Shown here: one piece after another, positions 1-57,892 of the stretch
Layout of the letters: each line of letters starts with the position of its first letter
How positions within the stretch are numbered: the stretch's first letter is position 1
Origin: an uncultured Myxococcales bacterium
GTDB lineage: Bacteria; Myxococcota_A; Polyangia; Palsa-1104; JAEUJZ01
Assembly: GCA_937868485.1 (NCBI GenBank)
Contig: CALMML010000333.1
Location: 1-57,892 of the forward strand
Direction of reading: 5' to 3'
Length of the DNA stretch: 57,892 nt
Made by a program: the position numbers and the translations under genes
Notes under the pieces: generated by a model
Database searches by the model: none
Told to the model about the DNA's origin: nothing
The model's input: only the letters and a program-made list of their open reading frames with translations

Positions 1-316
1 GAGGGATCTGCTTCGCAAGTCGCTTCAGCGACGGGCTCCATCAGTCTAGCCAAGCTGGCCCTTGTTACACAACAAAAACGTGTTAAGCCAGATTACCTTT
101 TAAATACGAATCCATACCAACCATGACCTATGGTCAGTTAAAAAAGCTCGATCTTCGTCGGTGATTCTTATTCACAAAGGTTTTAGAATCAGATCGCATC
201 TTGTATTTCGCATTACCGAAAATTGATCAGAAACACTTACTCCGACCCAGGTGCCCGACGCCTTCCACAGGAGAGGATGTCGCAGCAGCACCGGTCACGG
301 CTCAGGGAGCGATCCG
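1..316. other. Intergenic/upstream region, AT-richer than its surroundings
   Basis: No gene is supported here. The stretch from about 60 to 240 is clearly more AT-rich than the flanking coding DNA and probably carries the promoter of the lipoprotein operon that starts at 317. It holds a short dyad TGACC-TAT-GGTCA at 124-136 and a TTGTT/AACAA inverted repeat near 62-75, either of which could be an operator. I could not pick a convincing -35/-10 pair. Confidence 0.4.
124..136. promoter_or_regulatory. Short dyad upstream of exported operon
   Basis: TGACC and GGTCA form a perfect 5-bp dyad around TAT, in the AT-rich upstream region of the 317-5038 operon. This is operator-like in form only. The binding protein is unknown and a 5-bp dyad can occur by chance. 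Confidence 0.25.
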
Positions 317-1477
317 ATGAACCATCACCTATCGTCGAGACCAACGGCTAGCTCGATCCTAGGTCTTGCCTGTGTGACTGTACTTGGCGCGCTCAGCGCG
401 GGCTGCGCACCGCCGGTTATTCAAAAGCCAGGCACGGGCAACACCACCGACAGCACCGAGCCTCTCGACGGACGAGGTCTGTTTGAGTATCGAGTCAAAA
501 GCGAGCTAGTCGGCAGCTGCTCATGCCACGGAGCGGGCGTGAGCGGCTTTGATGCCTTCCTTAAGACAGGAAGCGAGTACGAGTCGGTCACAGCCTACCG
601 AGGCGGCATGATGGTGCCGTCGTCGGCGGATCAGAGCCCGCTGCTGACCAAAGGAGCGCACGCAGGTCCTGCGCTGACGCCCGATCAGCACTCGATCGTA
701 AAGGGCTGGCTGGATGTCGAAGCGGTAGAACGAGGCCAGGGCGGCAGCAGCCCGACCACGCCAGCCGTTCCATTCATCGTCGGTGACTACTACATCAGCT
801 TGCGGCAGCTCACCAACGATCCGCTCGCACGCATCACCTTTTCTATGGAGCTGGTATCAGGCCGGACGTTCCGTCTGACCAAGCTCGCGCTCACGGCGGG
901 TCCAAGCGGAGGCGTCAAGATCAAGCATCCGCGGCTCGTGTACATCACCGCAGGTGGTGCTGCACTGGAACCGAGTGACGCACTGTCCACCATCGATTTG
1001 ACAGCGGAAGCGGGTAAGACCGTACAGATCGGCGCTGGTGCAATCCTTCTGCCAAACGTCCCAGCCTCCAGCTCGCTGGTCGCGTTTGTGTTTGAAGTCA
1101 TCCAGATCGTAAACCCGATGCCCGTCAGCGTGGCGTGTAAGGCCGTCAACCTGTTTACGCCACCTGTCAGCACCACGCTCGCAACGTGTGCATCGCTTTG
1201 TCACAGTTCGGTCGGTACGCGCGCAGAGGCCAGCCGTGCGCTTCGAGCATTCCCGATGGATGCAGCCCTGAAGACCGACCAAACGGGCCTTGCAAACCTC
1301 TGCGTAGACGCTCTGGGACGCATCAACGTCACGACGCCAGCAAGCAGCATTCTGGTCCAGTACGTACAACCCACGTCATTGGGAGGTATGGCGAGTCATC
1401 CGTTCAAGCTGGATGACACCACAACCTTTAACAACTTTAAGGCTGCGGTCGGAACCTGGGCCGCAGCAGAGAAGTAG
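317..1477 (+). CDS. Lipoprotein with degenerate cytochrome-c-like motifs
   Basis: A 386-residue predicted lipoprotein. The N-terminus is basic, then hydrophobic, and ends in lipobox LSAGC. The ATG at 317 is chosen over the in-frame ATG at 251 because AGGGAG lies 7 nt upstream and the signal peptide starts directly. Residues 55-130 resemble the small cytochrome-c-like domains of surface heme lipoproteins (conserved SPLLTKGAHAGPAL-type segment), but the heme motif is C68-S-C-H71 instead of CxxCH. A second Cys/His site, C291-ASL-C-H296, has three residues between the cysteines. Heme attachment is therefore possible but not assured. It is the first gene of a cluster ending in a Tat-exported protein, separated from the next gene by a terminator-like hairpin. 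The function is unknown; an extracytoplasmic redox or metal role is inference. Confidence 0.72.
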   Translation: MNHHLSSRPTASSILGLACVTVLGALSAGCAPPVIQKPGTGNTTDSTEPLDGRGLFEYRVKSELVGSCSCHGAGVSGFDAFLKTGSEYESVTAYRGGMMVPSSADQSPLLTKGAHAGPALTPDQHSIVKGWLDVEAVERGQGGSSPTTPAVPFIVGDYYISLRQLTNDPLARITFSMELVSGRTFRLTKLALTAGPSGGVKIKHPRLVYITAGGAALEPSDALSTIDLTAEAGKTVQIGAGAILLPNVPASSSLVAFVFEVIQIVNPMPVSVACKAVNLFTPPVSTTLATCASLCHSSVGTRAEASRALRAFPMDAALKTDQTGLANLCVDALGRINVTTPASSILVQYVQPTSLGGMASHPFKLDDTTTFNNFKAAVGTWAAAEK

Positions 1478-1540
1478 GTACTTGAGAGTCACCCTAACCG
1501 CTCCGACGCGGTGCCGGGAGCGAAGAGCTTGACGGATTTG

Positions 1541-1564
1541 AGCGCTCCGAAACGGGCGCTTTTT
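1541..1564 (+). terminator. Terminator-like hairpin between genes 1 and 2 of the exported cluster
   Basis: AGCGCTC (1541-1547) pairs with GGGCGCT (1554-1560) through 7 bp including one G-U, with a 6-nt loop and four T residues directly after. It lies between two co-directional lipoprotein genes. It could end the first transcript or reduce read-through into the second gene. Confidence 0.55.
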
Positions 1565-1636
1565 GGCGGTCTTTGTGACGGTGCCCGTCAAGCACCCAGC
1601 AGACACCGAATAGGAACTAACGAATCGAGAGGGATC

Positions 1637-2848
1637 ATGACAGTGAGCTCCATCAAAAAAACGATTGTGCTTGGGCTCTTTGCCGTTCTACCTGCATGCA
1701 GCGGCGGTGCCACATCCACCGACACCTCTGCCGATCCAACGGGCGGATTCCGCGCCACGCTGCCTCCGAGCGTTGCGGACTCCGACAAGTTGGCTCTGCA
1801 AGATACCAAGATCGACTACATGCTTGCGCTCCGCTCGGCGGCGCTCAAGCTGACCGGCAACTACCCGACGCTGGCCGAGATCAAGCAGCTACAGAGCGCC
1901 TCGGATCAGACGGCGGTGTACAGCCAGCTTATCGACAACTACATCAACCGTCCGACGTTCAACCAGCAGATCCTGCAGTTCTGGCGTGACACGTTCAAGA
2001 TGGGCGGCATGCTGCCCGTCAGCACGCCGTCGGGCATGGTCAACGTCAACCTGGAAGTGGCCCCGACCTTCGCGGCGTACCTCATCGCCAAGGGCGAGAA
2101 CTTCACCAAGCTGGTCAACGGCACGACGGGCACCTGCCAGACCTACAACCCGGCGACGGACACCTTCACGCAGGCCACCTGCGCCAACACCAGCGCGGTC
2201 GGTATCCTCACCGACCAGGGCGTTCAGGCGCAGTTCTTCTCGGCGCTCGCCTTCCGTCGCGTTCGCTGGTTCCAGGAAGCCCTGCTCTGCTCGCGCTTCC
2301 CGGCGGAAACCAACGGTGCCAAGGTCCAGTACACTGGCGGCGTCTACAACTCGCCGTGGGATATGAAGAGCGTCTCGGGTGCAGTGAACGACCCGAAGGC
2401 ACTGGTGGACTTCCAGGACACCAGCTCGCTCATCTGCGCCAACTGCCACTCGACGATGAACCACCAGGCTCCGCTGTTCGCCAACTTCGGAGCGACGGGT
2501 ATGTACGTTGCGGGTGCAATCCAGGTTCAGACCCCGGTCGCCGGCAACCCGACCAGCAAGCTGGTGGACTGGATTCCGGTTAACGAGCCACTGTCGTACC
2601 GCTTCGGCAAGCCGACGCCGACCCTCAAGGACTTCGGCGACGCGATGGCTTCGGACCCGGCGTTCAAGTCGTGCATGGCCACTCGGCTGTGGAACTGGGC
2701 GATGTCGCGCGGTGACGTGGTCGTCGACCAAGCGACGCTGACCCCTGACTTTGAGGCCCAGCTGACGCAGCAGATCGATGCGAACAACTGGAACCTCAAG
2801 GAATACATCCGGGGCGTGTTCAAGAACCCGAACTTCATCCGGTACTAG
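1637..2848 (+). CDS. CxxCH lipoprotein, planctomycete/myxobacterial-type surface cytochrome-like
   Basis: A 403-residue lipoprotein with signal MTVSSIKKTIVLGLFAVLP and lipobox LPAC. The ATG at 1637 has AGAGGG just upstream; the longer frame from 1511 would bury the signal peptide. A canonical heme c motif CANCH is at residues 267-271, followed by a Met/His-containing segment. The N-terminal part (LRSAALKLTGNYPTLAEI and a Trp-rich helix) and the C-terminal part (DPAFKSCMATRLWNWAMSRG) recall the DUF1549/DUF1585/DUF1588-type families that accompany DUF1501 proteins in planctomycetes and myxobacteria. The next gene follows after 25 nt, so the two are likely co-transcribed. Its role is unknown; periplasmic or surface electron transfer is inferred from the heme motif only. 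Confidence 0.72.
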   Translation: MTVSSIKKTIVLGLFAVLPACSGGATSTDTSADPTGGFRATLPPSVADSDKLALQDTKIDYMLALRSAALKLTGNYPTLAEIKQLQSASDQTAVYSQLIDNYINRPTFNQQILQFWRDTFKMGGMLPVSTPSGMVNVNLEVAPTFAAYLIAKGENFTKLVNGTTGTCQTYNPATDTFTQATCANTSAVGILTDQGVQAQFFSALAFRRVRWFQEALLCSRFPAETNGAKVQYTGGVYNSPWDMKSVSGAVNDPKALVDFQDTSSLICANCHSTMNHQAPLFANFGATGMYVAGAIQVQTPVAGNPTSKLVDWIPVNEPLSYRFGKPTPTLKDFGDAMASDPAFKSCMATRLWNWAMSRGDVVVDQATLTPDFEAQLTQQIDANNWNLKEYIRGVFKNPNFIRY

Positions 2849-2873
2849 GACCAAAGAGAAGAGGAGAAGCGAC

Positions 2874-3593
2874 ATGAAAAGCAATTCTGGTTTCTTCGTC
2901 CGTCTGGGCCTGGTAGCGATGCTGGGCCTTGTGGGCTGCCAAAATCAGTCAACGACGCCCGATCCGGTTCAGGACCCGACGACTCCGACCGACCCAACGA
3001 CGCCGGGCACCACGACGGCGGGTAGCGACAAGTCGTTTGATCACGATGACATCCTGGGCAATATCGGCGACGTGTTTGCCGATGGTCGTCAGGTGACTCC
3101 GACGGACGGTCAGCGTATGCACGTCTGCGGCAAGATCACGTACGCCACCCTTGGACGCATCCTGACGGCGCGCGGCATTGCCACTGGCAACACGGCTGCG
3201 GACTCGGCGGGTCTGCTCTTTACGACGGGCGCGAACATCATGGGTGTCGCCAACTATCCGGCGCGCGTTGCAGAGACGGATCGCAACTCGACCGGTGGTC
3301 TGACGCGCATCTTCGACATGTTCCTGGCCGCAGCGGAAGAGCTGGTTCCGGCAACTGGTACGGATCGTATCGGTACCGGCACGGCATGCCCTGGTGCGAC
3401 GCTGTTCGACGCGAGCAACAACTGCAACGCCGATGGCTTTGCCTGCTTGCTCGGTGCTCCGCTGACTGCGACGCAGCTTAGCGAGTGCAGCGCCGGCGTG
3501 AAGCGAATCGCGGCTCTCACGAGCAACGACTTCGTCCGCGCCAAGAGAATGGCCGTCGCCACCATCGCTTCGTCTAACTTTCTGTGCGACTAG
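2874..3593 (+). CDS. Lipoprotein with Thr/Pro linker, unknown function
   Basis: A 239-residue predicted lipoprotein. The ATG at 2874 has GAGGAG 7 nt upstream and starts a signal peptide ending in lipobox LVGC. A Thr/Pro/Asp-rich linker at about residues 25-45 (repeated PTTP-like steps) separates the lipid anchor from a globular domain with several Cys residues. I do not recognise the domain. Its position, 25 nt after a CxxCH lipoprotein and 14 nt before a Tat substrate, implies that the three products work together in the envelope. Confidence 0.7.
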   Translation: MKSNSGFFVRLGLVAMLGLVGCQNQSTTPDPVQDPTTPTDPTTPGTTTAGSDKSFDHDDILGNIGDVFADGRQVTPTDGQRMHVCGKITYATLGRILTARGIATGNTAADSAGLLFTTGANIMGVANYPARVAETDRNSTGGLTRIFDMFLAAAEELVPATGTDRIGTGTACPGATLFDASNNCNADGFACLLGAPLTATQLSECSAGVKRIAALTSNDFVRAKRMAVATIASSNFLCD

Positions 3594-3607
3594 GAGGGGG
3601 GAACCAT

Positions 3608-5038
3608 ATGAAACGCGATTTTCCTTTGCGGGGAGCCTCCCGCCGAGACTTCATCAAGGGTGTGTTTGCCGCCAGCGCCGCGCTTGGTCTTGGCCCGACG
3701 CGTGCGATTGAGATGCTCGACGAGATTGGTGGCAGCGCACTCGCGGCTGGCGCCATCAACGCCAACCGCGCGGTCCACATCATCGGCGGCGACGGTGGTG
3801 GTGCGTGGTTCACGCTGGTGTGGCCGGTTCCCGGCACCATCACGGAGCTGGCGACCAACTCCACCGTTCCGTTCGACGACATGAACAAGGCCGGCAAGAT
3901 CACCTCGGGCGCGCTCGAGGACCGCTCGCTGTATCACCGCAAGGTGAACGGCAGCCCGCTGTGGTCTAACTTCGGCGACAAGAAGCTCGTCACGGCGATG
4001 CTCTGCGGTACCAACATCGGCCACGAGACTTCCCCGAAGATGGCTGGTAACAGCAACACCATCCCGACGGGCACGATCGGATCGTTCGCGGCCTCGGCAG
4101 CCATCCAGACGACGGTGACCTCGCTCGTTCCGGTCATCGGCATCAACCGCAACGGCATTGCGATGCCGTACGGCGCAGCCACGGGCGCTCCCTCGCCTGC
4201 GGCGGTTCCGGACTCGAACGCGATGATCAACCTGTTCTCCAGCTCGGCCTCGAAGCTGATGGCGCGTCTGTCGGACCCGAACAACGCCAAGCTCTATGAG
4301 GAGTACTACAAGGCATTCCTCGGCCTGGTGAAGACCGTCGACCGTGCGACCTATCAGCGTGCCTACGAGGACTCTCGCGTCGCGATCTCGCTCGTGTCGC
4401 AGAACCTCGGCAGCGTGCTCAGCCCGGCAGCCGGTCAGGTCGACACCTGGTGCGGTCCGGCGGCCATCGACGCCAACGTCAAGGCCCTGGCCAACAACCT
4501 GATCGTCGCCGCCAACGCCTTCAAGAAGGGCCTGTGCTCGCAGGTCATGATGCCGGCCTTCAACGACGACCCGCACTTCGTGTGGGCGGACCGTACGCGC
4601 GTGAGTCGTATCGCAGACGGTATCGCGCTGGTGTTCCAGTCGTTCATGGACTACCTGAACAGCATTCCCGATCCGGTTGATCAGTCGAAGAAGCTGGCGG
4701 ACAACATCGTGATGACCGTCTCGGCGGACCTCATGAAGGGACCGTACAGCAACGCCAACTCCGACTGGACCGACGCGACGCCGGGTGCATCCAACTGGAT
4801 GTACGTGATGTCGAACGGTTACATGAAGCCGGGCTGGTTTGGTCAGGTCAACCGCAACGGCAAGATGAACTACGACCCGGACACCGGCAAGCTCTACGCC
4901 CCGGCGCAGTTCGCCGACAGCATGGTCACGCCGGGCGCGCTCGGTGCCCTGCTGTACGCCGTCAGCCGTGGCAACGAGCGTCGCGTCCGTGACTTCACGA
5001 CCGCGTCGTACCGCTCGATGGTCAACGTCGTCCTGTAA
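3608..5038 (+). CDS. Tat-exported protein of DUF1501-like context
   Basis: A 476-residue protein with a twin-arginine signal: S11-R-R-D-F-I-K17 followed by a hydrophobic, Ala/Gly-rich stretch. The ATG at 3608 has a very strong ribosome site (AGGAGGGGG) that overlaps the stop codon of the gene before, so translation is probably coupled. The mature part starts with a Gly-rich segment (HIIGGDGGGAW) and later has GTNIGHETSP, features reminiscent of DUF1501-family (alkaline-phosphatase-like fold) secreted proteins. That assignment is tentative. Tat export implies folding, often with a cofactor, before translocation. It is the last gene of the exported operon and ends before a strong bidirectional terminator. 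Confidence 0.68.
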   Translation: MKRDFPLRGASRRDFIKGVFAASAALGLGPTRAIEMLDEIGGSALAAGAINANRAVHIIGGDGGGAWFTLVWPVPGTITELATNSTVPFDDMNKAGKITSGALEDRSLYHRKVNGSPLWSNFGDKKLVTAMLCGTNIGHETSPKMAGNSNTIPTGTIGSFAASAAIQTTVTSLVPVIGINRNGIAMPYGAATGAPSPAAVPDSNAMINLFSSSASKLMARLSDPNNAKLYEEYYKAFLGLVKTVDRATYQRAYEDSRVAISLVSQNLGSVLSPAAGQVDTWCGPAAIDANVKALANNLIVAANAFKKGLCSQVMMPAFNDDPHFVWADRTRVSRIADGIALVFQSFMDYLNSIPDPVDQSKKLADNIVMTVSADLMKGPYSNANSDWTDATPGASNWMYVMSNGYMKPGWFGQVNRNGKMNYDPDTGKLYAPAQFADSMVTPGALGALLYAVSRGNERRVRDFTTASYRSMVNVVL

Positions 5039-5080
5039 CCCACCCCGCGACGCACACTTCGACCCCAATCCCCACGATTG

Positions 5081-5111
5081 ACTCCCAAGCCGCGCAAGTG
5101 AGCTTGGGAGT
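5081..5111. terminator. Bidirectional terminator between convergent genes
   Basis: ACTCCCAAGC (5081-5090) and GCTTGGGAGT (5102-5111) make a perfect 10-bp stem with an 11-nt loop. TTCTTG follows on the plus strand. It lies between the convergent Tat-substrate gene and the topoisomerase gene. Confidence 0.75.
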
Positions 5112-5119
5112 TTCTTGCG

Positions 5120-7489
5120 CTAGCTCGGCTTGCGGAACAGCGGCCCAATGATGTCTGGCACCGGCGACTGCACCGACTGCAGCTCACCAGGGGCACTGCC
5201 ACTTGCCGTCTTCGGCGCACTCAGCTGCGGAACCGTCGGCGGAGCAAACAGACAGCGCTGAATCTTGCCCTTCTTGATGACCTCGCGCCCACGACCGCCA
5301 CGCGCCGTCACCTCGCTTGGGCCCGCGCCAATCTCATGCGCGGCACCCTTGTCCGTTTCCACCTTGAGCGGCTCTCCAACGGCAAATCCCAGCAGCTTGT
5401 CACCGTCGCCCAGCTTGAGCACCTGCACGCCCTTGCCTGGACCTTGCAGCACCGGGACTTCATCGACGCGACACGTCAGCGCGCGACCGAGCTGACTCAC
5501 CACCGACAGCAGCACATCACCGCGCACAACCTTCACACCCAGCACCGTATCGCCGTCAGCCACCTTCGCAAACAGCCGACCGTTGCGCGTCGATACATCC
5601 GAGTGACTTTCCAGCGAAAACCGCATCGCCAGACCGCCCCGCGTCACGGCGACAAGGTGAGCATCGGCAGGCGGACGAACGCGCGGGTCGAGTGACAGCG
5701 CCGCCACCACCGTCTCACCGTCTTCAAACTTAAACTGCTTGGACAGCGGCTCACCGTAACCCGTCGTCGCCACGATATCCAAGATCCGACAGACGTACGC
5801 CGATCCCTTGCTGCTAAAGAACACCACCAGCTCTTTGGTCGATCCAGCCAGCACATGCTGCACTTCGTCGCCTTCACGCACCCGCGTCGAGCTGACGTCG
5901 CGAAGCTGACCCACCCGCTTCACCCAGCCATCACGGGTCAGCACGATGTTGCAGTCTTCGTGAGAGATAAACGCCGTCTCATCGAAGGTCGGCTCTTCAG
6001 CCGGAACCCCGATCCGCGTCCGCCGCTTGTCCGCCAGCTCATCGCGCAGCGCCGAAAGCTCGCGCCGCACCATGTCCCAGCGCTTGCTGTCGCTCTGGAG
6101 CACCGACTCTAGCTGCGCCTTTTCCTTCCGCTTTGCCGCAAGCTCGTCCTGGATCACCAGGATTTCCAGACGCGCCAAGCGATACAGCTTCAGCTCCAAG
6201 ATCGCTTCCGCTTGCTCGTCGTCTAGCTTGAAGCGCGAGATCAGCTTCTCTTTGGCGTCTGCTTTGCCTTCGCTGCGACGGATCATCGCCAAGATCTCGT
6301 CGAGCGCATCGTAGACCGTCGCAAAGCCATCCAGGATGTGGATGCGACGGTTCAGCTCACCAAGCTGGTGCGACAGCCTGCGCTTTACGACCTCGAACCG
6401 GAAGTCGAGGAAGTAGCGCAGCATGTCCTTCAAGCCCAGCTGTCGCGGCGTCCCGATCTCTGGATTTTCCGTCGGGACCAGGCACGTCATGTTGAACTGC
6501 ACCGTCGTTGCCAGTGCCGTGTTCTTAAACAAAAACGCCATCACCAGCTGCGGATCTGCGCCTCGCTTTAGCTCAATCACAATCCGCACGTCTGTGGTGG
6601 ACTCATCCCGGCAGTCCACCACCATCGGCAGCTTCTTTTCTTCAAACAGCTCGCCGATCTTTTCCATGATCGCCGAGCGCACCACCCCGTACGGGATCGA
6701 GTTGACGATGATCCGCCGACCTTCCCGACGGTCCACCGGCTCTTCGATGTGGTACGTCGCCCGCAGCTTCAGCGTCCCGTGCCCTGTCTCGTAGACTTCC
6801 TGTAGCTCTTGCTTGCTCGTGAGCAGCTCGCCACTCGTCGGAAAGTCTGGACCTTTGACGTAGCGCAACAGTCCTTTGTTATCGAGCTGCGGGTTGTCGA
6901 TAAGCTCCAAGCAGGCATCGATCACTTCCCCGGCGTTGTGCGGCGGGATCGACGTTGCCATACCGACGGCGATGCCCTGTACGCCGTTCACCAGCAGGTT
7001 CGGGAGCTGCGCGGGCAGCACAATCGGCTCGCTCCGCACCCCATCGAAGGTCGGACGCCAGTCGATCGTGCTCTGTCCCAGCTCTTTCAGAAGCAGCAGC
7101 GCGGTCGGTCGCAGACGGCACTCGGTGTACCGATACGCGGCAGGTGCGTCTCCATCTTGCGAGCCGAAGTTGCCGTGACCGTCCACCAGCGGGTAGCGCA
7201 GCGAAAAGTCCTGCGCCATTCGCACCAGCGCCTCGTACACCGAGGAGTCGCCATGCGGGTGATACTTACCCAGCACGTCACCGACCACCGCCGCACACTT
7301 GCGAAACTTGGCGTCGGGAAGCAGCCGCTGGTCGTGATACATCGCGTACAGGATGCGACGCTGAACTGGCTTCAATCCGTCGCGAACGTCGGGCAGCGCA
7401 CGCGACGTGATGACGGACAAGGCATAGCTTAAATACCGCTTCTGCGTCTCTACATCGAGTGAGACGGGGATCTCTGAAACGCTGGTCAT
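5120..7489 (-). CDS. parC: DNA topoisomerase IV subunit A (ParC-like type IIA topoisomerase)
   Basis: A 789-residue type IIA topoisomerase A subunit, the DNA-breaking half of topoisomerase IV or gyrase. The N-terminal breakage-reunion domain has QKRYLSYAL and [13 protein letters not shown], the quinolone-resistance region [10 protein letters not shown] (S82 and E86 at the positions equivalent to GyrA S83/D87, i.e. sensitive-type residues), and catalytic Tyr121 in AAYRYTE. The C-terminal six-bladed domain lacks a QRRGGKG GyrA box in its first blade and ends in a GGRGRE-type segment, which favours ParC over GyrA. The start at 7489 is chosen because GGAGACAG lies just upstream; an ATG ten codons earlier has no such site. 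No parE is adjacent, so the partner must be encoded elsewhere. Confidence 0.9.
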
Positions 7490-7617
7490 GGTCTGTCTCC
7501 GCCCCTCGGGCGGGCGCACAAGGTAGCCGCTCTCTTTCCGAAGCGCAAACTTGCAGCCGACGCCTGCTCCGCCCGACGCAAGAGCCGCCCGCCCCCGCCG
7601 CGTACCGGCAAACAGCG

Positions 7618-7646
7618 TTGAGCTTTTTCGCTAGCCTGGATAACAT
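7618..7646 (+). promoter_or_regulatory. Sigma70-type promoter, start codon 8 nt after -10
   Basis: TTGAGC (7618-7623), a 17-bp spacer and TAACAT (7641-7646) form a good sigma70-type promoter. The ATG of the downstream small gene is at 7655, so transcription would start at or within about three bases of the start codon. No Shine-Dalgarno sequence is present. This predicts a leaderless mRNA. Confidence 0.55.
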
Positions 7647-7654
7647 TTCTAACC

Positions 7655-7918
7655 ATGGCGCTAATCGACAAACCCGAGCGTGCTCGCCAGCTGGCGCGGG
7701 CCATTTCGTCTGACCTCACCCTCTACCACGAGAAAGAGATCGTCGAGGGCATCGAGAACGACACCCTCTTTTCCGTCATGCACGACCACATCGAAGAAGG
7801 TCGCACCCTCTTCAAAAGCCGCGTGACGCCAGAGATCTACGAGCTCAACCTCTTTGACCGAGCCATCGTTGATGTGATGCTCAAGTCCAAGGGGCATGTA
7901 AAGTCTCGGATCTGGTGA
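7655..7918 (+). CDS. Small conserved-looking protein upstream of rluD, unknown function
   Basis: An 87-residue, mostly helical, charged, soluble protein without signal or membrane segment. I do not recognise a family. It is supported as a gene by its promoter, its ATG, and a 4-nt GTGA overlap between its stop and the start of the pseudouridine synthase gene, which implies translational coupling. The role is unknown. With its predicted leaderless start, it may serve partly to deliver ribosomes to the next gene. Confidence 0.65.
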   Translation: MALIDKPERARQLARAISSDLTLYHEKEIVEGIENDTLFSVMHDHIEEGRTLFKSRVTPEIYELNLFDRAIVDVMLKSKGHVKSRIW

Positions 7919-9036
7919 CATCCGAACAAGACCTTATTGAACTGATCGTTCCCAAGTCTGCCGTCGGTATCCGTCTGGACGTGTACCTGGCGCAGCAGGA
8001 ACTACCTTTTTCGCGCTCGCAGCTCGCTCGCCGCATTGAAGCGGGGGAAGTGACCCTGGATGGGCGACCTTGTCGTCCGGGACTCAAGCTTCGCGAGGGT
8101 CAGCGCCTTCGCTTTCAGCCGTCTCCCCCCACGCTGACGAGCGATCTGCCAGAGCCGATCCCGCTGTCGATCCTCTATGAGGACAAACACCTCATCGTGA
8201 TCGACAAGCCAGCGGGCATGGTCGTGCATCCCGCCCCCGGCCATGAGACCGGCACCCTGGTAAACGCCCTGCTCTACCACTGCGGATCGCTGCCGCTGCC
8301 GCCACCTCGGCTGGCACTCGAAGACGACAGCGATGATGACGCCGAGTCACCCGACCCGGCAGACCCAGCCAAAGAACTGGGGGCTCAGTCGGCCAGTGGC
8401 GACGACCTCGGTCAGCTCTCGATCGGTGGCGAGCGGCGACCTGGCATCGTCCATCGGCTCGACGCAGGAACCTCTGGCGTCCTGGTCTGCGCCAAAGACG
8501 AACCCACGCTCGTCGGGCTTCAGGTTCAGTTTGCCGCCCACTCGATCGAGCGCCGCTACGTTGCCCTGGTCGATGGCGTCATCCCCGAGCGCGGCACCCT
8601 CTCAACCCGCTATGGCCGACATCCCCGCGATCGCAAGCGCTTCACTTCACGCAGCGGCGGCAAAAAGGCCGTGACGCACTACCAAGTGCTGGAACGACTG
8701 CCCGGCGCAACCCTGGTCGAGCTGCGGCTAGAGACGGGTCGAACCCACCAGATCCGCGTTCACCTGAGCGAGCATGGCTTCCCGATTCTGGGCGACCCGA
8801 TCTACGGACGGCCTTCTCGCCAGCGTCATGTTCAGCAGTCGGCGACCTCGCTCGATAGGCAAGCCCTGCACGCCCGGCTGCTTGGCTTTGTTCATCCGAT
8901 CACCAGCGAGCGCCTGCGGTTTTCATCGCCCCCGCCCGAGGACTTTCTCAGCGTCCTGTCCCTGCTGCGCGGTCGAGAGCAGGGTCCACGCTTGCCCTGG
9001 ACCGATGCCGAGTCCTGCGCGCAGCCCGTGCCGTGA
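7915..9036 (+). CDS. rluD: RluD-type 23S rRNA pseudouridine synthase
   Basis: A 373-residue RluA/RluD-family pseudouridine synthase that isomerises uridines in 23S rRNA. An S4 RNA-binding domain occupies about residues 12-70 (GIRLDVYLAQQE...SRSQLARRIEAGEVTLDG). The catalytic domain has the family motif GIVHRLDAGTSG, whose Asp is the nucleophile, and the later GRTHQIRVHL motif. An acidic insertion of about 35 residues (EDDSDDDAESPDPADPAKE) sits between the first catalytic-domain strand and the active-site motif and is not typical of enterobacterial RluD. The start is a GTG overlapping the previous stop by 4 nt. Exact target sites (RluD against RluC/A) cannot be settled from motifs alone. Confidence 0.85.
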   Translation: MTSEQDLIELIVPKSAVGIRLDVYLAQQELPFSRSQLARRIEAGEVTLDGRPCRPGLKLREGQRLRFQPSPPTLTSDLPEPIPLSILYEDKHLIVIDKPAGMVVHPAPGHETGTLVNALLYHCGSLPLPPPRLALEDDSDDDAESPDPADPAKELGAQSASGDDLGQLSIGGERRPGIVHRLDAGTSGVLVCAKDEPTLVGLQVQFAAHSIERRYVALVDGVIPERGTLSTRYGRHPRDRKRFTSRSGGKKAVTHYQVLERLPGATLVELRLETGRTHQIRVHLSEHGFPILGDPIYGRPSRQRHVQQSATSLDRQALHARLLGFVHPITSERLRFSSPPPEDFLSVLSLLRGREQGPRLPWTDAESCAQPVP

Positions 9037-9051
9037 TAGAGTCCGCCGGAC

Positions 9052-9870
9052 ATGTCCTCCTCTTCGCCCCCAGTCAGCCACCCATCGACGCCGTCGGTTG
9101 AGCCAAGCTGGCAGCCAGATCCCCGGCAAGACAGCGTCCTGTTTGCACCACTTTTGCAGGCCATCGGGGTCCGCCACGGCTTCACCACACGCTGCGGGGG
9201 CGTCTCCAGTGGCCGCTTTGCTTCGCTCAACCTGGGCCGCAACTGGGGAGACGACTTACAGGCCGTTGACAGAAACCTCGACCGAGTGGCCCACATCGCC
9301 GGGTTTTCCGTCGATCGCTTGACCCAAGTGCGCCAGGTCCACGGCAGCTTGGTACTCCACGTCAGCGCCCCCGAGAGAGCCACACGGGAAGCCGATGGCC
9401 TGGCCACGTCACACGACCTGGTGCTGGGGGTGATGTCGGCAGACTGTGTCTCACTGCTGCTGGCGGATGACGAAGGCCGGGTGGCAGCCGCTCATGCCGG
9501 CTGGCGTGGCACCCTGGCCGGAATTGCCACCGAAGCCGTCGCCGCGCTCGCTACTCTGGGGGCCGATGTGCGACGGATCCGGGCCGTCTTGGGGCCATCC
9601 ATCGGCCCGTGCTGCTTCGAGGTCCAGCGCGATGTCTCGGACCTGTTTGTCGCCCAAGACCCCGACGTCTTGCGTGAGCGATCCGGGCGGCACTACATCG
9701 ACTTGTGGCGTTACAATCAGAAGTTACTGATGCGCGCAGGACTACCAGATGAGCACATTGCGGCCAGCCCGCCTTGTACTCGCTGCGATGCAGCGCGCTT
9801 TTACTCGTTTCGGCGGGATGGGGCCCACATCGGCCAGCACCTCGCGTTCATCGTTGGAGGCTCTTCGTGA
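9052..9870 (+). CDS. pgeF: PgeF/YfiH-family purine nucleoside phosphorylase-like (multicopper-oxidase fold) protein
   Basis: A 272-residue YfiH/DUF152 protein. Family motifs are visible: RHGFTTRCGGVSSG near residue 40, QVRQVHG, a VMSADC metal/active-site segment, AAHAGWRGTLAG, and GPSIGPCCFEV. Members act as purine nucleoside phosphorylase/adenosine deaminase, and PgeF corrects peptidoglycan precursor errors. Adjacency to rluD is a widely conserved arrangement and supports the call. The N-terminal 35 residues (Ser/Pro-rich) are an extension. No strong ribosome site precedes the ATG at 9052. The end overlaps the next gene by 4 nt. Confidence 0.85.
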   Translation: MSSSSPPVSHPSTPSVEPSWQPDPRQDSVLFAPLLQAIGVRHGFTTRCGGVSSGRFASLNLGRNWGDDLQAVDRNLDRVAHIAGFSVDRLTQVRQVHGSLVLHVSAPERATREADGLATSHDLVLGVMSADCVSLLLADDEGRVAAAHAGWRGTLAGIATEAVAALATLGADVRRIRAVLGPSIGPCCFEVQRDVSDLFVAQDPDVLRERSGRHYIDLWRYNQKLLMRAGLPDEHIAASPPCTRCDAARFYSFRRDGAHIGQHLAFIVGGSS

Positions 9871-10766
9871 CACCAGCAGGGAAGTGGCTCACCCTCGGAC
9901 TCACTGTCACCGTTCTTCTCGGCGGCAGTGGCGGCGGCGCCTACTACTATCACAAGCGCGAGCTGCGACGAGCGGTCGAGACCCAGGAAGCAGCCCTCAA
10001 GACCCTGCGTGAGCAGGCCGCCAAAGACCTGTGGAGAAGTCGCGCACGCTCGCTGCTACTCGAAGGAGCCTTGGCCACCCGCTACGGCAACTACGCCATG
10101 GCCTTTGAGCGGCTCATCCGCACCCAAGGCATGGCGGCCCGGCTTGGGACACCGCTAGACGCAGAGTTTATGGAGCTTCAGCAGCTTCTGCTTCAGCAGC
10201 GTCCCGATGTCGAGGTCGCGGCGAAGCTGGCGCTGCTGGCCGACAAGATTGAGCCGCCCGCCCCGCTGGGTCCGTCCGATCCGTCGCAGAAGCCCGGAAC
10301 GACCCCCACGACCAGCAGCCAGATTGGCATCACGTCTGCGAAGCCGACACCGCCGCAGCAAAACCCGCCGCAGCCCGCTGCCGCAGGTACGCCCGCTGCC
10401 GCGATGCCCACCGCTGCGCCGCATGCCGCCGCGCCGATCCCCACCGCGCCCCCTGCCGCCGCGCCAAGTCCTGCTGGTGCGGCACCGGGTTCGCCGCTCG
10501 CGCTGCCCAAGCGAGGCCAGAGCCCCGAAGCATCGCTCGAAGAAGGTCGCCAAGCCATCGGTCAGGCCAAGGTGCTGCTGCTATCGGGACGTGAAGCCCC
10601 CGCAGTGATTGAGTGGCTGGCCCGCGCCCAAGTGGTCTTAGATGACAGCGGCAAGGGCGACCTCGGAGAGCAAGTCACCGTCGCCATCAAGGCCGTCCGC
10701 AGCGGCGATGAAGCCAAAGCCCAAAAGACCATCGACGGTCTGCTCGCCAAGCTGCGCGGACAGTAG
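9867..10766 (+). CDS. Single-TM protein with Pro/Ala-rich linker, unknown function
   Basis: A 299-residue protein starting at the GTG at 9867, which overlaps the pgeF stop as GTGA and has GGAGG 6 nt upstream; an ATG at 9774 inside pgeF is rejected. Residues 5-27 form a Gly-rich transmembrane helix followed by a charged, probably coiled-coil helix (residues 30-65). A long Pro/Ala/Thr linker (about 130-220) then leads to a C-terminal alpha-helical domain with Ala/Lys-rich repeats. It is most likely anchored in the inner membrane with the bulk in the periplasm or cytoplasm. No family is recognised. The rluD-pgeF-this order looks like one transcript. Confidence 0.65.
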   Translation: MTPAGKWLTLGLTVTVLLGGSGGGAYYYHKRELRRAVETQEAALKTLREQAAKDLWRSRARSLLLEGALATRYGNYAMAFERLIRTQGMAARLGTPLDAEFMELQQLLLQQRPDVEVAAKLALLADKIEPPAPLGPSDPSQKPGTTPTTSSQIGITSAKPTPPQQNPPQPAAAGTPAAAMPTAAPHAAAPIPTAPPAAAPSPAGAAPGSPLALPKRGQSPEASLEEGRQAIGQAKVLLLSGREAPAVIEWLARAQVVLDDSGKGDLGEQVTVAIKAVRSGDEAKAQKTIDGLLAKLRGQ

Positions 10767-10799
10767 CTCACCCAGCGCTGTCGCCCTCGCCGCCCTGCT

Positions 10800-11582
10800 T
10801 TACGGACTCACAGGCGGGTCCACAGGCGCAGGCTGCGGCTCCGGCAAAGGCTCCGCACCGCTCACGCTCAGCCGCCGCGCACTGGCCTCCCGGTAGCAGT
10901 CGATCGGAGCCAGGGCCGACAGCGCCCGCGCCACGGTGGCCGCATCGTCACTGTCAACGGTGGCCGCCACCTTGGTCGTGTACTCGCAAATTCGCTGGCT
11001 CAACAGCCGTAGGTGCGTCGACAAGTTCGCGGCGCTGGCCGTCCGCGCCAGGCTGCTCTGCACCATCGTGCGATAGCGCGGAAGCTGTCGCCGGACGTTT
11101 TCCAAAAACTCCTGCCCACACAGCGCGGTCAGGTCCTTGTCCAGCTTGTCGTCCGAGATCCGCTGAAGCAGGGCATCCATCGCCGCAAGCTGCTCCACGT
11201 AGGTTCGCTGGGTAAACAGCAGTCCTTCGGGAAAGAGCTGCTTGACCAGCTCTTTGGCGCGCTTGGCCTTGGGATAGAAGTCCGCAGGCAGATCCGCGTA
11301 GGCCGCCAGTCGCGCCCGCAGCGCAGCCCAGCCGCGATCGCAGAGCGCATCGATGTCCCGCGCGCCGTCTTCAGCAGACGGTCCCAGGGCGCGCTGACGC
11401 TCGCTCCACGCGGTCTGGGCAGCCTGGCGGACCTTTTCCATGGCCACAGCCGCTTTCTTGACCGAAGTAGGCAGGTCCGACGGACTGGCCTGATACAGCG
11501 ACTCAGCCAGGGTGATGCCTCCGAGCAGCGTGAAGTTGGGGGTTCGGGTGTACAGGGATGGATCAAATGGTGTGTTTGACAT
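10800..11582 (-). CDS. Hypothetical helical protein with Pro-rich tail
   Basis: A 260-residue protein, nearly all helical by composition, with no signal peptide. Residues 30-230 read as a helical bundle (charged, Leu/Ala-rich), and the last 20 residues are a Pro/Glu-rich tail (EPLPEPQPAPVDPPVSP). No known domain is recognised. The gene is convergent with the TM protein gene (33 nt apart) and is followed upstream, on its 5' side, by the unusual 43-bp-pitch repeat array that begins 226 bp before its start codon. It could therefore be regulated through that array, but this is inference. Confidence 0.6.
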   Translation of the reverse strand: MSNTPFDPSLYTRTPNFTLLGGITLAESLYQASPSDLPTSVKKAAVAMEKVRQAAQTAWSERQRALGPSAEDGARDIDALCDRGWAALRARLAAYADLPADFYPKAKRAKELVKQLFPEGLLFTQRTYVEQLAAMDALLQRISDDKLDKDLTALCGQEFLENVRRQLPRYRTMVQSSLARTASAANLSTHLRLLSQRICEYTTKVAATVDSDDAATVARALSALAPIDCYREASARRLSVSGAEPLPEPQPAPVDPPVSP

Positions 11583-12077
11583 GCACAGCCCCAGGGAGCA
11601 GCCCGCATGCCAGCCCGAGCGCCCGTCCGCACAGCCCGTCGTTTCCGGTATTTCCCGACGGAATCAGAGCCTTTTTGCCGCCGATTGCCGCCGCCGCCCC
11701 GGTCCCCCTTCTGTCCGTATCTCGGACGACGTCCGGCCCACCGGATGAAGCGCCCGCACTGAAGGCCGATTCGCCTACGACTTCACGGGCAGCCCCAGCG
11801 CGCGGAAGGTCAACACCATCCCCAGCCGCCAGCGGACCCAGTCGCCCAAGGGTCGCAGCCACACGCAGACTGCGCAACCAGCCGTAAACCAAGGGTCAAC
11901 ACCATCCCCAGCTGGCCACCGACCCACTTGCACCAGGGTCGCGACCTTGCCCCCACTGCCCGTCCTGCCACTTGCGCAAGGTCTGGACCCCCCAGAAGCA
12001 GGACGCCGAGCCGATCGGCCAAGGTCTGGACCCTGTCTGCCTGCCCCAGCGCCCAGTTCTGCCGTGGTCCAGACCCG
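11583..12077. other. Non-coding region between galK and the gene at 10800-11582
   Basis: About 495 bases with no credible gene. Open frames here on both strands have Pro/Arg-rich composition, lack ribosome sites and are artefacts of high GC. The proximal third (11583-11800) shows nothing I can name. The distal part (11808-12075) is occupied by a periodic repeat array, described separately. Confidence 0.6.
11808..12075. repeat. Array of seven GGTC-N2-GACC-like sites at exact 43-bp pitch
   Basis: Ten-base sites begin at 11808 (GGTCAACACC), 11851 (GGTCGCAGCC), 11894 (GGTCAACACC), 11937 (GGTCGCGACC), 11980 and 12023 (GGTCTGGACC) and 12066 (GGTCCAGACC). Every interval is exactly 43 bp. Four of the seven are dyads of GGTC/GACC around two central bases. 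Most are preceded by C(C)AA(G). The 33-bp stretches between sites are largely unrelated, except that units 1 and 3 share 19 identical starting bases and further similarity. Because 43 is not a multiple of 3 the periodicity is not coding. The pitch is about four helical turns, so the sites would face the same side of the DNA. The array ends 3 bp before the galK stop codon. Confidence 0.8.
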
Positions 12078-13214
12078 TTACGGGATAGACGAATCGGGGA
12101 CCAAGACGGTCGGTCGGTGACCGCTCTGGGCTTCGTAGCGGCTGGCAATGCGCCGGGCCGCAGCCAGACCACAGCCTGCCCGCGCCAGCATCACCACCGA
12201 CCCACCAAAGCCGCCGCCCGTCAGCCGAGCCCCCAGAATGTCCGGGTCTGCATCGCCCAGGCTCACCAGCAGATCGATCGCTGGCACCGAGACCTGATAG
12301 TCATCACGCATCGATGCATGCGACTGCTGAAACAGCGCGCCAAGCCGTGGCCCATCCGCCGCACCGAGCGCCGTCACCGACTCTTCCACCCGCGCGTTTT
12401 CAGTGACTACATGCCGCACCCGCCGCCCCAGTGGCTCAGGAAGGGACGAAAGCTGCGGCAGCGCCGACCCATCCAGCTCGCGCAGCGACCGCACCCCGAG
12501 CAGCGCAGCCGCCTGCTCACACTCGCCACGCCGGGTTCGGTAGTCACCCACCGCGTGGCTATGGACCACGCCAGAGTGAATCACCACAAGCTCTAGCGAA
12601 GCGGGCAGCGGCACGGTCTGCATCGCCAGCGAGCGCGTGTCCAAAAACAGCGCCGCCCCCGGTCCACACAGTGAGCAGGCCAGCTGGTCCATGATTCCAA
12701 CGGGGGCACCGACCAGCTCAACCTCGGCCTTTCGGGCCAGCCGCGCAAGCTCGACATCCGTAAGCGGCAGCGCCAGGGCAATCCGCAGGGCGCGCAGCAA
12801 GCTCACCAGCAGCGCTGCGCTGGATGACAGCCCACTGCCGACCGGAACCTGAGACGATATCCGCAGCTTCAGCCCAGACAGCCCCGACCCATAGCCTTGC
12901 TGCCGAAGCACCCAAGTGACCCCGCGTACGTAGTCAAGCCAGTCTCCGGTGCGCGCTTCGTCCCCTAGCACGTACGACGCCGTGGTCCCCGACTGGCTCA
13001 GCTCATCGCTGTAGACCGTGACCCGGCCATCGCTTGCTTGGCACAGCTCCACGGTGGTTCGCTGCGGAATCGCCGTCGGCAGGACCAGGCCATCGTTGTA
13101 GTCGGTGTGCTCGCCAATCAGGTTGACCCGCCCCGGCGCGGAAGCCAAGGTGGTCGCAGGCTCGCCAAAGATCTGCGCAAAGACCGACGGGGGCCGCGCG
13201 CCGTGGGCACTCAT
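12078..13214 (-). CDS. galK: Galactokinase
   Basis: A 378-residue GHMP-family galactokinase, phosphorylating galactose at C1 with ATP as the first step of the Leloir pathway. Visible signatures are the galactokinase motif PGRVNLIGEHTDYNDG (residues 27-42), the ATP-binding GHMP motif VPVGSGLSSSAAL (about 123-135), the substrate-site segment GIMDQLACSLCGPG, and C-terminal TGGGFGGSVV. Length is normal for the family. The start ATG overlaps the stop of the YhhN-family gene (ATGA), so the two are translated from one mRNA. No galT or galE lies next to it, although an extended-SDR epimerase is encoded 4.5 kb away. Confidence 0.93.
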   Translation of the reverse strand: MSAHGARPPSVFAQIFGEPATTLASAPGRVNLIGEHTDYNDGLVLPTAIPQRTTVELCQASDGRVTVYSDELSQSGTTASYVLGDEARTGDWLDYVRGVTWVLRQQGYGSGLSGLKLRISSQVPVGSGLSSSAALLVSLLRALRIALALPLTDVELARLARKAEVELVGAPVGIMDQLACSLCGPGAALFLDTRSLAMQTVPLPASLELVVIHSGVVHSHAVGDYRTRRGECEQAAALLGVRSLRELDGSALPQLSSLPEPLGRRVRHVVTENARVEESVTALGAADGPRLGALFQQSHASMRDDYQVSVPAIDLLVSLGDADPDILGARLTGGGFGGSVVMLARAGCGLAAARRIASRYEAQSGHRPTVLVPDSSIP

Positions 13215-13948
13215 GGGCTCTCTCCTTCTTCACTGGCACAGAGCGCGCTGCTGACGATCAGCGCCTGGCCGGGACCATACAGCAGCCACACCAAGTCGGC
13301 CCGGATGGCCGCAGGAATCTCGGCAAACAGCGCAGGCTGAAACAGCCGCAGCGCAATCACCAAGTCCGACACGAGGAACATCGCACTACCGAGCGCCAGC
13401 GGTGCATAGCGACCCTTGCGCAGAAGCAGCCCACTGGCGACTCCCGCCGTGCTGGCAAGCAGCAGCGTATAAGGCAGCGCCGCCCAGGCCAGCGGAAGAT
13501 CTCCCTTGGGACCGCAGCGAACAACCCCCAGCCAAGCGCCAACACCGATGCCAAGCCAGGTCAGCCACGCCGCCACCTGTCCCGGTCCCAGCCGCCCGCC
13601 TTCGGCTTTGAGCAGCCGCAGCATGCCTCGGATGTACTCGATGTGGCCGATCCCAAAGGTCGCCATGCCAAGCGGCACCGAAAACGTCATGCAGAGGTCG
13701 CCGACAAAGCCCCAGGTCATGCCCTTGGCAATCTGGTGGCTGTAGTCAGCGGCTGGTCCTTTGCGTCGCGCGCTGCGAATCAGCCACGCCGCAGCCACCA
13801 ACGTCGCGGACGAAAACAGCGCCATGGGCTTGGGAATCCGACTGCCCCCAGCGGACCCGGCGACCCCCACCGCATAGCTGCCCAGCAGCGATCCACTCCA
13901 CAGAAGCGACAGCCCAGCCAGCGCAACACGACGGACCTTCGAAAGCAT
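13211..13948 (-). CDS. YhhN/TMEM86-family membrane protein (lysoplasmalogenase-like)
   Basis: A 245-residue polytopic membrane protein with about eight hydrophobic helices. The family pattern is visible: KPMALFS early, GFVGDLCMTF with a conserved Asp after the Gly, GIGHIEYIRG, and later SDLVIALRLF and YGPGQALIVSSAL. YhhN/TMEM86 proteins hydrolyse the vinyl-ether bond of lysoplasmalogen. Many myxobacteria make ether lipids, so the function would fit, but the substrate is not proven here. GGGAGG lies 7 nt before the ATG at 13948. It is translationally coupled to galK. Confidence 0.75.
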   Translation of the reverse strand: MLSKVRRVALAGLSLLWSGSLLGSYAVGVAGSAGGSRIPKPMALFSSATLVAAAWLIRSARRKGPAADYSHQIAKGMTWGFVGDLCMTFSVPLGMATFGIGHIEYIRGMLRLLKAEGGRLGPGQVAAWLTWLGIGVGAWLGVVRCGPKGDLPLAWAALPYTLLLASTAGVASGLLLRKGRYAPLALGSAMFLVSDLVIALRLFQPALFAEIPAAIRADLVWLLYGPGQALIVSSALCASEEGESP

Positions 13949-13980
13949 CGGGGCCTCCCTCGGGCAAGCGGTGAAGGGTC

Positions 13981-14478
13981 ATGATACCGCGCCCACTGCG
14001 GAAATCCCAAGCCAGCACATACGCCGCCTACCAGCCACCGAGATCCCAGTCCGTCGAAGCGGCGGCAGGCTTGCTGTTGACCCTGCGATTGTGGCAAACA
14101 GGGCAGCCCATGGATCTTGCGCCGCTGTGCGTTCCCGTCGAAATCGCCCTCGCTGCTGGGGATGAGCGCTGCTTTCGCCTGGCGCTTGGCATCAGCGAAA
14201 CCGGACTGCGACTGCGAACGCCGCTGCCTGAAGAGATGTGGACCCGACCGCTGCGCATCCGGCTGACGCTGCCGCCTCCGACCGAGGAGCTGGCCCGACT
14301 GTTTGCCGAAGAGTGGGATGGCGGACTTCGGCTGCTGGCTCGCGCGGCAAGTGAAGTGGTCGCCCCCGATACGCCCAGCGAGCAGCGACTGTGGCGACTG
14401 CTGGTGTTTCAAAAGCCCGAGCCATCGATGCAGGAAAAGCTGACGCGCTACGTCACGATGCGCAGCGAAGACAGCTAG
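13981..14478 (+). CDS. Small PilZ-like domain protein (tentative)
   Basis: The frame gives 165 residues from the ATG at 13981, or 122 from an internal ATG at 14110 that begins MDLAPLCVPVEI. The core segment (LALGISETGLRLRTPLPEEMW...LRIRLTLPP) resembles the PilZ beta-barrel pattern of iS-x-tGl followed by strand pairs. However, the RxxxR c-di-GMP motif is not evident, so nucleotide binding is doubtful. Neither start has a strong ribosome site. It is divergent from the YhhN gene and convergent with the protease fusion, with only 2 nt between the stops. Confidence 0.45.
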   Translation: MIPRPLRKSQASTYAAYQPPRSQSVEAAAGLLLTLRLWQTGQPMDLAPLCVPVEIALAAGDERCFRLALGISETGLRLRTPLPEEMWTRPLRIRLTLPPPTEELARLFAEEWDGGLRLLARAASEVVAPDTPSEQRLWRLLVFQKPEPSMQEKLTRYVTMRSEDS

Positions 14479-14480
14479 CG

Positions 14481-17400
14481 TCAGTCCACCACATCCACCG
14501 GGGTTCCCAGCGGCACGGTGTCAAACAAGCGCTGGGCGAACAGCTTGGGGAAGCGCACGCAGCCATGCGACTGCGGAAAGCCTGGCAGCGGACCCGCGTG
14601 CATGCCGATGCCGCCAAAGATGCGCATAAAGTACGGCATCGGTGTGCCTCGAAACGTCGCGCCTGGCGGGGCTGGCTGATCGTGGTTGTCGATGTTGGCA
14701 AGGAGCACGTCCCCGGCATCGCTCACGTAGTCGCCGTACCGACCCGAGACATACTGCGGCACCTTTTCCAGCACCGAAAAGCTGCCTTTGGGGGTCTTGT
14801 GGCTTACGCGACCACTGCAAACGGACGACTGAGCGACGGTTCTGTCGCCGTCCATAAGCTCAGCCTGCTGCCTGCCGAGGTGGATCACGATGCGAGGACG
14901 CAGCAGCTCATCTTGGACCGCCCAAAAGAAGTCGCCGCCTTTGTCCAGATCTCCAGCCCGTGCGGTCACGCTCCCCGAAGCAGACTCCGAGCAGCCAGCG
15001 GCACCAAGGAACAGCCCAAGCGACCACAGAGAGAGCCGCTGCCGCCACCGACCACTCCGCAGCGACAGCCCAAGTCCAGCCAGCAGCAGCGCCAAAAGAC
15101 CGCCGCTCGGCCCGGCGTCGGACCGTCCCAGCGGAGCCACCGCACATGCGCCCACGACAAACGGAAGGCCGATCTCGCTGCGCTCACCGACAAAGTGAAC
15201 CACAGGCTGCTGGTCCAGTAGGGTGCCGCCGACTCGGACCTCGATGGTGGCCCGACTGCCGCGCGGACCCTCCGCCAGCAGCGTGCGCTCGTAGCGACCG
15301 TGGCCAACGTCCCGTACCTCGCCGAGCCACGCCCCGCGATCGGATGTGATGGACACAGGCAGACCCGGCCCAAGCGGCTGCCCAAGCAGATCGCGCGGCG
15401 TCACTGTAACCGTCGTCGTTTCTGCGTAAGGGGCTGCGATATCCTGGCTGACTCCGACGTCAGACATGAGCGCGCTCAGGCCATACAGCTTCTCGCCACG
15501 CAGGCGGCCAAAGACGGCTTCGACGTTGAGCTGGCCAAAGCCACGCCGGGGCCCGTAGCCTCGCGCAAGAGGCTGGCTCGCCGTCGTGCGCAGCAGCTCA
15601 CGCACTTGGGTGGTCGTCAGCGTAGGGCGTGCTTCCAGCATCAGCGCCACCGCACCCGCCACATGCGGCGCAGCCTGTGAGGTCCCGCGCAGCACACCAT
15701 GCAGGCCATCATCGGCAATCAGCAGCCCGGGATCGTGCGGCAAGGCAAACGACGAGCGCGGATCGCTCTGAAGCGCTGCGGTCGACAGGGCCGACAAAAT
15801 GAACTCACCGGGGGCCACGATGTCGGGCGCAAAGCCGCCGCTTCCCAGCGGGCCTCCCGATGAAAAGGTCGCGACCCGACCCAGCTCGCGATCGAAGACG
15901 GCTTCCTTGCCATCGTTTCGCTTCCACGCCAGGCGACTGCGCAGTGCCCCCACGCTGATCGCCGAGGCAGCCGAAGCCGGAATCCCGATATAGCCATCTG
16001 GGTCCAAGTGACCGCGCAGCGCGAGGTCCAAGTCCGGGCTCTGATCCACTTGCCACAGGTCATAGCGGCGGGTCTTGCCTTGGATCGACACATGCCAGTC
16101 GCCGGGCTTGGGTGGCTCGCTGCCGGTCACGCCGCTAAGATGAATGAGCACGCCGCGCTTGCCGGTCGCCGACTGGTCGCTGGCATCAATGACCGCAGTG
16201 CCTTCCCCCTCGAACGTCGCTTTCAGGCTCTGCCCCATGGGGACCTCGAAGCGGCGACCACTTGGCGAGCGCAAGCCAACGGTCAGCTCCGCTGCGCCGC
16301 CGACCTTTGGTGGGGCACTGGCGTCGTAATACAGCTCCAGCAGCGCGAAGCTCTTTTCCGCAAGGACATCGAGCCGCGTAACCTTCAGCGTCACCTCGTG
16401 AGAGCCCAAGAGCAGTGACGCCCCTGCGTGGATGTCGTAGTCGCCAGAGTTCCCGGATGCCGTGACCAGGACGCGCCCAGGTCGGTCAGCAAACAGCTCA
16501 TCCAGCGCCACTTCCATGAGGCTGCTGCCGTCGTGTAGACCCCCAGGTCCGCCCAGGCTTAGGTTCACCACCACGGGCTGCTTGTTTTCCTCTGCGCGAT
16601 CGAGGCAGAAGCGAACTCCGAGCAGGATGTCGACGTCGTCAAACGTCACCTCATCACGGGTGGCCTTGACGATGCACAGGGTCGATTCGGGCGCGATGCC
16701 GACATAACGACCAGCGGGAAAGCGAGGACTCGTCGCCAAGCCACTGGATGCAGCGATGCCCGCAACGTGGGTGCCGTGCCCATTTGTGTCGACCTGACGA
16801 ATCGGAACCGGCGGCTGCATTCCCTTTGATTCGTAGTCGAGCACCTCATCGATGTCCTTGGCGGTGCTGACCTGCATCCCACCATAGTCGGGAAACTCTG
16901 GGTGGCGACCGTCGCGCGCCTCGGTACTGCTGAGCAGATAGCCGATGCGGGTCTTGCCCATGGGGTCGCGCAGATCGGCGTGTCGGAAGTCGGCCCCCGT
17001 ATCCACGATGCCGACCAGCACGCCCTTGCCGCGCGCCAGGTACTTGTCGCTGGCCGCCTGCGCGCCGATCAGGTTGCGGGACTGATCGAGCAGGGGACGC
17101 AGGCTGTGCAGGCCATCGATCCGCGTGACCACAGGGGAAGCCAGCAGCCCACGCAGGTCCGCAGCCGACACGCGCACTTCTGCCACCGTGCGGCTGAGCG
17201 GCGTCATCGACATCCCCGCAGGCAGCAGCCCGGGTCCAGCAAGGCTCGTCCGAACGAGCAGCCGCAGTCGCCCCGCTTCATCCAGGGCCCGCCGACTAGA
17301 CAATGGCATGCCAGCCAGATACGCCAGCACCTGGGCACGCGCCTGCGCGGTCAGTCGGCCCGTACCCAGCTGGGCATAGTCACTTCCAGATAGGACCGGC

Positions 17401-17570
17401 GGTCCCGCCACAGCAGCAGGCGGTGAAGCAAGAGCGGGCGCGACCAGGACCCCAGCGCTGGACGGAGCCGGACGAGGCGCGGCCCCACTTGGCATCGCCA
17501 CCGAGAGCAGCGAACAGCAGGTCACCTGCGAAGTTAGGCGCATCACCACAGCAGCCAAAGCCGACCTCAT
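14481..17570 (-). CDS. Fusion: subtilisin-like (S8) protease, MYXO-CTERM-like tail, internal lipobox, L,D-transpeptidase (YkuD)
   Basis: A 1029-residue exported protein. Residues 1-30 are signal-like. The S8 catalytic triad is clear: D190 in GIVDTGADF, H265 in NGHGTHVAG, S631 in GTSQAAPHVAG, with a large insertion between His and Ser. A beta-rich region follows (about 700-800). Residues 805-850 look like a MYXO-CTERM tail: a Cys, a hydrophobic helix (GGLLALLLAGLGLSL), then Arg-rich SGRWRQR. Instead of a stop, the chain continues into SLWSLGLFLGAAGC, a lipoprotein-type signal with its Cys at 860, and then an L,D-transpeptidase domain with SHGCVRF (Cys1004) and a preceding conserved His. No ATG, GTG or TTG gives the second half a good separate start. 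Proteolysis outside the cell and peptidoglycan cross-linking or lipoprotein attachment are inferred from the domains. Confidence 0.8.
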   Translation of the reverse strand: MRSALAAVVMRLTSQVTCCSLLSVAMPSGAAPRPAPSSAGVLVAPALASPPAAVAGPPVLSGSDYAQLGTGRLTAQARAQVLAYLAGMPLSSRRALDEAGRLRLLVRTSLAGPGLLPAGMSMTPLSRTVAEVRVSAADLRGLLASPVVTRIDGLHSLRPLLDQSRNLIGAQAASDKYLARGKGVLVGIVDTGADFRHADLRDPMGKTRIGYLLSSTEARDGRHPEFPDYGGMQVSTAKDIDEVLDYESKGMQPPVPIRQVDTNGHGTHVAGIAASSGLATSPRFPAGRYVGIAPESTLCIVKATRDEVTFDDVDILLGVRFCLDRAEENKQPVVVNLSLGGPGGLHDGSSLMEVALDELFADRPGRVLVTASGNSGDYDIHAGASLLLGSHEVTLKVTRLDVLAEKSFALLELYYDASAPPKVGGAAELTVGLRSPSGRRFEVPMGQSLKATFEGEGTAVIDASDQSATGKRGVLIHLSGVTGSEPPKPGDWHVSIQGKTRRYDLWQVDQSPDLDLALRGHLDPDGYIGIPASAASAISVGALRSRLAWKRNDGKEAVFDRELGRVATFSSGGPLGSGGFAPDIVAPGEFILSALSTAALQSDPRSSFALPHDPGLLIADDGLHGVLRGTSQAAPHVAGAVALMLEARPTLTTTQVRELLRTTASQPLARGYGPRRGFGQLNVEAVFGRLRGEKLYGLSALMSDVGVSQDIAAPYAETTTVTVTPRDLLGQPLGPGLPVSITSDRGAWLGEVRDVGHGRYERTLLAEGPRGSRATIEVRVGGTLLDQQPVVHFVGERSEIGLPFVVGACAVAPLGRSDAGPSGGLLALLLAGLGLSLRSGRWRQRLSLWSLGLFLGAAGCSESASGSVTARAGDLDKGGDFFWAVQDELLRPRIVIHLGRQQAELMDGDRTVAQSSVCSGRVSHKTPKGSFSVLEKVPQYVSGRYGDYVSDAGDVLLANIDNHDQPAPPGATFRGTPMPYFMRIFGGIGMHAGPLPGFPQSHGCVRFPKLFAQRLFDTVPLGTPVDVVD

Positions 17571-17638
17571 GCTTAGCAGAGTGCCCCCAACCGCTGGGGC
17601 CCTGTCAACGACCTAGGCGGGCTACCACTCCGTTCCTG

Positions 17639-17667
17639 TTGCGTCCGTATCAGGCTTCGGGTTATCT
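17639..17667 (+). promoter_or_regulatory. Promoter of epimerase-yicC-remA-gmk transcript, start codon 7 nt after -10
   Basis: TTGCGT (17639-17644), a 17-bp spacer and TTATCT (17662-17667) precede the ATG at 17675 by 7 nt, and no Shine-Dalgarno sequence is visible. This suggests a leaderless mRNA. The -10 hexamer is not a perfect consensus. Confidence 0.4.
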
Positions 17668-17674
17668 GCGAGCG

Positions 17675-18646
17675 ATGTCGATTTATCTGGTCACGGGTGG
17701 CTGCGGCTTTATAGGCAGCAACCTCGTCCATGCGCTGGTTGCTCAAGGCGAGCAGGTGCGCATCCTCGATAACCTAGCGACCGGAAGGCACAAAAACGTC
17801 GCCAAGCTGCTGTCGGATAGGCCCGGCCAAGTCGAGCTATGGCGCGGTGACATTCTCGACGGTCCGCTGCTGGATCGGGTGATGCGCGACGTAGACTACG
17901 TGCTGCACCTTGGGGCGATGCCGTCTGTGATCTGGTCGGTGGAAAACCCGATCCTGTGTGATCGCATAAACTCCGGCGGAACCTTGCAGGTGCTGGAGGC
18001 TGCGAGGCGGCAAGGGAAGGTGAAGCGGGTGGTGATTGCCGCATCCTGTGCCGCATACGGGGACTTACGACCTGCCGAGGCCAAGCGCGAAGACCATGAG
18101 CTGTCGCCGCAGTCTCCGTATTCCGCCGCCAAGCTGGCAAGCGAGCACCACGGCGTGGTCTACAGCCGAATCTACGGCGTCCCGACGGTGTCGCTGCGCT
18201 ACTTCAACATCTTCGGTGTTCGGCAAGACCCGACGTCGCAGTATGCGGCGGTGATTCCGAACTTCGTACGCGCGGTGCTGCAAGGCCGTCGCCCCAAGAT
18301 CTTCGGGGACGGGCTGCAGTCGCGCGACTTCTGTTACATCGACAACGTGGTGTCGGCCAACCTGCTGGCCTGTAGCGCCCGTGCCGAGCAAGTCGCTGGC
18401 CAGATCATCAACATCGGCTGCGGAACCTCGGTGACGCTGCTTGAGCTTGTGGCAGAGCTGGGCAAGCTGACGGGCCGCACCATCGAGCCTGAGTTTCTGC
18501 CCGCCCGCGAAGGAGAAGTGCGCTACTCCTTGGCGGACATTGGCAAGGCCAAGGCGCTGCTGGGTTATGAGCCACTGGTGCGCTTTCCCGAAGGTCTGGA
18601 ACGCACCCTGCGCTGGTTTGCCGACCGTGCCGAGGACGCAGCATGA
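17675..18646 (+). CDS. NAD-dependent nucleotide-sugar epimerase (extended SDR, WbpP/GalE-like)
   Basis: A 323-residue extended short-chain dehydrogenase/reductase. The NAD-binding motif TGGCGFIGSNL is at residues 7-17, with catalytic YSAAK (Tyr/Lys pair) after AASCAAYGD. The segments LRYFNIFGVRQDPTSQYAAVIPNF and GDGLQSRDFCYIDNV are typical of UDP-sugar 4-epimerases, closest in pattern to UDP-N-acetylglucosamine 4-epimerases of the WbpP group. It acts in the cytosol on a precursor for surface polysaccharide or lipopolysaccharide. The ATG at 17675 is chosen because it starts the Rossmann strand directly. The stop overlaps the yicC start (ATGA). Exact sugar specificity is not decided. Confidence 0.82.
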   Translation: MSIYLVTGGCGFIGSNLVHALVAQGEQVRILDNLATGRHKNVAKLLSDRPGQVELWRGDILDGPLLDRVMRDVDYVLHLGAMPSVIWSVENPILCDRINSGGTLQVLEAARRQGKVKRVVIAASCAAYGDLRPAEAKREDHELSPQSPYSAAKLASEHHGVVYSRIYGVPTVSLRYFNIFGVRQDPTSQYAAVIPNFVRAVLQGRRPKIFGDGLQSRDFCYIDNVVSANLLACSARAEQVAGQIINIGCGTSVTLLELVAELGKLTGRTIEPEFLPAREGEVRYSLADIGKAKALLGYEPLVRFPEGLERTLRWFADRAEDAA

Positions 18647-19551
18647 ACAGCATGACCGGTTTTGGGGGGGCCAAAGGCGAAGTCCTGGGCCGTCACTTGT
18701 CTGTCGAAGTCCGTAGCTTCAACCATCGCTTTCTGGAGGTGAAGCTGCGGCTGCCGTCGGGCCTGGCCGATCCACTGCTCGATCAGCTCTTGCGGGAAGT
18801 GGTCCGCAAGAAGGTCCATCGCGGCAGCTTGGTGATCACGGTCAGTGAGAGCGCAGCAAAGACAGCCACCGCCGGGCTACGGCTCGATCGGGAGCTGCTG
18901 CGCGCCTACGCCGAGTCGGTCAGCACAGCGGCCCGCGAGCTGGGTCGAACGGACGAGCTGCGCGTGCAGGACGAGCCGCAGCTGCTTCAGTTTGTGCTGT
19001 CGCAGCCGGGGGTGCTGATGGCCGGTGACTCGCTAATGAGCGGTGCCGAAGAGTACCTGACCCAGTTTGCGCCGCTGCTGGAGAGCGCGCTGGAGAAGCT
19101 CGACAAGAGTCGCGCCCGCGAAGGGGACGCGCTCAAGGCGGATCTGCTCGGGCGGCTTTCGACGATCTCGCGGCTGCGGGAAGAAGTCGCCAAGATGACG
19201 GCGCTCACCCCGGAACAGCAGAAGCGACGACTTGGCGAGCGGCTTCAGCGACTGCTGGATGGCCAGGCACCGATCGATCAGCAGCGGCTGGCGCAGGAAG
19301 TGGCGCTGTTTGCCGACCGCATCGATGTCAGCGAAGAGCTGACCCGACTGCGTGCGCACCTTGACGAGTTTGTTCGCCTATGCGAAAGCCAAGCGCCTGT
19401 CGGTCGACAGCTCGACTTCCTGATGCAAGAGATGAACCGAGAGGCCAACACCTTGACCTCCAAAGCGCAGTCGGCAGAAGTCGCTGCCCGCGTCGTAGCG
19501 ATGAAGGCGGAGCTAGAGCGACTCCGCGAGCAGGTTCAAAATGTGGAATAG
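18643..19551 (+). CDS. yicC: YicC-family endoribonuclease
   Basis: A 302-residue YicC/YloC protein. The N-terminal signature MNSMTGFG and VEVRSFNHRFLEVKLRLP, and the C-terminal DUF1732 motif QLDFLMQEMNREANTLTSKA, are both intact. Members are RNA endonucleases that promote degradation of certain small RNAs (RyhB in E. coli). The yicC-remA-gmk order seen here is widely conserved. The start overlaps the epimerase stop by 4 nt. Confidence 0.9.
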   Translation: MNSMTGFGGAKGEVLGRHLSVEVRSFNHRFLEVKLRLPSGLADPLLDQLLREVVRKKVHRGSLVITVSESAAKTATAGLRLDRELLRAYAESVSTAARELGRTDELRVQDEPQLLQFVLSQPGVLMAGDSLMSGAEEYLTQFAPLLESALEKLDKSRAREGDALKADLLGRLSTISRLREEVAKMTALTPEQQKRRLGERLQRLLDGQAPIDQQRLAQEVALFADRIDVSEELTRLRAHLDEFVRLCESQAPVGRQLDFLMQEMNREANTLTSKAQSAEVAARVVAMKAELERLREQVQNVE

Positions 19552-19563
19552 CGGAGTCTCGTC

Positions 19564-19872
19564 GTGCGACTAGTCAACATCGGATACGGCAACGCAGTGG
19601 TCGCCGAGCGAGTCGTGGCGATCGTGAGCCCAGAGTCTGCCCCCATGAAGCGGTTCAAAGAAGAAGCGCGCAAGGCGGGACGGCTGATCGATGGGACGCA
19701 AGGGCGGCGAACCCGCTCGATCCTCATCACGGACTCAGACCATATCGTGCTGTCTGCCCTGCAAACCGAGACGGTGGCAGAGCGACTGGAGCGCGGTGGT
19801 GTCGGGGCAGCAGGAGCCGGGAGCACCTCGCTATCCGGGGACGCCGAGGTGGGCACGCGCGATGAGGTCTAA
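19564..19872 (+). CDS. remA: RemA/DUF370-family regulator
   Basis: A 102-residue protein with a GTG start, GGAG about 9 nt upstream. Residues 1-75 match the RemA/DUF370 pattern: [28 protein letters not shown], then [27 protein letters not shown]. RemA is a DNA-binding regulator of matrix genes in Bacillus and forms large oligomers. In other phyla its function is less known. The C-terminal 25 residues (Gly/Ala-rich, acidic) extend beyond the usual family end. It sits 12 nt after yicC and 3 nt before gmk. Confidence 0.85.
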
Positions 19873-19875
19873 GCG

Positions 19876-20556
19876 ATGAGCACGTCGCCGTGCGGCTTGC
19901 TGATGGTGGTGTCGTCCCCATCGGGAGCAGGCAAGACCACGCTCTGTCGAAGGCTGCTCACCGAGCACCCAGAGCTTACGTTTTCCGTTTCGTATACGAC
20001 GCGCCCCGCGCGACCGGGTGAGCGGGACGGCAAAGACTATCACTTCGTCAGCGATGACACCTTCACGCAGATGGTCGAAGCCGGAGCCTTTGCCGAGTGG
20101 AACTGGGTGCATGGTCGCCGCTACGGAACCGGCCTAGAGACGGTCCGTCAAGCGCTCGCCCAAGGACGTCGCATCCTGCTCGACATCGACTATCAAGGGG
20201 CCGCACGCATCCTCGCGGTGTTTGCCGACTCGGCGCGACTCGTCTTTATCCTGCCTCCGTCGCTCGCAGTGCTGGAGTCGCGGCTGCGTGGACGACAGAC
20301 CGACAGCGAAGACGTCATCACGACGCGGCTCAACAAAGCGCGCCACGAGGTCGGCCAGTACCCGATGTACCACTACTTGGTGCTAAACCGGGAGCTGGAA
20401 GCAGGCTATCGGGAGCTACGCGCCATCTATCAGGCGGAGCTGGCTCGTGCCGAGGGTCGAAGCGCCCCGGAAGACGATGCAGCGCTCGCACACTCCTGTC
20501 TGACCACGGAACGCGGCGCACTGGCCGAGCGGCTGCTGCAAGGCGACGAAGCGTAA
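19876..20556 (+). CDS. gmk: Guanylate kinase
   Basis: A 226-residue guanylate kinase converting GMP and ATP to GDP and ADP. The P-loop SSPSGAGKTTL is at about residues 13-23. GMP-binding residues occur in SVSYTTRPARPGERDGKDYHFV and the GAFAEW and YGT segments. The core is of normal length, with a C-terminal tail of about 25 residues. It is third in the conserved yicC-remA-gmk set; no rpoZ follows. Confidence 0.93.
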   Translation: MSTSPCGLLMVVSSPSGAGKTTLCRRLLTEHPELTFSVSYTTRPARPGERDGKDYHFVSDDTFTQMVEAGAFAEWNWVHGRRYGTGLETVRQALAQGRRILLDIDYQGAARILAVFADSARLVFILPPSLAVLESRLRGRQTDSEDVITTRLNKARHEVGQYPMYHYLVLNRELEAGYRELRAIYQAELARAEGRSAPEDDAALAHSCLTTERGALAERLLQGDEA

Positions 20557-20603
20557 CCCCGTCTCGATTTTCACACCTCGCACTGGTTGAAGACACAAAA
20601 GCC

Positions 20604-21479
20604 ATGGCTCTGATTCCTTATCGTGATGTTCCCGAGACCGATCAGCTCAAGCTCGACCCGCCGCTCCTTATCGGTGGTCAGGTTGCCGAGGAGTTTTACT
20701 GCGGTGACTTCAGCTGTGACTGTGCAACCGGCCATCTGCGCATCGCTGGCGTTGCGATGTCGGTGGACCTGGGCACGCTGCGGGTCGACTTCCTCGACAA
20801 CCAAGGGGGCGCGGTGCGGGAGTCGCTGCGCCGAAGCGTCCGCGAGACGCTGGGGAAAGGCGCCATCACGACGCTGCGCAAGCACTACGAAGACGTGCGG
20901 GGGTTTGGCAAAAACCTGCACTTTCGCTACGTCGACTGGTCGGGCGTAAAGCCCGGCGAGCTGGTGCTGTGGCAGCATGCCTTCCGCGCCGAAGGCATCC
21001 CGCTGTTCACGATGGGAGCCGACGAGTCCGCCGAGGGCCAAGGCGAGTCGAGCGAGCAGCAGCCGTCGCCGAAAGTCACCATCGGCCTACAAGACGCCTA
21101 CTGCATCGAGCCGAGGTGCGACTGCAAGCGCGTGGTCTGGACGGTGGTGGTCCCACAAGCTGGCAACACCGTGCAGAAGGTCGGCGTGGTGAACTACTCG
21201 CTGGTGAAGAAAGAGCCGGCGGTGCTGGAAACAGCCGGTGGCGTCGATCCAAACAGCCTGTTTGTGCTGGTGGCGAACCTTTTGTCGTCTCAGCCGCAGC
21301 TTGTGACGATGTATGAAAACCGCTATCGCTTCATGCGAGAGCAGATGTCGCCGCTGCTCGCTGCGCAGCGCCAGATGAAGAGCCAGACCAAGGCACGCCC
21401 GGTTGCGACGGCGAATCGCAACGAAGCGTGTCCGTGCGGCAGCGGCAAAAAATACAAGAAGTGCCACGGCGCGAGCTAA
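20604..21479 (+). CDS. SEC-C motif protein with two Cx3CxC motifs
   Basis: A 291-residue cytosolic protein. The ATG at 20604 lies 47 nt after gmk; a much longer in-frame extension into gmk is rejected because it would read gmk in another frame. The C-terminus is a SEC-C zinc-binding motif (ACPCGSGKKYKKCHG, residues 273-288). The body contains a motif twice: Y-C-GDFSC-D-C near residue 31 and Y-C-IEPRC-D-C near residue 167, each Cx4CxC in spacing. This suggests an internal duplication with two further metal sites. No enzyme family is recognised. SEC-C proteins often associate with SecB or ribosomes, which is only a hint. Confidence 0.72.
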   Translation: MALIPYRDVPETDQLKLDPPLLIGGQVAEEFYCGDFSCDCATGHLRIAGVAMSVDLGTLRVDFLDNQGGAVRESLRRSVRETLGKGAITTLRKHYEDVRGFGKNLHFRYVDWSGVKPGELVLWQHAFRAEGIPLFTMGADESAEGQGESSEQQPSPKVTIGLQDAYCIEPRCDCKRVVWTVVVPQAGNTVQKVGVVNYSLVKKEPAVLETAGGVDPNSLFVLVANLLSSQPQLVTMYENRYRFMREQMSPLLAAQRQMKSQTKARPVATANRNEACPCGSGKKYKKCHGAS

Positions 21480-21526
21480 GCGCGCGCCAGTGCGAAGGCC
21501 CAGCGCGGCCTGCAATCGGAGTCGAG

Positions 21527-21913
21527 ATGTACGTCGAGTTGGTTCGCGAGTACCGCTTTGAAGCGGCTCACTTTCTGCCCAAGGTTCCAGAGGGTCATCG
21601 CTGTCGGCGAATGCATGGCCACTCGTTCAAGATTGATGTGGTCATCGGTGGGCAGGCCGATGAAGACACCGGGTTTCTCATCGACTTCTACGATCTGGAC
21701 CGGGTGGTGCAGCCCGTGATCGACTCGCTCGATCATCGCCTGCTCAATGAAATTGCCGGTCTGGAAAACCCGACGAGCGAGCACCTGGGTCGCTACATCT
21801 ATGATCGACTGGCAGCGCAGCTTGCTGGGCTGTACTCGGTCACGGTGTGGGAGACGACGGACTCGCGCAGCATCTACTACGGACCGCAGGGTCCGGCGCA
21901 GCGCAGGAGCTAG
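21527..21913 (+). CDS. queD: 6-carboxy-5,6,7,8-tetrahydropterin synthase (QueD/PTPS family)
   Basis: A 128-residue PTPS/QueD protein for queuosine (7-deazaguanine) biosynthesis. Zinc ligands are H15 (AAHFL), H30 and H32 (HGHSF), and the catalytic Cys is C26 in HRCRRMHGH. The DTGFLIDF, LDHRLLN, PTSEHLGRYI and ETTDSRSIYY segments complete the signature. The ATG at 21527 has CGGAG upstream and gives the standard length; a frame-extended start at 21428 would overlap the SEC-C gene. A tetrahydropterin role outside queuosine cannot be excluded. Confidence 0.9.
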   Translation: MYVELVREYRFEAAHFLPKVPEGHRCRRMHGHSFKIDVVIGGQADEDTGFLIDFYDLDRVVQPVIDSLDHRLLNEIAGLENPTSEHLGRYIYDRLAAQLAGLYSVTVWETTDSRSIYYGPQGPAQRRS

Positions 21914-21915
21914 TC

Positions 21916-22767
21916 ATGACCGCAGCGTCTTCGCTTCGGGTGGTCACGCTCAATCTGTGGGGGGAACAAGGGCCACTGGAGCAGAGGCTGCGGCTGTGCA
22001 TCGACCAGCTTGCCGAGCTTTCACCCGACGTGGTGGCGCTGCAAGAGGTGCGACAGATTCCCGATCGGCTGCCCAATACCGCACAGACGCTGGCAAGCGC
22101 CTTGGGTCTGTCGTTTGTGTTTGCACCGGCGACTGACTGGGGTGGCGGAACCGAGGGACTGGCGATCCTGTCGCGGCATCCGATCGGACAGCATCAGCAC
22201 CACGAGCTACCGCAGGTACGTCCCGACGAGCGCCGGGTGCTGCTGTGGGCCGAAGTGACAACGCCGCACGGACCGGTGCTGGCCGCGACCACGCACCTGC
22301 ACTACCGGATGACCGATGGCATGGCGCGCGAAGAGCAAGTCGAAGCGGTCGATCGGCTGCTGAAAGAGGCGGCGCAGCGGCTTCCAAGTGGTCCGAAGCT
22401 GACCGTGCTGATGGGCGACTTCAATGCGACGCCGGACAGCGATGAGCTGCGCTTTCTACGTGGGCTGCACAGCCTGGCCGGACGGCGGACGTACTTCCAA
22501 GATGCGTTCCTGTGCGCAAGCGATGGACCCACCGGCGAAGGCTTTACCTGGTCGCGGCGCAATCCCTACACCCAGCGACTGCGCTTTCTGCAAAACGATC
22601 GCAGGCTTGATTACATCTTCGTAAGCCCTCCCAGCCGAGACGGACGTGGCGTGGTCCACTCATGCCGCATCGTGCTCGACCGTCCGAGCCCCGATGGCGT
22701 CTTCCCGAGCGATCACTTTGGTCTGTTCGCAGAGCTACAGCTCTGTCCCTTCCCCACCGCCAGCTAG
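21916..22767 (+). CDS. Endonuclease/exonuclease/phosphatase-family protein
   Basis: A 283-residue EEP-superfamily hydrolase. The four family blocks are in order: VVTLNLWGEQG, VVALQEVRQ (Mg-binding Glu), VLMGDFNATPDSDE (catalytic Asp/Asn), and SDHFGLFAEL (catalytic His). There is no signal peptide, so it acts in the cytosol. The substrate (DNA, phosphoinositide or other phosphodiester) cannot be told. The start at 21916 follows the queD stop by 2 nt, with AGGAG overlapping the queD end, so the two are translationally linked. Confidence 0.85.
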   Translation: MTAASSLRVVTLNLWGEQGPLEQRLRLCIDQLAELSPDVVALQEVRQIPDRLPNTAQTLASALGLSFVFAPATDWGGGTEGLAILSRHPIGQHQHHELPQVRPDERRVLLWAEVTTPHGPVLAATTHLHYRMTDGMAREEQVEAVDRLLKEAAQRLPSGPKLTVLMGDFNATPDSDELRFLRGLHSLAGRRTYFQDAFLCASDGPTGEGFTWSRRNPYTQRLRFLQNDRRLDYIFVSPPSRDGRGVVHSCRIVLDRPSPDGVFPSDHFGLFAELQLCPFPTAS

Positions 22768-22815
22768 CGCCAAGTGGGTCCGACCATCTGTCTGTGACGA
22801 AACGATGACAAACTT

Positions 22816-23817
22816 GTGATCCCACCACGACAGGGAGCGCGGTTCACTGATGCAGTGACAAGCGCGTCCCTTTCCCTGGCAACCCTCGAAGCCTCTAGCG
22901 ATCTGCATGCCCTGCTGAGGCGGATCGATCCCGCGACATTCCGAGAGGACATCGAAGCCGATGCCCGCGCGCAGCTCGCTCGCATCGTCGATCGGGTTCG
23001 CACGCTGTGTGAGTCCTCGAAGAAGGACAGCAGCAGCACGAACGTGGCGCTCCAGAGCAAGCTGTCCCAGCTGGAAGCGGCGCTGCTTCGGGCGCAGCAG
23101 CACGAGTCCGAGTCGGCCCGGGCCTTTTGGGCGACGTTTCAGCGCGAAGTGCATCCAGCCTACGAAGCGCTGGCGGCCTGGCTGCGAAGCTGTGCCCTGC
23201 CCGCTCCGAGCCTGCGTCCGACCAACTACAGCCGCAACCTGTTCCATGTCAGCTCGGCGCTCACGGCACTGCTTGTCATTGCGATGGCACCGTCGCAGGC
23301 CTACATCATCGCAGCGGCAGCGGCGATCTGTCTGCCCGCGTGGACGCTGGAGTGGGCGCGCCGCAGAAGCCCCAAGCTCAACGAACGACTGATGGCGTTC
23401 TTTGGCAAGGTGGCGCACGTTCATGAGCGGCACCGGGTGAACTCTTCGACGTGGTATGGCACCGCGCTGCTTATCTTGGCGCTGACCAGCCAGCCTGCGG
23501 TGTCGGCGATTGCGGTGATGGTGCTGGGAGTCGGCGATCCAGTGGCTGCGCTCGTTGGACGACGCTTTGGTCGCACCCGGCTGCGGGCTGGACGTTCTCT
23601 CGAAGGAAGCTTGGGGTTTTTCGCTGCGGCAGCCGCCGTGTCCTTTGTGGTTGCGCTGCTGCTTTTGCCTGCGTCGCTCCCTGTGCAAGTGGGAGTCGCC
23701 GTGGTCGCCGCACTGACTGGCGCGATCGTCGAGATCTTTTCGACTCACATCGATGACAACCTGACGATTCCGCTGGCGGTGGCGCTGACCGTTTCGGTCA
23801 CGCTGGCGCTGCTGTAG
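22816..23817 (+). CDS. Dolichol/phytol-kinase-like (SEC59/DGK1-type) membrane kinase with N-terminal helical extension
   Basis: A 333-residue protein starting at GTG. Residues 1-130 are charged and helical, probably coiled-coil, and absent from typical family members. From residue 137 the membrane part begins with SRNLFHVSSALTALL. Later come VLGVGDPVAALVGRRFG, GRSLEGSLGFF, and GAIVEIF...DDNLTIPL, the conserved set of CTP-dependent dolichol/phytol/diacylglycerol kinases. About six TM helices follow. It likely phosphorylates a polyprenol, phytol or diacylglycerol in the inner membrane. Another gene in the window, at 42944, encodes an unrelated soluble DAGK-type kinase. Confidence 0.75.
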   Translation: MIPPRQGARFTDAVTSASLSLATLEASSDLHALLRRIDPATFREDIEADARAQLARIVDRVRTLCESSKKDSSSTNVALQSKLSQLEAALLRAQQHESESARAFWATFQREVHPAYEALAAWLRSCALPAPSLRPTNYSRNLFHVSSALTALLVIAMAPSQAYIIAAAAAICLPAWTLEWARRRSPKLNERLMAFFGKVAHVHERHRVNSSTWYGTALLILALTSQPAVSAIAVMVLGVGDPVAALVGRRFGRTRLRAGRSLEGSLGFFAAAAAVSFVVALLLLPASLPVQVGVAVVAALTGAIVEIFSTHIDDNLTIPLAVALTVSVTLALL

Positions 23818-23853
23818 ACGGGACGCCGAGCAGACAGCGCGCGCGACGCTGGC

Positions 23854-25482
23854 TTAGCGCTCTGCGTAGCGGTGCTGTTCGGCCACGATGCGAGCCAGCC
23901 ACGCCTTGGGAAGTCCGTAGTCCGGGTTGAGCGCCAGCGACTTTTCAAAGCAGACAATCGCGTTGGCGGTGTCTTCCGCTTGGTAGTAGCAGATGCCCAT
24001 GTTGCAGAACGTGACCGGATGCTCTCCGAACATGTCCATCGACAGCTGGTTATAGCGCAGCGCCTCTCGCGGACGCTTGAGCGACAGATAGACCCGGCCT
24101 AGCTCAAACGGCAGATCGCGTCCGAGCGGATAGAAGTTGGTCCAGGTGTTCTCCAGGCTCATCATCAGCTCGACACGCTGCGTCTCACTGAGGGTGTGCG
24201 CGTTGTCCAAGATGATCTTTTCGTAGTCGAAGAACACCTGCGGATCGTAGTGCGACAGGCGCATCAGCTCCATCACACCATCGAGCGGCAGGTTCGGCGC
24301 GGTCGTCCGCACGCTGTTGAGCAGGGTGTAAAAGTCGTACGGACCAAAGACATCCATGCTCGACCGGAATGCGGTCATGGTGTCGGCAAACTGCTCTGCC
24401 GATCCACCGATGATGTACGCCACGGTCTTGAGGCTCATCTGCCGCTGATTGGTCGCCAGATAGTGTCCACCGAGCGAGCGCACAAGCTGTCCCATCGCGT
24501 GATAGTTGGACATCGTGGACAGCGCACCGTGAAACTGCACGTACTGACCGTGGATGTAGAACAGCTCATCTTCGTGGGTGTAGCCCTTGTCCGATGACAG
24601 GATAAAGAGCCGATTCCCAGAGATGCGCGACAGCCGCCGGATGGTCCGCATCGCCCCCACTGGGAACACCAGCGTTGTGTCGCTGAGCCGGCCCTGATAG
24701 CCAGCCAGGACTTGCTCGATTGCGGCGTCTCCGTAGTAGCCGTCCGGCGAGATGGGCCGCATCTCCCAATCGAGATGGAAGTTCGACATCACCTCGGGAT
24801 TGACCAGCTCTTCTCCGATCGGCTCACTGTGGCGAGTCGTCACCAGACACTCATTGATCTTGCCGCCTTCGAACCGGAAAAAGTCCTGAAGCAGCGAATC
24901 AAAGATGTAGTTGGCCAGGACAATGATCGGGTTCTTGATCGACTCCTGAGAGAGCAGATCTCCCGACGGATAAAGCCGGATGTGCTCATCGCTTTCCAGG
25001 TCGAACAGACCCAAGTTCAGAACACCCTGCTCTACGTAGTCCTGAAACAGCTTCTGCTTGGCCCACGACTTGACGTTCGTCTCTGTGAAGTCGGTCATCA
25101 CAAAGCGAATGTCCAGGTGTTTGAGCGAAGAGCTGTTCTTGATGGCCAGGAACTTCTTCAGAAACAGATAGGAAAAGCGCCCGCGTCCGGCGGCCAGCTC
25201 GACGATGTAGATCGGCTGGGACGGATCGATGCGGCAGCTAAAGCGATCGCTCAGACAGTCACGTACGTACTGCCACACCACCTGTGCATAGGACTGCGCG
25301 ATGAACGGATTGCTGGTGACATAGGAAGGAACAATCCCAGAGTCCCAGGCGCTGATTCCTCTTTGTTCATAGAAGTCACGCGTGAGCTTCCACATGATCG
25401 ACTGCGAAAAGCGCTTCCCTTGTTCCAGAACGAACGGGGGTAGCTCGGCAGCCTCGGTGTTGTTGGTGTTCTCCTCACTCAT
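23854..25482 (-). CDS. SAM-dependent methyltransferase (NDUFAF7/MidA-like) with C-terminal TPR
   Basis: A 542-residue cytosolic protein. Residues 85-220 look like a class I methyltransferase: YIVELAAGRGRFSYLFLKKF is the SAM-binding motif I, RFVMTDFTE a second strand, and IIVLANYIFDSLLQDFFRF resembles the NEfFDALP block of the NDUFAF7/MidA arginine methyltransferase family. The C-terminus (about 455-535) holds two tetratricopeptide repeats (ELGRVYLSLKRPREALRYNQ, NMGICYYQAEDTANAIVCFEKSLALNP), suited to binding a protein partner. The start is supported by CGGAGAG about 9 nt upstream. The target protein is unknown. The gene is convergent with the kinase gene and divergent from the vWA gene. Confidence 0.7.
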   Translation of the reverse strand: MSEENTNNTEAAELPPFVLEQGKRFSQSIMWKLTRDFYEQRGISAWDSGIVPSYVTSNPFIAQSYAQVVWQYVRDCLSDRFSCRIDPSQPIYIVELAAGRGRFSYLFLKKFLAIKNSSSLKHLDIRFVMTDFTETNVKSWAKQKLFQDYVEQGVLNLGLFDLESDEHIRLYPSGDLLSQESIKNPIIVLANYIFDSLLQDFFRFEGGKINECLVTTRHSEPIGEELVNPEVMSNFHLDWEMRPISPDGYYGDAAIEQVLAGYQGRLSDTTLVFPVGAMRTIRRLSRISGNRLFILSSDKGYTHEDELFYIHGQYVQFHGALSTMSNYHAMGQLVRSLGGHYLATNQRQMSLKTVAYIIGGSAEQFADTMTAFRSSMDVFGPYDFYTLLNSVRTTAPNLPLDGVMELMRLSHYDPQVFFDYEKIILDNAHTLSETQRVELMMSLENTWTNFYPLGRDLPFELGRVYLSLKRPREALRYNQLSMDMFGEHPVTFCNMGICYYQAEDTANAIVCFEKSLALNPDYGLPKAWLARIVAEQHRYAER

Positions 25483-26067
25483 CGCACTCTCCGGGAATCC
25501 TTGGGAATGGGTGGTCCGGGGTCTATGGGAACCAATGGTTACAACAGTCGGATCGCCCTATCTTGTCATGGTAAGCGCGGAAAGGTACAGGCAAATTTTG
25601 TCTTTCCCTTTGCATGAAAAGCGCAGTGGATCACGAAGGGATTCCGCGACATTCCTACACGGGATCACATCAAACTTTCCGACGGGAACTCGCACAATTC
25701 CCATTCACCAAGCAGCGCAGACAGACTGTTTCACGGCGCGCGTAGGAACGACTCCTACAGCATTCCCAGAGGCCTCTACAGAGACACATGTGTGTGGATG
25801 TGAAGCAGCGTAAGGAGTCCTCACCAGATCGGCGATTGGCTGCGCATGTGCGGATAGGAAGACCACAAAGTTTCCGTCGGTAAGAGCATTCTAAGTGCGC
25901 CAAAGGAATGAACTTCTGATCTCATCGAAAATCTAGATTCAATCGCGATAGACGTTGTAAGGTCTTTGATACGATCGGGACAAAATACCTAGACCAGATG
26001 CACAGACCACTACGGAGGGGCCGTGGGGCTTTGCATAGATGAATTCTTGGGGCCAAGGAGAATCCAC
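25483..26067. other. Long divergent intergenic region
   Basis: About 585 bases between divergent genes, with AT content higher than nearby. It is rich in GATTCC, ATTCC and GGGAA words on both strands (for example near 25500, 25641, 25652, 25690 and 25760), like degenerate relatives of the tandem repeats at 33743 and 57817. The region must hold the promoters of both flanking genes; a unique assignment was not possible. AAGGAG at 26055-26060 is the ribosome site of the vWA gene. Confidence 0.4.
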
Positions 26068-27777
26068 ATGATCCGCTCGACGCTTACACGCGCACTGGCG
26101 ACCGCTGCTGTCTCTCTCTCTGTTTCGGCATGTACCGCACCGGATCTGGCCGGTACGTGCCCGATTCCTCCTGGTGCAACTCCTACGGAAGCGGCTGCGA
26201 TTCTGTCGGCCTGCTTCGGCCACATGGACATGCTGCCCGTCAACACCCGCGCCAAGCAGGACGTTGACATTCTGTTCGTGGTCGATAACTCGCCCTCGAT
26301 GTCGCCGAAGCAGCGGCAGCTGGGTACCGCCATCGACAACTTCATCAAGAAGATCGATATGAGCGGATCGAACTATCACGTCGGTGTCATCAGCACGGAC
26401 ATCGGTGCGCAGCAGGCTCCGAACACGGCATTCCAGCCAGGCAGCCTGAACATTCCGGGCTGCGAAACCTACAAGGGCAACGACGGCGAGCTGCAGAAGC
26501 AAGCCTGCTCGAGCCGTGATCAGAGCAAGTGGTCGGTCGACGCCAAGAGCGCCTGCACCACGCTGTGCCCGACGAAGCTGGAGCCAGCCAACGGCGAAGT
26601 GTACCTAAAGAAAGAAGACGGTGTCACCAACGCGCCGAACAACGACATCATCGGTACGTTCAAGTGCATCGCGCCGATCGGCGACGTCGGCTGCGGTCTG
26701 GAGTCTCCGCTCGAAGCCGCCAAGCGCGCGCTCGACAACCACAGCACGGTGAACGCGGGCTTCCTGCGTCAGAACTCGGTGCTCGCGGTGATCTTCGTGA
26801 CGGACGAAGACGACTGCTCGGTGCAGATGACTGCGCGTGCGCAGAACAACCCGAACTCGGTGGACTGCACCAAGAGCGGCCAGTCGACGTACAACTGCTG
26901 GAAGAACGACTTCCGCTGCTTGGCCAACAACCTCAAGTGCAACGAGACGCTCATCTCGACCGGCGCGAAGACGGGCTGCACGGAAAACAACAACGGCTAC
27001 CTCGAGTCGATCGACAAGTACGTCCGCTTCTTCTCGAACCTGCGTCCGTCGAACAAGCTGGTGCTCGCGGGCATCTGGACGCCGAGCCTGATCGACAACC
27101 CGAACAGCGACACCACCAAGGTCGGCAAGCTGATTGTCGACTACGACGACACCGTCTGCGTCCCCGGCCCGGGCATCACCTGCTCGACCGAAGCGCTCAA
27201 CCGTGGCAAGGGAATGAAGGCTGCATGCCTCAACGCCACCGACGCCAACTTCTTCGGCCAGGCGCAGATTCGTCTGTCGTCGTTCATCCGCAAGTTTGAC
27301 GCTCGCTCGCGCGTGGAGCAGAGCATCTGCGAGCCGCAGAACTACGCGACGGTTCTCGACGTCGTCGCCGATCGCATCACCAACTCGATCTCGGCCAACT
27401 GCCTGAGCGGCAAGCCGAAGACCGACACCAACGGCAACCCGATCTGCATCGTCGGTCTGGTCGACGCCAACACGCCGGCAGCGATGCCCGACGTTCAGCT
27501 TCCGATCTGCAGTTCGAAGTGCTGCCAGGCATGGGCGACGGCTGGTTCGGCAACGGCGCCGACGGCCAAGCCGATCCCGAGCGACTCCACGATCGTCGCG
27601 GCTTGCTCGGCTGATCCTGACTGCTACTGCGCGGTTCCGAACCCGACCTCGAACGTGGCGTGCAAGGACACGGTGGGTCAGGACACGGCGCTGGCCGGTC
27701 TGTGGATCAAGGCCGATCCGCACCAGACCCCGTCGGGCAAGGTTGCCAACTTCATGTGCGCAGTCTCGGTCAAGTAA
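26068..27777 (+). CDS. vWA-domain lipoprotein, Cys-rich
   Basis: A 569-residue predicted lipoprotein. The ATG at 26068 with AAGGAG 7 nt upstream starts a signal peptide ending SVSAC. A von Willebrand A domain spans about residues 60-260: the MIDAS motif DNSPSMS (DxSxS) follows the strand VDILFVV, and VIFVTDEDDCS supplies the later MIDAS Asp. The region after it is rich in Cys (many pairs), suggesting disulphide-bonded loops. It probably sits on the outer membrane or cell surface and binds a ligand through a divalent metal. Similar vWA lipoproteins are common in myxobacteria. It is the sole gene in its transcript, ending in a hairpin. Confidence 0.82.
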   Translation: MIRSTLTRALATAAVSLSVSACTAPDLAGTCPIPPGATPTEAAAILSACFGHMDMLPVNTRAKQDVDILFVVDNSPSMSPKQRQLGTAIDNFIKKIDMSGSNYHVGVISTDIGAQQAPNTAFQPGSLNIPGCETYKGNDGELQKQACSSRDQSKWSVDAKSACTTLCPTKLEPANGEVYLKKEDGVTNAPNNDIIGTFKCIAPIGDVGCGLESPLEAAKRALDNHSTVNAGFLRQNSVLAVIFVTDEDDCSVQMTARAQNNPNSVDCTKSGQSTYNCWKNDFRCLANNLKCNETLISTGAKTGCTENNNGYLESIDKYVRFFSNLRPSNKLVLAGIWTPSLIDNPNSDTTKVGKLIVDYDDTVCVPGPGITCSTEALNRGKGMKAACLNATDANFFGQAQIRLSSFIRKFDARSRVEQSICEPQNYATVLDVVADRITNSISANCLSGKPKTDTNGNPICIVGLVDANTPAAMPDVQLPICSSKCCQAWATAGSATAPTAKPIPSDSTIVAACSADPDCYCAVPNPTSNVACKDTVGQDTALAGLWIKADPHQTPSGKVANFMCAVSVK

Positions 27778-27795
27778 CCGAGTGGCAGAGTCCCG

Positions 27796-28392
27796 CTAAC
27801 GATCCGCTCCGTTTGCTCCCAGACTTCCCGTTGGGAGCAAGCGGAGTGACTCCGGACTGACCACCTGTCCCACAAACGCTTGTCCCAACGCAGCCGCCAC
27901 GCTCCGAAACAGGAGCAGCCGATGTGCGCCCATTCCCACGTAGCTGTCGATTCGCGTCTCTTCGCTGTGCGCTCCATCGAACGACAGCCGTGCGACATAG
28001 CGACCCGACAGCCGGTAACGGCGCGCATCCACTTGCAGTTCATCGGCAGCCGCAGTGATTCCCGGCGGCACCACGCTGCGCAGCGAGCGAAGCTGCAAAA
28101 GCCACAGCCTTTCGACGCGGTCCGCAGCAGCCAACAGCAGCAGCGCTTGACCTTGAGGACTGTCCAGCAGCAGCACCTGTTGCCACGGTCCAGCGAGTGC
28201 CAAGCGACCGGCGCGCGTCACCACGTACTCCACCGAATCGTGCACAATCACCGAGCCTTCGTGCAGTCGTCCCAGCTCATCATCGAGCAGCGCAGACGAC
28301 GGAAGCGAAGCGCGCGGCCTTTTCCGCGAAACCAGCCACGGCACCGACAGACCGGCCAGACAGCCCAGCAAAAGCAGCGGCAGCGATTCCAT
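27796..28392 (-). CDS. Membrane-anchored hypothetical protein
   Basis: A 198-residue protein with an N-terminal hydrophobic helix (LPLLLLGCLAGLSVPWLV) followed by basic residues, then a mainly beta domain (EGSVIVHDSVEYVVTRAGRLALAGPWQQVLLLD...). The layout loosely recalls DUF4178-type domains, but I would not assign it. The last 14 codons form one side of a strong hairpin. No ribosome site of note precedes 28392. Confidence 0.5.
   Translation of the reverse strand: MESLPLLLLGCLAGLSVPWLVSRKRPRASLPSSALLDDELGRLHEGSVIVHDSVEYVVTRAGRLALAGPWQQVLLLDSPQGQALLLLAAADRVERLWLLQLRSLRSVVPPGITAAADELQVDARRYRLSGRYVARLSFDGAHSEETRIDSYVGMGAHRLLLFRSVAAALGQAFVGQVVSPESLRLLPTGSLGANGADR
27807..27846. terminator. Strong hairpin between convergent genes, overlapping the end of the minus-strand gene
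   Basis: Arms 27807-27821 and 27832-27846 pair over 15 bp with one G-U and a 10-nt loop (CTCCG...CTCCCA with TGGGAG...CGGAG). No T-tract follows. It lies 29 nt after the vWA gene stop and within the last codons of the gene that ends at 27796, so it would terminate the plus transcript while being coding on the minus strand. Confidence 0.45.
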
Positions 28393-28526
28393 CGGTTCCT
28401 ATTGTGGGGCCGAAGCGACCACGCTGACCACGTCGCATTTGCGCCTACGCACTGTTCTTTGGACGGGCTTACGCGGCTGCACGTCGGAATCCTCGGTGCG
28501 GACCTCTCGCCATAGGAGCTTGTCTC

Positions 28527-29780
28527 ATGAAAAAGACCCAGTCCCTGCTTTCTTCTGTGTTCTTGCTGTCTGTCCTTTCGGTGTCGGCATGCAAAGACGA
28601 TACGACCCCCGGAACGGATGCGACGGACATGGCTGCGCCTGAAGCAGACATGACGCTGCTGCCGGACCTGACCGATCCGCCGGATCTGACGGTGCTGCCA
28701 CCGGATCTGACCCCAGTGTGCGGCTTTGGCCAGACCTTCAGCGCGGGAAGCTGCACCTGTGATGCGACCCATCCGGTGTCTTGCGCGGGCGCGACGCACT
28801 GCTGCGCGGCGACCCAAGCGTGCCTCACACCTGGCCCTCGCGGAGAGACACGCTGCTCCCTTCCCGCCCAAGGTCGAGCACGTCACTTCATGGCGTACGA
28901 CAAGGTGCGCGACCGCTCGGTAACACGCGGCGGACTCTGTGCGATGAGCGGAGTCGATGTGCTGTGTCAGGATCAGTGGCAGCTGACGCCCGCAACCTGG
29001 GATCAACAGACGGTGGCCAACCCGCCAGCCGCGCGCTACGACGGAACGTTCATTTGGGATGACAACGCCAAGGGACTGCTCCTGTTTGGCGGTCTGACGA
29101 TCCTGAACAACACCAACTCACAGACCAATGAGATGTGGCTGTGGGACGGAACGACCTGGACGAAGAAGACGCCGACCACAAGTCCAAGCGCTCGCTACGC
29201 ACACGGAATGGCGTTTGATGCACTGCGCAAGGTCGCGGTCCTGTTTGGTGGTGTCGCCGTCGGTGGAAACGCAATCGGAGAGACCTGGGAATGGAACAAC
29301 ACCCAGTGGATTCAGCGCACCACCGCCACGGTTCCCAACGTCCGATCCGATCACCGCATGGTCTACGACACCAAGGACAAGCGCATCCTGATGCACGGTG
29401 GCTTTGTCGCCGGTCAGTACAGCCGCGAGACTTGGTCTTATGACGGCAGCAACTGGACCCAGCTTCCCGAAGACACGGCGCTTCCCAAGCGCGTCAAGTT
29501 CGGCATGGCGTACGACGAAAATCGCCAGGTTACGGTCGTCTTCGGAGGCGAAATCCTCAATGGAACGGCGGCAGCGCTCAGCAACGACACCTGGGAATTT
29601 GACGGCACCAAGTGGACGAAAAAGACGCCGGGCACACCGCCAGGAAACCGCGTCTTTCCGGCGATGTTCTACGATGCGGGCCGCAAGCAAGTCCTGCTCT
29701 TTGGTGGCGATCCAATCAATGCGGATCAGACCAAGGACTTGTGGGCGTGGGACGGAACCAACTGGACGCAGCTGTACTAA
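28527..29780 (+). CDS. Kelch-repeat lipoprotein
   Basis: A 417-residue lipoprotein: signal peptide with lipobox VSAC, AGGAG 8 nt before the ATG. Residues 25-60 are a PDLT/Pro-rich repetitive spacer (PDLTDPPDLTVLPPDLTP). A small Cys-rich segment (CTCDATHPVSCAGATHCC) follows. From about residue 118 there are five to six Kelch-like repeats of pattern R-H/Y...M-x-Y-D...VLFGG...TWEWDG-x-x-W, forming a beta-propeller. Such propellers bind carbohydrate or protein at the surface. Close spacing to the vWA lipoprotein suggests a shared surface theme, not a proven complex. Confidence 0.82.
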   Translation: MKKTQSLLSSVFLLSVLSVSACKDDTTPGTDATDMAAPEADMTLLPDLTDPPDLTVLPPDLTPVCGFGQTFSAGSCTCDATHPVSCAGATHCCAATQACLTPGPRGETRCSLPAQGRARHFMAYDKVRDRSVTRGGLCAMSGVDVLCQDQWQLTPATWDQQTVANPPAARYDGTFIWDDNAKGLLLFGGLTILNNTNSQTNEMWLWDGTTWTKKTPTTSPSARYAHGMAFDALRKVAVLFGGVAVGGNAIGETWEWNNTQWIQRTTATVPNVRSDHRMVYDTKDKRILMHGGFVAGQYSRETWSYDGSNWTQLPEDTALPKRVKFGMAYDENRQVTVVFGGEILNGTAAALSNDTWEFDGTKWTKKTPGTPPGNRVFPAMFYDAGRKQVLLFGGDPINADQTKDLWAWDGTNWTQLY

Positions 29781-29796
29781 CGAAACGGAGCTGTGA

Positions 29797-30393
29797 CTAC
29801 AGGCGGACGCGTAGCTCGTAGCGACGGTTTTTCGCCTGTTTGGCGGGCGTGTTGTCGGGCTTCACCAGCGGCGATTCCGAACCACGTCCGACCGAGATGA
29901 TCTCCGAAGCCGGAACCCCCTTGGCAACCAGCTGACTCACGATCGCAGCGGCCCGACGCGCCGACAGATCTTTGTTGTGCTCCGCAGAGCCGCGCGTGTC
30001 CGTATGTCCTGACACTTCAAACCGAAAGCCAGAGACGCCCGCGCTCACCAGCTTCTTTTTCGCATCGAGCACCGTGTTGGCCAGCTTCTGCGCTTTGGCA
30101 TCACAGCCCGGCTCCAGCTGATCGCTGTCTGTCTTGAAGCTGCACTGATTCTTGGCAGCCTCGGCAAGGAGCCGCGAGTTGATCTCTCCTTCCAGCTTTC
30201 CGGTGATCGACTTGCCAGCGGACTTTTTGGTCTGCTCTACGGCTTTGTTGCCGACCTGCTTGGCTGCGTCTTGCACCTCTGGCTTGCTCGCGATGTTCTT
30301 TACCGTGTCCAAAAATCCATCGGCTCGCGCTTGGCCCACAAACAACAGCGCTGAACAGAGTCCCCACATAAGCCCACTACGCACACGCATCAT
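29797..30393 (-). CDS. OmpA-family C-terminal domain protein
   Basis: A 198-residue exported protein. The start at 30393 is set by GGGAGG 6 nt upstream and begins MMRVRSGLMWGLCSALLFVGQARA, a classical signal peptide; a longer frame is not signal-like. A charged helical stretch (residues 25-85, Lys/Gln/Ala-rich) precedes an OmpA-like peptidoglycan-binding domain: FEVSGHTDTRGSAEHNKDLSARRAAAI and ending NRRYELRVRL. The domain binds the diaminopimelate of peptidoglycan. It is probably a periplasmic cell-wall tether without its own barrel. A 9-bp dyad lies 53 bp upstream of the start. Confidence 0.85.
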   Translation of the reverse strand: MMRVRSGLMWGLCSALLFVGQARADGFLDTVKNIASKPEVQDAAKQVGNKAVEQTKKSAGKSITGKLEGEINSRLLAEAAKNQCSFKTDSDQLEPGCDAKAQKLANTVLDAKKKLVSAGVSGFRFEVSGHTDTRGSAEHNKDLSARRAAAIVSQLVAKGVPASEIISVGRGSESPLVKPDNTPAKQAKNRRYELRVRL

Positions 30394-30773
30394 GCTTGTC
30401 CTCCCTATGCAACGGACGCAACCACGCAGCCTTTCATTTTGACGGAGATTCCGATCCATCGAAAGCATCGGAATCGATACAGATCGCCGAAACGTCCACA
30501 CCCGGAGTCCGCTTCCACGCGCGTCCCACAACGTGCGCAGACAGCAGCTGAGAAGCAGACCTCTCCGCACAGTGACAACAAGCCCTGCAATCCCGCTGAC
30601 TTCCCGCATCACACGACAATCTGACGCACTGTCTAGCCACACTGCGCGATAATTCACCAAAAGGGGTTGGCCACACAGATGTACGCGCGGAGCGCTGCAA
30701 CACCACGCAGCGGATCCTGCTCAAAGACGTCGTCTGTCTGCCACATCGTGAGCCAGCGCAAAGGAGTCTTCTG
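30394..30773. other. Divergent intergenic region
   Basis: About 380 bases between the OmpA-domain gene and the repeat-protein gene. It contains a perfect 9-bp dyad at 30447-30475 and, near the plus-strand gene, AAGGAG at 30761-30766, which is its ribosome site. A GATAAT hexamer near 30650 could be a -10 element, but no matching -35 is clear. No gene is supported. Confidence 0.4.
30447..30475. promoter_or_regulatory. 9-bp dyad, operator candidate
   Basis: GATTCCGAT (30447-30455) and ATCGGAATC (30467-30475) are perfect inverted repeats with an 11-bp spacer. The half-site contains the same GATTCC word that builds the tandem repeats at 33743 and 57817. Its place upstream of the OmpA-domain gene suggests an operator. 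Confidence 0.4.
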
Positions 30774-31853
30774 ATGTCGTTCTTTGAAGAGCTTACGCCA
30801 GACAATGCCGGACAAAGTCCCTACCGAAATGGCTCTGATGGAGAAGCGCAAGGACCGTACGCCTTTGCTTCAGCCAACCGCGATGCACACGGCAACGCTC
30901 GAGGCTATTCCACAGGAATCGGTCTCGCGCATGGTCAGTCAGGAGGCGCGTCCTACGACGTACTTTCCGCCAACGCAAACTTTGGTGGCTGGCGTGATGC
31001 GGGCGGCGATACAAACGTCGGATTCGGAGCAGACGCGCAGGTTGCGAAGTTCGGAATCGCGCCGGGTGGACCGCTTGGGAACTTCGGCTTTGATGTCGGA
31101 GCGCTCGATGCATCGGCCAACGCCAGCTTCAACAAAAACACCGCAGGAATCGGCGCGCAGGCCAACCTGATCGAAGGCTCGGTTTCGCACGGAACAAGTG
31201 ATCGCAACAGCGCCGATGATCGCTTCATTCGGCTCGGTGGATCGGTCGGTGTCGGTGCAGCTGGTCGCGTTCACTACGGAGACGCGGACGGAGACGGACG
31301 ACGCGAATACGGATTCGGCTTCGATGCAGGACCGGTGTCGTTTGACTACAAGACGGAAAATCCGATTGGCGACCTGCTCACAATGCCGCTGATGGGAACC
31401 AACGTCCTGATGAACGGACTGGGACTGGGACGATATGCGCCCGGATCGATGGTGCAGCGCGGCGTCGAAGGAGCCTGGGACTGGGCCACAAACGGGGGTC
31501 CAGGTCGCGCGATGTCCGCTGTCGGAAATGGCCTTTCGACCGTCGGTCGTGGCATCGGAAACGCAGCTTCCGCCGTCGGTAGTGGCATCGTAAACGGTGC
31601 TTCCGCTGTTGGTCGTGGCATCGGAAACGCAGCTTCCACCGTCGGTAGCGGCATCGTAAACGGCGCTTCCGCTGTTGGTCGTGGCATCGGAAACGCAGCT
31701 TCCGCCGTCGGTAGTGGCATCGTAAACGGCGCTTCCGCTGTTGGTCGCGGCATCGGTAGCGCAGCGTCCGCCGTCGGTAGTGGCATCGCAAACGGCGCTT
31801 CCGCTGTCGGTCGCGGCGCGCGCGCTGCCTGGAATGCGGTCACAGGCTGGTAG
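30774..31853 (+). CDS. Gly-rich protein with nine 11-residue repeats
   Basis: A 359-residue protein with no classical signal peptide. Residues 1-240 are Gly/Ala/Asn-rich with alternating beta-like stretches (NANFGGWRDAGGDTNVGFGADAQ, FGFDVGALDASANASF). Residues 255-353 are nine consecutive 11-residue repeats of pattern S-[AT]-V-G-[RS]-G-I-x-[NS]-[AG]-A, alternating an R type and an S type. Eleven-residue periodicity fits membrane-binding amphipathic helices, and the GxG spacing resembles glycine zippers. The protein ends W-NAVTGW. AAGGAG lies 7 nt before the ATG. The following metallo-hydrolase gene overlaps it by about 20 nt. A membrane-active or self-assembling role is inference; no family is recognised. 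Confidence 0.68.
   Translation: MSFFEELTPDNAGQSPYRNGSDGEAQGPYAFASANRDAHGNARGYSTGIGLAHGQSGGASYDVLSANANFGGWRDAGGDTNVGFGADAQVAKFGIAPGGPLGNFGFDVGALDASANASFNKNTAGIGAQANLIEGSVSHGTSDRNSADDRFIRLGGSVGVGAAGRVHYGDADGDGRREYGFGFDAGPVSFDYKTENPIGDLLTMPLMGTNVLMNGLGLGRYAPGSMVQRGVEGAWDWATNGGPGRAMSAVGNGLSTVGRGIGNAASAVGSGIVNGASAVGRGIGNAASTVGSGIVNGASAVGRGIGNAASAVGSGIVNGASAVGRGIGSAASAVGSGIANGASAVGRGARAAWNAVTGW
31536..31832 (+). repeat. 33-bp tandem coding repeats (9 units)
   Basis: The DNA encoding the 11-residue repeats is itself repetitive, with near-identical 66-bp pairs (two 33-bp units). This indicates recent expansion by slippage or unequal recombination. Third-position changes are few between copies. Confidence 0.8.
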
Positions 31854-33708
31854 TTCTCCTCGCGGCATTCCCTCTCATCCCTTGCAGAGACAAACGGCCT
31901 TGCTCGGTCTAAAAGAAAAGCTCCGCATCGAAACCCAAGAGATCGCAGGAAGGCTCTACACCAGAGCCTTCATCGGATCGCGCGAACTTCGTCTATCGCA
32001 CGGTCTGCTCAGCAGTCTACTCAGCTTGTCTTCCGGTCGTCTTCCCGACGAAGCCGGACTGCGAGAGCTGCTGTCCGCAGGTGTCTTGCAGACCGTGGTG
32101 TCCGAACAAGATCTGCCGCCCCAGCTCGCGCTCAGTCCTTGTGCAGTGGTCGACTTTTCGCCGCAGCCGCAGCGTCATCGCGGTCGCTTTGTGATTCCTG
32201 AAGCGTCTCTGCCCATCAGTCTGTTTATTCCACCCGCGATTCTCGATCCGCTACAGCGACTGGCAGAGCAGCTACGTCTGGCCTACCGTCACATGGTCAA
32301 CGCCGCGCTGAGCCGTCAGCAGCTTGTCCCCCAAGAGCACGCGCTGCACGTTCTGTTGGCGCTCTGTCAGGAAGCGATTGCGAGCAGTCCCGATCTGTCC
32401 CAAGCCGTCGAGCTTCAGCGCGATCCCTGTGCGCTTCGTCCCAAGATTCCGCTGCAAACACAGACCCTTCAGTATCCGCTGCGGGTCGTCAAAGTGCTGG
32501 CGGACAGACAACAGGAAACCCAAGGGAAAGCGCCCAGCAGCTTGACACTTCGGAATGTCGAAGGGCCCAGCACAGCGTCGGATCAAGCGATGCTACGGAG
32601 CTGCGCAGCGCTGCTCCACATGCTCGATCAAGGCTGCCTGACAGAGACGCTGCGACAGCGGATTCCGCAGCTGGATCCCGCCGCGCACATTTTGTTTCAC
32701 AGCATGATGCAGGAAGGCCTGCTGACAAATCACTCGTCCCGGAGCACGCAGACTGATCTTCCCAGCGGAACCGTGTTGCACCTGGGACACGCGACGCTGC
32801 TTGCCAATGTGGGAGGCGCGCACATCCTCATCGATCCGTGGTTTCCCGCTGCAAGTCAGAGCGATTCCGAGCGGCCCCTTTCCTTTGCGCAGCTTCCCAA
32901 GCTGACCGCGATCTTCATCACGCATCATCACTGGGATCACGTTCACATTCCGACGCTGATGCGCCTGGATCGCAGCACTCCGATCTACATTCCGAAACAA
33001 GATCTGACCAGACCGCTTGTGGCACGAACCGATCTACTGCTTGCGCACTTGGGCTTTGAACACGTTCACACGATCACGCCCGGACAGTCTGTTGCGCTGG
33101 GTGAAGATGGCGAAGTGTATGCCGCGCCATTTTACGGAGAAGATCCCACGCAGCTTGGCTATGTCGGCTGCTGTTTTGTCCTACGACATCAGGGACACGC
33201 AGCGCTCGTTCACGTTGATAGTGGTCCCAATCTCGCTGGACTGTCGACGGTCACAAGCGGTGTAGGAGCCAAGCTACGAAGTCAGTTTGGCGCACTGTCC
33301 CCGGTGTTTGCGACCCGCAGACAAGAGCGCGGGATCATGATCGAACATACGTGGGAATTTCTGCTCGCGTCGCCGGAACGGTGGCTTTTACCCACGGAAA
33401 ACTGCTGCACCGGCGCACAGTTTCTATCCGATCTCTGTCAGCAGGTAGGAACTCCGCTCCTGGCTCTGTATTCCGAAGGAGGCGCGGACTTTTATCCCGA
33501 TGGAACCGACTTTCTTCGTCGGAAAAAACCCTCTGCACGGACGCTTCCCCACGAGTTTCTGTGGGAATCACTCCGCACCATCGAAGAAGCCGTTCATCGC
33601 GTCGGTGCCCGCATTCACATGTCCGCGCCGTATCACTGTTTCCGCATCGGTGGCGGATATATCGGAACGCAGGCTCCGCAAGGTTCCGCACCGCTCCTGA
33701 TGGACTGA
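31834..33708 (+). CDS. Metallo-beta-lactamase-fold hydrolase with N-terminal helical domain
   Basis: About 624 residues from the ATG at 31834, which overlaps the repeat-protein gene by 20 nt; a TTG at 31900 is a possible alternative. Residues 1-310 are helical, with no recognised domain. The C-terminal half is an MBL-fold hydrolase of the UlaG/NAPE-PLD group: GHATLLANVGGAHILIDPWF, then THHHWDH (H364, H366, D368, H369 as metal ligands), a later VHVDSGP segment, and GARIHMSAPYH near the end. Two-metal hydrolysis of an ester or phosphodiester is likely. Tight coupling to the repeat-protein gene suggests that the two form a functional pair. Without a signal peptide it acts in the cytosol. Confidence 0.72.
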   Translation: MRSQAGSSPRGIPSHPLQRQTALLGLKEKLRIETQEIAGRLYTRAFIGSRELRLSHGLLSSLLSLSSGRLPDEAGLRELLSAGVLQTVVSEQDLPPQLALSPCAVVDFSPQPQRHRGRFVIPEASLPISLFIPPAILDPLQRLAEQLRLAYRHMVNAALSRQQLVPQEHALHVLLALCQEAIASSPDLSQAVELQRDPCALRPKIPLQTQTLQYPLRVVKVLADRQQETQGKAPSSLTLRNVEGPSTASDQAMLRSCAALLHMLDQGCLTETLRQRIPQLDPAAHILFHSMMQEGLLTNHSSRSTQTDLPSGTVLHLGHATLLANVGGAHILIDPWFPAASQSDSERPLSFAQLPKLTAIFITHHHWDHVHIPTLMRLDRSTPIYIPKQDLTRPLVARTDLLLAHLGFEHVHTITPGQSVALGEDGEVYAAPFYGEDPTQLGYVGCCFVLRHQGHAALVHVDSGPNLAGLSTVTSGVGAKLRSQFGALSPVFATRRQERGIMIEHTWEFLLASPERWLLPTENCCTGAQFLSDLCQQVGTPLLALYSEGGADFYPDGTDFLRRKKPSARTLPHEFLWESLRTIEEAVHRVGARIHMSAPYHCFRIGGGYIGTQAPQGSAPLLMD

Positions 33709-33742
33709 CCGTACACAGAAAAGCGGAGTCCGTGCGCTGCGC

Positions 33743-33808
33743 TTCCCAATCGATTCCTACCTGATTCCCAATCGATTCCTACCTGATTCCCAATCGATTC
33801 CTACCTGA
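33743..33808. repeat. Three perfect 22-bp tandem repeats (six GATTCC-type 11-mers)
   Basis: Three identical 22-bp units run from 33743 to 33764, 33765 to 33786 and 33787 to 33808. Each consists of two related 11-mers, GATTCCTACCT and GATTCCCAATC, followed by a partial copy at 33809. The repeat lies between the convergent stops of the hydrolase gene and a small membrane-protein gene. A related 11-bp array is at 57817-57860. Confidence 0.9.
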
Positions 33809-33811
33809 TTC

Positions 33812-34054
33812 CTAACGAACGCGGAGCTTGAGTCCAATCGCAACTGCGGCGCAGCACAAGACGACTCCCACTCCGATCAGAAATGCGGCGGTGGCAGCGT
33901 CCCCGAGCGCACGTCGTCCAGCTTGGATCTTTCCCAGGCTCCAGATCCACTCAGGACGCACGAGGCCAAAGACCACAAACAGCACACCCACAACCAGCAG
34001 CAAGGCAGGCATAGCGATCCGTACGATCGGCGGCAGCGGTTCCATGCGTATCAC
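33812..34054 (-). CDS. Small two-TM membrane protein
   Basis: 80 residues from a GTG at 34054, or 77 from the ATG at 34045; GGAAG lies upstream of both. Two hydrophobic helices (IAMPALLLVVGVLFVVFGLV and TAAFLIGVGVVLCCAAVAIGL) flank a short charged loop. Function unknown. It is divergent from the next gene, a protein also with two TM helices. Confidence 0.55.
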   Translation of the reverse strand: MIRMEPLPPIVRIAMPALLLVVGVLFVVFGLVRPEWIWSLGKIQAGRRALGDAATAAFLIGVGVVLCCAAVAIGLKLRVR

Positions 34055-34101
34055 TATACTTCCGTGCGCTCGATGTAAGTTAGAGAGAAGGAAGTCTGAC
34101 G

Positions 34102-34668
34102 ATGTCTACCCAGTCCGAATCTTCGTCGTTTTCTCCCCGTGTACTTCTGTCTACATCCAAGGCGACCGCGCGCGTCATCACCGAAGATCAAATCGAGTTT
34201 GTCTGCGAAGCCAGTGCCGTCATCGGGCTGTTTCGGTTTCTCGGCGGACTGTGCTTGGGCGGCGCGCTCATCCAATGGACCGCTGCGCTGTTTTCGCAAA
34301 AGGGCTCGATCCTGTTTGTCACTGGCAGCTTGCTGATGATCCTCGGCCTCATCTTGCTGAAGCTGGCAACGTGGCAAAAGCGCGGGCACGGACGCTTCGT
34401 GCTCGATCGCCGCACAGGTCAGCTGAGCCAGTTTCATGGTCCGACGCTGGTTCATCAGGTTCCGCTGTCGAGCATTCAGAAGATCTTCGCAGTGACGGAC
34501 TACGGCGACGGAATGCGACCCGACATCTTGCCCGAGCTGCCGCGCTGGTTGGTCTGTCATGCCCAAGGAACACACGAGCTGCGGCTGGGAAAAGGGTCCG
34601 CCAAGGAACTTGAGCCGACGCTGAAGCTGCTGACAGCCTGGCAACTTCCGGTGCGCACCGAGCCTTAA
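34102..34668 (+). CDS. Two-TM protein with C-terminal cytoplasmic domain
   Basis: 188 residues with AGAAGGAAG 8 nt before the ATG. Two TM helices lie at about residues 40-62 and 69-88, followed by a basic residue cluster (WQKRGHGR) and a mixed alpha/beta domain (FVLDRRTGQLSQFHG...VPLSSIQKIFAV). The layout resembles small proteins with a PH-like domain after a TM pair, but that is only a resemblance. No function assigned. Confidence 0.55.
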   Translation: MSTQSESSSFSPRVLLSTSKATARVITEDQIEFVCEASAVIGLFRFLGGLCLGGALIQWTAALFSQKGSILFVTGSLLMILGLILLKLATWQKRGHGRFVLDRRTGQLSQFHGPTLVHQVPLSSIQKIFAVTDYGDGMRPDILPELPRWLVCHAQGTHELRLGKGSAKELEPTLKLLTAWQLPVRTEP

Positions 34669-34831
34669 GTAGCCTGCTGCCCGCGCAGCGCTCCGACGAA
34701 GATCGCTGCTGAGCCTGACCAGCCAAGCCACCGCCGCACTCGCTTGATTGTCCTTTATCGCTTCGCTAAGTAGTTAGATTGAATGCAAATTTTGAACAAT
34801 AAGGACTGTGGCTCATCTGTTTTGTCTCGTG

Positions 34832-34837
34832 TAAAAT
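34832..34837 (+). promoter_or_regulatory. -10 element directly before a start codon
   Basis: TAAAAT at 34832-34837 is followed by six bases and the ATG at 34844, with no Shine-Dalgarno sequence. A -35 hexamer is not evident at 17 bp. The preceding 100 bases are AT-rich. This fits a leaderless transcript. Confidence 0.45.
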
Positions 34838-34843
34838 CGCCGC

Positions 34844-35569
34844 ATGCGCTCTTTCCGAAAGCCCCTGGCCCTGCTGTCCGTAGTGTCTGCACTCGTGCTT
34901 GCTGGCTGTCCCAAGCCGCCGCCGCCGAAGATGCCGCCCAAGGAAGTTCCGCAGCTTGGAGGCGTCGCAACCAGCGCGGGTGAGCGTGGCGATGTCGTCG
35001 CAGACGCGGTCCAGCAAGGCAGCAACATGGCGCGCGTGCTGTTCGACTGCGGTGTGCCGCACAGCCAGGGAGCCGAAGGCAAAGGCGTCCTCAGCTCGGA
35101 TCTGACCAAGTGCGAGCTGGACTGGGCCAAAAAAGAGCTGATCATCACCGACGGAAGCAGCGCCGACTGTCCGAGCTTTCTGATGAACGTCACGGCCTAC
35201 AAAGGTCCGGGCACGTACAACACCTCGGCGCTCGGCAAGCTGTCGTTTGGCACCGCGAAGATGCGTCAGGCTGCCTGTAACTGGGACGGCACGATGTGTC
35301 TCGACTGGAACGGCGCAAGCGGCCCGCATCCCGAGTCAAGCTGCACCGTGGAGATCAACTCCGACGGCGGACTTCAGTACGGAACCAGCGGCGCAACGAT
35401 CTCGGGCACCTTCGTTTGTGACGGCTTCCAGAGCACCTGGAAAGGCTGCGCCGGAGCCCCCGCCAAGGTCAGCTGCGTCATCGCTCGAGCCAGCTTCTCG
35501 ATCGCGGGCTGCAACGTCATCAACAAAGACGACCCGAAGAAGAAGCCGGGCGCCAAGAAGTCCAAGTAG
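34844..35569 (+). CDS. Lipoprotein with Pro-rich spacer and Lys-rich tail
   Basis: 241 residues: signal peptide with lipobox LAGC at residues 19-22, then PKPPPPKMPPKEVP as a rigid spacer. The mature domain carries about ten Cys residues, probably disulphide-paired, and the last 15 residues are Lys-rich (KDDPKKKPGAKKSK). No domain family is recognised. The start has a -10 element 6 nt upstream and no ribosome site. It is followed by another lipoprotein gene after 19 nt, so both are probably on one mRNA. Confidence 0.62.
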   Translation: MRSFRKPLALLSVVSALVLAGCPKPPPPKMPPKEVPQLGGVATSAGERGDVVADAVQQGSNMARVLFDCGVPHSQGAEGKGVLSSDLTKCELDWAKKELIITDGSSADCPSFLMNVTAYKGPGTYNTSALGKLSFGTAKMRQAACNWDGTMCLDWNGASGPHPESSCTVEINSDGGLQYGTSGATISGTFVCDGFQSTWKGCAGAPAKVSCVIARASFSIAGCNVINKDDPKKKPGAKKSK

Positions 35570-35588
35570 CGGTTGACAGCGGCGAGAA

Positions 35589-36578
35589 ATGGCGCTAAGC
35601 GCGCAAGACATGTCGCTGTCCGTCTTTCGGTTGCTCTGCACTGCCCTGCTGGCGTGCCAGGTTGGGTGTCGCAAAGCACCCGTGCCGGCTGCGCCCACAC
35701 CTTCGGTTTCGATCAGTGCGCAGAACGACCTGCTGCGCGGCGATCGGCTGCTCAAAGCGCTGTCGCTGTCGCATCAGGAAGTCGCGGCTCGGCTGGGTGC
35801 GCATCGCATTGAGTCCAAGACGCGCTGGACGATTACCCCGATCCCATCGCCACGCGCCGGACAAGTTCAGCCGGTTGCGCCTGGATTCCGTCTGGGACAG
35901 CCCGCGCAGCCATTTGCCGGGGAAGATGCCTACGAAGTTGCGCCGGTGTCGCTGCAAGAGTCGCGCTTTATCGAGCTAGACGGCAGCGGACGGCTTCACC
36001 TGGGAAACGAAACCGATCACGGCACCGGAATCGAAGCAGTCACCGACGATCAGCACGTCTTTACCAAGATGCGCTATCAGCCATTTATTCGCTATCGCTC
36101 AGAAGGCAGTCAGGTCGAGCGGCTGCGTTCCATTGGCTTTGATACCGGCGCGTCGCTGCTGGAGACGGTCGGACATCGACTCAAGCTGGGCACGCCGAGC
36201 AGCGTCGACACCAAAGGTCGTCCGAGCTGGAACGTGGCGCTGCGAATGGCGGACAGCGCGTCGGTGCCGCTGCAATCGCAAGGCTCGGCCTGGCGCGGCG
36301 CGGTGAGTGTCGAGTCGATTGAAGGCTCCGCAACGGTTGATCGTGAGCAAGGCGTGCCGCTGGCGGTGGAGCTGACGGTGCGCTTTGTTGCGCCACGTCC
36401 GGGAGTTCCCGACGAGCGCGTCCAGGTCGAAGCGACACATGTGATGCAGGTGGTAGCCTTGGGAAGTGAAGCGGTGAAGGTCGCAGTCCCCAGCGAGTTT
36501 TCGGAGCCGCCGACTCGGCCTCGTCCGTGGCTCGATCGGCAAGAGCTGCTGGGCGGACTGGTCCCCTCGTTTCGCTAG
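35589..36578 (+). CDS. Lipoprotein, unknown function
   Basis: 329 residues from the ATG at 35589 (322 from the ATG at 35610). The signal peptide ends with lipobox QVGC. The mature part is a mixed beta-rich domain with many charged residues (HIRIES..., VERLRSIGFDTGASLLET). There are no Cys residues after the anchor, unlike the gene before it. No family is recognised. Confidence 0.6.
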   Translation: MALSAQDMSLSVFRLLCTALLACQVGCRKAPVPAAPTPSVSISAQNDLLRGDRLLKALSLSHQEVAARLGAHRIESKTRWTITPIPSPRAGQVQPVAPGFRLGQPAQPFAGEDAYEVAPVSLQESRFIELDGSGRLHLGNETDHGTGIEAVTDDQHVFTKMRYQPFIRYRSEGSQVERLRSIGFDTGASLLETVGHRLKLGTPSSVDTKGRPSWNVALRMADSASVPLQSQGSAWRGAVSVESIEGSATVDREQGVPLAVELTVRFVAPRPGVPDERVQVEATHVMQVVALGSEAVKVAVPSEFSEPPTRPRPWLDRQELLGGLVPSFR

Positions 36579-36608
36579 AACACGGACGAACTACAGAAGG
36601 AACCACAG

Positions 36609-37340
36609 ATGGACACAGACGCAAAAGACAGCACCTCGTCGCAGAGCGAGCACAGCCGACTGGTGATGGTGCGCAGTGTCCTGGTGGCGCTGGCCAACGT
36701 GCTGCCGCTGCCGGGCATCTCGGAGCTGCTCGTTGACGTGTCGCGCCGAGGGATGATCGAACACCTGGCTCGCGAACACCGGATCGAGCTGGCCGATGGT
36801 GCCACCGCGACGCTGCTCGAAGACTCGCCGGAGTTTCAGCGACTTGGAATCTTGTCGTCGCTCAGTCGGCTGGGAACGCTGCTGCGCAAGCAAAAGCAGC
36901 TCCGTCGGCTGTTCGCGGGTCTTCAGATCCTAAACGGCCTCGAAGCGGGCTTTCGTGCCTTCGAGGTCGGAACGCTGCTCGATCACTACCTGTCGACCTA
37001 TCACATGGGCCAGAGCCTGTCGGCAGAGCAAGCGCGCACGGTTCGCAAGACGATGCTGGATTCGTGCCGCGCGACCGAAAAAGAGCTGGTGAGTGACGCA
37101 GTGGCCGGGCTGGCGATGGCGGTCGGACAAGCCGCACTGGCGCTTCCAGGCTACGTGTTTACCAAAGTCGCGCGCGGTGGAACGCAGCTCAGCCTGCCTG
37201 AGCTTACGGCGGTCACGCAGAGCGCACATAAGCTGCTTTCCGAACTCCGGCTTCAGAACTACGCTAAGAAGTTGACGGAACACTTTGACCGCAAGTGGTC
37301 TGGTCCGGCCGTCATCACCGTTAGTCAAAAACCGAACTAG
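36609..37340 (+). CDS. Hypothetical protein upstream of rsfS
   Basis: 243 residues, ATG at 36609 with AAGGAA upstream. An amphipathic, moderately hydrophobic segment (VMVRSVLVALANVLPLPGISELLV) near the N-terminus suggests membrane association like that of DUF697-type or tellurite-resistance-like proteins, but I would not assign it. The rest is helical. It ends 12 nt before the TTG of rsfS, with the rsfS ribosome site overlapping its stop. Confidence 0.55.
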   Translation: MDTDAKDSTSSQSEHSRLVMVRSVLVALANVLPLPGISELLVDVSRRGMIEHLAREHRIELADGATATLLEDSPEFQRLGILSSLSRLGTLLRKQKQLRRLFAGLQILNGLEAGFRAFEVGTLLDHYLSTYHMGQSLSAEQARTVRKTMLDSCRATEKELVSDAVAGLAMAVGQAALALPGYVFTKVARGGTQLSLPELTAVTQSAHKLLSELRLQNYAKKLTEHFDRKWSGPAVITVSQKPN

Positions 37341-37352
37341 AGGAAGAACGAC

Positions 37353-37802
37353 TTGCCAGCACGCAAGATCTCCGCCCAAGACGACAAATATCGACAGGAC
37401 GCGCTCGCCGCTGCCCAGGCAGCCATCGACAAAAAAGGCATTGAGCCTGTCCTGATCGATCTCACCCAGTCTGACAGCTACACCGACTACATGCTGATTG
37501 TTTCGGCCCAGGCCGATCGGGCGGTTCGCGCCGTCGCCGATGGTGTCGTCGAGTCAATGCAGCAGCGTGGCGCTCGCCTCATCGGGGCGGAAGGTCTGCG
37601 CGAGGGTCGGTGGGCGCTGCTCGACTTTGGCGACGTGGTTGTCCACGTCTTCGAGCATCCGCTGCGTGAGTTTTACGACCTGGAAGGCATGTGGTTCGAT
37701 GCGCCCAGGATTCCGCTCCAGATTCCAGCGGATCAGCGAATCGACGCGCAGTCGCCGTATCGTTTCGACGAAGACGACGACGGACCGCCCGCTCGACTGT
37801 AG
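37353..37802 (+). CDS. rsfS: Ribosomal silencing factor RsfS
   Basis: 149 residues with a TTG start and a strong AGAGGAAG site 6-7 nt upstream. The Iojap/RsfS core is intact: PVLIDLTQSDSYTDYMLIVSAQADRAVRAVADGV, then EGLREGRWALLDFGDVVVHVFEHPLREFYDLEGMWFDAPR. The protein binds L14 of the 50S subunit and blocks subunit joining in stationary phase. An N-terminal extension of about 20 residues and an acidic C-terminal tail (DEDDDG) go beyond the core. nadD and rlmH, common partners, are not adjacent. Confidence 0.92.
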   Translation: MPARKISAQDDKYRQDALAAAQAAIDKKGIEPVLIDLTQSDSYTDYMLIVSAQADRAVRAVADGVVESMQQRGARLIGAEGLREGRWALLDFGDVVVHVFEHPLREFYDLEGMWFDAPRIPLQIPADQRIDAQSPYRFDEDDDGPPARL

Positions 37803-37841
37803 GTACGTTTTTCTAGGTCAGTGGTCCACTCGCGGTCTGCG

Positions 37842-40800
37842 CTATTCCAGCGTCAGGTCGCAGTGGGCCCAGCGCTCCGCCAGCACGCGACTGGTGACAG
37901 CGTGCTCGGGTCGCAACAGCTCTGGATCGCGTGACAGAAGCGACGCGGCTTCTCGACGAGCGATCGTCAGAAGATCGATGTCGCGCAGCAGATCGGCGAA
38001 GCGCAGCGGCGGCAAGCCCGACTGTCGAGTGCCGAGCACTTCGCCCGGTCCCCGAATGCGTAGATCGGCTTCCGCCAGACGAAAGCCATCGCTGGTCTGC
38101 GCGACAACTTCCAAGCGATGCGCAGCCGTGGGCGCCGCCGTCGTCGCGGGAGCTGCCTTTGTCGTCTCATCACTGGCTTTGCGTCGCTTTTTCGGCTTCG
38201 GTGCGTCTTCATCCTCGTCGAGAAGTGGATCGCTGTGCACTGCGCCCGATCCGTCGGACAGCGCGCTTCCGTGAAGGAGCAGACACAGGCTCTTGCCACT
38301 GCCTCGACCGACGCGACCGCGAAGCTGATGAAGCTGCGCCAGACCGAAGCGCTCGGCGCTCTCAATCACCATCAGCGAGGCATTGGGCACATCGACGCCG
38401 ACTTCAATCACCGTCGTTGCCACCAGGACATCCAGCTCACGACGACGGAAGCGATCCATCACATCATCGCGCTCGTCGCTGCCCAAACGACCGTGAACCA
38501 GTCCGACCCGAAGCGCTGGCAGCGCGGACTGAAGGGCCGCATGTCGTGCCGTCGCGCTCGATAGCTCCAGCTTGTCACTGTCCTCGATGAGCGGACAGAC
38601 CCAGTACGCCTGACGACCTTCCGTCACAGCCTTTCGCACGGCGGTGAGCGCACGCGGCTCGCCAGCTTTTCCCGACAGAACCTTCGTCACAGGTGGCGTT
38701 CGTCCCGGCGGTAGCTCGTCGAGCTGACTGACATCCAAGTCTCCGTACAGCGTCAGCGCCAGCGTCCGAGGAATCGGCGTCGCGGTCATCACCAAGATAT
38801 GCGGCTGCCGACCTTTGCGACGCAGCGCTGCACGCTGACCGACGCCGAAGCGATGCTGCTCGTCGATCACCACCAGCGCCAGATCATGAAACTCGACGGA
38901 GTCCGCAATCAGCGCATGCGTTCCGACGACCATGTTCAAAAATCCGACGCGCAGCATCGCCAGAATCGACTCCCGATCGAGCGGCTGTCCGGTGCTCTCG
39001 TGCAGTCGCCACACCTCGGCAAAGCGTCCCGCCTGAAGCTGCGCGAGCGTGGTCTTGCGCGCTGTCTTCGGCGTCGTCGCGGTCAGAAGCGCCAGCCGAC
39101 GGCCCGTCGCCTGTGCCCACACCCGCAGCGTCTTCGCGTGCTGCTCTGCCAAGATTTCCGTCGGAGCCATCACCGCAGCCTGATGTCCCGTCGCCATCAC
39201 CAGCTCGCACGCAGCGTAGGCCACCAGCGTCTTGCCCGACCCCACATCGCCGTGAAGCAGTCGCTGCATCGGGTGCGGCTGGCTCAAGTCGGCGCGAATC
39301 TCGGCAATCGCTCGCTGCTGCGCCGACGTCGGAGCAAACGGCAAGACCGCCCACAGCGGCACAAGTGCGTCATCGCTCGTCGGACACACCGTCGCATCAT
39401 CTGCCGCAATCGCTCGTCGTCGACGCAGAAGTCCAAGCTGCAAAAAGAACAGCTCTTCGAAGATCAGCCGTCGCTGCGCCGGAGCCAGCCCTTCATTGAG
39501 TCGCAAAAGCAGCTCGGGCGTCGTCTCACCGGGCAGAAGATGCAGATCGCGCAGCGTCTGCGACAGCACCGGCAGGCTCAGTCGATGCAACAGAGGCTCG
39601 GGCACTCCGTCGGGAACCTGCTCGGCATACTGCGAACAAAGACCTTGGCATAGCTTTTCGACGAGCCGGGCCGGAACACCCTCGACATCGGGATAGCGAA
39701 TGCGAATGTGACCGGAACCTTCAGGCATCACTCCGTCGGGCTGCTGCTCTCCTTTCGGCGGCAGATCGACCAGCTCGGGATGCGTAACTTGCAAGCTGTC
39801 GCGGAACTTGCTCGGCGTCGCCGACAGAAGGAACCGCTTGCCCGGCAGCAGGCGCTTTTGATAGCCGCCGTGAAAATAGAACCAGCGCGCCAGCAGCGGC
39901 GAGCCATCTTCCCCACGAAACATCGCTTCCAAAAAGCGCTTCTTCGCCCACACGACACGCGTTCGCTCGACCAGCACGATCGTCGCTTGCAGCACACCGG
40001 GCTGAAGCTGACCGACGGGAACCACCTGTCGCAGATCGTCGTAGCGCTTGGGCAGAAAGTACAGCGCGTCGATGATGCGATGAAGTCCCTTGTCGGCGAG
40101 TCGCTCTGCCGTCACGGGACCGACGCCCGGCTGACCGAGCAGCGGTGCCAGCAGCGGGTCTGTCACAACTTCCGTCGCAGCATCGACGGATTCAACCGAA
40201 GCAGCGACGGACGCTTTCGCCGAAGCAGGATCTGCCGATGCGGAGCGCACGACGGACTTTGCCGCAGGCTTGGGCGCAGCACGGGACGCGGACGGTGTCA
40301 CGGGACGAGCCAGCGGCGTCGGGGCAACCTCACTGACCGAGCGGCGCTCGACACGCTCTGGCAGATAGATCGAGACGCTCAGACACAGACGCTGACCGAG
40401 TGCCACGAGGCGCTGTCGTTCCACAAGTGGCAGCGCGCCAAGCCGCGCGGTCTGATCCGCCAGCAGCTTCAGGTCCGCGGAGATCTTTTGACACCGCTCA
40501 CGATCGCTGTCGCTGCCCGGTCGCTGACTCTTTTGCTCAAACGCAGCGGACAGCGCCTGCGCCGATTCGGTCATCTGCTGCGCCAGCGCGCGCACTCGCT
40601 CCTCGCCTTCGGGCTCAGCCAGGCTCGGCAAGCCACGCGCGCACAGCTCCGCAATCGGCTGCTGAAGTGAGGCAAGCAGCTCACGAACCCGTCGCACCGA
40701 AGGCGTCGAGCCGTCCACTGGCGCGGCCACTGCCTTCTGCGCAGCGCCGGCCCGATGTGGGTCCGTAGCGGACGCCACCTCGATGCGTGCAGATCCTGCG

Positions 40801-40847
40801 GAGGCCACCGACGATGGAACTTCTGCCATGTGACTGTCTATTAACAT
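37842..40847 (-). CDS. recG: ATP-dependent DNA helicase RecG, enlarged
   Basis: 1001 residues from the ATG at 40847 (995 from the ATG at 40829), against about 690 in E. coli. The helicase core has wedge-domain text GVGPVTAERLADKGLHRI, Walker A GDVGSGKT (about residue 530), DEQHRFGVGQR (about 660), VMTATPIPRTLAL, and GRVGRGSG in motif VI. RecG unwinds branched DNA and remodels stalled replication forks. Two parts are unusual: a low-complexity Ala/Ser/Arg-rich N-terminal extension of about 210 residues, and an acidic-then-basic insertion (DEDEDAPKPKKRRKASDE, about residues 853-902) between the motif VI loop and the TRG/hook segment. The gene is divergent from the Hsp70 gene. Confidence 0.93.
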   Translation of the reverse strand: MLIDSHMAEVPSSVASAGSARIEVASATDPHRAGAAQKAVAAPVDGSTPSVRRVRELLASLQQPIAELCARGLPSLAEPEGEERVRALAQQMTESAQALSAAFEQKSQRPGSDSDRERCQKISADLKLLADQTARLGALPLVERQRLVALGQRLCLSVSIYLPERVERRSVSEVAPTPLARPVTPSASRAAPKPAAKSVVRSASADPASAKASVAASVESVDAATEVVTDPLLAPLLGQPGVGPVTAERLADKGLHRIIDALYFLPKRYDDLRQVVPVGQLQPGVLQATIVLVERTRVVWAKKRFLEAMFRGEDGSPLLARWFYFHGGYQKRLLPGKRFLLSATPSKFRDSLQVTHPELVDLPPKGEQQPDGVMPEGSGHIRIRYPDVEGVPARLVEKLCQGLCSQYAEQVPDGVPEPLLHRLSLPVLSQTLRDLHLLPGETTPELLLRLNEGLAPAQRRLIFEELFFLQLGLLRRRRAIAADDATVCPTSDDALVPLWAVLPFAPTSAQQRAIAEIRADLSQPHPMQRLLHGDVGSGKTLVAYAACELVMATGHQAAVMAPTEILAEQHAKTLRVWAQATGRRLALLTATTPKTARKTTLAQLQAGRFAEVWRLHESTGQPLDRESILAMLRVGFLNMVVGTHALIADSVEFHDLALVVIDEQHRFGVGQRAALRRKGRQPHILVMTATPIPRTLALTLYGDLDVSQLDELPPGRTPPVTKVLSGKAGEPRALTAVRKAVTEGRQAYWVCPLIEDSDKLELSSATARHAALQSALPALRVGLVHGRLGSDERDDVMDRFRRRELDVLVATTVIEVGVDVPNASLMVIESAERFGLAQLHQLRGRVGRGSGKSLCLLLHGSALSDGSGAVHSDPLLDEDEDAPKPKKRRKASDETTKAAPATTAAPTAAHRLEVVAQTSDGFRLAEADLRIRGPGEVLGTRQSGLPPLRFADLLRDIDLLTIARREAASLLSRDPELLRPEHAVTSRVLAERWAHCDLTLE

Positions 40848-40926
40848 GAACAGACCGCCGTTTTCCGAAAGGAAGTCGTGTACTATGAATCGGATTCTCT
40901 CTATCTAGCGGACGACACCTACGATC

Positions 40927-42756
40927 ATGGAGCGCGTCATCGGCATCGACCTGGGCACCACCAACTCGTGCGTGGCCATTGTCGAAGGAGGTGTCCCCCT
41001 GGTGCTGCCTGGCCCCAGCGGTCAGCGTGCGTTTCCGTCGGTGCTCGCGATTGATGAGCAAGGTCAGCGACTGCTTGGACAGACCGCGCGTCGTCAGGCC
41101 GTCTTAAATGCCGAGCACACCGCGACGGCGCTCAAGCGACTGCTCGGGCTGCGCTTCGGTCATCCGCAGGTGCGACAGCTGTCCGAGATGGTCGCCTATC
41201 GCATCGTCACCGGCCCGAGTGACGAGCTGCGGATTGTCCTGCGCAATGAGCAGTTTTCCGTCACAGAGCTTGTCTCGGCGCTGCTCCTCGATCTCAAGAA
41301 AGCGGCGGAAGCGTATCTGGGCCAGCCGGTCACGCGCACGGTCTTGACCGCACCGCTCGCCTTTTCCGACGCACAGCGCATTGCCTTGCGCGATGCCGCG
41401 CGGATGGCCGGGCTCGATGTCATGCGGATCATTGCCGATCCCATCGCCGCAGCGCTGGCACACGGCATTGGCACCAGCGAACACCGAGCGCAGCGCGTCG
41501 CGGTCTACGACCTGGGCGGCGGAACCTTTGACTTCGCACTGCTCGAAATGAGCAGCGGTGTTCACGAAATCCGCGCCAGCACCTGCGATGCGTTCCTCGG
41601 AGGCCAGGACTTCGACCGACGGCTGCTCGACTACTTGGTCTTCGGTTTTGCCAAGGATCACAAGATCGATCTGCGTCAGGATCGCACGGCGCTTCAGCGA
41701 CTGCGCGACGCGGTGGAAAAGGCCAAGTGCGATCTATCCGTCGACGAAGAAGTAACGATCGAGGTTCCGTTCATCATCTCGACGGGAACGTCCGAGCCGC
41801 TGCATCTTCATCGCGTCATCAACCGCGCCAAGTTCGAAGAGCTGACCGAAGACCTCGTCGAGCGAACCATTCAGCTGTGCCGAGGAGCGCTGTCCGAAGC
41901 GGGCGTCGAGCCGCACTCTGTCGATGCGGTGATCGTCGTCGGTGGCATGGCGCGGGTTCCGCGTGTGCAAAAGGCCCTGACCGAGCTGTTTGGTCGCACA
42001 CCGATTGGTGGCGTTGTTCCCGAAGAAGCGCTGGCCGTCGGAGCGGCACTACAAGGCGCCGCGCTGTCACAGACGCCGTCGGCCAGTACAACCTTTGAGC
42101 TGAGCCCACATCACCTTGGTCTTCTCGTCGGTGGCGGAAAAGTCTTTCGCTTGGTCTCGGCGGGAACCCAGCTGCCTTATGAAGCGGCGCACGTCTTTAC
42201 CACCGCACGCGATCATCAGACGGCGCTGCGACTGGTCATCCTCGAAGGCGACAGCGAGCTGGCCAGCGAGTGCAAGATCCTCGGGGAGTTCGTCTTTTCC
42301 GGCTTCCTCGCTGCTGCCCGTGAAAACACCGAGGTCGAAGTTCGCTTTTCAGCGGCCCAAAACGGCGACTTGACCGTCACAGCCACCGATCTGCGTGAGC
42401 AGCGTCGCGAGCAGCACACCTTTCGACTCACCGCCTCGCTCCTGAGCAGCGAGACCGACGGCAGCAAGAGCCCACTTGGCAGCTACGAGCTGGAAACCCA
42501 GCGCACCGACGAGCTGTCTCGCAACCAATCCCGCGCCGAGCAGCTCATCAGCGACATCTTGGGCATGCTCCCGAAGGCCGAACAAGCCGTCGCTGGCAGT
42601 GAGCTGGGACTCGACGCCATGCGCCGCGCCCGATCCGCGATCGAGCGCGCACGCATCGCCATCATTCGCGGCGAGAGCGTCGCGATCGTCGACGCCCGTC
42701 ACGTCCTCGAACGAACCGCAGCGATGCTTCGCGGAGTCACCGCCAGCCTGCGCTGA
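40927..42756 (+). CDS. Hsp70-family chaperone (DnaK paralogue)
   Basis: 609 residues. The N-terminal ATPase domain is intact: IDLGTTNSCVA (residues 6-16), DLGGGTFDFALL (about 196-207), VGGMARVPRVQ, and a Gly-rich PIAAAL segment. The substrate-binding domain is recognisable (PYEAAHVFTTARDHQTALRLVILEG) but shorter and more divergent than in DnaK, and the last 100 residues are a helical lid with an unusual sequence. No dnaJ or grpE adjoins. It is therefore likely a specialised paralogue and not the housekeeping DnaK. It is the first gene of a co-directional run that includes a lipid kinase and the giant ATPase. Confidence 0.87.
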   Translation: MERVIGIDLGTTNSCVAIVEGGVPLVLPGPSGQRAFPSVLAIDEQGQRLLGQTARRQAVLNAEHTATALKRLLGLRFGHPQVRQLSEMVAYRIVTGPSDELRIVLRNEQFSVTELVSALLLDLKKAAEAYLGQPVTRTVLTAPLAFSDAQRIALRDAARMAGLDVMRIIADPIAAALAHGIGTSEHRAQRVAVYDLGGGTFDFALLEMSSGVHEIRASTCDAFLGGQDFDRRLLDYLVFGFAKDHKIDLRQDRTALQRLRDAVEKAKCDLSVDEEVTIEVPFIISTGTSEPLHLHRVINRAKFEELTEDLVERTIQLCRGALSEAGVEPHSVDAVIVVGGMARVPRVQKALTELFGRTPIGGVVPEEALAVGAALQGAALSQTPSASTTFELSPHHLGLLVGGGKVFRLVSAGTQLPYEAAHVFTTARDHQTALRLVILEGDSELASECKILGEFVFSGFLAAARENTEVEVRFSAAQNGDLTVTATDLREQRREQHTFRLTASLLSSETDGSKSPLGSYELETQRTDELSRNQSRAEQLISDILGMLPKAEQAVAGSELGLDAMRRARSAIERARIAIIRGESVAIVDARHVLERTAAMLRGVTASLR

Positions 42757-42943
42757 TCGCACCGATCACTGCGTAATGACCCGACCAGCTGCGTAACAAG
42801 CTATGCACTTGGTACCTGGGTAACGCGGCAAACTCGGGTCCAGCGGGCGTGAGGAACGATTGGTCTGCGCGCTCTCCGTCGAGAGGTCGGACCAGGAACT
42901 GTTCGCTTCGTGCTGGCCCGGGAAATGCTCTAGACCGGCCACC

Positions 42944-44005
42944 ATGCAGCTTCAGTCCTCCCGATCCGCAGTTTCTGCACACGACGCGCTCGTCGTTGGC
43001 AATCCGCTCAGCGGCGTGGCCGTGGTGCTCAATCGCAATGCGCGCGCCGTCACCCGCAAGATGGTGCAGCGCCTGGAAAAGCTTCATCCCAGCCAGCACC
43101 TGTTTCTGTCCGAGAGCTTCGAGCACAGCCGTCAGATCGCAACGCAGCTTGCCGAAGGTCCGTTTCACACCGTCCTGTTTGGCGGCGGCGACGGCACGTT
43201 TGTCTGCTGCTTAAACGACCTGCGCGAAGCCTGCCAGCGGGCCGGACGTCCCTTGCCTCGCGTCGGAGTTCTGCCGATGGGAACCGGCAACGCGATCGGT
43301 TACTACCAAGGCATTCCGACGACGCTGCGCGGCATCCATGCGCAGCTTGAGCGTGCCAAGACCGTGCTCAGCCCGACCCGCGAGCTGCCGCTGCTGCGCG
43401 TAAATGGTCGCCTGTCACCGTTTGCGGGCACCGGGCTCGACTCGCAGATCTTGGAAGACTACGGTGCGACCACCCGGGCGCTCGATGCGATGGGCCTCGG
43501 ACGACTGATTGGCTCGCCGCTGCGCTATGCCTTGGCGGTGGCGCTGCGCTCGGTGCCACGCTTTGTGATGCGCAAGCTGCCCGAAGTCGAGGTCGTCAAC
43601 GTCGGTGGCCCAGCCTACGCGATTGGGCTCGATGGCAAGCCCGACGACACGCCGCTACCAAAAGGCACGGTGCTGTATCGCGGTCGCTGCACGCTGGCTG
43701 GCGCAGCGACGGTGCCTTGCTACGGTTTCGGCGTTCGCATCTTCCCGTTTGCCGACGTACGCACCGACAAGTTTCATCTCCGCTGCACCGACGCGGGCGC
43801 GGGTGAAACGCTGGCGCACCTGCCCGCCGTGCTGCGAGGTGACTACCGAAGTCCGTCGCTGCACGACTTTCTGTGCGACGCGGTAGAGCTGCGCGTGTCA
43901 CAGCCCGTGCCGATGCAGAGCGGTGGCGATCTGATTCCTCAGCGCAGTGAGCTGCTTCGCATCGACCTGGCCGAAACGCCCGTCCGCCTGCTGTCCCCCG
44001 AATAG
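42944..44005 (+). CDS. DAGK-type lipid kinase (YegS/BmrU-like)
   Basis: 353 residues from the ATG at 42944; a GTG at 42860 would add a basic leader with no ribosome site. The diacylglycerol-kinase catalytic domain shows NRNARAVTRKM, GGGDGTFVCCL (nucleotide-binding GGDGT) and LPMGTGNAIGY. The C-terminal lobe has the conserved FGVRIFPFADVRTDKFHLR segment. The enzyme likely phosphorylates diacylglycerol or a sphingoid/ceramide-like lipid. It is soluble or peripherally membrane-bound. Confidence 0.82.
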   Translation: MQLQSSRSAVSAHDALVVGNPLSGVAVVLNRNARAVTRKMVQRLEKLHPSQHLFLSESFEHSRQIATQLAEGPFHTVLFGGGDGTFVCCLNDLREACQRAGRPLPRVGVLPMGTGNAIGYYQGIPTTLRGIHAQLERAKTVLSPTRELPLLRVNGRLSPFAGTGLDSQILEDYGATTRALDAMGLGRLIGSPLRYALAVALRSVPRFVMRKLPEVEVVNVGGPAYAIGLDGKPDDTPLPKGTVLYRGRCTLAGAATVPCYGFGVRIFPFADVRTDKFHLRCTDAGAGETLAHLPAVLRGDYRSPSLHDFLCDAVELRVSQPVPMQSGGDLIPQRSELLRIDLAETPVRLLSPE

Positions 44006-44087
44006 CGACTCGTCCCAGCTCCCAGCTCTCTGCGCAAACGACGCTCGGCGCATACACAGACCGACTCGCTACGTCGGTCCCCACTGC

Positions 44088-44093
44088 TATGAT
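44088..44093 (+). promoter_or_regulatory. -10 element directly before the giant gene
   Basis: TATGAT (44088-44093) is followed by six bases and then the ATG at 44100, the same layout as at 34832-34844. No Shine-Dalgarno sequence is present. A good -35 is not seen. Confidence 0.45.
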
Positions 44094-44099
44094 TCGCGC

Positions 44100-47000
44100 A
44101 TGGCTGAACCGCGTGTCCGTCGCATCGAAACGCCGCTGTCCACGCAGGATGTCGAGGAGTACCGCGCCCTCATCAAGCTGGCGCAAGGGCCCATCCCGAC
44201 GAGCTCCGATGAGATTGCCAAAGAGCTGACTCGTCTGTGTCGGCTGCGCAACCGGCCTGCGCTGCTCCGCGCACGCCTGCGCTTTGGCCGCGAGCTGCTG
44301 CTGGTTCGCGTGGTGGATCTCGACGGAGACGGCAAAAACGAGATCTTGGTCATCGACAGCGACCGCAACGTCCACACGCCGCGCTTTTCCGTCCGTCAGA
44401 CCGAAAGTGGCGAAGTGGCCTCGTGGATCATCGGCAGCCATCGCTATCGAGGACGACTGCTCGGCGTCAGCTTCAGTCCATTTGGCGTCTTTCACCGTCA
44501 GGAAGCAATCGTCACCTCCGTCGAAGAAAACGACGGCAGCGCGGTCTATCGAGAGCTTAAGCTCACCTGCGACGGACAGCAGTGGGACGTCGCCGAGCTA
44601 GAACACCGCAGCACCAGCTCCCAGGGACTTGGCGAAATCCGCTTGATTGGCGACTCCAGCGAGGTCGGGCGCGTCCCAGTTCTTCGCGTTCGCCCCGACG
44701 ATGGACGACTGTGGGTCGAGATCATCGACGATCGCGTCGGCCCGCGCAGTCCCGTCGGTACCGACTTCGGCAAAGTGTCGTTTTTGCCCGGCGAAGTCAC
44801 GGACATGGTGCTCGCCGATGATGAGCTGGTCGTCGCTTATGCACGCGGCGGACTCCAGCGCATCAGTCGCGACGGAAGGCTGCGATCGCTGCTGTTTCCG
44901 CAGTGGCGCTTTGTCTGTCTGGCCTACTCACAGGTCCGACGGCCAGCCGATCGCGGGATACCGGGACGAGGGCTGCTGCTCGGCGGAACATCGTTTGGCT
45001 ACGTGTTCGCGATGGATTTGTCGCAGTCGCACTCGGGCGTGCTGTGGCGAATGGACGCGGGCTTTCTGTTTTCATCGATGACGCTGGCCGATGTCGAGTC
45101 GAGCGGACGGACCGATCTGGTGCTCGGAGGCATCGACGGTGGCTTGCGAATCTACGAGCTGACCGAGCCGCAGCTGCTCAACCAGCGCTGTCGACAGCTC
45201 TTCGGCGCGATGGGACACCGTGCCAGCGACAAGCTGCTCGAGCTGGCGCCGCCGCGTCACGAAGCGCATCCGGCGGTGCAGCTCTACTTGCTCAGTCGCG
45301 TGCTGGAAAGCAGCGGGCCCGCGACGCATGCCGTCGTCGAGCTGGTGCGCTGGTTTACGCTCGGACAGCCCGGCTGGCACACCCTTCCCGAGCGAGCGCA
45401 GCGCGAAGCGGTGGTGACGATGGAGCACTTTCTGCTCACGCACCTGCCGCAGCTTGCGACGATTGAAGGACGGTCCACACCGACGGGACCGCTGCCACTT
45501 TTGTCGGCACGTCAGCTGCAAGAAGGTGGTCCCGGCGATGTGCTACCGGCGGGTCCGTACGATCCGACGACGAAGCTCCAGCTGGCACGGACGGTGATGG
45601 CCGAGCTGGTCGAAATCTACCTGGGTGCGCCGCGTCTGGTTCGTCATCAGATTGACCGCATCTCTCGTCGGCTGTTCGAGCAGTACTGGCAGCTTGCACC
45701 GACGCTGCTAAGCGACGAAGACGGGCTGATTACCGTCGATCAGCCGCCGCCGGAGCTTCGCAAGCTGCTCAATGTCCGCAGCCTGCGCGCTCGCGAATAT
45801 TCCAGCACACTGGCGACGGAGTCAGAGACTCGGCTGGATCATCTTCAGTCACTTCCCGACGGAGAACGTCCGCGCATTGATGAAAACAGCGACGTGGTGG
45901 TTCGGGTGCTGCGTGCGATCGGTCTGACCGAGGAGCTGCGCACGGACCGCTTCTCGATTGAGCTGGAGCGACTGGATCTGTCTGCGACGGCCATTGATCC
46001 GCTCGATCTATCCAGTGCGACGCCGCAGATGCCTGCCGATGTCTGGCCCGAGCGCTGCTACGTCGTCGGCATCGGTCGTCATCGAGCGCTGCGCGTCGAG
46101 CCGCTCCAGCCCGCGCACACAACCTGGGACGGCAAGACGCCCGAGTCAGAGATCATGGCGTGGCCGTGGCTGCCGTCGCAAGGTGGCCCAGAGGTCAAGA
46201 TTCCAGGTCACGTTCGCTTCGTCGAGGCCAGGCGGCTGTGGAAAGAAGGCGACTGCATCCTTCCAACGGTGATCGTCGGTGCGGAAGAAGCGGGCGATAC
46301 CAGGCTGCTGGTCTATACGCCGCTGGCCGACGGAAGGCTGCTGCTGCGAGGCGAAGCGCGCTGCGGTGGCGTGTCGGTGGATCCGATTGGCTATGACTGT
46401 CACGTCGAGGAAAACAGCAGCGAGCCGCCCACACGGCGCAGCGAGGTAGAGTCGCTGGTGCTCCGTCTGCCGGGGACGACTGAGCGCGCGCGTCCGCAGG
46501 TGCTGGTGCTTGATACACACGGCGGTGGGCTGCGGCTGCGATCGACGCTGCTGCAAAGTGATCTGATTGCGGTGGTGTCGACGACAGGCGGATCGCTGTA
46601 TCTGTCGTCAGCACGGATCAAGCTGCAGCGACCGGGGGACAAGCCACTGTGGGCACCGTCTCCGGCGGGCGTGTTCTGCGCGGCGCTCGATGAAGAAGCG
46701 ACGACGATTGCGGTCGGAACGACGACGGGACAAGTGCAAGTGCTGCACCTGGAAGCGGACTCGCTGCGGCTGCATGCGCAGTATCTGCTGCCCAAGGGAA
46801 TCTCGGCGCTGTGCTTTGTGCCCGCCGGGGTGTTCGGGGTGCCGTGTCTGGCGATTGGTACCGAGGACGAGCAGGTTCACGTCATCGCGATTGACTTCCG
46901 TCACGATGGCCAAGAGGTGACGCGCCTTGCGGCGGGTGGAACGCCACAGCGGATGATTTGTCGACCGATGGCCGAGGGAGGCTTCCGTCTGCTGATCCTG

Positions 47001-50000
47001 CTGTCAGGCGGCGTGCTGACGAGCTGGGAAGCGCATCCCAACGACGATCACGTTCAGAGCATCCAGCGACTGATTGATCTGGGAACAAAAGCGGCGGGCT
47101 CGCGGGTCGGGCTGCTGCGGGCGGCGCTGCGCGGGCTGGGACCCCACATCCGCGCGGTGGCCATGCGCGAGCTTCTTCGCAACGCGCGCGAAGGACGGAT
47201 TGCGGGGTCGATCTACACGTCGTCGGAGCCGAAGGTTCACTCGGTCACGAGCGTGGGACGGATGCCGATCCCAAACAAGCCGACGCTGGAGCGCGGAACT
47301 CCTGCGGTGGCCAGCGTGCTGCACTTGTGTCGGCTGATGCTGCAAGGTGACGTCGAGCCCGGTGGCGAGCTGCCGCCCAAGCCGACGGGACGATCTGAAG
47401 TGTTCGACGTGGCTGCCTGGCCACTTCCGCGTCCACCGCGACATCGCTTGCTGGTGGCGCAGCTGTTTGACTCGCTGGTGCCGATTGCGCTTGGAGGAAC
47501 AGGCAGCGGTGCCGACGTGCAGCAGTCGCGGCTCGCGCGGGAGCTTCTGGGCAAGCTGGTGCAGTTTTGTGAAGATCCGCTGGCGGTGCGCGGTGATCTG
47601 CTCCAGTGCATCGAAGCGCACGTTCGCCCCGAGCACATCGACGAGCTGTCTCTCTGGCTGCCGCAGCTTATCTTGTACTACGACGCGCGGCTCGATACGC
47701 GTCCGGTGCCGTGGCCGCTGACCGTCGATGGCGTTGCGGCGCTGTTTCTACGGCACTTGCAGCGACTGGATCGCGCGCAGCTGTTCGACGACGCTGAGCC
47801 GACGTTTTTCCGCAACATTGTGTCGGTGCTGGAAGCGGTGGGTCCGACGCTGCCCAGTCGCTTTTTGCTGACCAACTTGGCGCTGCTTCTGCGCTCGGCG
47901 CTGCGCTGGGAACGCATCTTTTTGGCCGGGGATCTGGGACGGGTTCGGCTGTATCTGCCGCATCAGGTCGTCGAGGCCATGTGTCAGCCCGAGATCCTGC
48001 CGGACCCGGAGGTGCGCGCGTTTCTGCTCGGGGTGTCGCGACGCTGGGGACCGAGGCTGCCGACGATTGGATCGGACGAAAACGACGAAGTCAGCGCGAG
48101 CATTTCCGTCGGAGAGAGCCTGGCTTGGCGCTTCGAAGTCGCCGTCGAAAATGGCTTCGATCAGATGTACTACGAGCGACTGTCCGACGAGCTGACTCGA
48201 TCAGCACTGCCGCTCAGCATCGACAACATTCCGACGGATGCGTGGGCACTGCACGAGATGGTTCAAGGCGTGATGCGCATCTTCGACGTGACCAACATGA
48301 CGGAGCTGCTCGCGTCGCTACAGCCTCAGGCGGTGGATCGCGCGCTTTCGTCTCTGCGCAGTCATCATCAGCTGTCGAGTGAGCATCTGTCGTTCCGTTA
48401 TCGCGATGAAGCGTGGGGACTTCTCGACGAGGTGTTGTTCCTGACCGAGCAGCAGTTTCTGCTGTCAGCGCTTCAGGACATGGATCGCAAAAACAACAAG
48501 GCGCAGCTTGCGCACACGCTCGATGAAGTCGCCGAGCAGGTCGAGCAGCATCGCAACAGCATTCGGATGAAGCTGCTTCAGCAGCTCTCCGAGGAACCAC
48601 CCGCGCAGCACACGGGTGCGTTTGTGTCTCGGATGCTGCGGGTTCGTCCGCAAGCAACGGTCGTCGCACTGCTGACGGTGTGGTGGCAAGTCCTGCGTGA
48701 GGAAGCGACGAGGCTGCGCACCGAGCCAGACTTCGACGTACGGCTGGTGTCGGATCTGGGCATCACCGAGGGACGACGAATGCTGCGTTACGCGGTGCTG
48801 CTGGCGGCGGATGCGCCTCGGACGGCGCACGGTGTGCTGCTGACGGTGCGACAGGTGGAACCAAGGGAAGTGCGGGCGCGCGTGCTCGATCCCGAAGCGG
48901 TGGATCTGGAGCCCGGACAAGAGCTGGGCTTGGTCATCGAGTGTCCAGCGGCGATGGCGGCGGATGGTCTGCGCTACCGAATTGAAATTGAGCTGTCTCA
49001 CGACGGAGACAAGCGCACCGAGCGCACGATTGAAGGACAGTTCCGACGGGAAGCACGGGCGCTGGCGCGGGCGCTGTTCGATAGCTTCAGTGAGCGGCTG
49101 CCGACGCTGTTCTCGGTTCATAAGCAAGATCTGCTGGAACGCATTCGGCCCGCACAAGCAGCCGTGGCGCTGACGACAGCGTTTCCGGCCCACGCGCACG
49201 AGCTGCTGGCGGAAGCGGTCGGGCTCGACTGGCCAGAGCGTCCGCTCGATACGCTGGAAGACTGGCGGATGGTCAACGTCGCGGTGCGCACGCCGAGCAG
49301 TGGCTCGCAGACAGCCTCGACGCAGAGACAGACGACGCCGACGCTGCGCGAGGTGGTTCAGCAGATCGGTCAGCGGCTCGGAACGCTGCTCGGGCTGCCG
49401 AGTGCGGATCGTCTGGATACCGTCGATGCGGTGGTGCGTGCGGTGGCCGATGCGCCGGTGTCGGGCACGGGGACGGCAAGTCGCGGGCTCATCCTGCTGG
49501 GGCTGCCCGAGCTGGCCGAGCGGGCCCGTCTCGAGGACAGCGAGCTGCGACAGCTGTACATGCTGGGTGCGCGAATCGCCCTCGCCTATCGAGGCCGCGT
49601 GCTGCTGCTGGTGTCTCCGCAGGCGGCGGCCATCTTGCTTCAGACGCTGCCGTATAGCAGTGGTCCCGTCGGATCCGCGCCAGAGCTTCAGCAGCCACGA
49701 ACGGTGCAGCTGCTCGATCTGGATGTGGTGGCGGACCCGCTTTCCCAGCAGCGCACCGACGAACGAATGCGCACCGAGCTGGAACAAGCGCTGCTCAACC
49801 TGCTGCTGCATCGCGACGGAGGCTCGCTGTCAGCGCAGAGTGGTCCGGGGCTGCCAGGTCTGACGGCACCTTCGACGGCGCAGTCAGCGGTGCGAACGCT
49901 CATCGACACCACCGGAACCGATCTGAGGCTGTGCGCCGAGTGTCTGCCGCTGCTTGAACAAGCGCTGCGTGAGCGCAGTCGCGCGCCGCTGTCCCCGAGT

Positions 50001-52856
50001 GCGTTTGAAGCGCGGGTTGGAACCTTTTTGTCGACGCTGTGGGGCGCGCTGCCACTGGGACATCGGCTGTATCTGTCGGCGCTGTGCAGTGACTCGGTGG
50101 ATCTCGATGTCGTGGATCTGCGCGCGGGCATGGTCGTCGATCAGCCGGTGTATTCGATCTCGGGAAAAGACCGACTTCCGACGAGCAAAGTGGTGGCCTC
50201 GGCGGGCGTTCGCATCGAGCAGCGCACCATCGACGACCTAAACCGCGTGATGTGGCTCAAGAAGGTGCGCATCCGAGGCAGCTTGCACGACTCTCGCAGC
50301 GTGCTGTGGACGTATCTGAAGCAGGTTCGGCCTCGGCTGCGGGGACGATCGCCGATCGAAGATCCAAACGGTCGCGAGCAGGCAAGCGGGCGCTGGCTGG
50401 AACAGATGGCGAGTGATCTGACGGCGCTCGGGCTGATCAGTCATCACAAGCTGAGCGGCGATCGGGTGTTTTACGCGTTCTGTTCACCGCCAGCGCGAGA
50501 GTGGCTGCGGACGCTGCTCGGTGTCGTCGAAGGCGAAGCGGGACTGACCAACACCATCGACGGACGAAACCTGACACGCGGGCTGCCGCTGTGGGATGCG
50601 GCGGGTGTCGATCGCGCACTCGGAGGCAATGCGGCGCAGGTTCGCGCGGTGCTCGGCTGGAACCGTCCGAACATCCAAGGCGGACAGGGTCGCTGGCAAG
50701 AGTTTTTGGATCTGTCGCGCTCGTGTCGAAAGTGGGTCGATGGCCAGGAAGAGCCGCGCTTTGTCGAGGCGGTCGCTCGCTACTTCCGACTCGATCTGGT
50801 CGATGGAACCAGTCGAGACGGTGCCGTGGACACAAGCGCGGTCAGCCTGCGCTCGGTGCAGATTCGCTTTCGGGAAAAGCGTCAGCTGCCGTGGCTCAAG
50901 CGTGTGGTGCTGTATCTTCCGTCGAGTCAGCCCGATCGCAGCACGCTCGAACAAGTGCAGCTCGATCTGCGCAAGCGACTGCCGATGCTCAGTGGTGGAT
51001 CGGGGCCCAATCCGATGGCGCGCTCGGATGCGTCGTTTGCGGGCATTGAAGCGACGATCAGCGACACGTCGCTGTCGGCGATTGTGATCGTGCCGGAGCT
51101 ATCGCCCGAGGTGCTGTCGTGGAGCCGAAACCTGTTTCACGTCGCTGCGATTGACATCACGGACATTCAGCACGCGGCGCTTCACGACAATCCCGTCGAG
51201 GAGCTGATCCGTCGGCTGGCGGCGGCGGCTTCGTATGCGGCGCTGTCGCCGTTCCGCTCGAAGATGGGCCTGGCCAACCAAGAGCTGATCGAGGAGATGT
51301 TCTACGGTCGTCGCTCGCTGCTCGAAGAGATTCGCGGTCAGCGTCAGGAAAACTTCTTGGTCGTCGGGCCGCGCAAGATCGGCAAGACGTCGCTGCTGCA
51401 GCGCGTGCGCTTCGAGCTAGAGCAGCAAGGCTATCGCGTCATTCCACGCGGCATGGATTACACGACCGCACCGACGAGCCGAGAGCTGCTGAAGTCGATG
51501 ATCTTGGAGCTGTACGAAGACCTCGATCCGGCCAAAGCGCAGGCGGGCTTTGCACTCGGGGAGCCGCTGCCGCCGCTGCGTGCGGTGGTCGAGCTGTGGA
51601 CCCGGAAGTTTCCCGATCGCAGCGTCGCGATTGTTCTCGATGAAATTGACACGATCCTGCGAACCGAGCGGCGCGCGTATCTGCTCGGTGAGTGGCGTGA
51701 AGCAGCGACGATCGGTCAAGCACTGGCGTCGCTGATGCCGCCGGGAACGCCGCCGATTTTGAAGCTTGCGACGACGAAGCTGAAGGAAAGCCTGAGCAGC
51801 CTGGACTTGCCGCACGACGTGGTGGACGGACTGATTGAAGGACTGACGACACCGCCGGAGCTGCGACGACAGTCTCCGCTGCTCGAAGAGCTACGATCCG
51901 CGTCGGCGCTGCTGTTGCATGGTGGCTCGGTCTGTCGGGTGATCTTGGCCGGTCACGCCGAGCTGGTCGAAGCGCGCTGGGATCTGTTTGGTCCGCTGCT
52001 CAACTTTGCGAAGCTGCGGCTGCTCGGTCCGCTCGACGAGTCGAGTGCCGAGCGAATGGTGCGCGAGCCGTTTGCCCGTCTGGGTCTGCGCTTTGAGTCA
52101 CACGCGGTGGAGCAGCTTCTGCTCGACAAGACGTTCCGGGTGCCAGCGTGGCTTCAGCACTGTGGCGCGCTCATCATTCAGAGCATCGACGAGCGGCTGC
52201 GATCTTCCCGTCGAGAAGAACAGAAGATCACCGATCGCGACGTGCTGCTCGCGCTGGAAAAGGTCTACGCCGAGGAGCGCGCGGCACTTCAGAGCGAAAA
52301 CGGCATGTACATGCTCGGGCCCGAGTGTAGCTTCGTGCTGCTCAGCCTGGTCGACGAGCCGTGGTTTACCATCGATACCGCCGTCGATGACGTTCACCTG
52401 TGGTTCCAGACGCTCGAGCCCAGGGATCGTCAGCGAATCGCACATCACGACGAAGACTTCGTGTCGGCGTTCAACCATGAGACGGTGCGTCGCATCGTTC
52501 GCGACCTGACCAACACGTTCTATCTGGTCAGCGACGAAGCGGAATACCTGACCACGGAAGGCTATCCACCGGGAAGCAGCTCGCCAGGGTTTTCGGTTCC
52601 AGCCGCGCTTCAGTCGGCGCTCGCGCACTCGACGGCAACCCAGACCGCTTCGGCAACCAGTCCGACGCCGCGCCTTGGCGACCTGGGCCGCGATCGACTG
52701 CGTCGCACCTACAAGGTCAGTCGCACGATGGTATCGACGGTGTTTCACGACGAGCTAAACCTGCAGCGCAAGATCGAGCTGGCTCGGCGAGCGCTTCGTC
52801 TGTGGCAAGAAGGCCGTGGCGTCTGGGCTCGCACGGCGAACCGGTCTGTGTATTGA
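44100..52856 (+). CDS. Giant (2918-residue) propeller/helical protein with C-terminal AAA/STAND-type ATPase
   Basis: 2918 residues from the ATG at 44100; an in-frame ATG at 43947 overlaps the kinase gene and gives a Cys/Pro-rich leader, so it is rejected. No signal or TM segment. Residues 60-360 look like a beta-propeller of FG-GAP type (D73LDGDGKNE, later [16 protein letters not shown] at 329-345). A second propeller-like part is at about 800-980 ([31 protein letters not shown]). The middle 1000 residues are mostly helical with a beta-sandwich near 1620-1660 and a winged-helix-like segment near 2090-2140. The C-terminal ATPase follows [11 protein letters not shown]: Walker A G2423PRKIGKTS, Walker B IVLDEID (D2514, E2515, D2517), then a winged-helix-like tail. 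This sensor-plus-NTPase layout resembles STAND/AAA signalling or conflict proteins. Function is inference. Confidence 0.78.
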
Positions 52857-52888
52857 CGGACCCGGCGAGGGCAGAGCAAACTCGCGCT

Positions 52889-54493
52889 ATGGCTGACCCG
52901 ACGAAAACCCGCCGCTACGAGACCATGTCCGGCATCCCGCTCAAGAACCACTACGGACCGCAGGATGTGCGTCCGTACGAAGAGATCGGCGAGCCCGGAC
53001 AGTATCCGTATACGCGCGGCGTTCACGAGACGATGTACCGAGGCAAGGTGTGGACGATGCGCATGTTTGCGGGCTTCGGTACACCCGAAGACACGAACCG
53101 GCGCTTTCACTTCCTGCTCAAGGAAGGACAGACCGGACTATCGACTGCGTTCGATATGCCGACGCTGATGGGCTATGACCCGGACTCGGATCGCTCGCTG
53201 GGAGAAGTCGGTCGCGAAGGCGTCAACGTCGCCAGCATCGAAGACATGGCGCGGCTGTTTGATGGCATTCCGCTCGCGGATGTCACGACGTCGATGACCA
53301 TCAACGCACCGGCGGTCTATCTGCTCGCTTGCTACATCGTCAACGCCGAGCGCCAAGGCGTAAAGCCAAGCCAGCTACGCGGCACGCTCCAGAACGACAT
53401 GCTCAAGGAATACATCGCGCAAAAGGAGTGGATCAGCCCCATCCGTCCGGCGATCCGCATCATGCGCGACATGCTGGTGTACTGCACCAAAGAGATGCCG
53501 CTGTGGAACACCATCAGCATCTCGGGCTATCACATCCGTGAAGCAGGCGCGACCGCCGTTCAGGAGCTGGCGTTTACGCTCGCAGACGGAATCGGTTACG
53601 TACAGATGGGAATCGATGCGGGACTGGATGTCGATTCCTTTGCGCCTCGGCTGTCGTACTTCTTCGATGTTCACAACGACTTCTTCGAGGAAATCGCCAA
53701 GTTCCGCGCTGCGCGTCGCATCTGGGCCAAGGTCATGCGCGAGCGCTTCCATGCCAAAAATCCGCGCTCGTGGATTCTGCGTACGCATGCCCAGACTGCC
53801 GGCGTGTCCTTGATGGCGCAGCAGCCGCTGAACAACGTGGTCCGCACGACGATTCAGGCGCTGGCAGCGGTGCTTGGCGGAACGCAGAGCCTGCACACCA
53901 ATTCCTATGATGAAACGTACGCGCTGCCGACGGAAGATGCGGTGACGCTGGCGCTCCGTACCCAGCAGATCATCGCAGAGGAATCGGGCATTCCAGCGGT
54001 CGCCGATCCACTCGGTGGCAGCTACTTTATCGAAAAGCTCACCGATGACATGGAAGAACGCGCGATGGCGTACATCCACAAGATCGATGATCTGGGTGGA
54101 ATCATTCGCGCGGTGGAAGACGGTTATCCGCAGCGCGAGATCGCAAACTCTGCGTATCACTTCCAGCGTTCGGTTGATTCGGGCGAGCGCGTGATCGTAG
54201 GAGTCAATCGCTACGCCGGAAAGGAAGGCGACCGGATTCCGACGCTGAAGATCGATTCCCACGTAGAAAAAACGCAGATCGAGCGCGTCCAAGACCTGCG
54301 CAGCCGTCGCGATCCCGCAGCGGTGGAACGTGCGATGAGCGAGCTACGTCGCGCCTGTCAAGGAACCGACTGTCATCGCGACAACGTCATGGTTGCGGTG
54401 CTGGATGCGGTGCGCGCGCATGTCACGCTGGGTGAAGTCTGCGATGTCTTCCGTGAAGAGTTCGGAATCCATCGCGATCCCGCCTTCCTATAA
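52889..54493 (+). CDS. icmA: Isobutyryl-CoA-mutase-type acyl-CoA mutase, large subunit without B12 domain
   Basis: 534 residues from the ATG at 52889. The catalytic TIM-barrel of the methylmalonyl-CoA mutase family is complete: [92 protein letters not shown]. It ends before a B12-binding domain, so a separate small subunit must exist elsewhere. At the two positions that separate mutases, it has Phe60 (Tyr89 in Propionibacterium MCM) and Gln178 (Arg207 in MCM), exactly 118 residues apart as in the references. Phe/Gln is the isobutyryl-CoA mutase pair. The reaction would be isobutyryl-CoA to n-butyryl-CoA. Related pivalyl-type mutases remain possible. Confidence 0.82.
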
Positions 54494-54504
54494 GAGTCAT
54501 CCTA

Positions 54505-54527
54505 CATGCCTCTTATTGTGAGGCATG
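54505..54527. other. Perfect 8-bp hairpin after the mutase gene
   Basis: CATGCCTC and GAGGCATG pair with a 7-nt loop, 12 nt after the mutase stop. There is no T-tract. It may protect the 3' end or act with the terminator that follows. Confidence 0.4.
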
Positions 54528-54572
54528 CACCTTCACGTTCCAACCGATCGACAGATAAAGAAGGGATTGCAC

Positions 54573-54604
54573 AAAAAGAGCCACTTTGTGCAGTGGCCCT
54601 TTTT
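54573..54604. terminator. Bidirectional terminator with an overlapping alternative stem
   Basis: AAAAAGAGCCACT (54573-54585) and AGTGGCCCTTTTT (54592-54604) pair over 12 of 13 positions with a 6-nt loop, A5 on one side and T5 on the other, between convergent genes. An alternative perfect 8-bp stem, TGCACAAA (54568-54575) with TTTGTGCA (54585-54592), shares bases with it, so only one can form. Confidence 0.7.
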
Positions 54605-54623
54605 CGTGTGTAGACGTGCGGTG

Positions 54624-55838
54624 TTACGGGTTCGGCGGAATCACAAGCGAGCCCTTGCAAGCCGACAGGTCCGTCGGAAGACCTGCGCCGCCCCAGACAT
54701 CGCCAGGGTTAGCCTGCGTGCCCACCGACAGATCGGGACCGCAGCTTGCGCCCTGCGTACGCGTCTTCACCATCACCGGCATGTTCGGAGCCAGGTTGTA
54801 CAGGACGTGCTTGCCCTGTCCGTAGCAGCTCTCCTTCACCTTGATCGCGCCCGCAGACGGAATCTCAAAGCGCAGGCAGATCTGATCGGGCTGATTGACT
54901 TCCAGGCGCAAGCAAGCGGACTTGTCGAACGTGGTGCCGGCGCTCAGGAAGCCGAGCGATGAAGACTGACCCATCCACGCCTGCGTCGACACCGTTCCGC
55001 AGTGCAGGATGTCGCAGGCATCAACCTGCTTGTCCTTGCAGCTAAAGCTGGTTGTCTTGCGCTGTAGGGACGAAGGCGCCCCACCCGTGTTCACATCCTG
55101 AACCCACGCAGTCTTCACCGGGTCCAGCGTCCACAGCCCCGCATCCGTCGGAGCCGAGCCCGCACGATCCGCCGTCAGCGGAATCACCACGGACATCGAC
55201 ACACCGCTCTTGAGCTGAAGTGACGTTCCCTTGCTGTCGCGCGCGGTGATGTAGATGGCACCCAGGGAATCGACCACCAGCTGCTCGCCCTTCTGGCCAA
55301 TCGCAGCATCGCTGCCCGGAATCTGCTGACGCGAAGGATCGATGAAGCGCAGAGCCAGCGTGATCTCGCCGTCAGGAGCCGCACCACCCGCAGCCTGAAG
55401 ACCCTCTGCCGGAATCGACACCAGCGCGCCGCTCGATGGATCCGAGATGGTCAGCGGGAACAGGTTGCTTGGGAAAGACACCTCGGTCAGACGCTGGAGC
55501 CGATACTTCACGTTCATCGATTCCGCAGTAAGCTGCGTGATAAACGGAACGTAACCCGCCGCATTGATCGACAGCGTCACCGGGTACGTCACACCGCTGA
55601 GCGTCGCTGAAAAGCCACCGTCATTGCCAGTGGCCACGACACTCGTTCCGACCTTCACAGAGGCATTGACCAGCGGAGCATCCGAATTTCCAACCACCGT
55701 ACCCATCAGATGGAACGGAGTTGCAGCCGCCATATCAGACGCAGCATCAGGAGATCCTGTCTCCGGATCCGGACAACCACCCAGAGCGGTGACAACACCG
55801 CCCAACATCAAGGCCCACAGTAGTGAAGTTCTGCGCAT
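54624..55838 (-). CDS. Lipoprotein with carboxypeptidase-regulatory-like beta domain
   Basis: 404 residues, ATG at 55838 with GGGAGAG upstream. Signal peptide with lipobox LGGC. Residues 42-105 form a carboxypeptidase-regulatory-like (transthyretin-fold) domain: MGTVVGNSDAPLVNASVKVGTS..., GGFSATLSGVTYPVTLSINAAGYVPF. The remaining 300 residues are beta-rich with several Cys in the second half (SCKDKQVDACDILHC). The order recalls surface adhesion or FAM171-like proteins, but a name is not justified. It is likely a cell-surface component. Confidence 0.72.
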   Translation of the reverse strand: MRRTSLLWALMLGGVVTALGGCPDPETGSPDAASDMAAATPFHLMGTVVGNSDAPLVNASVKVGTSVVATGNDGGFSATLSGVTYPVTLSINAAGYVPFITQLTAESMNVKYRLQRLTEVSFPSNLFPLTISDPSSGALVSIPAEGLQAAGGAAPDGEITLALRFIDPSRQQIPGSDAAIGQKGEQLVVDSLGAIYITARDSKGTSLQLKSGVSMSVVIPLTADRAGSAPTDAGLWTLDPVKTAWVQDVNTGGAPSSLQRKTTSFSCKDKQVDACDILHCGTVSTQAWMGQSSSLGFLSAGTTFDKSACLRLEVNQPDQICLRFEIPSAGAIKVKESCYGQGKHVLYNLAPNMPVMVKTRTQGASCGPDLSVGTQANPGDVWGGAGLPTDLSACKGSLVIPPNP

Positions 55839-56350
55839 TCGATTCTCTCTCCCGAGTTTGAGTTGGTTGGGGGGTGCTGCTCTTACTGCTCCCTACAGCG
55901 TCGCTGGCAGAGCAAAAAGACACGTTCCCGCAGTGATTTTTGCATCGTTATCTATTCGTGATCAATTCGTTTTCTTCTGTCCTACACCCCCGCCACAGCG
56001 ACCCACGCGCAAGCAGACAAAAGAGAGCTTACGTTGTCCGTTTCAGCGCAGCAAACCGCCGATCTGTCGCAAGCCAGCCCAGGTAGCGGAACGAACAGAG
56101 CAAACAGCGATTTTGCAGTTTTGACATCAGCTCGCCGACGCGGGGCATTTCTTTTGGACGCAGCATGCTTCAGTCAGCTGACGCAGCCAAACCATGGACT
56201 GCATCCAATTGCTGAGTTCCTGTTGATCGCAAACGTCAGCGGACTCCTGATCGCGTTACCAGCTCACTACCGAGCCCAAATTCCAGACACAGAACCCGCA
56301 GAAACAGCGTCTGTCTGCGTGTGAACCGTCGAATGAAGGAGAGTCTTTCT
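55839..56350. other. Divergent intergenic region
   Basis: About 510 bases between a minus-strand and a plus-strand lipoprotein gene. It is AT-richer than the flanks, especially 55900-55990. A 96-codon open frame at 56034-56324 has no ribosome site and no sensible protein signal, so I do not call it. AAGGAG at 56336-56341 is the ribosome site of the gene at 56351. Confidence 0.4.
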
Positions 56351-57775
56351 ATGAACACACGTCGCAGCTTCTTTCGCGAAACCAAGTGGACGATCTCACA
56401 GCGCTTTTCGTTGTCCGTTGCGCTGATCGGTTGTGCGCTCGCTGGCTGTTCCGCCAAAGAAGTGCCGCTCCTTCCTGAGGAGATCTCCGGTCACTGCACC
56501 TACAAGAACAAGTTCAGCGGAGAGCCAGAGTGCCGCAACTACCACGGCGACTGGCCGAGCGACAAAATCCTAGAAGACTGCGCGGACTGGGATGGCACCG
56601 CAGACATCGGAACCCCCTGTTCCGAACAGAGCATCTTGGGTCAGTGCATCCTAGAAAAAGACGGTCTGTACATCGCAGCGCGCGCCATTGGTGACAATCC
56701 AGACAACTGTTCATCGACGCGCAGAGGCTGTGAGCTGTTCGGTGGTGGCGTGTTTGATGCAGCGCCGATCTGCGGTGGAACGGAATCGAGCGGCGGAAGC
56801 GGAGGACTCCCAGTCTTTCAGCAGCCGATCAAAGTCTGTGTCGATCCCAAGCCCGGTGAAGCGCCCGGAAAGAGTGATGGAGGAAAGGTCTGTACGTGGG
56901 AAATGATCTCCGGTGCGACCGAAGAAGGCCGTCACTTTGAAGACTACGCAAGCTGTGATCGCGTCCGTACGCAGCGTCCGTATTACAAAGCGGGTGCCGC
57001 CGCTGACAACCTGCGCGAAGATCCACGACTGAAGGATCCGACGTATGCAGCCGAGCATGCGTGGGTCAAGTCACAGATTCGCTCCGCTGCGTGCATCTGC
57101 TGTCATGGCAGCACGGCTCCGCAAGGTCCGTCCAACTGGTTTGTCGATCAGCCAGGGAACTTCGTAAACGGATTTTATCCGCGTGGTCTGGCCATGGGCG
57201 CAGGCTGGATCGACACCGCAGGATTTGGTGCGTATACGCCGCAGGAAAACAACGGCTTTACGCGCGCCATGCCGAGCAATCCGAATCACTCCATCTTCCC
57301 GACCACCGACGATGCGCGGATGCGTCGCTTCTTTGAAAATGAGCTGGCGTATCGGGGCAAGACGCGCGCTGACTTCGCAAATGAAAAGTACGCAGCGGGC
57401 CCCCTGGATGAGCAGCGCTTCTTCCGTCCAAGTGCTTGTATGCGCGGCGAAGGAGTGCGTGCAGATGGGCTCGTGATTTGGAAGGGAGGCAATGCACGCT
57501 ACATCTATGTGATGGAAGCGACGGCAGCTTCTCCGACGGTGCCACCGAACCTGGATCTCCCCGATGGAACGCTGTGGCGGGTTGATGTTCCCAGCGTAGG
57601 AACTCCGGTGGCAAGCGGAACGCTCAAGTACGGAGTGACGCCACCGTCCCTGGCGCAGAAGTTCCCGCTTGGCAGTGCAGCCGCCGCGCCACTCCAGAGC
57701 GGAAAGCAGTACTACCTGTACGTCTCTGCGGATCTGATCCAACCGGTGACGCGCTGCTTGTTTACCGCGCCGTAG
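56351..57775 (+). CDS. CxxCH lipoprotein, cytochrome-like
   Basis: 474 residues. Three in-frame starts exist (GTG 56321, ATG 56333, ATG 56351). The last is chosen because AAGGAG is 9 nt upstream and it begins a signal peptide with lipobox LAGC. A single heme c motif, C248-I-C-C-H252, follows a Ser/Gly linker; the pattern CxxCH with an extra Cys is noteworthy. Before it are several Cys (a Cys-rich N-terminal part), and after it WFVDQPGNFVNGFYPRG. Length and style resemble the heme lipoproteins at 317-2848, though sequence similarity is weak by eye. Probably a surface or periplasmic redox protein. Confidence 0.72.
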   Translation: MNTRRSFFRETKWTISQRFSLSVALIGCALAGCSAKEVPLLPEEISGHCTYKNKFSGEPECRNYHGDWPSDKILEDCADWDGTADIGTPCSEQSILGQCILEKDGLYIAARAIGDNPDNCSSTRRGCELFGGGVFDAAPICGGTESSGGSGGLPVFQQPIKVCVDPKPGEAPGKSDGGKVCTWEMISGATEEGRHFEDYASCDRVRTQRPYYKAGAAADNLREDPRLKDPTYAAEHAWVKSQIRSAACICCHGSTAPQGPSNWFVDQPGNFVNGFYPRGLAMGAGWIDTAGFGAYTPQENNGFTRAMPSNPNHSIFPTTDDARMRRFFENELAYRGKTRADFANEKYAAGPLDEQRFFRPSACMRGEGVRADGLVIWKGGNARYIYVMEATAASPTVPPNLDLPDGTLWRVDVPSVGTPVASGTLKYGVTPPSLAQKFPLGSAAAAPLQSGKQYYLYVSADLIQPVTRCLFTAP

Positions 57776-57800
57776 CAGATCGCACAGAACCTGCGAAAAG

Positions 57801-57822
57801 GAATCGGCTTCCTAACCGATTC
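57801..57822 (+). other. 7-bp inverted repeat leading into the repeat array
   Basis: GAATCGG (57801-57807) pairs with CCGATTC (57816-57822) across an 8-nt loop. The right arm is the start of the first 11-bp tandem repeat, so the hairpin and the array are connected. Confidence 0.55.
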
Positions 57823-57860
57823 CTACTCGATTCCTACTCGATTCCTACTCGATTCCTACT
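57817..57860. repeat. Four perfect 11-bp tandem repeats (CGATTCCTACT)
   Basis: CGATTCCTACT occurs four times without a gap from 57817 to 57860, starting 41 bp after the stop of the CxxCH lipoprotein gene. It is the same GATTCCTAC word as in the 22-bp repeats at 33743-33808, which also follow a stop codon. The array may continue in degenerate form beyond the window. Confidence 0.9.
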
Positions 57861-57892
57861 CGCGTTCAGACTGTCCGTACCTATCGGTGCTG

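Follow-up and report, generated by a model that had tools for sequence, protein, structure and literature searches.

Arrays of a palindromic core at 43-bp pitch behind genes of a myxobacterial genus: candidate docking platforms for a DNA-binding protein

Seven short sites follow each other at identical distances in the non-coding DNA behind galK of an uncultured Myxococcales bacterium. This raises the question whether they form a docking array for a protein or are the relic of a decayed tandem repeat in which only the core is under selection. We analysed the window (the whole stretch of 57,892 nucleotides), the genome it comes from, two congeneric genomes and a wide range of other genomes.

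The array behind galK

The original prediction described seven GGTCNNNNCC sites with equal spacing, and all starts and all 43-bp intervals were confirmed (Table 1). The dyads are also as described, the last four cores corresponding to GGTCNNGACC and one of them (GGTCGCGACC) being a perfect palindrome, and the array indeed occupies non-coding DNA between galK and a gene of unknown function. It is the only chain of at least three such sites in the window when pitches from 20 to 149 are tested. A PWM scan recovers it as 6 units with scores of 24-38. As the pitch of 43 is not divisible by three, a coding repeat was rejected. The site at 12108, which had been proposed as an eighth relic, is off pitch and lies within the galK reading frame, where it aligns as conserved coding sequence in relatives; it is therefore not part of the array.

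Table 1. Coordinates of the galK array, its cores and the adjoining genes (positions in the window).
Feature	Position	Strand	Basis or remark
Complete array, with 7 cores at 43-bp pitch and six 33-bp spacers	11808..12075	.	Sequence model R1, match G000:C333:11808-12075
Core 1, GGTCAACACC	11808..11817	+	Site scan
Core 2, GGTCGCAGCC, degenerate	11851..11860	+	Site scan
Core 3, GGTCAACACC	11894..11903	+	Site scan
Core 4, GGTCGCGACC, perfect palindrome	11937..11946	+	Site scan
Core 5, GGTCTGGACC	11980..11989	+	Site scan
Core 6, GGTCTGGACC	12023..12032	+	Site scan
Core 7, GGTCCAGACC, 2 bp off the galK stop codon	12066..12075	+	Site scan
galK	12078..13214	-	Pfam galactokinase domains; array adjoins the 3' end in three species
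Uncharacterised gene without Pfam match	10800..11582	-	Downstream; neighbour kept in relatives

Several other features of the window were noted. The sequence CGGACGACGTCCG (11723-11735), which looks like a promoter or operator element, belongs to a block that three species have kept in the stretch leading from the array to the start of the downstream gene. An ORF of 1029 aa (14481-17570, minus strand) has, as judged by eye, a subtilase-like N-terminal part and a C-terminal L,D-transpeptidase-like SHGCVRF motif. Other tandem repeats occur at 31540-31817 (33/66 bp), 33743-33840 (22 bp, TTCCCAATCGATTCCTACCTGA) and 57809-57862 (11 bp, TTCCTACTCGA).

Distribution, pitch and placement of the arrays

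The genomes available for the genus are that of the host (G000; 514 contigs, 6.36 Mb), CALLYL01 (G001) and JAEUKB01 'Myxococcales bacterium new MAG-84' (G002). A scan of the host genome for sites at 43-bp spacing, which had been proposed as a check, uncovered the array family at about 20 further loci. Two cores at 43 bp occur 37 times in forward and 44 times in reverse orientation, while the reversed control gave 1 and 0. The same family is present in the two congeneric MAGs, each genome of the genus carrying some 20 arrays: in the fetched loci, the PWM scan detected 21 arrays for G002 and about as many for G000, where some are truncated because many contigs end in an array. A two-unit model built on sequence only matches the host genome 67 times and the two congeneric MAGs 35 and 115 times, respectively, but a second genus of the family has just 3 weak matches and the remaining genomes tested gave 0-1.

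The array unit consists of GGTCNNNACC and 33 bp, with 3-9 units per array. The core carries 1.3-2.0 bits per fixed column (145 distinct units), while the spacer consensus is weaker. The description of the gaps as mostly unrelated thus applies to the diverged galK copy but fails genome-wide, where the 33-bp spacers have a weak common consensus. The unit is directional (log-likelihood 2111 versus 1920 for a symmetric model, in an orientation-free fit). In most arrays, the outer cores have AG on the left edge and CT on the right edge, and no other end sequence is common to them. Thus, the full-length site is probably a 14-bp palindrome, AGGGTCNNGACCCT.

Spacing is nearly invariant. Among 175 pairs of neighbouring cores that are 30-56 bp apart, 171 are separated by exactly 43 bp and four by 42 bp, with no other distance being found. 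Although the arrays behind these counts were found with a 43-bp model, a search of the host genome with a free gap (18-48 bp) revealed no irregular arrays, all genuine ones being at 43 or 42 bp.

The arrays are located at gene ends, as judged with genes called by a simple GC3 rule. When a gene points at an array, the array nearly always starts within 50 bp of its stop codon (18 of 20 cases; median 18 bp). Gaps between divergent genes are avoided (2 of 22 arrays versus 18 of 45 other gaps; Fisher p = 0.011). Array direction is independent of the direction of transcription, and the flanking genes, which include aconitase, AcrB, kinases, an aldo-keto reductase and galK, have no function in common. 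One orthologous array is found about 6 kb from parAB (G000:C112:58026-58250 and G002:C53:167324-167626), with canonical parS on other contigs; this is a single coincidence of limited weight. Linkage to the origin was rejected as a general property, since arrays of Sorangium and Polyangium-type genomes are far from parS.

Within the class, at least three cores at 43 bp were detected in 20 of 290 genomes, representing 15 of 146 genera, while the reversed pattern occurs in none of the 290. The distribution is patchy, most genomes having no arrays at the stringency used. Members of other families, namely Sorangium, Polyangium, Enhygromyxa and several MAGs, have one to three arrays each, with spacers of their own. 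With a free pitch of 30-60, all but two of the matches listed outside the genus are at multiples of three (coding repeats) or at 43+/-1. In about half of the families of the class other than that of the genus, the best spacer dyad is at the midpoint between two cores, 21.5 bp away from either one. We take this as no more than a hint, given a small mean excess and families that are not independent of each other.

A scan of 84,980 species gave 70 matching stretches, mostly from Myxococcota. Matches outside the class, in Stenotrophomonas, Pseudoxanthomonas, Streptomyces and Akkermansia, resemble REP clusters or plain tandem repeats. A Thermoanaerobaculia MAG (L099) has a unit, GGTCAAGACC-GTACCGAAATGGGTCCGGGACCAATTTGAAGAA, that is like the unit of the host genus though it belongs to another phylum. 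In Lysobacter (L051) and Saprospiraceae (L065), the distances between GGTCNNNACC-like cores are 21 and 22 bp in turn, which totals 43. Viral contigs yielded no match to the three-core pattern and a phage origin was rejected. In the open-access literature, we found no published description of such arrays.

Evolution of the arrays and possible explanations

All three species of the genus have the galK array, and its cores and pitch align while its spacers do not. The DNA around galK is 81% identical between G000 and G002. At least 12 of the 21 array positions in G002 correspond to an array at the orthologous site of G000, and the flanking proteins are 74-98% identical. In such orthologous arrays identity is about 95% at the fixed bases of the core, yet the best spacer match is only 57%, compared to 55% at non-orthologous arrays (15 orthologous array comparisons). 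A comparison of the galK 3' region between relatives had been suggested, with gaps as conserved as the cores, or a lost spacing, to be taken as signs against a functional array; the two relatives show the opposite, the array having retained its location, its 43-bp pitch and its cores while the gaps diverged. Orthologous arrays and the recurrence at about 20 loci and in other families support the original prediction of a docking array or a decayed repeat with a selected core.

Could the arrays be neutral minisatellites, with 43-bp repeats copied by slippage or unequal crossing-over and homogenised within each array, so that the pitch stays constant through the copying of whole units? Such a history is compatible with spacers being closer within arrays (identity 0.70) than between arrays (0.50), with the genome-specific spacer type of G001 (cross-locus spacer identity 0.68) and with the fact that several matches outside Myxococcota are plain tandem repeats of high identity. 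However, in a neutral minisatellite the core and the length should be no more constrained than the remainder of the unit, and here these two alone are retained when spacers diverge to about 50%. The spacers have accumulated at least 971 substitutions. Non-coding DNA adjoining the arrays has an indel/substitution ratio of 0.105, so that about 100 length changes are expected; at most about six were observed, which is far too few. In addition, arrays persist at orthologous sites, and other families again show this core at this pitch but with spacers that are unrelated, while the reversed pattern never recurs in this way. We thus regard neutral minisatellites as an unlikely explanation.

We see a similarly small chance that the arrays are mobile or selfish repeats of the REP/BIME type, dispersed by a core-recognising transposase or recombinase and landing mostly behind stop codons. 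Dispersed loci and the patchy taxonomy would fit, as would the bias for gene 3' ends, which is known for REPs (PMC3733652). There is also one array within a gene. In G002, a Ser/Thr kinase gene is split at HRDLKPD/NV by an insert of about 440 bp that contains a 43-bp array (L147:1528-1967, on G002:C42), with AACCAGA on both sides as TSD-like direct repeats, and the ortholog in G001 is also interrupted, a few codons away (L212, L202). This suggests some mobility and, if the insert is real, arrays are able to travel or expand to new sites; as it is near contig ends, the insert may be an assembly error. Its flanks occur at no other fetched array, except for one 21-bp match at chance level. A comparison of L139 with C379 of G000 gave no clean empty site for an intergenic array; the neighbourhoods differ. 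Against mobility, the ends of the arrays have nothing in common beyond the core and terminal repeats are thus lacking; the hairpin tagged with GTAG/CGTC is absent as well, and the majority of array positions being shared between G000 and G002 is not what mobile repeats would lead one to expect.

An RNA element, in which tandem hairpins (GACC-33-GGTC) at the ends of genes would terminate transcription or stabilise mRNA, was rejected as very improbable: while the arrays are at 3' ends and their spacers are partly palindromic, most strongly in G001 where RNA folding is strong (mean z -2.6), folding is weak in G000 and G002 (z about -0.6), no base-pair covariation was found between spacer columns along any dyad centre tested, orientation is unlinked to transcription, and an Rfam search had no match up to E = 1.

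We consider it somewhat more likely than not that the arrays serve a dimeric DNA-binding protein with sequence specificity as docking platforms, comparable to sopC of the F plasmid and with a candidate role in anchoring, condensing or insulating the chromosome. Docking of a protein is indicated by a conserved palindrome that keeps its helical phase, spacers that are free to change, an orientation unrelated to transcription and the lack of RNA pairing. Core sequence, pitch, conservation pattern, dispersal and placement at 3' ends are observed features of the arrays, from which we infer protein binding. Each core, in its full form AGGGTC-NN-GACCCT, would be one binding palindrome for a dimer. 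The 43-bp pitch corresponds to about four helical turns and would align all the bound dimers along the same side of the DNA, resulting in a single nucleoprotein complex. The spacer may provide weaker, species-specific contacts, with a second palindrome midway in several lineages; species-specific spacers could also stem from homogenisation instead of binding. About 20 such complexes would form at the 3' ends of genes without disturbing promoters. Their likeliest function would be the anchoring, condensation or insulation of chromosomal DNA, in the manner of SopB bound to the 43-bp repeats of sopC. The array DNA itself would be a direct bait for the candidate binding protein.

Comparison with known systems

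Several chromosome-organising proteins have dispersed chromosomal sites that are mostly single, among them matS for MatP, parS for ParB and the sites of SlmA and Noc. These resemble our arrays in being palindromes of similar size with tens of copies over one chromosome, but each locus described here is a phased array of several sites. Short repeats with spacers of equal length are also reminiscent of CRISPR. This reading was rejected, because the spacers have a common consensus; they also resemble their neighbours, the core has 10 bp rather than being a near-identical repeat of about 21-48 bp with unique spacers, and each genome has about 20 loci, which are at the ends of genes. REP/BIME elements are palindromic and intergenic, being found 3' of coding sequences where neighbouring genes are convergent or unidirectional (PMC3733652). 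Like REPs, the arrays are palindromic, intergenic and downstream of genes. They differ in having an exact long pitch and free orientation, and their consensus has neither the tagged hairpin of 20-40 bp nor covariation of its arms.

The closest resemblance is to sopC of the F plasmid, which has twelve 43-bp repeats, each with one 16-bp palindrome that is bound by a SopB dimer (PMC9178275). Read directly, this palindrome is TGGGACC-AC-GGTCCCA. Both systems are non-coding tandem arrays of several units with a pitch of exactly 43 bp, and in both each unit has a single palindrome, whose half-sites are 2 nt apart. However, the SopB palindrome is TGGGACCNNGGTCCCA, while the core found here is GGTCNNNACC with AG/CT ends, and the half-sites are in the order GACC..GGTC in sopC but GGTC..GACC in our arrays. 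The DNA between the cores is strongly divergent here, and a single site beside sopAB contrasts with about 20 dispersed chromosomal loci at gene ends.

The proteins differ as well. Each of the three genomes of the genus has one ParB_N protein, and a second, SopB-like ParB was not found in any of them. A dedicated ParB (SopB) with ParA was not found beside the arrays; only the above-mentioned array of G000/G002 is close to parAB. Canonical parS sites (TGTTYCACGTGRAACA) are present in all three genomes apart from the arrays; none is within the fetched parB regions. With a single ParB per genome and ordinary parS elsewhere, a canonical parS/ParB system was rejected. Membership in the sopC family was rejected as well, as the palindrome differs, the sole ParB has its canonical parS and the arrays are dispersed.

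Going further, it is conceivable, though rather doubtful, that the arrays represent a previously undescribed, chromosome-wide and sopC-like system of phased arrays in this myxobacterial class, read by a non-ParB protein and organising or insulating DNA at gene ends. The pitch of 43 bp (or 2 x 21.5 bp) would then reflect a physical requirement that is shared with the F-plasmid centromere but was reached independently of it. If this is true, one class of social bacteria with large genomes uses dispersed, phased multi-site arrays which no annotation names, and these have a pitch identical to that of the best-studied plasmid centromere. The arrays would then allow a test of why 43 bp is favoured, by the helical phasing of dimers or by the copying history of the repeats.

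Follow-up and report, generated by a model that had tools for sequence, protein, structure and literature searches.

The window analysed in this study, a stretch of 57,892 nucleotides from an uncultured Myxococcales bacterium, contains a gene in which a subtilisin-like S8 protease with a MYXO-CTERM-like tail continues in frame into a lipoprotein-like signal and an L,D-transpeptidase, and this gene is almost certainly a real fusion rather than an artefact. The fused frame is unbroken in each of the three genomes examined from the genus, namely the window's own genome (G000) and two further genomes, G001 and G002, the proteins of which are 71% and 81% identical to that of the window, respectively; a scan of a genome collection holding one genome per species (84,980 species) returned only these two. 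Because the same open frame is found in all three genomes, the frame in the window is considered to be real, and the one polypeptide proposed in the original prediction, which was made from the window alone, is borne out by a single frame that is open in the window and in both orthologues. The layout of the gene is as follows, with the transmembrane segments assigned from hydropathy.

14481..17570, reverse strand: the fused gene, 1029 amino acids, S8 protease, MYXO-CTERM-like tail, lipoprotein-like signal and YkuD L,D-transpeptidase in this order, with intact orthologues in G001 and G002
17481..17570, reverse strand: N-terminal signal peptide region, residues about 1-30, with a hydrophobic stretch kept in three species
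15501..17030, reverse strand: subtilisin-like S8 domain, residues 181-690, triad D190/H265/S631 (Pfam PF00082, 5.2e-37)
15189..15446, reverse strand: Ig-like domain (Invasin_D3-like), residues 709-794 (Pfam PF09134, 2.4e-8; score 34.8 bits, cut-off 33)
15036..15149, reverse strand: MYXO-CTERM-like tripartite tail, residues 808-845, with Cys809, a hydrophobic segment at about 821-837 and an Arg cluster at 838-845
14991..15059, reverse strand: lipoprotein-like signal, residues 838-860, comprising the Arg cluster of the tail, a hydrophobic segment at 846-859 and Gly859-Cys860
14490..14897, reverse strand: YkuD L,D-transpeptidase domain, residues 892-1027, with H991 and S1001-H-G-C1004-V-R (Pfam PF03734, 4e-17; score 63.6 bits, cut-off 23.4)

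The window frame begins with ATG and is a single open frame on the reverse strand; the protein may start at M10 rather than M1, since G001 has no ATG at M1. The complete S8 triad that had been predicted is supported by the profile match listed above, and its three residues, together with N374, are conserved in all 16 aligned S8 relatives. In a phmmer comparison with solved subtilases, the best match of the S8 domain was CspB (1.1e-24). The cysteine, hydrophobic helix and Arg-rich end that were expected after the protease are indeed present, the cysteine being Cys809, and the chain reads through into AAGC (Cys860) and then into a domain with SHGCVRF (Cys1004) that Pfam recognizes as YkuD, again as proposed. 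From the Ig-like domain to the transpeptidase, the chain passes through Cys809, a hydrophobic stretch free of charged residues, RSGRWRQR, another hydrophobic stretch and AAGC860. Cys809, Gly859, Cys860 and Cys1004 do not vary among the three fused species, nor does the SHGC motif, in a protein whose linker (residues 810-875) shows 30-47% identity between fused species and whose flanking domains (S8, 60-700; transpeptidase, 876-1029) show 74-87%. AlphaFold models of the three fused sequences had a mean pLDDT of 33.6, and no structural inference was drawn from them. Elsewhere in the window, positions 24001-26000 have a G+C content of 0.552, compared with 0.58-0.67 in the other 2-kb steps.

The unfused arrangement is seen in the next genus. 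Six genomes of the family were examined, and the fusion occurs in the three of the genus, while G003 has two genes; in G004 and G005 no transpeptidase match was found and the S8 matches were weak. The protease and transpeptidase genes of G003 overlap by GTGA, in which the stop codon of the first meets the GTG start of the second, with GAGG upstream of this start. The protease ends in ELAGCSYAASGPSSGHNGPIWKLVLLGMALLGLGRWRRQRAEAVQ-stop and the transpeptidase begins with VKQAGRAASFPAALRRVCVLGVTMALAC, and the two basic clusters are separate, with RWRRQR before the protease stop and KQAGRAASFPAALRR after the transpeptidase start. The separate transpeptidase gene has the lipobox ALAC at a position matching the Gly859-Cys860 region of the window. 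Since each signal in G003 has its own basic stretch and the fusion has a single one, the comparison supports the proposal, already made for the window, that one Arg stretch serves both the tail and the lipoprotein signal in the fused species. Relatives carrying the two halves as separate genes, with a stop and a start in between, had been named beforehand as a sign against the fusion. Such a relative exists in G003, but because three species carry the fused frame it represents the unfused arrangement and does not refute the fusion. The three fused species group together as a clade of the S8 tree (100/100), which adjoins G003 (100/100) and lies among relatives without the transpeptidase fusion, and no transpeptidase was found in the S8 neighbourhoods of G006-G010, G012 and G014 within the fetched stretch of up to ∼6 kb per side. 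Fusion within the genus would be the simplest history of this arrangement; alternatively, the fusion may have occurred in an ancestor of the family and later been split in G003.

The distribution of the transpeptidase (window 14484-14945) is very patchy. Strong relatives were found in four of 289 class genomes and two of 282 phylum genomes and only in the family of the window, the other matches being weak, and the nearest NCBIfam models belong to the PRK06132 group. This patchiness and the nearest models hint at transfer of the transpeptidase from elsewhere, the origin of which was not found among the class (289) and phylum (282) genomes searched.

The internal tail was compared with known MYXO-CTERM tails in several ways. 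Cys809, which stands in an 'AC' rather than a 'GC' context, is the sole invariant column in ten aligned tails. An uncharged run extends from +10 to +29 after this cysteine and is followed by four Lys or Arg residues in ten; the tail is not C-terminal, as the chain continues for another 192 residues beyond this run. The spacing from Cys to Arg is 28-30 residues in the three transpeptidase fusions, 30 in G003 and 22-28 in the other listed tails. The NCBI MYXO-CTERM model TIGR03901 (cut-off 20 bits) did not match the internal tail of the window at E values up to 10, and it matched none of the six fused proteins tested (G000, G001, G002, G090, G012 and G016); four of five unfused tails were matched with 13-21 bits, one of them above the cut-off. 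With a first profile made from ten tails of the window's own genome and seven S8 tails, the window tail was indistinguishable from its shuffles. A later profile comprised 100 distinct tails of S8 relatives, excluding near relatives, and was applied with 1000 shuffles per tail. Here, the window tail scored 14.6 bits, close to the unfused tail of G003 at 14.7, and the other two transpeptidase fusions scored 18.8 (G002) and 15.6 bits (G001); none of the 1000 shuffles reached the score in any of the three fusions, nor in G012 (17.4 bits) or G090 (12.8 bits), which carry fusions to other partners. Eight unfused near relatives ranged from 6.5 to 21.0 bits. By this measure, the tails of the transpeptidase fusions are no worse than those of unfused relatives, in a test that is limited because the same Cys-TM-Arg rule picked both the training and the fused tails, so that profile and classification are not fully independent. 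The tails of three fusions to TonB scored 7.7 (G041), 10.1 (G016) and 7.5 bits (G033), with 9, 6 and 4 of 1000 shuffles as high, respectively. These tails may be fading after fusion, since they reach 7.5-10.1 bits compared with 15.3 in G025, where TonB is separate.

The second signal was compared in the same species. The lipobox region reads LGAAGC, LAAPGC and LLSVGC in the three fused species, with a proline at -2 in G002, which is unusual for a lipobox. The predicted lipoprotein signal is internal in the fused species, whereas in G003 it stands at the N-terminus of the separate gene. When a rule describing both signals was drawn up by hand with the sequences already in view, the window and G002 passed both of its parts and G001 failed the lipoprotein part; no weight is placed on this rule.

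The fusion is not confined to the transpeptidase. The S8 family profile matched in 141 of 317 class genomes at E values up to 1e-60, and tails were examined for one match per genome in 130 of them, of which 30 loci came from the search itself and the other 100 were retrieved. A Cys-TM-Arg tail, as defined by the author's rule, ends 107 of the 130 proteins; ten extend by at least 60 residues, nine have no tail by the rule, several of which nevertheless resemble such tails by eye, and four are cut by the end of the locus. Eight of the ten extended frames enter a recognizable envelope protein in frame, and four kinds of partner occur: the L,D-transpeptidase (G000, G001 and G002), TonB (G016, G033 and G041, with TonB_C matches of 7.4e-13, 3.6e-12 and 9e-18, respectively), a Cys-rich lipoprotein (G012) and an SppA lipoprotein (G090; Peptidase_S49, 1.7e-47), the last two of which rest on one genome each and may hide an assembly error. 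The TonB, Cys-rich and SppA partners are each entered via a hydrophobic N-terminal segment, and no lipobox follows the tail in the TonB fusions. In the two other extended frames, L145 (G524) and L162 (G275), 94 and 83 residues follow the tail; no hydrophobic segment or recognizable domain was seen in these extensions by eye, and they were not counted as fusions. They are perhaps the result of a recently lost stop codon or of assembly error.

Several partners also occur as separate genes. A counterpart of the Cys-rich lipoprotein of G012 lies separately downstream of the protease in G006, G007, G008, G009 and G010, and in G010 the first codon that could start it shares an ATGA with the stop codon of the protease. 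In G025, which belongs to the same genus as the three TonB-fused genomes, TonB is separate and its first candidate start likewise overlaps the protease stop as ATGA. The fused and unfused states require at least five changes on the S8 tree, on which the split G025 is sister to the fused G041, and for this reason fusion appears to have occurred several times, perhaps together with re-splitting. Judged from these frames, there is recurrent tail-to-head fusion of the S8 protease with envelope neighbours. In addition, an SxxxH spacing is found in the first hydrophobic segment of the TonB partner in L229 (G025), L230 (G016), L231 (G033) and L232 (G041), resembling the transmembrane motif of Escherichia coli TonB. 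That this spacing is kept in both fused and split forms suggests that the TonB partner is still functional.

Genes related to sorting and processing are present in the window's own genome. A myxosortase-family protease is encoded there (Mrt_core, 100.6 bits against a cut-off of 100; the cut-offs of MrtX, 137 against 180, and MrtP, 169 against 250, were not reached), together with LspA and two Lgt genes. Eight matches exceed the MYXO-CTERM cut-off in this genome, and the ten matches that were fetched are all located at the extreme end of the protein. The same genome carries, at C382:13000-21000 (L084), successive genes in a single orientation for a MYXO-CTERM repeat protein, a TSP3/OmpA protein and a second, diverged Lgt. 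As no acyl-transferase has been assigned to MYXO-CTERM in print (PMC11980579), this second Lgt is worth considering as a candidate for that role. In 18 of 19 genomes a relative of the second Lgt was matched, although certain weak matches may be ordinary Lgt, and an OmpA gene was adjacent in two of 12 loci, the flanks of which were at most 1.5 kb.

The best explanation of the fused S8-transpeptidase chain, to which an even chance is given, is post-translational cleavage into two products, with the topology, lipidation, cleavage and final locations inferred. On this account, a fusion particular to the genus joined the gene of a MYXO-CTERM-tailed S8 protease to that of a lipoprotein L,D-transpeptidase just downstream. 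The chain would be exported by Sec, the hydrophobic segment of the tail would cross the inner membrane from outside to inside, the short Arg loop would remain in the cytoplasm and the second hydrophobic segment would return as a lipoprotein-type signal, placing both enzymes outside the cytoplasm. This hairpin is proposed because a positive loop sits between two hydrophobic segments, and the extracytoplasmic location that both enzymes would need is consistent with it. Myxosortase would cut after Cys809, and Lgt and LspA would process the chain at Cys860, which would leave the protease lipid-anchored at the cell surface and the transpeptidase as a lipoprotein of the outer membrane, while the intervening hairpin would be lost. 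It is probable that the chain is cut at least once between the domains, and cutting at both sites is about evenly balanced. In favour of this reading are the retention of both signal cysteines in a diverging linker, the score of the window tail, which is like that of unfused tails, the Cys-to-Arg spacing, and the myxosortase-family protease, LspA and Lgt genes of the genome. Counting against it are the lack of a TIGR03901 match in the six fused proteins, the first profile, by which the window tail scored no better than its shuffles, the lower scores of the TonB fusions, and imperfections at both cysteine sites, namely the 'AC' at 809 and the proline in the lipobox of G002. The diversity of partners and the changes between split and fused states suggest that fusion carries little cost, as cutting of the finished chain would explain; where two products are parted in this way, near relatives would be expected to alternate between split and fused forms.

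If the chain is not cut, it would be a bifunctional membrane protein held by a permanent inner-membrane hairpin, with both enzymes in the periplasm and the tail and lipobox as relics. Relics of this kind would fit the lack of TIGR03901 matches in all fused proteins tested, the lower scores of TonB-fused tails relative to the split G025 and the fast evolution of the linker. However, Cys809 and Gly859-Cys860 have remained invariant within that fast linker, the window tail scores like unfused tails, and a shared bifunctional advantage is less likely with four unrelated kinds of partner; an uncut protein is regarded as unlikely. Somewhat less probable again is a single cut, in which either myxosortase frees the protease while the second hydrophobic segment goes on anchoring the transpeptidase, or LspA acts at Cys860 and leaves the protease with its transmembrane tail. 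A single cut would suit the TonB fusions, in which no lipobox follows the tail and one cut would be enough to part the two products, with TonB remaining on its own anchor; against it, the three transpeptidase-fused species conserve Cys809 and Cys860 equally.

Two products could also arise in translation, with the transpeptidase additionally initiated inside the frame and the fused chain forming part of the output. The original prediction held that no good separate start exists for the second half; this is secure for the window only, where the in-frame candidates at the junction have no evident ribosome-binding site, because possible starts at usable places exist in G001 (ATG844) and G002 (TTG834). 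Both of these precede the lipoprotein-like stretch, and the transpeptidase gene of G003 itself begins at an overlapping GTG. Nevertheless, no ATG, GTG or TTG column in residues 795-900 is common to the three fused species, which, with the lack of an evident ribosome-binding site in the window, makes internal initiation very improbable. Finally, deletion of a stop codon by an assembly or sequencing error, which had been raised at the outset and to which the draft state of the assemblies in the genus might lend some weight, is virtually discounted and, for the window, ruled out by the orthologues in G001 and G002, in that the same open frame without a stop is found in three species at 71-81% identity and a similar TonB fusion is present in three genomes.

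Post-translational cleavage of a joined chain has a parallel in the cytochrome b/c1 precursor FbcH of Bradyrhizobium, a single chain that is cut at an internal signal sequence; FbcH differs from the window protein in that signal peptidase I is involved and there is no C-terminal sorting signal. The window protein shares the tail of Cys, hydrophobic helix and Arg with the MYXO-CTERM/myxosortase pathway (TraA, MrtX), and its genome has a myxosortase-family protease, but its tail is internal, with 192 residues beyond it, and has no TIGR03901 match. Similarly, the positive n-region, hydrophobic segment and G-C at the predicted site are those of Lgt/LspA lipoproteins, except that the signal is internal, ∼840 residues from the start. 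An internal MYXO-CTERM is already known from MXAN_5598 of Myxococcus xanthus, where it is ascribed to a fusion of two genes; processing and surface anchoring of the N-terminal portion have been proposed for it, as has the ability of such tags to function within a chain (Guo, Haft and Wall, 2025; PMC11980579). In MXAN_5598, as in the window protein, the MYXO-CTERM lies mid-chain; however, an adhesin is joined there to an outer-membrane barrel with OmpA domains, and neither a lipobox behind the tail nor a protease or any recurrence is mentioned in the available text (PMC11980579). The genes of TraA and TraB, as described in the same study, overlap and encode a MYXO-CTERM protein together with an envelope partner, resembling in this the split G003 and G025, but TraA and TraB are different proteins in two reading frames (PMC11980579). 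A literature search, the coverage of which lay outside most subscription journals, found one study of an internal MYXO-CTERM and none describing a lipoprotein signal behind it. As far as this search reaches, three features are new: a tail-to-head junction with a lipoprotein signal, an Arg loop common to both signals, and repeated fusion of one protease family to four kinds of partner.

In its widest form, the proposal is of a natural polyprotein in which a C-terminal sorting signal and an N-terminal membrane signal are joined through one shared cytoplasmic Arg loop and two different membrane peptidases would release two lipid-anchored enzymes on opposite faces of the outer membrane. Such an architecture would arise time and again, each time with another neighbour, since sorting itself would part the products; this proposal is tentative and is put at a little below an even chance. 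If the chain is cut, a sorting signal evolved for the C-terminus can stand in for a stop codon and then remove itself, and neighbouring envelope genes can merge into one polyprotein. The fused proteins are ready substrates for asking whether myxosortase needs its signal at the end of the chain, and whether a lipoprotein signal beginning within a chain is accepted by Lgt and LspA.
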